Shown piece by piece: positions 1 to 32,395 of a stretch of DNA of 32,395 bases. Origin of the DNA: Leuconostoc inhae KCTC 3774 (GTDB lineage Bacteria; Bacillota; Bacilli; Lactobacillales; Lactobacillaceae); the NCBI GenBank assembly GCA_000166735.2, contig AEMJ01000222.1, positions 1 to 32,395 on the forward strand, given 5' to 3'. The number at the start of each line of letters is the position of its first letter. Position 1 is the first letter of the stretch. The notes beneath the pieces were generated by a model. The model worked only from the letters and a program-made list of their open reading frames with translations. It was not told where the DNA came from and searched no databases. Made by a program: the position numbers and the translations under genes.

Positions 1-189
1 CCAAGCTCAGAAGTACCAAGTTCAGAGACCCCAAGCTCGGAAACGCCAAGCTCAGAAGTACCAAGCTCAGAAACACCAAGTTCAGAGACCCCAAGTTCGG
101 AAGTACCAAGCTCAGAAACACCAAGCTCTGAAACACCAAGCTCGGAAGTACCAAGCTCGGAAACGCCAAGCCCAGAAGTACCAAGTTCA
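1..189 (+). repeat. 15-bp tandem repeat encoding PSSE(V/T), about 12.6 units
   Basis: Units start with CCAAGCTC or CCAAGTTC and repeat every 15 bp from the window edge to about 189. The fifth codon follows the order V T T V T T V T T V T V, so there is a 45-bp (VTT) higher-order period for most of the array. Synonymous changes (AGC/AGT is fixed by position, TCA/TCG, GAA/GAG) distinguish the units. The array continues off the left edge. Confidence 0.95.
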
Positions 190-351
190 CCAACTGTTAA
201 CGTATCCTATAAAGTGACTAACAAAAATAATAAAAAGTTACCAGACACTGGTGAAAATAAAAATAATCATACAGATGCTATTGCTGCGGCGTTAATAACT
301 AGTATCTTAGGTATTACCGCAGTTGCGCGTAAGAAAAAAGGCGATAATTAA
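1..351 (+). CDS. C-terminus of a repeat-rich LPxTG cell-wall-anchored surface protein (partial, 5' end outside window)
   Basis: Frame 1 is open from the window edge to TAA at 349-351. Residues 1-60 are twelve pentapeptides PSSEV or PSSET (the last is PSPEV). A short linker follows, then LPDTG at bases 238-252, a hydrophobic stretch (AIAAALITSILGITAVA) and a basic tail RKKKGDN. That is a sortase cell-wall sorting signal, so the protein is covalently attached to peptidoglycan. The Ser/Thr-rich stalk is a typical O-glycosylation substrate, and two or three accessory-Sec-type glycosyltransferase genes follow directly, so it is probably a serine-rich-repeat-type glycoprotein (inference). The N-terminal signal and binding domains lie outside the window. 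Confidence 0.93.
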   Translation, partial: PSSEVPSSETPSSETPSSEVPSSETPSSETPSSEVPSSETPSSETPSSEVPSSETPSPEVPSSPTVNVSYKVTNKNNKKLPDTGENKNNHTDAIAAALITSILGITAVARKKKGDN

Positions 352-384
352 TTCAAAAAAATTAGAATATAATTGTAATTCAAA

Positions 385-408
385 GGCTAAGCTCAAGTAA
401 GTTTAGCC
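385..408 (+). other. Hairpin between the surface protein and gtfA-like genes
   Basis: GGCTAAGCT (385-393) pairs with AGTTTAGCC (400-408), nine pairs with one G-U and a 6-nt loop. No clear T-run follows, so this may be a weak terminator or attenuator that lets some transcription through to the glycosyltransferase genes. Confidence 0.4.
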
Positions 409-441
409 GTACATAAAAATAGTGAAGGGAAGTAGGGATAT

Positions 442-1968
442 ATGCATGCAGTATTTGTTAATACATTCTATGCACATAATCTTTCTGGTGCAAGTTTTGC
501 AGTAGATCGACGGCTACAGTTATTTTTACGCCACAAGATAGAGACAACAATTATTAGTGCCGATTATTATTTAACTAATCGGTACTATTTTCATTATCAT
601 TTTCCTGAGTTAAGTCAGCATTTTTTAGACTTGCATGATATTTTGACCGGTAATATAGAGCGTGATGAAGTAGATGCTTGGTTACAATTTTATGAAGAAA
701 ATTCAGCATTTTATAGTTTTGATACTAATAAAAAAATTGCGACTGCTCAAAATGGTGTCTATTTAAGATGGCATAATTATGATGATGACCGCCTAATGTC
801 GGTGCATCACTACTCAAAAAGTAATAAATTATTGCGCAGCGATGAATACGATTGGCGTGGTTACTTGGCTGTGAGAGTGTATTATGCTGCTAAGCCTAAT
901 GGTGATCAAAGTTATGTCGTCAGCCGAGAACATTTAAACCCTGATGGGCAAACAGTGTTAACATATCATTTTACAAGTGATAGCCAAATTAGACGAATTG
1001 ATTGGAAAAACAGTGCTGGTCAGACTAAATATTTTAATCAAAAAAATGATTTGTTAGTCGCAGCGTTGAAATACTATTCAATGTTGATAGGTGATGAGGT
1101 TTTGATGATACTTGACTTATTCCATTCGGATACAATAGCCAAGTTACAGTCATTAAACACATTGGATAGTCTCTGTCTTATTGTGCAATTACACAATATT
1201 CAAGTTAAAAATACGCCTGAGGGTTCACCAACGCGAATTGGCTATAGCTATCCAGTACTGAATAGTGAAAAATATAGCGGATTGATTGTTTTGACAGAAC
1301 ATCAGCGTCAAGATGTGTTGGCCTTGGCTGACCCTGACCGCGTTTTTACAATAGCTGAAAACTGGTATGATGAACATGATGTGGCCACGCATGATGCTAT
1401 TAATTGGTCAGATAAGGAAGATGGTTTAGTTATCATTTCTGCGCGATATGACAAAACTAAGCAAATTGATCATGCTATTAAAGCAGTAATAACCGCGCAT
1501 GAAAGAACGCCTAATATTCACCTTGAAATATGGGGTGGTGGCAACGACAATGTGCAAAAAGAATTACAACAGATAATTGATACACACAAAGCTAATGAGT
1601 ATATTAAACTAATGGGTATTACTGATAACCAACATATGAAATATCGGTTTGCTCAGGCACAACTACATGTTTTAGTTTCAAAAAATGAAGGGTTACCAAT
1701 GGTTTTTTTCGAAGCTCAATTAGGTAAAACCCCCTCAATTAGTTATGATATTGATTATGGTCCATCTGAAATTATCACAAATAGAGTAAATGGGGATTTG
1801 ATTGCTGCAAATGATATTACTTATTTATCTTCAAGAATGATTGAATTGTTTCAGAATTCTGGCACTCTGGAACATTATTCTGAAAATTCAAGTCAAACAT
1901 TAATTAAATTTTGTGAAGAAGCAATTTGGCAAAAATGGGAAAATTTGATAAAGCAGGTATTTAGATAG
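442..1968 (+). CDS. GtfA-like glycosyltransferase (GT4 fold, accessory-Sec/TarM type)
   Basis: 508 aa, close to the ~500 aa of GtfA, the O-GlcNAc transferase that glycosylates serine-rich-repeat adhesins. The middle (about residues 110-200) is rich in short beta strands, as in the beta-meander domain of this family. The C-terminal half is a GT-B nucleotide-sugar domain, with ISARYDKTKQIDHAI near residue 330 and an E-x7-E motif (E416, E424) in NEGLPMVFFEAQ. The ATG has an AGGG stretch 5-7 nt upstream. The next gene's ATG directly follows the stop codon, so translation is probably coupled. It likely adds the first sugar on the upstream repeat protein. Family placement is strong; the donor sugar is inferred from the family. 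Confidence 0.82.
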   Translation: MHAVFVNTFYAHNLSGASFAVDRRLQLFLRHKIETTIISADYYLTNRYYFHYHFPELSQHFLDLHDILTGNIERDEVDAWLQFYEENSAFYSFDTNKKIATAQNGVYLRWHNYDDDRLMSVHHYSKSNKLLRSDEYDWRGYLAVRVYYAAKPNGDQSYVVSREHLNPDGQTVLTYHFTSDSQIRRIDWKNSAGQTKYFNQKNDLLVAALKYYSMLIGDEVLMILDLFHSDTIAKLQSLNTLDSLCLIVQLHNIQVKNTPEGSPTRIGYSYPVLNSEKYSGLIVLTEHQRQDVLALADPDRVFTIAENWYDEHDVATHDAINWSDKEDGLVIISARYDKTKQIDHAIKAVITAHERTPNIHLEIWGGGNDNVQKELQQIIDTHKANEYIKLMGITDNQHMKYRFAQAQLHVLVSKNEGLPMVFFEAQLGKTPSISYDIDYGPSEIITNRVNGDLIAANDITYLSSRMIELFQNSGTLEHYSENSSQTLIKFCEEAIWQKWENLIKQVFR

Positions 1969-2868
1969 ATGAAAGTCATCATAACAGAGAAAGTGACTAC
2001 TGAATTATTACATTTTGAAGATATAATTAATGAATCCATTCTTTTTATTTCATGGACGTCAACAATTGCATATCAGACGCGTGTCAATGAAATTAATTTG
2101 TTTTCTTTCATACGTCATCAAGAAAATGAGAATCTGCTATCGACCTTAGATTGGTTAGCACACTTTGTACTCAATTATCGTTCTGTACCAGGTAGTCATC
2201 AGTTTGAAATGCAAGATGAATTAGGTAAAATTTCAGTTAAAATTTATATGACTTCTAATACTAGTCACCAAGTTGAGCATGTTGATACATTTGATAAAAA
2301 TGATAATCGTGTCGAAATGCAACTTTACGACAAACACAGTACACGTCAAATGTTTACATACGATGAAAACGGTAGGCCTGTTACCAGCAAATTTAGTAGT
2401 AATGATGGCACCATTCAAATTACATTTTACTGGCTTTCTCAGAATGGGAAGCTTGAAAACACTGGTATGTCTTTAAAGCAAAAAAATCATGAGCAATTTT
2501 ACAATAGTTACTGGGATTGGCAGATCGAGCAATTTAAGCTGTTGATTGGAAATTGCTCGAATGTGAGTGAGGTAATCAGTTACGAGGCACCGTTATTATC
2601 GCTACATGTTCCCACTAAACGTGTGACTAAAAATGAGTTAAAAAAATTAGTAGCAATAAGTTCATATCAACAGAATAGAAAATCTAATTTTTGGATAGTA
2701 GATTTTGATCACCAAAATCACTGGAAACCAAGAACTGATATTGTTAAAGTGGCAACCAATATCGATAATAGAATATTCAAAAAAATGTCATTCTCATTCC
2801 CTTATATTGATGAAGAAGATTGGATAAAAAACAACTTAAAAATACAATTCACTGATTGGTCCAGGTGA
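1969..2868 (+). CDS. GtfB-like beta-meander domain running in frame into the Gtf3 N-terminus (hybrid, interrupted)
   Basis: 299 aa as read. About residues 60-210 resemble the N-terminal half of GtfB, the non-catalytic partner that forms the GtfA-GtfB O-GlcNAc transferase, with strands such as KNDNRVEMQLYDKHSTRQMF and DENGRPVTSKF. The C-terminal GT-like half of GtfB (the family is ~440 aa) is missing. From about residue 238 (NFWIVDFDHQNHW) the sequence instead looks like the start of a Gtf3-type transferase and continues in the next entry after frame breaks. Adding one A to each of the A-runs at 2826-2831, 2838-2842 and 2937-2942 joins both into one 576-aa frame. Either this is a GtfB-Gtf3 fusion or deletion hybrid, or a further undetected error hides a separate Gtf3 start. 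Confidence 0.6.
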   Translation: MKVIITEKVTTELLHFEDIINESILFISWTSTIAYQTRVNEINLFSFIRHQENENLLSTLDWLAHFVLNYRSVPGSHQFEMQDELGKISVKIYMTSNTSHQVEHVDTFDKNDNRVEMQLYDKHSTRQMFTYDENGRPVTSKFSSNDGTIQITFYWLSQNGKLENTGMSLKQKNHEQFYNSYWDWQIEQFKLLIGNCSNVSEVISYEAPLLSLHVPTKRVTKNELKKLVAISSYQQNRKSNFWIVDFDHQNHWKPRTDIVKVATNIDNRIFKKMSFSFPYIDEEDWIKNNLKIQFTDWSR

Positions 2869-2925
2869 TGTCATTGTCTGGCAATATCCAAAATTCTCAC
2901 CAAAACTTGAACTGGCTGTGATAAA

Positions 2926-3696
2926 ATGGGCAAGAGAAAAAATATTCTCATTGTTGCGCTTGTTCATGATGTGACTATGCTAAGAACTGATACCATTAAA
3001 TTAGCAAATTATAATTTGGAAACAGATAAAGCAGTTTTGCAATCATTTGATATTGTGATGTTACCACTACATTTTATTAGTGCATTAAAGAATTTGGGAA
3101 TTAATTTGAACAATACTATTGAACTAGCACCATATGATTTTTTATATGATCAAGTAATAACGCCAGCAAGTTATCAAAAACGAGTTGTGTATGCTGGTTC
3201 GCTTGCTAAGTTCCCTAATTTGGAGCAAATAAATTTTGATTTAACCGTTTATGGTGAAAAAAATTTTTCAAGTGTTGTGCTTAATCAGCCTCATATTAAA
3301 AACGGTGGTTTTGTTGAAGCAATGGATTTACCAGCAAAACTTTCGTCGGGATACGGATTAATATGGGATGAGTCAGACAACGATCCGCATTTGCAGCAAT
3401 ATACACAATGGAATTGGCCATACAAATTTAGTTTATATATGGTTTCTGGACTTCCTGTTGTTGCTTGGCGTGAATCAGCAATTGCTGATATCATACGGCA
3501 AAATAATGTTGGTGTAGTGATTTCGAACTTGTCTGACTTACATGATATGTTAGATAGTATTACTGAGGAAAGATATCAACAGATGGCAAATAATGCTGCC
3601 AATTTTGGAAAGCAATTAGCAATGGGTGCAACTACGAAACAAGTATTGAGTGATTTGAAAAAATTACTCGATAACAAGCAACTAATTAATTTATAG
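2926..3696 (+). CDS. Gtf3-family glycosyltransferase, main body (5' part frameshifted)
   Basis: 256 aa as read. Features typical of Gtf3-type transferases, which extend O-GlcNAc on serine-rich-repeat proteins and are often annotated as beta-1,6-galactofuranosyltransferase, include ILIVALVHDV near the start, FDIVMLPLHF, YAGSLAKFPN, GYGLIWDE and WPYKFSLYMVSGLPVVAW. Family members are ~330 aa. The missing N-terminus is visible upstream: bases 2864-2938 read GDVIVWQYPKFSP and on to KWARE in another frame, and one A missing from the run at 2937-2942 explains the shift. The ATG at 2926 is therefore an internal artefact start, not the true one. The stop lies 1 nt before the next ATG, consistent with an operon. 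Confidence 0.75.
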   Translation: MGKRKNILIVALVHDVTMLRTDTIKLANYNLETDKAVLQSFDIVMLPLHFISALKNLGINLNNTIELAPYDFLYDQVITPASYQKRVVYAGSLAKFPNLEQINFDLTVYGEKNFSSVVLNQPHIKNGGFVEAMDLPAKLSSGYGLIWDESDNDPHLQQYTQWNWPYKFSLYMVSGLPVVAWRESAIADIIRQNNVGVVISNLSDLHDMLDSITEERYQQMANNAANFGKQLAMGATTKQVLSDLKKLLDNKQLINL

Positions 3697-3697
3697 T

Positions 3698-4464
3698 ATG
3701 AGTTGGGGGGTGATTAAAATACGTAAATTTATATTATCGATTATTATAATTGCAGTTACTATCTTTACTTTCTCTGTTACTCTATCCACTGCTGATATGG
3801 CGGACACAAATGGTATAGCTACAGTATTTGGTAAATGCGATCCAAATGATACAATTGAAATTAGTCTACCAAATACAAAAATCATTCATGTGATACCAAA
3901 TAATGTTGGTGATTATAACATTGACATTAATGGATTATCGATAGGGGACACGGTCTATGCGACTGCAGTTAGCATTGATGGCAAAAAAAGTCAGCCAACA
4001 AAGCATACAATCACAGCAGCTGATATGATCGAACAAAATGCTGTACAAGACCATATCATAAAAACGTCCGAAATACATTCAAAGGTTTTACATGTAGATG
4101 AGAAATTGCACCTTAAAAAAGAGGATAACCCTTTTTTTGGTTGACTGTTCTGTTTGGTGTATCGGGTGTTACTGCGGGTGGTGCAACGTTTATAAACTCT
4201 CGCTTCCCAAAAGTTGAACGCTCCTTTTTTTCATTGGTGGGTTCAGGATTATTATGGCGAAGCCAACGAATCAGATATAAAGTTCGATTAGTAGGCAGAT
4301 TTTCTGGTTTAAATAAAAATTCTTTTTTGGATGTGACACCAGAAGAGTTGAATACTTTAGATACAAATGAGGAAGTAGAATTAAGCCAACAGTTCACAAG
4401 ATTTGAGATGAATGTATTTAATCGGCAAAATAATGGTGTAAAAATGGTACCAGTTGATGAGTAA
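3698..4464 (+). CDS. Ig-like-domain membrane protein of the glycosylation cluster (frameshifted at a T-run)
   Basis: It reads as 148 aa (3698-4144) and then an offset 107-aa frame (to 4464). Adding one T to the seven-T run at 4132-4138 gives one 255-aa protein with DNPFFWLTVLFGV across the join. Layout: an N-terminal hydrophobic signal or anchor (FILSIIIIAVTIFTF), a single bacterial Ig-like domain (about residues 35-100, with DTIEISLP and GDYNIDINGLSIGDTV), a second membrane span (WLTVLFGVSGVTAGGATFI), and a basic cytoplasmic tail of ~90 aa ending KMVPVDE. The ATG sits 1 nt after the gtf3 stop and lacks an obvious ribosome site, so coupling is likely. I do not recognise the whole protein. It does not resemble Asp1-3 or sortase; an auxiliary role in surface protein handling is only inferred from position. 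Confidence 0.6.
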
Positions 4465-5338
4465 CTTAGGTCCAGCAATGAAATATTATTTGTTGCAACG
4501 TAACATTTCAATCAAACAAATTGCTGATGAAACACATATGTCTAAAAGTTCACTATACGATTTTTTTAATGGAAAACATGAACTTGGAGCAACAAATTTT
4601 GTTTGTTTAATTCAGCATTTGAATATTGATTTTCATAATGTTATTGATGAATACCATAGTGCAGTTGATAACTCTGAGCGAAATATTGACACGGAATATA
4701 AAACGATTAAGCAACTTGAGACCAAGGATTTAACGAATTATTTATCTAATTTGGGGATTCACCAGACTGCTACTGTGTTAACCGATTTTATTGTACAGGC
4801 GCAGTATGAAGAGGAATTTAGCGAAAAAATTAGTGTGATACAAGATGTGGCACGTGACTTAGTGTTTGATAAATTAGATTATTATACAGTGGATGAACTG
4901 AATTTGTTTATTAATTTAGTTAGTATATCCCCCAACTTTAATTACATTTATGGGGTTTATTTGGATTGTGAAAGGTTATTCTCCAGACAAGATTTTAATG
5001 CGATGTATCGTAATCAATCAGAATCAATTCAACAACTATTAATGATTAGATTTAATATGATCGTATTATGTATGAAGCATCAGTCAAAAAATTTGGCCAA
5101 AAAAATTATTTGTCTGGCTCAACAACTCAAGGAAGTTATCGATGATATGTATTCTGTATTGTTGTTACGACTCATAGATGTTATAGAATTGATTATTTCA
5201 AAAAAAGAAGAACGTGCAAAAAATTTGTATGATAACATTTTTTCTGCAATGTCTTACTTTTTACCAGCAACAGGTCAGTTTCGTTTTGAAATGTTATTTC
5301 TGAATTCTTTTGAACAATTCAAACAGACTCTAGAATGA
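4457..5338 (+). CDS. Rgg/GadR/MutR-type transcriptional regulator
   Basis: About 293 aa from the ATG at 4457; the preceding TTG is a less likely start. The N-terminal helix-turn-helix (residues ~8-60: YYLLQRNISIKQIADETHMSKSSLYDFFNGK) is followed by ~230 residues of helical, TPR-like sequence, the usual Rgg layout and length. Rgg proteins are often switched by short secreted peptides. No convincing SHP-like peptide gene was seen next to it. The ATG overlaps the end of the Ig-like gene by 8 nt, so the regulator is probably co-transcribed with the glycosylation genes and may control them (inference). Confidence 0.78.
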   Translation: MSNLGPAMKYYLLQRNISIKQIADETHMSKSSLYDFFNGKHELGATNFVCLIQHLNIDFHNVIDEYHSAVDNSERNIDTEYKTIKQLETKDLTNYLSNLGIHQTATVLTDFIVQAQYEEEFSEKISVIQDVARDLVFDKLDYYTVDELNLFINLVSISPNFNYIYGVYLDCERLFSRQDFNAMYRNQSESIQQLLMIRFNMIVLCMKHQSKNLAKKIICLAQQLKEVIDDMYSVLLLRLIDVIELIISKKEERAKNLYDNIFSAMSYFLPATGQFRFEMLFLNSFEQFKQTLE

Positions 5339-5672
5339 GTATAGCTTGATGAATTGATTTAATAATGCTCTCTAATAATAAATAAGAAGCTAGTAGACGA
5401 ACCATACTGCAGTATTATTGTCTTCGATTGTGCTTATTCAGGCTGTGGTTGTTCGAATATAACAATCATTTACTTATGTTTTGAACTTGATCTGTCATCA
5501 TGGACTGCAAATATTTTACAGTTGATTTTGTACAACGACTATTACAATATTTGCAATTTTTGTGTGTCATAATTTACTTCGAATTTATGACATTCGTTTT
5601 ATAAACCAATAAACTATGATAAAATAAAATATAGTTCGTTATTAACAGATAAATAGTTATTTTTTTGTCAGA
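5339..5672. other. 334-bp non-coding gap with two inverted repeats
   Basis: No supported gene. There are two hairpins: TGCAAATATT (5506-5515) with AATATTTGCA (5546-5555), a 30-nt spacer that itself contains GTTG/CAAC; and TGTCATAA (5565-5572) with TTATGACA (5585-5592). Neither is followed by a clean T-run. They could be regulator sites or the 3' ends of the two convergent transcripts (rgg and the dCMP deaminase). Confidence 0.5.
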
Positions 5673-6155
5673 TCATTCATAGGAAATAAATTGATGCAAA
5701 TCAATTTGTGAAGCAGTTTGCTCTGAAAAAGGGACTTGCTTTAAAATAACGTGTTTTTGTGCCAATAATTCTTCAGCAAAAGAATCATTATGATAATCAC
5801 GCATAAAGTTTATTTTTTGTATGCCAGCCTGTAACAATAATTTGGTGCAATGGACACAGGGTACATCAGTAACATATACTTCTGCGCCATCAACACTGAT
5901 TCCCATCTGGGCTGCCTGCATTAAGGCATTTTGTTCAGCATGTACAGCGCGAATACAATGACCATCCACGATTAAATCACCGACATCTGTACAGTGAGGG
6001 GTACCAGATACAGAACCATTATAGCCACTAGAAATGATACGGTTATTTTGAACAATGACGGCACCAACGTGTAAACGGGTACAGGTTGAACGCGTGGACA
6101 AGATGGCAGCTTGCGCGATAAAATATTGATCCCAGCTGATACGATTATATGACAT
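5673..6155 (-). CDS. comEB: ComEB-type dCMP deaminase
   Basis: 160 aa, normal for the family. It is a cytosolic zinc enzyme converting dCMP to dUMP for dTMP synthesis. The zinc site is complete: H72-A-E74 in HAEQNA supplies the ligand and the proton shuttle, and C100 and C103 in PCVHC supply the other ligands. An extra upstream HC/C cluster (H54, C55, H66, C67) is like the second zinc site of dCMP deaminases. GGAG precedes the ATG. It is divergent from folD, 72 bp away, so both nucleotide/C1 genes may share a promoter region. Confidence 0.9.
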   Translation of the reverse strand: MSYNRISWDQYFIAQAAILSTRSTCTRLHVGAVIVQNNRIISSGYNGSVSGTPHCTDVGDLIVDGHCIRAVHAEQNALMQAAQMGISVDGAEVYVTDVPCVHCTKLLLQAGIQKINFMRDYHNDSFAEELLAQKHVILKQVPFSEQTASQIDLHQFISYE

Positions 6156-6227
6156 GTGAGCTCCAATAAATTTATTTTGTTAAGAAGAATATAACATAAA
6201 AAGACGATCAAGCGAAGGAGCTTTTTA

Positions 6228-7069
6228 ATGACTGAAATACTCGATGGTGCAGCAGTAGCCAAAATTACAAACGAAAAACTGCTGAACGTGTTTCACGGTT
6301 GAATAAACCGGTGACTCTTGCTGTCATTTACGATCCCAAAAATGATGGTAGTCGTTTATATGTTGGTATGAAATCCAAAAAAGCAGCGGCATTAGGTATC
6401 ACAACACTAGATATTCCAACTGATGAAAATGCGACAACGGCAAGTGTGATTAAACTAGTTGAAGAGCTTAATGCAGATGAGCATGTTACTGGTATTTTGG
6501 TCCAAAGTCCACTGGCTAAAGGTGTGAAAGAACGTGAAATTTTTTCTGCCGTGGCGCCACATAAAGACGCTGATGGACTAGGTGCTACCGTGCAGGGTAT
6601 GTTGTTTGGTGACGCACTAGAAGATTATACCGTTGCTGCAACACCACAAGGTGTGATGACACTGTTACATCATTATAATATTGAGATGTTTCGTAAAAGT
6701 GCTGTTGTTATCGGACGCTCTCAGTTATTTGGTCGACCAATGTTTGCGTTATTAACAAATGCAGATGCAACAGTCACATTAGCGCATCGTTATACGCCTG
6801 AAGCCATGTTAAAGGCGCAATTGAAGGTGGCAGATATTGTTGTCGTTGGTGTCGGTATACCACACTTTATTTCGGGAGCAGATTTAAAATCTGGTGCTGT
6901 TGTCGTTGATGTCGGTATGAATTATGTTAACGGAAAAGCAGTTGGGGATGTTGACTTTGAATCAGCACAAGGCGTTGCAAGTTACATCACGCCAGTACCT
7001 GGTGGTGTTGGGCCAATGACAATTGCAACGTTATTAGAAAACACTGTTTCATTAGCAGAAAAATATTAA
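6228..7069 (+). CDS. folD: FolD, methylene-THF dehydrogenase/cyclohydrolase (one frameshift)
   Basis: The bifunctional enzyme interconverts 5,10-methylene-, methenyl- and 10-formyl-THF in the cytosol. The ATG at 6228 follows AAGGAG and begins MTEILDGAAVAK as expected, but the frame stops at 6300. Adding one A to the five-A run at 6274-6278 restores NEKTAERVSRLNKPV and joins the remaining frame, for 280 aa, the usual length. Conserved blocks: YVGMKSKKAAALG with the catalytic Lys, QSPLAKGV, PHKDADG (usually KDVDG), VIGRSQLFGRPM for NADP binding, and PVPGGVGPMT near the C-terminus. The annotated-looking start near 6299 is not real. A terminator follows. Confidence 0.92.
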
Positions 7070-7077
7070 TAATAATG

Positions 7078-7115
7078 AAAAAAACCATTGGTAAATTAAT
7101 TACTAATGGTTTTTT
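7078..7115. terminator. Bidirectional terminator between folD and the CHY gene
   Basis: An A-run, then CCATTGGTAA pairing with TTACTAATGG, then six T. A-run and T-run on both flanks fit termination of folD (plus) and of the convergent bioY-CHY unit (minus). Confidence 0.85.
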
Positions 7116-7137
7116 GTATTATTCTCTGCTATTGATC

Positions 7138-7440
7138 TTAACAAAAATAAATATCATGATGCAAATGACAACGCGGATTAAATTCATGTTGACATCTAGG
7201 ACATCTTATACACGAAATATAGGTATCGCCTGTCATTTCTAATTGACAGATGCCACACATGACACTTATCTGTGACATATGCATGGGCTGAAATGTATGA
7301 GTCATCAATGAATCGTGACAAAGTGCGCAGGCAAAATATCTCTGACATTGTTGGCACATATTAGCAATGACATCACAAGATTGATGCCAATGTTGACAGC
7401 GACCAGCTTCATCAAGAGAAAGTCCAAAAATTTCAGACAT
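7138..7440 (-). CDS. CHY-type zinc finger protein
   Basis: 100 aa with many Cys and His. It contains CQHWHQSCDVIA, CQQCQRYFACALCHD, CGICQ and CPRCQHEFNPRCHLHHDIYFC, the paired-ligand pattern of the CHY zinc finger family (often ~100 aa in Firmicutes). It probably binds two or three zinc ions; its function in bacteria is not established. The ATG overlaps the end of the restored bioY frame by 8 nt (cATGTCTGA), so the two are translationally coupled and under the same BirA-like operator. Confidence 0.85.
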   Translation of the reverse strand: MSEIFGLSLDEAGRCQHWHQSCDVIANMCQQCQRYFACALCHDSLMTHTFQPMHMSQISVMCGICQLEMTGDTYISCIRCPRCQHEFNPRCHLHHDIYFC

Positions 7441-7977
7441 GATATAAAATACGAAAACGGCGACGCAATGTGAGTGTTATTATGGTTGCTATAACAGCTT
7501 TGATAATGTCACCAGGAATGAATGCCAATTGGAAAGTAAGTGCCTTAGTTAATGGCATATGTGTCACAATATGCAAACCAAAAGCACCAGAAATATCAAT
7601 TAAAAAACACCAAATATTAAAATAGTTAAAAACATTGTGAAAAAATTTGTATAATTTAAATGATCAAGATAAGTTATCGTCAATCCAATAAGTAAGGCAG
7701 CGAATGGATATGCCCAAAGATAGCCTGCTGTTGCACTGAAAAATGCTGGTAAACCACCAGTGCCACCAGTCAAAACAGGTAAACCTATTGCAGCTAAAAA
7801 CAACCATACAATGATAGCTAGAAAGCCATTGCGCCACCCTAATAGAGCACCAGCTAACATGATGCCAATATTTTGAATCGTAATTGGTACAATTCCAAGT
7901 GGTATTGTAGGTACGTAGGCCATGACAACAAGCAGGGCAATCATTACCACGGTAAGCGTTAGTTTTTGTGTTTTCAT
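7433..7977 (-). CDS. bioY: BioY, biotin ECF transporter S component (one frameshift)
   Basis: An integral membrane protein that captures biotin for the energy-coupling-factor transporter. The first 125 aa have BioY features: PTIPLGIVPITIQNIGIMLAG, LLGWRNGFLAIIVWLFLAAIGLPV and GGTGGLPAFFSATAGYLWAYP. The frame then stops at 7600. Adding one T (minus strand) to the six-T run (plus-strand A at 7602-7607) continues it with LIDISGAFGLHIVT and PGDIIKAVIATIITLTLRRRF to a TGA at 7433, giving 181 aa, normal length. AAGGAAG precedes the ATG. No biotin synthesis genes are visible, which suggests scavenging. Confidence 0.9.
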
Positions 7978-7988
7978 GTTTCTTCCTT

Positions 7989-8020
7989 TTGTAAACTTTT
8001 TTATTTATATAAGTTTACAA
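7989..8020 (-). promoter_or_regulatory. BirA-like operator over the bioY promoter
   Basis: TTGTAAAC (7989-7996), 16 bp, GTTTACAA (8013-8020). This matches the Firmicutes BirA pattern of an inverted TTGTTAAC-like pair with ~15-bp spacing. On the minus strand a TTGACA (8035-8040) lies 17 bp from TAAACT (8012-8017), which falls inside a half-site. Biotin-loaded BirA would therefore block RNA polymerase. Confidence 0.75.
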
Positions 8021-8044
8021 TTAAAACAACGCCTTGTCAACAAT

Positions 8045-8083
8045 AAAAAACTGCTGTTAGATAAAGATTAACAGCAGTTTTTT
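8045..8083. terminator. Terminator downstream of busR
   Basis: A perfect 15-bp stem (AAAAAACTGCTGTTA at 8045-8059, complement at 8069-8083) with a 9-nt loop and T/A runs on both sides. It ends the minus-strand busR transcript before the bioY promoter. Confidence 0.9.
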
Positions 8084-8092
8084 AGGTAGTTA

Positions 8093-8710
8093 TTAATGAT
8101 AAAAAAAGTTTTGAACAGCTTGAACAGCAGTTTCATTCCCAACAAAATATAAGGTATCTCCACGTTCAATAACGGCGTAAGGGCCAGGAGATACAACCAG
8201 CTCATCATCATGTAATAAAGCAACAATCGTTGTACCAGTACTCTGCCATAAGGTAAGCGTACCAATAGATTGACCAAATTTGGGGCTATCATCACTTAAT
8301 GCTAACTCATATGGACTCAGTGGGCTATGACGCTGAACACGTTGACTTTGTTCAAGTAACAATGTTAAAGCATTCTCCATTGATTTAATTTCTTGTTTTT
8401 GATTGGTAATGAGATCGTTTATTTGTTTGTGAATTGTTTGAATGTCAGATGTTGTCTGTGCTTGATTTAAAAATGCCTTGGCTTTTTCGCGAGACAGAAC
8501 TTCAACACCACTGCCATGTATCAGTTTAACAATCTGAAGGTCTGCTAGAATACTGACAGCTTTACGTGCTGTTTCAGATGATACACCAAAGGCGACGGAT
8601 AACGTTGATCTAGCATGTAGTTTGCTACCAACAGCATATTCGTTGTCGGCTATTTTTTGCGCGATTTGATACGCTATTTTGCGGTATCTTGGTTCTCTGA
8701 TTGTTTGCAT
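8093..8710 (-). CDS. busR: BusR, GntR-type HTH with RCK_C/TrkA-C domain, repressor of betaine uptake
   Basis: 205 aa from the ATG at 8710, chosen because GGAGA lies 5 nt upstream; the upstream ATG at 8752 has no ribosome site and lies within the operator area. Residues 1-70 form a winged helix of the GntR type (AYQIAQKIADNEYAVGSKL, ARSTLSVAFGVSSETARKAV). A coiled-coil-like segment follows (~95-125), then a RCK_C domain (SIGTLTLWQSTGTTIVALL, VVSPGPYAVIERGDTLYFVG). This is the BusR architecture; in Lactococcus and Streptococcus, BusR binds c-di-AMP and represses busA. The divergent position next to busAA-busAB fits exactly. Confidence 0.9.
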   Translation of the reverse strand: MQTIREPRYRKIAYQIAQKIADNEYAVGSKLHARSTLSVAFGVSSETARKAVSILADLQIVKLIHGSGVEVLSREKAKAFLNQAQTTSDIQTIHKQINDLITNQKQEIKSMENALTLLLEQSQRVQRHSPLSPYELALSDDSPKFGQSIGTLTLWQSTGTTIVALLHDDELVVSPGPYAVIERGDTLYFVGNETAVQAVQNFFYH

Positions 8711-8744
8711 GGCATTCTCCAAAAGCAGGTGTTGGTTTGACAAA

Positions 8745-8815
8745 AGTGACAACTTGTGACAAAATAGAAGACATCACTTAGTGACAATTCTTTTTTTCAA
8801 TAAGTTGTCACTAAG
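8745..8815. promoter_or_regulatory. Repeated GTGACA boxes between busR and busAA (probable BusR operators)
   Basis: Four boxes: AGTGACAA from 8745, TTGTGACA (8754-8761), CTTAGTGACAA (8777-8787) and its inverted copy TTGTCACTAAG (8805-8815), the last two forming an 11-bp perfect inverted repeat with a 17-bp spacer. The first two are direct repeats 11 bp apart near the busR start. TTGTCA at 8805-8810 could double as a -35 for busAA. BusR is known to use bipartite motifs. Confidence 0.75.
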
Positions 8816-8911
8816 AAGTATAAGATAAATAGTGAGCGTAGTCAATGAAAATAAGTTAAAACTGTTAAAAAAGCGGGTTACTTAATTTATTTTCAACAAA
8901 TGGAGGGCTTC

Positions 8912-10104
8912 ATGGCTAAAGTAGAGATTAAACATCTCACAAAAATATTCGGAAAGCGACCCAAAGCGGCGCTGAAGATGGTAAAACAACATAAAAGTAA
9001 AGATGAAATTGTTGAAAAAACTGGCAGCACAGTTGGTGTATACGACATCAACATGAGTATTGACGAAGGCGAAATATTCGTTATTATGGGACTATCAGGT
9101 TCAGGTAAATCAACATTAATCAGACTGTTAAATCGCTTGATTGAACCAACTCAAGGACAACTGTTCATTGATGGTGAAGAGATCACTAAATTTAATAAAA
9201 AACAGATGTTAGAAATACGCCGTCAAAAAATGAGCATGGTGTTTCAGAATTTTGGTCTTTTTCCACACCGTACATTACTAGAAAACACTGAATATGGCTT
9301 AGAAATACAAGGTGTTAATAAGGAAGAACGCCGTAAACGTGCAGAACATGCACTAGACAATGCTAAATTGTTAAGTTATAAAGATCAATATCCTAGTCAA
9401 CTGTCAGGTGGCATGCAACAACGAGTGGGACTTGCGCGTGCGTTAACAAACGACCCAGACATTTTATTAATGGACGAGGCTTTTTCGGCTCTTGATCCAT
9501 TAGTACGTGGTGAAATGCAAGATGAATTACTAGAATTACAAGCAAATGTTCAAAAACAATCATTTTTATTACACATGATTTAAATGAAGCTTTACATATT
9601 GGTGATCATATTGCCATTATGAAGGATGGTGAATTGCAACAAATTGGGACAGGAGAAGAAATTTTAACGCATCCTGCTAATGAGTATGTGAAGTCCTTTA
9701 TTGGTGGCGTTGATCGTTCGAAGGTTTTGACTGCAGAAAGTATTATGATTCCGGCTTTAACAACAAATATTGATGTGGATGGTCCAACAGTTGCTTTACG
9801 AAAGATGGCAGACGAAGAAGTATCAGGATTAGTTGCCGTGAACCGTAAACGAGAGATGCTTGGCTACCTATCATCGGATGAAGCGGCGAAGGCACGTCGA
9901 AATCAAACGCCACTATCACAAGCTGTTATGCAAATGCCAACAGTTGATTTAGACACACTAGTTGCTGATATTATGCCAATTATTTATGATGCACAAACGC
10001 CGGTAGCAGTTGTTGACGCCAATAAACATGCAAGAGGTGTTATCATTCGAGGTTCTGTTTTGGAAGCATTAGCCGATACGGAAGGAGATGAAACCGATGC
10101 CTAA
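8912..10104 (+). CDS. busAA: Glycine betaine ABC transporter ATPase with CBS domains, BusAA/OpuAA (one frameshift)
   Basis: Start at 8912, with GGAGG 5-6 nt upstream. Walker [10 protein letters not shown] (residues 60-68), signature [15 protein letters not shown] and Walker [14 protein letters not shown] are intact. The frame breaks at 9583. Adding one A to the five-A run at 9552-9556 restores [29 protein letters not shown], including the switch His. The C-terminal ~120 residues form the tandem CBS region ([32 protein letters not shown]) that senses ionic strength or c-di-AMP in OpuA systems. Restored length is 397 aa, normal. The next gene overlaps by 8 nt. It powers osmoprotectant uptake at the membrane. 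Confidence 0.93.
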
Positions 10105-11803
10105 TTTACCTAAAGTACCATTAGAGAGTTGGATAAGTGAGGGCGTCAACTGGCTGACAACTCATTTATCTGGACTATTTAATTTGATGCAAAGAAGTGG
10201 TCAAAGTATCATGGATGGCCTAACCAATGGCTTGACAGCAATACCAATGCCATTGATGATTGCTGGATTAACAGTTATAGCTATTTTAACAACACCTAAA
10301 AAATATGGTTTTCCCTTATTCACCTTAATTGGTTTGGCATTAATTGCCAATCAAAATTTATGGTCGGACTTGATGAGTACCGTGACATTGGTTATTATGG
10401 CGTCTGTTATTTCTCTTGTAATTGGTATTCCATTAGGAATTATTACTGCTAAATCGCCAAAAACTGCCGCAATTGTTAAACCAATTTTGGATTTCATGCA
10501 GACAATGCCTGGCTTTGTTTATTTAATTCCTGCTGTTGCCTTCTTTGGTATAGGTGTGGTACCTGGCGTATTCGCTTCAATTATATTCGCACTGCCACCA
10601 ATGGTGAGAATGACTGATTTAGGTATTCGACAAGTACCTGTGGCATTAGTTGAAGCCGCTGATTCTTTTGGATCGACAACTTGGCAAAAATTGATTAAGC
10701 TTGAATTACCAAATGCGAGAAATACTATTTTAGCTGGTGCAAACCAGACAATTATGTTAGCATTATCAATGGTTGTGACTGCATCAATGATTGGGGCACC
10801 AGGCCTTGGTCGCGGTGTATTATCTGCTGTACAGCGTGCAGATGTTGGTTCAGGTTTTGTCAATGGCCTTGGATTAGTTATTTTAGCTATTATTATTGAT
10901 CGTTTCACGCAAAAGCTAAACACCAAGCCGGGACAAAAGGTAGCAACACGCCCTTGGCGTCGCTGGGCAATTTTGGCCACAGCACTCATTATGATTGGCG
11001 GTGGTGTTGTCAATGCGGTAACATCACAGAAATCATCTGGTCAAAAAGTCAACCTTGGTTATGTTTCTTGGGATTCTGAAGTCGCTTCAACAAACGTATT
11101 GGCTGAGTCGCTTAGACAACATGGCTACGATGTGACAATGACACCACTGGATAATGCTGTGTTATGGCAATCATTAGCAAACGGGCAGGTGGATGCGTCA
11201 GTCAGTGCTTGGTTACCATATACCCATAAAGCATTATATGATCGATATAAAAATGATATTTCATTACTTGGGCCAAACTTACATGGTGCAAAAACTGGCT
11301 TTGTTGTCCCAGATTATATGAAAGTAAATTCAATTGCTGATTTAACTAATGAAGCCAACAAAACAGTTACGGGTATTGAACCTGGTGCTGGTGAAATGAT
11401 TACCGCACAAAAAACACTTGATAGTTATTCAAATCTTAAGGGATGGAACTTACTAAGTGCTTCTTCAGGTGCTATGGCAACTGCACTTGACAAAGCTTAT
11501 AAAACAAAACAAGATATTGTGGTAACAGGATGGTCACCACATTGGATGTTTAGTAAGTATAAGTTAAAGTATTTACAAGATCCAAAGGGAACAATGGGTA
11601 AGAATGAAAGTATCAATACCATTACGCGTAAAGATTTGAAAAAAGATAATCCTAAATTTGAAAAAGTGATGGATAAATTTAATTGGACTAAAGAAGATAT
11701 GGAAAGTGTCATGCTTGACATACAAAATGGGGCAAAGCCAAAGCAAGCTGCAACAAAGTGGTTGAAATCACATCAAAAGCTTGCTGATAGTTGGTATAAG
11801 TAA
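10097..11803 (+). CDS. busAB: Glycine betaine permease fused to substrate-binding protein, BusAB/OpuABC
   Basis: 568 aa from the ATG at 10097, which has AAGGAG 10 nt upstream; the ATG at 10088 would directly abut that site. The N-terminal half is a membrane permease with the coupling [22 protein letters not shown] loop, split by TM segments such as [17 protein letters not shown]. After a further TM (~residues 290-310) comes the OpuAC-type binding domain ([57 protein letters not shown]) whose Trp residues form the quaternary-amine cage. The fusion tethers the binding domain outside the membrane, as in lactococcal OpuA/BusA. It forms the transporter with the upstream ATPase. Confidence 0.94.
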
Positions 11804-11875
11804 CATTTGAGATGCAAGAATGATTATAATTAAGTCTATTTGATTGATGGTTTATAATTATCGTAAAATTCATAC

Positions 11876-11926
11876 AAAAAAGGCATTAAGGAAATTAGAG
11901 AAATCTAGTCGACTTAGTGCTTTTTT
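11876..11926 (+). terminator. Terminator of the busAA-busAB operon
   Basis: An A-run, GCATTAAG pairing with CTTAGTGC (one G-U), and a six-T run. It lies 73 bp after the busAB stop. Confidence 0.8.
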
Positions 11927-11934
11927 AGGCAAAT

Positions 11935-11975
11935 AAAAAAGCGTCAGAAAGCATTCTTACATTTCTGGCGCAAAA
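11935..11975 (-). terminator. Terminator of lacS
   Basis: GCGTCAGAAA (11941-11950) pairs with TTTCTGGCGC (11962-11971) with one G-U. On the minus strand the stem is followed by a six-T run (plus-strand A at 11935-11940), 44 bp after the lacS stop. Confidence 0.8.
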
Positions 11976-12018
11976 TAATGTTGTAGGTGTTCAATCCGTT
12001 TTATGCTAATAACATAAA

Positions 12019-13946
12019 TTAATCTTTTGATAAATGTAATATAATATCATTTTTATCAACAATACTACCGGCTTTTTTAGTGTGCTTCAAGGATGATAGC
12101 GCAGTTGAATTGGTTATAGTAACAATAACCGTATCATCAAATCCAACATCTTTAATTGATTTATCCCAGAATTCAATCAAGAGATCACCCTTTTTAACAT
12201 GTTGTCCACGTTCAAAGTATGTTATAAAACCAGTACCACGCATGGCTACTGTACCAATACCAATGTGAATAAGTGTAACAACACCTGAATCTGAAACCAA
12301 ACCAACTGCATGTCTTGTTGAAAACGCAACACGAACGATGCCATCAAATGGGGCATAAACACGACCATCAGAGGGGATGATACCGAAACCATCGCCAAGT
12401 GACCCTGAAGAAAATGTTTTATCTTTGACATCGGAAAGTGCAATCAATTTTCCAGCAATTGGCGCATTAAATGTTGATTGCCCGATAGCTAATTTGGGTA
12501 CAATAATGTCGTTGTCACTTGAACTGACCACAAATTCTTTGCCCCAAGTTTTTTCGAGTTGATCCACAATTTCAGCGTGCTTTTTTTCAGTCAATGTGAC
12601 TTTTTTATAGAAAACAAATGTACCGAGAATAATCACAACAAATGGGACGCCAAACATAATAACTTTAAAAATTAATTGCCCTGAACCAGTGATTGAAGCT
12701 GCAGTTGCACCAGTTGTCATACCAGCAGCAACTGCTGTTAAACCAACAACACCATTTGAAATGGCACCTGCTAATTTATCCAATAGGGGACGTACTGACA
12801 ATGTGAGTGATTCATCACGGTGGCCAAGCTTGAGCTGACCATATTCGACAGAATCAGAGATTGTCATTAACACGACTAAGAATACTAATGGTTGAGGGAT
12901 AGCAAATAATTGTGCTGCAAGAATAACTAGTGGCAGTGACGTGCCAGCAATAACAAATAGAATAATACCGACTGTCATAGTCAATATGCACCAGAAGAAC
13001 AAGCTGCGACGATTGAGTTTGTCAGCCAGTTTAGGAAATAATGCGACTGAGATCAATCCAGTGAAAACGTTTATACCAGCAAAGATTGTGAACGCGGAGG
13101 CATTACCTAAAATAAAGGTGAAATAATAAAGCTCGAGTGAATTCACAAGTGTTATACCAGTTGTATAGAGGCCATAAGCCAATGCAATCCACATTAGTTG
13201 ATCGTTATGTGTCAAAATGTGCATAACATTTTTAAAGCTGGTTTTTCTTTGTTTTTACGAAGATCTGAATCAACCTCTTTTGTACCAATTCCAACGACAA
13301 TAGAACTGATCCATGCGACACCGGCTACAATGACAGCAAACCAGAACCAACCGCGAGTATCACCAGTACCACCATTACGATTCAAGGAGAAGAAAAGAAC
13401 AAGTGGCATAACAACAACACCGACTAAATTAGCGCCTAATGTCGAGCCGATACGGGCAAATGTTGCTGTCTTTTCACGTTCTCTAGAATCAAATGTCAGT
13501 GCGGGAATCATCGACCAAAATCCAATATCCTTGAAGGAATAGAAGATATCCATTGTAATGTAGATCAGTGCAAAGAGCACAAGATATACAATGGGGTTAG
13601 ATTTGTTTAAACCGCCCATATTAGTAAATAAGATCACTAAGGCAATTGAGCCAACTGTTCCACCAATGACAACCCAAGGTTTGAATTTTCCCCATCGCGA
13701 AACTGTATTATCAATTGCATTACCAATGAAGGGATCAATGGCTAATTCTACAAAGCGCAATAGAAAAATAACCAAGGTAATAATGCTAATCATTCTATCA
13801 TTTTGAGCGGCATTACCACTGTTGAAAAGGTGAGTAGTGACGAACATAATGAAATACGTTGAAAGTGTTGCGAAAAACACATCATTACCAAACGCACCGA
13901 ATGCATATGACATGCGCGATGACATAGATTGTTTGTTAGACTTCAT
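12019..13946 (-). CDS. lacS: LacS, lactose/galactose permease (GPH family) with C-terminal EIIA domain (one frameshift)
   Basis: It reads as a 244-aa frame (13946-13212) and a 401-aa frame (13224-12019). Adding one base to the T5 run at 13242-13246 (A on the minus strand) restores [17 protein letters not shown] and gives 642 aa; LacS of S. thermophilus is 634 aa. The N-terminal ~450 residues are GPH-family membrane domain ([33 protein letters not shown]). The last ~160 residues are an EIIA-Glc-like domain with RHAVGL and LIHIGIGTV; the phosphorylatable His is about residue 561. HPr-dependent phosphorylation tunes transport. AAGGAG precedes the ATG. It is divergent from galR. Confidence 0.95.
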
Positions 13947-13985
13947 AAGCGTATCTCCTTTAATTTAGTTCAGCTAACATAATTC

Positions 13986-14014
13986 ATAGTAAGCGCTTTC
14001 ATAATAAAAAGCAA
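13986..14014 (-). promoter_or_regulatory. lacS promoter with overlapping cre site
   Basis: Minus strand: TTGCTT (14009-14014), 17 bp, TACTAT (13986-13991). The plus-strand sequence AGTAAGCGCTTTCA (13988-14001) is close to the cre consensus TGWAARCGYTWNCW and covers the -10, so CcpA should repress lacS in the presence of glucose. Confidence 0.75.
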
Positions 14015-14017
14015 CCT

Positions 14018-14063
14018 TTTTAGTAAACTTTTAGTAAAGTATTATATCGCGATGTGTAGTAAA
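14018..14063. promoter_or_regulatory. TTTTAGTAAA boxes, probable GalR operators
   Basis: Two direct copies of TTTTAGTAAA start at 14018 and 14029 (11-bp phase), with a third weaker TAGTAAA at 14057-14063. They lie just upstream of the lacS -35 and over the likely galR promoter. The same box recurs before galK at 15154-15162 and 15185-15194. Sharing between the two target regions suggests the LacI-family regulator encoded here. Confidence 0.55.
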
Positions 14064-14132
14064 ATAAAGAAGAGAGCCTTAGGGATATAATTAATAATAA
14101 ATAGCGCCCTACTAAGAACTGAGGATGAATAA

Positions 14133-15143
14133 ATGGTGACAATTAAACAAATAGCGACAGCAACAGGGGTGTCCTCTAGTACTGTATCACGGGTTCTGAA
14201 CAGCGATATGACATTGTCAGTATCTGATAACACGCGCCAAAAAGTTATTGATACTGCTAAACAATTGAATTATATTAAAAAAGCTAAAAAAAATGAAAAG
14301 CAAAAAACGATTCATATTTGTGTACTGACCGTATTTTCAGAATCTCGCGAGGCGCGTGATACGTATTGGCGACAAATTTATATGGGCATTGAGAAAGCAG
14401 CCTATCAAAGTGGCGTTCTAATTGATGAAATAATTAGAATTGATCAGGGCGTGGATGCGATGCTCTTGGGGAACTTTGATGCTGTTATTATTTTAGGAAA
14501 CATTTCAGAGGAAGCGATTACTAAAATTCGAGAGATCAATCATAACATAGTTTTAGTTGATTCCACGGTTCATTATGATGATGTGACTGCAGTTAATCCA
14601 GAATTAAGTCAAATGACATATCGTATCTTAGACGAACTATATGGTAATGGTCGGCGGCATATTGGATTTATTGGTGGAGACAATGATGTCTTAGAGTTAG
14701 ATGGCACCTCAAAATCAAAAATAAATGATCCGCGATTTGATTCATATCATGAATGGATGAGCTTAAAGCAATTGCAACCACAATCATTTATTGGTGATTG
14801 GCGTCCAGAGACAGGGAGTCAAGGAACGGTTAAATTATTGGCTGATGGCAACATCATTGACGCGTTAGTCGTGGCATCTGATCCAATTGCCATTGGAGCG
14901 ATCAGTATATTGAAAAATTATGGTTTGGAACCAGGTAAAGATATAGATATTGTGAGCTTTGATAATTTAGATATTGTTGCTTATATCATACCGCCATTAA
15001 CGACGGTTGAATTAAGTCCTTTAGCACTTGGAAAAACTGCATTGGCACAGGCTATAGAATTGAGCTCGGCGGCACATGATTGGACTAATTGGACGACAAT
15101 TCCAAGTTCATTAAAGTATAGAGAGACTTTTAAATTAAAGTAA
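14133..15143 (+). CDS. galR: GalR/LacI-family transcriptional regulator of the lac-gal genes
   Basis: 336 aa. The N-terminal LacI-type HTH and hinge (VTIKQIATATGVSSSTVSRVLN, split by the DNA recognition helix) covers residues 2-60, followed by a periplasmic-binding-protein-like effector domain (GRRHIGFIGGDND, ALVVASDPIAIGAISILKNYG, DIVSFDNLDIVAYIIPPLTTVE). The length and late SFDNL..PPLTTVE motif fit streptococcal/LAB GalR. GAGG lies ~8 nt before the ATG. Flanked by divergent lacS and downstream galK, it probably senses galactose or a derivative; repressor versus activator cannot be told from the sequence. Confidence 0.88.
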   Translation: MVTIKQIATATGVSSSTVSRVLNSDMTLSVSDNTRQKVIDTAKQLNYIKKAKKNEKQKTIHICVLTVFSESREARDTYWRQIYMGIEKAAYQSGVLIDEIIRIDQGVDAMLLGNFDAVIILGNISEEAITKIREINHNIVLVDSTVHYDDVTAVNPELSQMTYRILDELYGNGRRHIGFIGGDNDVLELDGTSKSKINDPRFDSYHEWMSLKQLQPQSFIGDWRPETGSQGTVKLLADGNIIDALVVASDPIAIGAISILKNYGLEPGKDIDIVSFDNLDIVAYIIPPLTTVELSPLALGKTALAQAIELSSAAHDWTNWTTIPSSLKYRETFKLK

Positions 15144-15152
15144 GCGTTTACA
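15139..15152 (-). promoter_or_regulatory. cre site (CcpA) at the galR/galK junction
   Basis: Reverse complement TGTAAACGCTTACT matches TGWAARCGYTWNCW at every position. It overlaps the galR stop codon and lies upstream of the galK promoter region, so it probably mediates carbon catabolite control of galKTM-lacZ. Confidence 0.8.
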
Positions 15153-15153
15153 T

Positions 15154-15258
15154 TATAGTAAATAAATGGTAGAATTTGTTTGTATTTTAGTAAATATATC
15201 CAAAAATCAAATTAATGAGCATAATTAATTTGATATGATAATTTTTCCGTATTATATG
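15154..15258 (+). promoter_or_regulatory. galK promoter region: two AGTAAA boxes, an 11-bp inverted repeat and a promoter-like pair
   Basis: TATAGTAAA (15154-15162) and TTTTAGTAAA (15185-15194) repeat the boxes seen before lacS. ATCAAATTAAT (15206-15216) and ATTAATTTGAT (15224-15234) form a perfect inverted repeat with a 7-nt spacer. TTGATA (15230-15235) lies 17 bp from TATATG (15253-15258), a plausible promoter. The hairpin could be an operator or the galR terminator (a T5 follows at 15242). Confidence 0.5.
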
Positions 15259-15347
15259 CCCATCTAATGAAAGTGAACGGCCTGGTAACTAGTAGTACAG
15301 CTACAACAGAAATAATGCTAGTCAAGTAGAAAAAGAGGAATTGATAG

Positions 15348-16536
15348 ATGACTAATGTTTATGAGAAATTATCGCAAGTTTTTGTTAACAAGTTTAATCA
15401 TATGCCAAGTGATAAGTTTTTTTCACCAGGGAGAATTAACTTGATTGGTGAACATACTGATTATAATGGCGGCCATGTATTTCCGGCATCGATTACATTA
15501 GGAACATACGGTGTGGCTTCAGCGCGTTCTGATAAACAAGTCAAGCTTTATTCGACAAACTTTGTTGAACAAGGTGTGATTAGTTTTGACATTGATGACG
15601 AAACAAAAATGTCAAATGCATCGTGGGGAAATTTTGTAAAGGGTGTATTACAGGCTATGAAAGGTTATGGTAATCATTTTACTTACGGCTTTGAATTAGT
15701 CATTGAAGGTGACATTCCAAATGGTTCAGGTCTATCGTCTTCTTCTTCGTTGGAACTATTAATTGGGGTTATGGCGCAAAAATTGTATAATCTTAAAATT
15801 CCAAGATTACAATTAGTTGCTTGTGGGCAACGTGCTGAAAATGATTTTGTGGGTGTCAATACTGGTATTATGGACCAATTTGCCATTGGTTTTGGTGAAA
15901 AAGAGCATGCTATTTATCTAGACACGAATACAATGATTTATGAGATGGTACCAATTCATTTAGGCGAGTATGTGGTCGTTATTATGAATACAAATAAGCG
16001 TCGTGAATTGGCAGAATCTAAATATAATGAACGTGTCCGTGAGACACAAGAGGCCGTTTATCAGTTGCAAAAATATCTAAAAATTGAGTTTTTAGGTGAA
16101 CTAGATGGCCCCACTTTTGAAAAATATGCTCACTTTATAACAAATAAAACTGTTGTTAAGCGTGCACGACATGCAGTTTATGAAAATGAACGAACAAAAT
16201 CAGCGGTTAAAGCATTGAAAGCAAATGATTTGACTGCTTTTGGCCAGTTAATGAATGCTTCTCACAAGTCTTTGAAGGAAGATTATGAAGTTACTGGCAT
16301 TGAACTTGATACACTTGCTGAAACAGCACAAGGCATCAGTGGGGTACTTGGTGCACGTATGACGGGAGCTGGTTTTGGTGGCTGTGCCATTGCATTAGTC
16401 CACCATGATTCAGTTGACGCGTTGGAAAAATAGTTGGCAAAAATATGAATCAGTTATGGGTTATGCGCCATCATTTTATGTCGCAAATATTGGGAAAGGT
16501 GCCCACTGGGTAGGTGCCATACAGGAGGATAAGTAA
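15348..16536 (+). CDS. galK: GalK, galactokinase (two frameshifts near the C-terminus)
   Basis: Phosphorylates galactose with ATP in the Leloir pathway. The GHMP kinase signature FSPGRINLIGEHTDYNGG is at residues ~25-42, the ATP loop GSGLSSSSSLEL at ~124-135, NTGIMDQFAIGFG in the middle, and GARMTGAGFGGCAIAL near the end. The frame stops at 16433, ~35 residues short. Adding one A to each of the five-A runs at 16426-16430 and 16439-16443 restores ALEKIVGKKYESVMGYAPSF through GKGAHWVGAIQEDK to TAA at 16536 (396 aa). GAGGAA precedes the ATG. The restored stop overlaps the galT ATG (TAATG), a normal coupled operon junction, which supports the repair. Confidence 0.94.
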
Positions 16537-18031
16537 TGAATAGGAGTGCGCTAGTAAATATATTTGCTAAACGTGTCATTGAAGCCACAGATTATCTCGA
16601 TGATGATAAAGTCTATTTAATTAATCAAATTCTCGGCATTGTTGGTGAGTCAAGTTATATGGTGGCTCCTGAGGACAGTGATTTGGAAAAATTATCGACC
16701 CTTGACATATTAGATCAATTAATAATGTTATCTAAAAACAATGGCACTTTGGCCAATAGACAAATGAATGAAGATATGTTGGGCGCACAGTTGATGAATT
16801 TATTTGTGCCAATACCGTCGCAGGTGAATAAATTATTTTGGACGTATTATCAAGTATCACCTGAATCTGCAACTAATTATTTATTTGAATTGTCGAAGCG
16901 CAGTAATTATATTAAAACGCGTGAAATTAGTCAAAATATCTCGTTTCCAGCACCAACAAACTATGGCGAATTACAAATAACGATTAACTTATCTAAGCCA
17001 GAAAAAGATCCTAAAGCCATTGCAGCAATGAGTCATGAAAGCAATCAGAAATTACAGTATCCAGCCTCTCAATTGGCACGCGAAAATGAAGGTTACTGGG
17101 GCCGTTTAGATTACGCAGCACGAACAAATCATCGTGTGGTTCCTCTAACATTGGGCGGTGAAACTTGGTATTTTCAATATTCACCTTATGCCTATTTTAA
17201 TGAACATGCGATTGTCTTGTCGCAAACGATTCGACCTATGCATATTGATGAAGAAAACATGGCGCGCCTATTAGAATTTGTAACGCAATTTCCAGATTAT
17301 TTTATAGGCTCAAATGCGGATTTACCAATCGTTGGTGGATCCATTTTATCACATGACCATTTTCAAGCGGGGCGGTACGAATTGCCGATGGCCAAGGCAG
17401 CAATTAAACAGAAAATTCATATCGCAAATGTAACACTTGATGAAGCAGGTGTATTGAATTGGCCTATGACAGCTATTCGTTTGATAGATAAAAATAAAAA
17501 TAAGTTATTAAAAGCTGCCATGCATGTGATTAAAATATGGCATGTTTATGATGATACATCTTTGTCAATTAAAAGTTATGATGAAAATGGCACACCACAC
17601 CATACAGTGACGCCAATTGTGCGTTATCGTCATGGCAGGTATGAAATTGATTTAGTTTTGCGTGACAACAATGTTTCAGATGTTTTTCCTGATGGTATTT
17701 TCCATCCACATCCTGATGTTCAACATATCAAAAAAGAGAACATTGGTTTAATTGAGGTCATGGGATTGGCTATTTTACCACCACGATTAAAAAAGAATTA
17801 GTGGCAGTAGAAGATTTCTTACTCGAAAAGGTTGACCATGTGGCGTCAAAACATCAAGCATGGGCAGACCAATTGCTTGTCTCACACGAAGTGAACACTG
17901 AAAATGTTGAAAATATTGTGCAACAAAGTGTTGGTCAAATATTTAAGCGGGTATTAGAAGATGCCGGTATTTTCAAATCTAATGATACCGGTCAACAAGG
18001 ATTGCAGAAATTCATTCATGAGATAGAATAA
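16536..18031 (+). CDS. galT: GalT, UDP-glucose--hexose-1-phosphate uridylyltransferase, class II (one frameshift)
   Basis: Swaps UMP between UDP-glucose and galactose-1-phosphate. It is the Firmicutes-type GalT, with FPAPTNYGELQITINLSK, ENEGYWGRLDYAAR, SILSHDHFQAGRYELPMAKA and VTPIVRYRHGRYEIDLVLR, the usual blocks of class II enzymes (~490 aa). The frame stops at 17801 after 421 aa. Adding one A to the six-A run at 17789-17794 restores PPRLKKELVAVEDFLLEKV and continues to 18031 (498 aa), so the small downstream frame is the C-terminus and not a separate gene. The start overlaps the galK stop by 1 nt. An AGGAGG-like site lies within the galK end. Confidence 0.94.
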
Positions 18032-18114
18032 AGTCATTAATCGTTTATGACCCTCTAATTTGTATGTGATTAAAAATAGAATGATTTCAGTTATTTGAAA
18101 AAGGAGATATGGAT

Positions 18115-19152
18115 ATGAATATTATTGAAAGTGCGTTTGGCGATCATGCTAAACTTTTTACAATGGTTAATGATAATGGTGTGCAGCTAGCTGTGACAGA
18201 TTTTGGTGCACGTATTGTGCACTTGAATGTGCCAATTAACAATGAGCGAAGAGAATTGATTTTAGGCTTTGACTCCGCTGAGGAATATATTGCCAAAGAT
18301 CATTATATCGGTGCAACAATTGGTAGAGTCGCCGGGCGTATTGCCAACGGTTCGTTTCAACTTAATCAGACAAACTATCAAGTTGTAAAAAATGAAAATG
18401 ATAACACACTGCATGGTGGACCAGATAGTTTCGAGATGGCATACTGGCAGAGTGAAACGGACATAAGTGACAATAAAGTATCAACATCATTTACGCACAC
18501 TAGTCCTAATCAGAACAATGGATTTCCGGGAAATTTGACCGTCAAAGTGACTTATACACTTGATAATGATAATGTTTGGCAAGTCAGTTATGAAGCAAAT
18601 AGTGATGCTATGACACTATTTAATCCAACAAACCATGTTTATTTCAACTTGACAGGACATCCCGGTATGAGTGTTGCTGATCATATGTTGTCTATTGATG
18701 CAGATCATTTTGCACCTCTTGATGACCAGAACCTGACAACTGGCGAACAACGTGATGTAGCCCAGACGGCTTTCGATTTTAGAAAAGCAAAGCAAGTTAA
18801 TGAAGCACTGATTTCTGCCGATCCGCAGAATCAATTAGTTAGTGGTCTTGATCATCCATTTTTGTTGAATCAAGCAACCGACTCAGCTAGCCCTCAGGCT
18901 CGTTTGGTATCGCCAGATAAAAAAGTAGCTATTAATATGCGAACAACAGCGCCATCAGTGGTTGTCTTTACAGCCAACTTTGGGGATGGCTATCAATTGC
19001 CTATGCGTCAAGAGCAATTGATTAATCATGGAGGTATAACACTTGAAACACAAGTAGCACCTGGTGCAGAAAAATATCCAGCGTTTGGTAATATCGTCCT
19101 ACCTGCAAATGAAGTTTATCAGGCAACAACGCGCTTTGACATAGATATCTAA
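18115..19152 (+). CDS. galM: GalM, aldose 1-epimerase (mutarotase)
   Basis: 345 aa from the ATG at 18115; AAGGAG lies 8 nt upstream, while the ATG at 18109 would be only 2 nt away. It interconverts beta- and alpha-galactose so that GalK receives the alpha form. Conserved blocks: GRVAGRIANGSF with the substrate Arg, NTLHGGPDSFEMAYW with one active His, FNPTNHVYFNLTGH with the second His, LDHPFLL, and the catalytic Glu in GGITLETQVAPGAEKYPAF. Frame intact. It is located between galT and lacZ, 83 bp after galT. Confidence 0.93.
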   Translation: MNIIESAFGDHAKLFTMVNDNGVQLAVTDFGARIVHLNVPINNERRELILGFDSAEEYIAKDHYIGATIGRVAGRIANGSFQLNQTNYQVVKNENDNTLHGGPDSFEMAYWQSETDISDNKVSTSFTHTSPNQNNGFPGNLTVKVTYTLDNDNVWQVSYEANSDAMTLFNPTNHVYFNLTGHPGMSVADHMLSIDADHFAPLDDQNLTTGEQRDVAQTAFDFRKAKQVNEALISADPQNQLVSGLDHPFLLNQATDSASPQARLVSPDKKVAINMRTTAPSVVVFTANFGDGYQLPMRQEQLINHGGITLETQVAPGAEKYPAFGNIVLPANEVYQATTRFDIDI

Positions 19153-19173
19153 GTAGTATTGCATGCAACGTGA

Positions 19174-22280
<3,107 letters not shown>

Positions 22281-22309
22281 CTATGAAAATAAACTTATAA
22301 AGGAGTATT

Positions 22310-23314
22310 ATGTATAATGCAAATAAGAACCGCTATGAAGACATGATTTATAATCGTGTCGGAAAAAGTGGCCTTAAAATTTCTGCGTTGGGACTGGGAT
22401 TTTGGCACAATTTTGGTAGTGTTGATCCTTATGAAAATCAAAAAGCTATTGTGCACCAAGCATTTGATTTAGGCATAACTTATTTTGATTTAGCAAATAA
22501 CTATGGTCCGATTCCTGGAAGTGCCGAAGAAAGCTTTGGGCGAATGATGTCTCAAGATATGAAACCCTATCGCGATGAAATGGTGATTACTAGTAAAGCT
22601 GGCTATGATATGTGGGATGGCCCTTACGGTAGTTGGGGATCGCGCAAAAGCATCATTGCTAGTGCTGATCAAAGTCTGACACGACTAGGTCTAGACTATG
22701 TCGATATTTTTTACTCTCATCGACCAGATCCAGAAACACCTGCTGAAGAGACTGCGCTGGCTTTAGATCAGTTAGTCCGTGAGGGAAAGACGCTATATGT
22801 TGGTATCTCTAACTATAATGGTGCACAAACGACAGAAATAGCTAAAATATTTAAAAAGTTAGGGACACCATTTATTATTCATCAACCGAGATATAGTATG
22901 TTTGACCGCCATATAGAGCGTGACCTCTTACCTGTTTTAAAGCAAGAAGCTAAATCCGCAGTCGTATATAGTCCTTTAGCACAGGGATTACTGACTGATC
23001 GTTATCTTAATGGTATTCCTGCAGATTCGAGAGCAGCGAAATCATCGAGTCCGTTTTTAAAGGTAGGGCAAGTTGAAAAAACATTAGATACGGTTAAACA
23101 GCTTAATAAGGTAGCTATACATCGTGGACAAACGCTTGCTGAGCTGGCGTTGGCTTGGGATTTACGTCAACCCGAAATTGCTAGTGTTTTAGTAGGCGCG
23201 AGCCGTCCTGAACAATTAATAGACAATATCAAAGCGTTGAAAACACTTAATTTTAGTGATGCAGACGAAAAAGCAATTGATGCTATACTGATTGCACACG
23301 AAAAAAACGATTAG
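22310..23314 (+). CDS. Aldo/keto reductase, L-glyceraldehyde-3-phosphate reductase (YghZ/AKR14) type
   Basis: 334 aa, NADPH-dependent cytosolic oxidoreductase. The catalytic tetrad is visible: D60 and Y65 in YFDLANNYGP, K96 in ITSKAGY and H137 in YSHRPD. The long WDGPYGSWGSRKS insertion after the Lys and SVLVGASRPEQL near the C-terminus are typical of the YghZ/GprA group and distinguish it from Kv-beta-like and other AKRs. AAGGAG lies 5-6 nt before the ATG and only 29 bp separate it from lacZ, so it is probably co-transcribed as the last gene before a strong terminator. Substrate is inferred from the family; detoxifying aldehydes or triose handling is plausible. Confidence 0.88.
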   Translation: MYNANKNRYEDMIYNRVGKSGLKISALGLGFWHNFGSVDPYENQKAIVHQAFDLGITYFDLANNYGPIPGSAEESFGRMMSQDMKPYRDEMVITSKAGYDMWDGPYGSWGSRKSIIASADQSLTRLGLDYVDIFYSHRPDPETPAEETALALDQLVREGKTLYVGISNYNGAQTTEIAKIFKKLGTPFIIHQPRYSMFDRHIERDLLPVLKQEAKSAVVYSPLAQGLLTDRYLNGIPADSRAAKSSSPFLKVGQVEKTLDTVKQLNKVAIHRGQTLAELALAWDLRQPEIASVLVGASRPEQLIDNIKALKTLNFSDADEKAIDAILIAHEKND

Positions 23315-23324
23315 AACAACCATA

Positions 23325-23373
23325 AAAAGACACTAAGACAGTTAGTTTTTATCTAACTGTCTTAGTGTCTTTT
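23325..23373. terminator. Perfect 21-bp-stem bidirectional terminator
   Basis: The arm at 23325-23345 (AAAAGACACTAAG...) is perfectly complementary to 23353-23373, with a 7-nt loop TTTTTAT. The A- and T-runs flank both sides. It ends the gal-lac-AKR operon and the convergent minus-strand operon, touching the stop codon of the latter. Confidence 0.95.
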
Positions 23374-23833
23374 AAATTTTGGTGTCTTGCGCAATAATCC
23401 ATGAATTAAGCATGCTATCATTAATGCGTGTTGGATGTATTTTTAGAAATTGACGGTAGAGTGTGCCAATACGTTTACTGAAAATAAGCGTGTTTGGAGC
23501 AACGAGATCATCATCGAGCAATTGATATAAACGAATAGCATAACTGATAAACCTGAGTTCATCAGTTAGTGCTGTACCATGAAGACCATGATCTTCCGAA
23601 AATAAATGTTGACGTGCAGCAAAGCCAAGTGCTTGTTGGAAACGATTTAAATCTTCAGGGTCCAGTCTGGCATCAGGACCACTAGCAATGATTGTTTCTT
23701 TAAAACTTTTAATTGCTTCAGGTGTTGCTTTATTGGTCAGTTCAAATCGTTGAAACGAAACACCATCAGCAGTTTCTCGTTCTTCATATTTATACCATTT
23801 ATGATTTGTGAGAAAAAAAGGTGTATTATCCAT
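23372..23833 (-). CDS. Hypothetical protein, 153 aa, last gene of the xre-ABC operon
   Basis: Not recognised. A soluble, acidic-to-neutral protein with no signal peptide or membrane span. Predicted helical from about residue 35 onward (EAIKSFKETIIASGPDARLDP, LRFISYAIRLYQLLDDDLV), with aromatic-rich N-terminus (HKWYKYEERE). It lies 30 bp after the ABC permease on the same strand, so it may be co-transcribed. The frame is intact and codon use matches its neighbours. No function can be given. Confidence 0.75.
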   Translation of the reverse strand: MDNTPFFLTNHKWYKYEERETADGVSFQRFELTNKATPEAIKSFKETIIASGPDARLDPEDLNRFQQALGFAARQHLFSEDHGLHGTALTDELRFISYAIRLYQLLDDDLVAPNTLIFSKRIGTLYRQFLKIHPTRINDSMLNSWIIAQDTKI

Positions 23834-23863
23834 ATACGCGTGTCTCCAAACTTAATATGAGTG

Positions 23864-25093
23864 TTAGTTCTTAATATTCTTAATATTTTTGATGAGTTGG
23901 GACATGATTTTGTCATCGCTATATGATAGAACGTTTTTAGCGTAAATATTTTTTCCAAACCAAGCAAGTACAATTAGAGCAATAAATGAAATAACAAGTG
24001 ACAAGATTGCGGCAGGCCAAGTTTCAACCTTTGTCACTAACCTTACGGGCATCATACTTTGTGAGATAAAGGGCACGTAACTTAATATTTTAATAGCAAA
24101 GTTATTGGGCATATTTGTCATGATAAAACTAAACATATAGCCGATTGTTGCTAAAAATGTAATGGGCTGAATGGCTTGTTGTACTTGCGCATTATCATTA
24201 ATGAGTGACGCAATCATTGCGGTAAGTACAAGGTAGAGTGCAACTGCTATTAGAATGAAAGCGATAGCATAGAGTGTGAAACCAAGTGTCACACCTGAAA
24301 ACGTTTGTTTGATACCAGCTAGCATCGTGTTGTTTTGCAAAATAACGTAACCAATTGCACCAGCAATAATATAGATCAATAGATGAGTTACTGCTAACGC
24401 AAAAATACCAATCATCTTACCAAAGTATTGAATACTTGCTGATGTCGCTGCTAACAGAGTTTCCATGATACGGGATGATTTTTCATTGGCAATTTCTGTG
24501 GCAATCATTGACGCATACCACATGACAATCACTGTTGTAATAATCCCAATAGCGACAGCAATACCGTAATTAGCCGTGTCTGAGTTTTCACCATTAGTAG
24601 ATTTATTATTCGATTGTTTAACAACTGATTTTAAATTGAAAGGTTGAATTAAATCTTGCGTTTGTTTAGCTGTCAATCCGTAGCTTGCTGCCTTTTGACT
24701 ACGTGAAATATTACCCAAGACACTCACAAATGCTTCTTTATTAATTGTGTTACTTTTTGGTTGTGTTATTAATGTCGCATTTTCAGAATTCAGTGTTAAA
24801 ATACCATCTAAGTCTTGCGCTGTTAACGAGCGATTAGCTTTTTGGCTATCTGTAATTTTTGAAACCTTGATACCTAGTGCTTTTTCATCACGAATAAACA
24901 CTTGTCGTACTTGTGAATTACCAATAACTGCAACTGTTGGTGTCGTATTACCTTGCATTTGAGTCACACCAAAAATAATACCACCAACAACTACAGCAAA
25001 AATAATGGGGGATAAAACTAATAACCAGTAACCACGTGTTTTAAAATGGTTTCGGAAAGTTTGTTTCATAACAATAATGAGTCCTGAATTCAT
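23864..25093 (-). CDS. ABC-2 type transporter permease (NatB/YhaP-like)
   Basis: 409 aa. One N-terminal TM (YWLLVLSPIIFAVVVGGIIFG, near residues 22-42), then an extracytoplasmic region of ~130 residues, and a cluster of five TM segments (IAVAIGIITTVIVMWYASMI, FALAVTHLLIYIIAGAIGYV, FTLYAIAFILIAVALYLVL, FLATIGYMFSFIMTN, AAILSLVISFIALIVLAW). This matches the NatB/YhaP exporter fold. EKSSRIMETLLAATS after the first of these is the usual coupling segment of the family. Its ATG overlaps the ATPase stop by 4 nt. Substrate unknown: sodium, drugs or peptides are possible for this family. Confidence 0.87.
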   Translation of the reverse strand: MNSGLIIVMKQTFRNHFKTRGYWLLVLSPIIFAVVVGGIIFGVTQMQGNTTPTVAVIGNSQVRQVFIRDEKALGIKVSKITDSQKANRSLTAQDLDGILTLNSENATLITQPKSNTINKEAFVSVLGNISRSQKAASYGLTAKQTQDLIQPFNLKSVVKQSNNKSTNGENSDTANYGIAVAIGIITTVIVMWYASMIATEIANEKSSRIMETLLAATSASIQYFGKMIGIFALAVTHLLIYIIAGAIGYVILQNNTMLAGIKQTFSGVTLGFTLYAIAFILIAVALYLVLTAMIASLINDNAQVQQAIQPITFLATIGYMFSFIMTNMPNNFAIKILSYVPFISQSMMPVRLVTKVETWPAAILSLVISFIALIVLAWFGKNIYAKNVLSYSDDKIMSQLIKNIKNIKN

Positions 25094-25980
25094 GATAGAG
25101 CGACCTCCTGTCGGAAAATATCATCAAGTGTTGGTGGTTGCTGTGAAAATGCTGGAATATAACCATTTCGCGTTACGAAGTCAAATATTTGATGACCAGT
25201 TGCTTCGTCATTAATTGTGATATCAAAACCAGCACCTTGTTGATTAATGTGGGTAACACCAGCAATACTCGCGAGCTCTGCTTTTGAAAATGGCCCTTCA
25301 ACGTAGACTTTGGTGCGCCCAAATTGTTCACGAATTTCTTGTACGCCGCCTTGCAAAACAATTTTTCCTTGCTTAAGCATTGTAAGATTATCAGAAATTT
25401 TAGTTACATTGTTCATGTCATGACTCGAGAAAATAATCATGGCACCATTATCACGCATACGAACAATTTCGTTCATCATGATACTTGTGTTCACTGGGTC
25501 AAGTCCTGAGAAGGGTTCATCTAGTATAATAAATTCGGGATTAAAAATGAGTGCAGCAATCATTTGAATCTTTTGTGCATTACCTTTAGATAGTGACTGT
25601 ACTTTGTCGGTTGCTTTACCAACGACATCAAGGCGTTTTAACCAGTCAGCTAGTGCAATTTTAGCATCTGATCGTGTCATACCATGCAGTTCAGAAAAAT
25701 ATAAAATTTGTTCTTCAATGGTTAATTTTTGATATAGGCCGCGTTCCTCAGGTAGGAAACCAATTTTTTGCTTATCAGATTGTGTAATCGGATGGCCGTT
25801 CCATGAAATGTCACCCGATGTTGGTGCAATAAAGTTTAAAATCAGTCGAAAAGTGGTTGTTTTACCGGCGCCATTTTGTCCAATTAGTCCCATGACTTTC
25901 CCAGGTTCAAGTGTCATATTCATATCGTTGACGGCAATAGTTTGTCCGAATTGTTTGTTGAGATTTGTCAGTTGAATCAT
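25090..25980 (-). CDS. ABC transporter ATP-binding protein (NatA/YhaQ-like)
   Basis: 296 aa. Walker A GQNGAGKTT (34-42), a Q-loop near LPEERGLYQKLTIEEQ, signature SLSKGNAQKIQMIAAL, Walker B FIILDEPFSGLDP and the switch His in IIFSSHDMNNV are all intact. The C-terminal ~80 residues form an extra domain ending PPTLDDIFRQEVAL, typical of YhaQ/NatA-like exporters. It lies 63 bp after the xre gene and overlaps the permease by 4 nt. It drives the downstream ABC-2 permease. Confidence 0.9.
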   Translation of the reverse strand: MIQLTNLNKQFGQTIAVNDMNMTLEPGKVMGLIGQNGAGKTTTFRLILNFIAPTSGDISWNGHPITQSDKQKIGFLPEERGLYQKLTIEEQILYFSELHGMTRSDAKIALADWLKRLDVVGKATDKVQSLSKGNAQKIQMIAALIFNPEFIILDEPFSGLDPVNTSIMMNEIVRMRDNGAMIIFSSHDMNNVTKISDNLTMLKQGKIVLQGGVQEIREQFGRTKVYVEGPFSKAELASIAGVTHINQQGAGFDITINDEATGHQIFDFVTRNGYIPAFSQQPPTLDDIFRQEVALS

Positions 25981-26043
25981 GTGTTGCTCCTTATAATAGT
26001 TTAGTGAATAACCAACGTATACTATGGTGTTGCAAATAATTTT

Positions 26044-26253
26044 TTAAACATCTGTTTTGTCCTCCTCAAAGATAAAAACAGTCTCAATTGTGAGTTGAAA
26101 AAAGGATGCAATATTATGCGCTAATGTGAGTGATGCATTATATTTACCCTTTTCAAGAGAAATAATTGTTTGACGTGTAACTTCTAACTTATCGGCTAGT
26201 TCAGCTTGCGTCATGTGACGTGACTTTCTGAGTTCTTGAATACGATTTTTCAA
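26044..26253 (-). CDS. Small XRE-family HTH regulator (TTG start)
   Basis: 69 aa, essentially one HTH domain: RIQELRKSRHMTQAELADKL, then VTRQTIISLEKGKYNASLTLAHNIASFF, as in the YgzD/YozG small Cro/C1 regulators often found beside ABC exporters. TTG start: GGAGG lies 7 nt upstream of TTG at 26253, while the ATG at 26260 is in another frame and yields no HTH. It leads the ABC operon and probably autoregulates it through the palindrome at 26314-26329. Confidence 0.87.
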   Translation of the reverse strand: MKNRIQELRKSRHMTQAELADKLEVTRQTIISLEKGKYNASLTLAHNIASFFQLTIETVFIFEEDKTDV

Positions 26254-26281
26254 TAGTCATCCTCCGAAAAAATGTATATAA

Positions 26282-26329
26282 AACTTTACATTTTCATTAT
26301 AGCAAAAGTAATTATAACTGTAAAGTTAT
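26282..26329. promoter_or_regulatory. Palindromic operator candidate upstream of the xre-ABC operon
   Basis: ATAACT-GTAA-AGTTAT (26314-26329) is a perfect inverted repeat. AACTTTACA (26282-26290) is also the exact inverted copy of TGTAAAGTT (26319-26327). This lies in the divergent 150-bp region between xre and the small plus-strand gene, as expected for an XRE repressor site. Confidence 0.5.
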
Positions 26330-26404
26330 CTATACATTTATAATAAATTTGCATTTTAGGTAGAAAAGAACTATAACAAAGGTATAGATAAAGGGGGCCA
26401 TAAA

Positions 26405-26614
26405 ATGGCAGATGAAAAGTATCAAACGTTAGATCTCCCAATGAACGAAGTATTTGACTGGAGTGAGGATAAAACCCCATTACGTGATGCACTATGGAAC
26501 CACTATATGGATGAAAGCAATAAAAATACATCAGCAACATTGAAGCATTTGAAGGCTTATCAAACTATGAGTAGCGATGAAATTAAGACGGAAGCTGAGA
26601 AGGTTTTGAAGTGA
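26405..26614 (+). CDS. Hypothetical small protein, 69 aa
   Basis: Not recognised. Start ATG at 26405 with GGGGG 8-9 nt upstream. Acidic and soluble, with a likely helical second half (TPLRDALWNHYMDESNKNTSA, then LKHLKAYQTMSSDEIKTEAEKVLK). No signal, TM or Cys. It is divergent from xre and followed by a terminator, so it is a single-gene transcript. Frame, ribosome site and terminator together support a real gene. Confidence 0.65.
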   Translation: MADEKYQTLDLPMNEVFDWSEDKTPLRDALWNHYMDESNKNTSATLKHLKAYQTMSSDEIKTEAEKVLK

Positions 26615-26618
26615 AATT

Positions 26619-26649
26619 AAATGATTAGCAAAAAATGCTAGTCATTTTT
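26619..26649 (+). terminator. Terminator after the 69-aa gene
   Basis: ATGATTAGCA pairs with TGCTAGTCAT (one G-U), followed by TTTTT, 5 bp after the stop codon. Confidence 0.8.
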
Positions 26650-26660
26650 AATTATGGCTG

Positions 26661-26689
26661 TTGACGGACGGCTATTTTTTCTGTATACT
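26661..26689 (+). promoter_or_regulatory. tRNA-Glu promoter
   Basis: TTGACG (26661-26666), 17 bp, TATACT (26684-26689), a strong sigma-A-type promoter. Start of transcription is expected ~7 nt before the tRNA. Confidence 0.8.
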
Positions 26690-26702
26690 TATATCTTGTT
26701 AT

Positions 26703-26774
26703 GGCGCCATGGTCAAGTGGTTAAGACGTCGGCTTCTCAGGCCGAAATCGAGGGTTCGACTCCCTCTAGCGCTA
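26703..26774 (+). tRNA. tRNA-Glu, anticodon CTC
   Basis: 72 nt. D arm GTC/GAC, anticodon stem TCGGC/GCCGA with loop TTCTCAG (anticodon CTC, codon GAG), T arm GAGGG-TTCGACT-CCCTC, discriminator A; CCA is not encoded. The acceptor pairs GGCGCCA with TAGCGCT, which leaves a G1-U72 wobble and a C6-A67 mismatch. A TTTTT follows immediately. The mismatch could be a real variant, a sequence error, or a sign that this copy is weakened. Confidence 0.88.
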
Positions 26775-26846
26775 TTTTTAAGCGATTTGTCAGAATGTTG
26801 ATAGATCACTTTTTTGTTGCTTAAATGCTGCTATGTAGGCGTCTGT

Positions 26847-27083
26847 ATGACTTTTGTAGTTCGTCTCAAATTAAAGATTGATCAGCGCATATATGAAATA
26901 CGTCATGAGTTTGGTCAGGTAGATGAGAATATTTGGTGGTAAGGCTGAAAACAAGCACACATGGTGGCTTACTAAAACCAGGTACAGACACGCATAAAAT
27001 TGAATTTATATGTAAAAGATGACGACACGATTTATGGTGAGATGGCATCTACTGAATTTGTTTGTTGGCTAAATGCAAAATGA
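26847..27083 (+). pseudogene. Decayed small phage-like reading frame
   Basis: ATG at 26847 reads MTFVVRLKLKIDQRIYEIRH and on to DENIWW, then stops. Protein-like segments continue in shifted frames (KAENKHTWWLTKT; PGTDTHKIEF; KDDDTIYGEMASTEFVCWLNAK) to TGA at 27083, just before a phage-type terminator. At least three frame changes are needed, so it is either a decayed gene or very poor sequence. No family assigned. Confidence 0.35.
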
Positions 27084-27098
27084 AATTTAGAGTAAATT

Positions 27099-27123
27099 TA
27101 AGCGCATAAGCGCTTTTTATTTT
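27099..27123 (+). terminator. Copy 1 of a 25-bp exact repeat that forms a terminator
   Basis: AAGCGC pairs with GCGCTT around an ATAA loop, followed by TTTATTTT. The whole 25 bp recurs exactly at 28053-28077. Confidence 0.75.
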
Positions 27124-27243
27124 GAGATAAAGAACTTCGTACAATTGATTAAATTTTAAAAAATCAAAAAACTAAAAAAATACAGCAAATAAATGCGATA
27201 TATTGAACTGGTTAAATCTAATAATAAATTTTTGGAGGACACC

Positions 27244-27438
27244 ATGGAAGAAATCAATGGTAAACAATCAATAAAAACGCACATTATGGACGCGACTGAA
27301 GTTAATGCTCAACATGCATTAGAGTTGGAACAAGCTAGTAAAGAACGTCGAATGCGTTCAAAAGAGCAGATAAAAGCGGAAGTCATAGGAAATAATAACA
27401 TTGACTATAAAAAGCATATGAAGTGGGTAGATGAGTGA
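27244..27438 (+). CDS. Small phage-like hypothetical protein, 64 aa
   Basis: Start ATG at 27244 chosen because GGAGG lies 5 nt upstream (tttttGGAGGacaccATG); the upstream ATG at 27193 has no ribosome site. The sequence is Glu/Lys-rich and probably helical (NAQHALELEQASKERRMRSK), with no membrane span. Its stop overlaps the next ATG (ATGAGTGA), as in tightly packed phage early genes. No family recognised. Confidence 0.6.
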   Translation: MEEINGKQSIKTHIMDATEVNAQHALELEQASKERRMRSKEQIKAEVIGNNNIDYKKHMKWVDE

Positions 27439-27615
27439 TATGAAATTTTAAATAACAATTCGCCTCTCTGGTGGTATGATTATTTCTATTGGCGCTTTAA
27501 TAGTACCACTTACGAAAACAGAAGAAAATTCAAAGATGATTGGGAGCAAAAACAAAGTACTTCAAATGCGGATTCTTTATTTGATTTAATTTCTCAATTT
27601 ATTGGTAATTACTAG
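27431..27615 (+). CDS. Small phage-like protein, 61 aa (one frameshift)
   Basis: ATG at 27431 overlaps the previous stop. It reads MSDMKF then stops; adding one T to the run at 27446-27449 continues with LNNNSPLWWYDYFYWRFNST and on to SLFDLISQFIGNY, ending TAG at 27615. The aromatic WWYDYFYWRF stretch is notable. No family recognised; confidence is mainly from the coupled starts and stops on both sides. Confidence 0.5.
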
Positions 27616-27617
27616 AG

Positions 27618-28055
27618 ATGCCAGACGATAACAGTAGATATCTTGCTAAAAAATCGAGAATCCGGAAACCCAATACATGAACAGGATATCAAATAATTGA
27701 TAAATAAGAGAAATGATATAGTTTTCGTTCTTTATTCTATTATTTCCCAAATTCAAATGATTAAAATAAGACTTGGCAATAATGTCGATAGTGACAGTTT
27801 ATTCGATAAAATTGACGATATAAAATTAGAAATTAACAAATTTTATAAGAAAAATAATTTTCGTGGCATGGTGGCAAAATACGTAAATGATCATTCTGAA
27901 ATTAATTCAATTGAAAAATTTCGTTATTCGCAAACAGTATATGATACTATTATAAAAATTGTGAAACTCAAAATAAAATTGCTCATGACAATATTGAATA
28001 TATTCAGAATAAGGCAAGTGACATGTACATTAAGTTAACCAGATTGCCTAACTAA
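27618..28055 (+). CDS. Phage-like hypothetical protein, about 146 aa (three frameshifts)
   Basis: ATG at 27618 is 3 nt after the previous stop. MPDDNSRYLAKK, then one extra base in each of A6 (27648-27653), TT (27697-27698) and A4 (27970-27973) joins KIENPETQYMNRISNN, LINKRNDIVFVLYSI, and NKIAHDNIEYIQNKASDMYI to a TAA at 28055. All three repairs go in the same direction. Mostly helical, hydrophilic; not recognised. The ATG-less 113-aa frame starting with TTG at 27697 is the middle part of this gene. Confidence 0.45.
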
Positions 28056-28077
28056 GCGCATAAGCGCTTTTTATTTT
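28053..28077 (+). terminator. Copy 2 of the 25-bp exact terminator repeat
   Basis: Identical to 27099-27123: AAGCGC/GCGCTT hairpin plus T-rich tail. It begins at the stop codon of the preceding gene. Confidence 0.75.
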
Positions 28078-28106
28078 ACAGTTAAACATTGAAAGGAGAT
28101 GGCACA

Positions 28107-28421
28107 ATGGGAAATAAAGTACACACATATCCACATCAAGGTTGACGTAAGTTGATACCATTCACGCGTAGATATTGTTCACAGCATGTTGCGTTACATC
28201 CTCGACAAACAAAGTGGTTTGACCAGACATACAAGGTTACGCGCGACCGTGATACTAAGAGTAAAGAGCGCATGGCATTCTATAACACAGAATAGTGGAA
28301 GCAGTTACGTAAGCAAGTTATCGCACACAATATTGTTTTAACATCTATGGCACACATAAAGCTAAGAACGGATGGAAACAAATCGTTACCCCATGTCAAT
28401 ATCACTTTAACCTCACAATAA
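28107..28421 (+). pseudogene. Remnant of a phage HNH endonuclease
   Basis: AAAGGAG lies ~8 nt before ATG 28107. The frame reads MGNKVHTYPHQG, then TGA, RKLIPFTRRYCSQHVA and on to KERMAFYNTE, then TAG, WKQLRKQVIAHN, and ends at 28419-28421. The C..C-like N-terminus, the FYNxxEWKxLR block and position at the end of a run of small phage genes match the HNH nuclease that precedes terminase in many LAB phages. Two in-frame stops and loss of the HNH core after HN show that it is dead. Confidence 0.65.
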
Positions 28422-28449
28422 AAGCCACCGACTTCATTATTGGTGGCTT
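28422..28449. terminator. Terminator for the minus-strand membrane protein gene
   Basis: AAGCCACC (28422-28429) pairs perfectly with GGTGGCTT (28442-28449). On the minus strand, TTTT follows, 3 bp after the stop of the 28452 gene. Confidence 0.75.
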
Positions 28450-28451
28450 AC

Positions 28452-28721
28452 TTAATGTGATAGCATGTAGAAACGGTATATATTTTGTAAACAAATTAAG
28501 GTAAATAAAATTAATGCAGCAAGAGAAATCCAGAAGTAAATTTTTTGTTTGTTAATATAGGTATCATATACCATAGTACCAAAAAGTAAAAAAGGTAAAA
28601 TCTGAGTAAAGTAACTAAAGTTTTGATTACTGATAAAGTGCAGAGCGTTACCAAGCCATACTGCCAATATCATTACTAATATTACCGTTCTTGTTTTAAA
28701 TAGTGTTTTATTTATTTTCAT
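28452..28721 (-). CDS. Small membrane protein, 89 aa
   Basis: Start at 28721 (MKINKTLFKTRTVILVMIL) chosen because an AGG lies ~8 nt upstream; a longer frame to 28802 overlaps the next gene and has no ribosome site. Three hydrophobic segments (TVILVMILAVWLGNALHFI, FTQILPFLLFGTMVYDTYI, IYFWISLAALILFTLICLQ) suggest a three-TM inner-membrane protein. Not recognised. It pairs with another small membrane gene upstream on the same strand, with ~57 bp between. Confidence 0.55.
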   Translation of the reverse strand: MKINKTLFKTRTVILVMILAVWLGNALHFISNQNFSYFTQILPFLLFGTMVYDTYINKQKIYFWISLAALILFTLICLQNIYRFYMLSH

Positions 28722-28777
28722 AGTTTTACCTGAATACCCCCGATTAATCGCTAGTGACTTGTTGTTAGATATGTTAG

Positions 28778-28981
28778 TCATTGTTTTAAAAATACTTGCC
28801 ATAAAACGAAGATACAGTCTAACGCTAAAAGTATCAGACCCAAACTAAATCTTTTTCCGTTTGTGATTTTATATTGCTTGCCCCAAGGCTTAATCCATAT
28901 TGTACCACATAACATTAAAATAAAGCCATTTATGGCAATAATGAAGCCAACAATTAATACTAGAGTGAAGTCAATTAACAT
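28778..28981 (-). CDS. Small membrane protein, 67 aa
   Basis: AGGA lies ~10 nt before the ATG. Two TM segments: DFTLVLIVGFIIAINGFILML and LGLILLALDCIFVLWQVFL, separated by a basic loop (WIKPWGKQYKITNGKR). Layout resembles small DUF-type membrane proteins of LAB; not assigned. Probably co-transcribed with the following small membrane gene. Confidence 0.55.
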   Translation of the reverse strand: MLIDFTLVLIVGFIIAINGFILMLCGTIWIKPWGKQYKITNGKRFSLGLILLALDCIFVLWQVFLKQ

Positions 28982-29053
28982 GAGTGGTTTTTCCTGTGTT
29001 TTGAATGATGAAATATGTGCTGATTACTGTTAAAATCGACTATTTTTACACAA

Positions 29054-29524
29054 TTAATAAATTTTAACAGGATAGTCTTTTAATAAATCCTCGATTTTAG
29101 ATCCATCAAAAACAATTGTTTCATCGTTTTGATTAGGATGGTAGGCAACATTTTTATGATCGAACAGTGTCTTATCAATATAGTAATTAACGCTTTTATC
29201 TAAATCATTAACGGCATTTAAAATAGAAACAGAACCAGGTGTGACACCAAGCTTGTCATTTAAATCTTTCTCAGAAGCAAAACTTATTTTTTTGTTATGC
29301 GTTATTAAAGCAATTTGAGCTAACGATAATTTAGAATCAGCAGGTAAGCTAAATAAATAATATTCTGATTTGTTTTGATTTCTCAAAAAGAGATTTTTGA
29401 TTTCAAATATATCTTTAGTGAACGCTAAATTTTTTGCATCTTCGATAGTATAGATTTTGGGATGTTTGTATAAACGATAAGCTATGAGTCGACTCGTAAA
29501 TAGTTGTTTTAAATTATCTTTCAT
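29054..29524 (-). CDS. YbaK/ProX-type aminoacyl-tRNA deacylase (PrdX-like)
   Basis: 156 aa. Conserved blocks of the ProX/PrdX group of the YbaK domain: KNLFLRNQNKSEYYLFSLPA, FASEKDLNDKLGVTPGSVS and LNAVNDLDKSVNYYIDKTLF, followed by VAYHPNQNDETIVFDGSKIEDLL. Members free-stand and hydrolyse mischarged tRNA, such as Ala-tRNA(Pro); the Lys in KNLF is the catalytic-site residue in the family. Length is close to normal (~160 aa). AGGAG lies ~11 nt upstream of the ATG. Divergent from the glycosylase gene. Confidence 0.85.
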   Translation of the reverse strand: MKDNLKQLFTSRLIAYRLYKHPKIYTIEDAKNLAFTKDIFEIKNLFLRNQNKSEYYLFSLPADSKLSLAQIALITHNKKISFASEKDLNDKLGVTPGSVSILNAVNDLDKSVNYYIDKTLFDHKNVAYHPNQNDETIVFDGSKIEDLLKDYPVKIY

Positions 29525-29563
29525 GTTGGCTGAGCTCCTGACATGTTGATCTATTATTGGAGA

Positions 29564-29595
29564 GATATGATGTTGCTCTTATCTCTCATCATATC
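29564..29595. repeat. 9-bp inverted repeat in a divergent intergenic region
   Basis: GATATGATG (29564-29572) and CATCATATC (29587-29595), spacer 14 nt, between the deacylase and glycosylase genes. A candidate operator; no regulator assigned. Confidence 0.4.
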
Positions 29596-29685
29596 GAATT
29601 ATCCACAATAAATAAAGTTATCTGGCTAGGTCAGTTGTAAACAGGGGTTTATAATGAACATAGGTACAAAAGGGGATGTTAAGTA

Positions 29686-30258
29686 ATGACGATCTTTGAA
29701 GAAATAGTAAATGATAAAATGAATTTTGAGTTCACTAGTAGAGGACTCAAGCCAATTTATCATGCACCAACTAGTGCCAAAATAGTTATTATTGGACAAG
29801 CTCCTGGTTTACGTGTCCAAAATTCAGGCATAATGTGGCATGATGCTTCAGGAGACAGGCTGAGGGAGTGGATGGGTATCAGTAAAGATGTGTTTTATAA
29901 CTCAGGTAAGATTGGTGTCATACCTATGGACTTTTATTATCCTGGGAAAGCTAAGTCTGGTGATTTACCACCGCGTAAGGGTATCGCGGACAAATGGCAT
30001 TCACGTTTATTAAAACAGATGCCAAATATACAGATGACTATTTTAGTAGGTTCTTATGCGCAAAAATATTATCTCAAGCTAAATAGTCAGGCTAAAATAA
30101 CGACAGTCATAAAGGATTATCAAAAATATCTTCCTAATTACTTCCCAATTGTTCATCCTTCTCCTAGGAATAACATTTGGCTCAAAAAGAATCCTTGGTT
30201 TGAGCAAAAAGTTGTCCCAGATCTGCAGAAAATGATTTCTCAAATAATATCAAATTGA
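29686..30258 (+). CDS. Uracil-DNA glycosylase family protein
   Basis: 190 aa. The first motif IGQAPG (residues 36-41) is followed by VQNSGIMWHDASGDRLREWMG, a layout used by the family annotated as uracil-DNA glycosylase-like. IQMTILVGSYAQKYYL and a final HPSPRN motif complete the fold. GQAPG lacks the D-P-Y of UNG-type enzymes, so activity on uracil cannot be assumed. The ATG follows GGGGATG(TTAAGTA), with a weak ribosome site. Single gene; no terminator found. Confidence 0.82.
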   Translation: MTIFEEIVNDKMNFEFTSRGLKPIYHAPTSAKIVIIGQAPGLRVQNSGIMWHDASGDRLREWMGISKDVFYNSGKIGVIPMDFYYPGKAKSGDLPPRKGIADKWHSRLLKQMPNIQMTILVGSYAQKYYLKLNSQAKITTVIKDYQKYLPNYFPIVHPSPRNNIWLKKNPWFEQKVVPDLQKMISQIISN

Positions 30259-30476
30259 AATCTAAACTGGCATGTTTGATAATCGGTAATATAACAAGTT
30301 CAATGCCCTATATAATGGTGAAAAATGTGATTCTGATAGTGGATTTAGCAGCCAGATGTTTTTATTAGTATTATTACTGTCAATGTGACATCATCATAAA
30401 AAACATTCATGGCAAGCAATAAATGTTGATTAGGGTTTATGTGTTATAGTTATGTCACTTTATGGCTATTATGTAC

Positions 30477-30491
30477 GCACTCTATGAGTGC
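30477..30491. repeat. Short perfect palindrome after the Cse60-like gene
   Basis: GCACTC (30477-30482), loop TAT, GAGTGC (30486-30491). No T-run on either strand, so a regulatory or structural role is more likely than termination. Confidence 0.4.
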
Positions 30492-30498
30492 ATGATTA

Positions 30499-30657
30499 TT
30501 ATTTATAAACTATTAAAGCAGTATATGCAAACACAGGCGTTCTATACTGTACCTCAATAATTTCGTGACCATGAGCCTCCAAATCAGCTAAGGCATCATT
30601 TAATTTGTCAGTAAATCCTCCGGCTGTCCAAAAGCCAAGTACAAGTTGTGTCTTCAT
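30499..30657 (-). CDS. Cse60-like small protein, 52 aa
   Basis: A frame too short for ordinary cut-offs: MKTQLVLGFWTAGG then FTDKLNDALADLEAHGHEII, then EVQYRTPVFAYTALIVYK and TAA. Start chosen at 30657 because AGGGG lies 6 nt before it; the upstream ATG abuts that site. The pattern of a short helix, then an EIIEVQY strand and a final A-LIVYK strand resembles the Cse60 family of ~60-aa proteins annotated in Firmicutes. Function unknown. Confidence 0.6.
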   Translation of the reverse strand: MKTQLVLGFWTAGGFTDKLNDALADLEAHGHEIIEVQYRTPVFAYTALIVYK

Positions 30658-30740
30658 TGTCATCCCCTGTAATGCTTTTAACGTGGTTCAATGCACGTAA
30701 TATAATTATGGTATATTATAAACATCATACCAAACAAATA

Positions 30741-30785
30741 AAACAAGTGCACCACTGGCATTAAATGTCGGTTGCGCACTTGTTT
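30741..30785. terminator. Terminator downstream of the DUF4767 gene
   Basis: AAACAAGTGC (30741-30750) pairs with GCACTTGTTT (30776-30785), with T-runs on the outside in both directions and a 25-nt loop. It lies 3 bp past the minus-strand stop. Confidence 0.8.
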
Positions 30786-30788
30786 TTG

Positions 30789-31460
30789 TTAATTGTTAAA
30801 AATGTTAGCAAAGCCACTTTTGAGGTCATTGTTTTGTGTTTCAGAGAAGTATAAATCGTCACCATTTGTTGTACGTGAAATATAAACTTTTGGTTGATTA
30901 TTTTGTATAACAAAGAAATATAAGGCCATGTTAAAATTATTTTTTGATACTTTACCAGAGGCAATTGCTACGACTTTGTTTGCTGATTCGCCAGAACCAT
31001 CTGGGGACCAAGTGACAGCTGTAGTTACTTCATCAAACTTAATATGATTGTTATATTTACCATTTGTAAGGTCAATTGGGAAAGTTATGCCATAGTAATT
31101 TGGTTCTTGCCCGTCATAAGTCCCAACAAAGGACTGATCCATTTTTGATTGCCATGCTGACATAAAAGATGATAGTTTATTTTGTTTGTCAGCTGACCAA
31201 GTTGCTTTTGTACTATTATTACTTGAAGCACTCGTGTTAGTGTCATTGTTACTAGATGAATTAGTTATTGTTGCGTTGCTGCTTGACGAAGAACTACTTT
31301 TCAAACTAGAAGATTTTAATTGTGCTGAGATTGTCGCTTTTGAAGTGTGGTGTTGTGCCTGATCTGTGGGTTTGCTCTGTTTATAAATCACACCAACTAT
31401 GACGAATATTGCCACTATTGTAGACAATATCAATATGCTATTTCTTTGCTTTGAAGTCAT
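30789..31460 (-). CDS. DUF4767 domain membrane-anchored protein
   Basis: 223 aa. An N-terminal TM or uncleaved signal (SILILSTIVAIFVIVGVIY, residues 8-26), a ~55-residue Ser/Thr/Asn linker, then a DUF4767 domain starting TWSADKQNKLSSFMSAWQSK and containing FVGTYDGQEPNYYG and VTTAVTWSPDG. No lipobox Cys. The protein should be displayed outside the membrane. The domain is common in lactobacilli and Leuconostoc; function not known. Frame intact. Confidence 0.82.
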   Translation of the reverse strand: MTSKQRNSILILSTIVAIFVIVGVIYKQSKPTDQAQHHTSKATISAQLKSSSLKSSSSSSSNATITNSSSNNDTNTSASSNNSTKATWSADKQNKLSSFMSAWQSKMDQSFVGTYDGQEPNYYGITFPIDLTNGKYNNHIKFDEVTTAVTWSPDGSGESANKVVAIASGKVSKNNFNMALYFFVIQNNQPKVYISRTTNGDDLYFSETQNNDLKSGFANIFNN

Positions 31461-32000
31461 TGTTATTTCTCCCTTGTGTTGTTAAGTATAACCGACTAAC
31501 TATACAAACTAGTATATCAAAATAAACTGAATGAATTAAACTAGAAACAAAGTAGTCACCATGTCATTCGCGAATAAGTTTAGCATTAGAAATATTGTCC
31601 TTTTTCGCTAATGTGTGCTGGATACAACGATTAGAAAACCAAGAATAACCCAGAAGAGAAAAACTTTTTTATATATTTGGTACAAAAGGGTAATTAAAAT
31701 CCGTGAAATAGGAAAAATTATCATGATAACATCAAACGCGTTATTTAGTTATTTATAGAATATAAACCAATCAAGGACTTTAACAGCGACTTTCAGGATA
31801 TCCAAGAAACAGTTACATTGTCATTTGTGTATAGTTTGAAAAACGGCGACCACATTATAATGTCAACAGTGATTAATATGCTGACTAATTTTTAAGAAGT
31901 GCAAATCAAGTATTACGATCGTTTGGAAGAAAACAAGAATATCTAAGGTAACATCGAAAACTACCAGCCAACTTTGAATCGTGAAATGATTTGTTAATTT
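31461..32000. other. 540 bp without an intact gene; one decayed reading frame
   Basis: No intact gene. At about 31761-31954 the plus strand reads protein-like sequence (EYKPIKDFNSDFQDIQETV, SFVYSLKNGDHIIMSTVINML) before in-frame TAA codons, then EVQIKYYDRLEENKNI. It looks like the remains of a gene; I do not recognise it. Confidence 0.4.
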
Positions 32001-32330
32001 TTATTTACGTTGATCTCTACTTGAGAATGATGTGTAATTTGACAAAGTCCTTAATACCTGAGGAAATTGGAAATGTTGATCGGTATTGTTATTTAATTTG
32101 AAAATAGTGGATAAATTTTTAACTATTGAATGAATAATTATAATCATTGCTCTTTTTGAAGGATGATTAGTTAAAATAACTTTAAATTGATAATTTTTTG
32201 GATGTTTATTTACAATTTTGAGATTACCAGTCCAGTTGGTGTGACTAAAAGTATAGTCTGGTAGAAAGTTTTTTGCTAATTCAATATCGTGATAAATTGT
32301 TTCACCATATTGGCCATATAAAAGATCCAT
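32001..32330 (-). CDS. Hypothetical protein, 109 aa
   Basis: The frame from ATG 32330 is intact but no strong ribosome site is visible. Possible beta-rich first half (TGNLKIVNKHPKNYQFKVIL) and a hydrophobic patch (AMIIIIHSIV). Not recognised; the C-terminal third (FSSRDQRK) is low-complexity and may reflect a frameshift. It could be a fragment. Confidence 0.35.
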   Translation of the reverse strand: MDLLYGQYGETIYHDIELAKNFLPDYTFSHTNWTGNLKIVNKHPKNYQFKVILTNHPSKRAMIIIIHSIVKNLSTIFKLNNNTDQHFQFPQVLRTLSNYTSFSSRDQRK

Positions 32331-32395
32331 TTTGACTATCTGCCCTTTGAAAATATATTTTATATGTACATAACTATTTTTATCCGTAAATTGAT

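Follow-up and report, generated by a model that had tools for sequence, protein, structure and literature searches.

The window analysed here, a stretch of 32,395 nucleotides from Leuconostoc inhae KCTC 3774, is contig C672 of a draft assembly with 893 contigs. Its left end holds the following genes and features.

1..351, forward strand: serine-rich (PSSE[VT]) repeat protein, C-terminal end only because the contig start cuts the gene; LPDTG wall-anchor motif (Pfam Gram_pos_anchor, 9.2e-08)
442..1968, forward strand: SdgA/GtfA-like GT4 enzyme with its own beta-sheet lobe, presumed to catalyse the first step (NCBIfam, motif, tree)
1969..3696, forward strand: fusion gene (beta-sheet lobe plus GT113), split here and a single intact ORF in three relatives
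1969..2646, forward strand: N-terminal lobe of the fusion, putatively for docking (hhalign with shuffle control, alignment, and a weak NCBIfam SdgA match of 2.9e-05, below cut-off)
2674 (approximate start)..3696, forward strand: GT113 (Gtf3/GtfC-like) domain of the fusion (phmmer, alignment)
2826..2943 (about), forward strand: stretch with several A runs in which the frame changes
3698..4464, forward strand: Ig-like protein (Big_6, below cut-off), split into 148 + 107 aa; one 258-aa ORF in L. gelidum
4454..5338, forward strand: HTH regulator, weakly similar to AimR (below cut-off)
5582, no strand: right edge of the island, from which the window is 99.0% identical to the same-species genome G004

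In the window the fusion gene is read as two open reading frames (ORFs), 1969-2868 (299 aa) and 2926-3696 (256 aa), with a frame change at A runs. The initial annotation had joined these ORFs, by three repairs in A runs, into a restored frame of 576 aa that would, if real, fuse the beta-meander half of GtfB to a Gtf3-type enzyme. Both ORFs are present as described, and the restored length is borne out by an intact relative of exactly 576 aa in L. gelidum KCTC 3527 (L002:643-2373, reverse strand, identical to L006:1994-3724, forward strand). Genome G005 includes the record stretch L006 letter for letter in its contig C34, and its 576-aa protein is 88% identical to the N-terminal and 92% identical to the C-terminal ORF of the window. 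Single uninterrupted fusion ORFs also occur in G008 (568 aa) and G009 (569 aa), at 42-46% identity to the G005 fusion. Between the window and G005, dN/dS is 0.14 for the GT4 partner gene, 0.25 for the N-terminal half of the fusion and 0.17 for its C-terminal half, values that are pairwise and cannot prove gene use in the window's own lineage. The intact ORFs in three other genomes and the low pairwise dN/dS indicate that the fusion family is real and maintained.

Frames are broken elsewhere in the assembly as well, in folD, in the gene at 3698-4464 and in the accessory Sec (aSec) genes on contig C99. Alignment of the window's flank with G004 (3,164 columns) reveals 3 indels, two of which lie within A runs of 6 and 7. 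Because other genes are split too, and because two of the three indels relative to G004 fall in A runs, the frame breaks of the window are probably sequencing errors. The folD gene (named by eye) is interrupted at about 6228-6300, with no full-length ORF in the window, and has a full ORF of 280-281 aa in G004 (280 aa), G005 and G008, itself a hint of sequencing errors in the draft.

The N-terminal lobe comprises ~225 residues of the extended beta-sheet (DUF1975) type of the GtfA/GtfB/SdgA superfamily. In its alignment the first Rossmann segment is shortened, the beta-meander is followed by a return helix and strand, and the SGIEHA loop motif is missing; the names of these elements were assigned by analogy with relatives. 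A profile of five lobe sequences scored 87.7 in hhalign against 25 SdgA-like GT4 enzymes (residues 39-172) and 56.4 against 11 GtfB sequences, a ranking biased by the composition of the SdgA-like set, which comes mostly from loci L103-L124, fetched for their matching N-lobe. Column-shuffled controls rose to at most 27.0 (SdgA-like) and 26.4 (GtfB), and the real score was reached by 0 of 60 shuffles in each case. The hhalign probability was 4.6% against a profile of 8 GtfA sequences and 0.1% against the 9 GtfA-like enzymes encoded beside a shorter protein that we call half GtfB. By these profile comparisons the lobe is placed in the GtfA/GtfB/SdgA superfamily rather than with GtfB specifically. 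The earlier identification of the N-terminal half as GtfB is accordingly kept as regards the beta-sheet lobe common to GtfA, GtfB, SdgA and SdgB and given up as regards a GtfB-specific relationship.

The structures of these relatives suggest that the lobe may bind the acceptor. It is acidic, with a net charge of -6 to -13, where SdgB is reported to have a positive groove, and so does not readily suggest a platform for acidic repeats. A Pfam search with both halves of the fusion returned nothing above cut-off, and an AlphaFold prediction of the intact 576-aa relative was unusable (mean pLDDT 35) and gave no structural confirmation of the fold.

A closest relationship of the lobe to the ~280-aa half GtfB (18 sequences) was considered and rejected, as the hhalign score of 22.6 was reached by 2 of 60 shuffles. 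Half GtfB itself matches only the N-terminal part of TIGR02919, and weak matches to it are present in all 19 genus genomes. At L088:1653-3110 and 3107-3952 it follows a GtfA-like enzyme (~485 aa), and a pgk gene (by eye) lies after the pair in L087 and L088. This pair may be the general O-glycosylation pair known from L. plantarum.

The C-terminal ~340 residues of the fusion are a divergent GT113 domain related to Gtf3/GtfC. In phmmer they match the solved Gtf3/GtfC chains 4w6q (9.4e-20), 3qkw (2.2e-14) and 9hu9 (9.2e-10). Roles for the Gtf3 residues Asp101, Arg179 and Lys246 are given in the available text of PMC12809243; all four sequences that cover these positions retain the Asp101 and Lys246 counterparts and have Lys in place of Arg179 (S. 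parasanguinis numbering, with an offset of 2 assumed for the 3qkw chain). The domain falls below every NCBIfam cut-off compared, PRK09814 equivalogs included, its best score being 170.8 bits against a cut-off of 529, and the aSec gtf3 of G004 passes its own (561 against 491 bits). Several of the sister models, among them the best-scoring ones, are named (beta-1,6-)galactofuranosyltransferase, all of them with scores below cut-off. These sub-threshold scores and model names leave the donor sugar uncertain. A Gtf3-type C-terminal half, as first proposed, thus holds in the sense of homology to the solved enzymes, with the qualification that the domain is divergent and under all NCBIfam cut-offs compared. 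The absence of the C-terminal GT-like half of GtfB was correctly recognised: the C-terminal half is GT113, and none of the TIGR02919 matches in the genus lies at a fusion gene. Among 41 GT113-type sequences placed in a tree, the three fusions group as a single clade (100/100), whose position beside the aSec gtf3 of G004 and G016 is weakly supported (86/86); this tree and that of the GT4 partners both carry program warnings of long branches meeting.

The lobe is narrowly distributed. A search with the N-terminal ORF matched five of 19 genus genomes (G000, which is the window's own genome, G005, G008, G009 and G012), and the plasmid records held no match to this ORF at a limit of 1e-5. The lobe profile matched 25 of 397 family genomes, comprising the five carriers at E < 1e-110 and 20 weak matches (E between 7e-6 and 9e-4, frame length 445-569 aa), as well as 6 of 395 genomes in the order sample (2 carriers and 4 weak matches) and 1 of 398 in the class sample, the window itself. 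Across the family, order and class samples, which overlap with one another, with the genus sample and with the family sample of 301 genomes used below, strong matches came solely from Leuconostoc. Of 301 family genomes, 131 matched when the whole fusion served as query. Apart from four, the matches listed start no earlier than residue 249 and cover the GT113 half only; no row for G008 is among them. Five genomes carry the lobe, and three an intact fusion. Frames of 734-746 aa found elsewhere were considered as similar fusions and rejected: L086 has two adjacent ORFs with a stop between them, and the GT113 ORF of L097 is 361 aa long (a third such match is in G087). In open-licence literature, searched by titles and abstract openings, no description of this fusion was found.

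The gene immediately upstream of the fusion encodes a GT4 enzyme with its EX7E motif intact (EGLPMVFFE at residue 416). It matches the NCBIfam models for SdgA (1.1e-52), SdgB (1.3e-40) and GtfA (5e-29), all below cut-off, and in the tree the partner enzymes form their own clade of five on a long branch. The order of serine-rich wall-anchored repeat protein, GT4 partner and fusion recurs; G008 and G009 show it in full, and the contigs of the window, G005 and G012 have their edge inside the repeats. The repeat protein or its end adjoins the partner in all five lobe carriers. The initial annotation had suggested looking for the same architecture beside repeat proteins in relatives, and it is indeed found there, in G008 and G009 and, at a contig edge, in G005. 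The repeat protein of G008 (L090:9202-11838, 878 aa) combines a KxYKxGKxW signal with an L-type lectin domain and PSSE[VT] repeats; in that of G009 (L091:9634-12327, 897 aa) a signal of this type accompanies an ice-binding-like adhesive domain and TPES/APES repeats. The repeat protein at 1..351 is the likely acceptor in the window.

The anchor motif varies among the five carriers, being LPDTG in the window and G005, LPKTD in G008, LPNTD in G009 and LPDTN in G012, so that a true LPxTG is present only in the first two; the places are window 240-300, L089:14065-14442, L090:9202-11838, L091:9634-12327 and L092:12680-13246. Downstream of the fusion, the HTH regulator at 4454..5338 possibly regulates the island, through a peptide-sensing control of the repeat protein. 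Near the window's right end lie genes for a DUF4767 protein (30789-31460) and a small CBM49-like protein (32001-32330).

G012 carries the lobe alone, as an open frame of 222 codons (L092:10410-11078) beside the GT4 partner and the end of the repeat protein. Homology between G012 and G009 ends at fusion codon 221 and resumes 96 bp past the end of the fusion. This open lobe without a GT113 half, together with the break in homology, argues that the lobe is a separable unit. The G012 partner is sister to that of G009 (100/100 in the tree) and the remaining carriers are fused, so loss of the GT113 half in G012 is the simpler reading. Between G012 and G009 the lobe has a dN of 0.19 and a dS of 0.80, which implies that the G012 lobe is not simply decayed, though most of this divergence may predate the cut.

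The relationship of the fusion locus to the accessory Sec system was assessed across the 19 genus genomes, in which canonical GtfB passes its cut-off in 9 and SecY2 in 7. Two lobe carriers, G009 and G012, have both over cut-off. GtfB also passes its cut-off in G000, where SecY2 is represented only by two sub-threshold pieces on C99. In the fusion carriers G005 and G008 neither canonical GtfB nor SecY2 scores over cut-off, and from these two of the five carriers the module appears to be independent of the accessory Sec system. Wherever both are present, the fusion locus is separate from the aSec cluster. In the window's genome that cluster lies on C99 (L094:1-13762), apart from the fusion locus and with many frame breaks; it comprises the SecY2 pieces, GtfA and GtfB, identified by family search, and SecA2, Asp-like, Gtf3 and GT8-like genes, identified by eye. 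Two further genomes have another two-enzyme arrangement, tandem pairs of lobe-bearing GT4 enzymes (G003, L095:4324-7454; G018, L096:3889-6983), followed in L096 by a 505-aa ORF (6991-8508) that is Asp1-like by eye.

The initial annotation held that separate full-length gtfB and gtf3 genes at this site in a related genome would speak against the fusion. G004 does have separate full-length gtf3, gtfA and gtfB genes, and the window's genome has broken ones on C99, but they sit in the aSec cluster and not at the fusion locus, so the objection applies in appearance only. In G004 the aSec genes are followed by an acetyltransferase gene and thyA (read by eye) and then by a dCMP deaminase-like gene, and in G008 the fusion locus adjoins acetyltransferase and thyA genes. 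From base 5582 rightwards the window is 99.0% identical to G004 (3,164 aligned columns). Elsewhere the island gave no match to the 17 kb of G004 used for comparison, after exclusion of rows that begin no later than window base 300, and the N-terminal ORF was not found anywhere in the G004 genome. Since the window contig begins inside the repeats, we can only infer that in this genome the island directly follows thyA.

We think it likely that the gene encodes a genuine fused glycosyltransferase belonging to a small Leuconostoc module for adhesin O-glycosylation, in which the partner primes and the fusion docks and extends within one complex. The GT4 partner would add the first sugar, probably GlcNAc, to Ser/Thr residues in the repeats of the adjacent wall-anchored protein. 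The lobe of the fusion would dock on the partner's lobe, on the repeat chain or on both, and the GT113 domain would then add the second sugar within the same complex. A single chain would in this way both dock, as the lobe of GtfB (or of SdgA/SdgB) does, and extend, as Gtf3/GtfC do. This type of domain forms dimers in S. aureus SdgB and binds the SD repeats there, whether these are modified or not (PMC8561734). DUF1975 is described as mediating both the contact between GtfA and GtfB and their contact with the acceptor (PMC6973325), and GtfC as the catalyst of the second step (PMC6973325, PMC6291802). We put forward more tentatively, as a possibility that falls somewhat short of even chances, that the module is a minimal two-enzyme machine independent of aSec, in which the obligatory GtfB-like docking subunit was turned into the second-step enzyme, priming and extension being coupled, and from which one species has shed the catalytic half and left a GtfB-like lobe.

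The strongest competing explanation, although unlikely, is that the lobe is merely an acceptor-tracking or self-oligomerising module of the second-step enzyme, as in SdgA acting after SdgB, and that the partner works without it, leaving no GtfB-like chaperone role. This would fit the higher score of the lobe with SdgA-type enzymes than with GtfB, a ranking biased by an SdgA-like set mostly picked by matches to the lobe. It would also fit the partner, which scores higher with the SdgA and SdgB models than with that of GtfA (all below cut-off). SdgA and SdgB, moreover, are both lobe-bearing and act in sequence, according to the available text of PMC8561734. The lobe that stands without a GT113 half in G012, on the other hand, hints at a use of the lobe that does not involve a catalytic domain.

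We regard it as quite improbable that the GT113 half acts on some other acceptor, for example by galactofuranosyl transfer to a polysaccharide, with the neighbouring repeat protein incidental. The names of the best NCBIfam models and the abundance of lobe-less GT113-type genes in the family would allow this, but it leaves unaccounted for the recurring three-gene order and the presence of an adhesin-type lobe on the same chain, and the fusions group in the tree beside aSec gtf3 genes, albeit at just 86/86. An assembly artefact or a deletion disabling GtfB, the latter raised as an alternative in the initial annotation, by which the fused frame would be absent from the cell, is suggested by the split copy in a fragmented assembly with other broken frames (folD, the C99 aSec genes) but is already refuted at the family level by the intact ORFs in three other genomes and the low dN/dS, and with flank indels that lie mostly in A runs and so fit sequencing error we give it next to no credence.

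On our preferred reading of a fused docking and extending enzyme, the architecture indicates that the beta-sheet lobe, an organiser of adhesin glycosylation, is a docking module portable between enzymes, carried here on a GT113 instead of a GT4 catalytic domain. The natural junction makes it testable how successive glycosyltransferases find the same repeat chain, and the fusion may serve as a ready-made scaffold for glycoengineering.

The catalytic core of SdgA and SdgB belongs to family GT4. These staphylococcal O-GlcNAc transferases of SD-repeat adhesins resemble the present system, as portrayed in the available part of PMC8561734, in having a serine-rich wall adhesin encoded alongside, a lobe on both enzymes and two sequential steps. 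They differ in that both have the same kind of core as the partner, whereas here the second chain is a truncated lobe joined to a GT113 domain. A lobe and a GT4 core in one chain are accordingly found in the partner (442-1968) and not in the fusion, and a serine-rich wall-anchored repeat protein, or its end, is adjacent in each of the five carriers. The first glycosylation by GtfE and GtfF of S. salivarius JIM8777 is likewise carried out by two linked enzymes encoded outside secA2/Y2, and the accessible portion of that account describes no fusion of the two (PMC6973325). With the aSec priming complex GtfA-GtfB our system shares a GT4 enzyme and a lobe-bearing second protein, which in that complex interact via DUF1975 (PMC6973325, in the part available). 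GtfB is unlike the fusion in its GT-B-like second half (TIGR02919, 438 positions), which the fusion lacks; the fusion has the DUF1975 lobe and has neither a GT-B-like C-terminal half of its own, nor a TIGR02919 score above cut-off, nor a location in a secA2/secY2 locus. Gtf3/GtfC (GT113) has a homologous catalytic domain in which the counterparts of Asp101 and Lys246 are kept; its solved chains of 332-354 residues stand in contrast to the fusion, with a lobe of ~225 aa ahead of the domain and scores below the equivalog cut-offs compared. Fusion of glycan-assembly functions for an SRRP in one protein is also seen in dGT1 of S. parasanguinis, which in the available description combines two catalytic domains for later steps (PMC5063993), whereas the Leuconostoc fusion combines a lobe with the presumed second-step enzyme.
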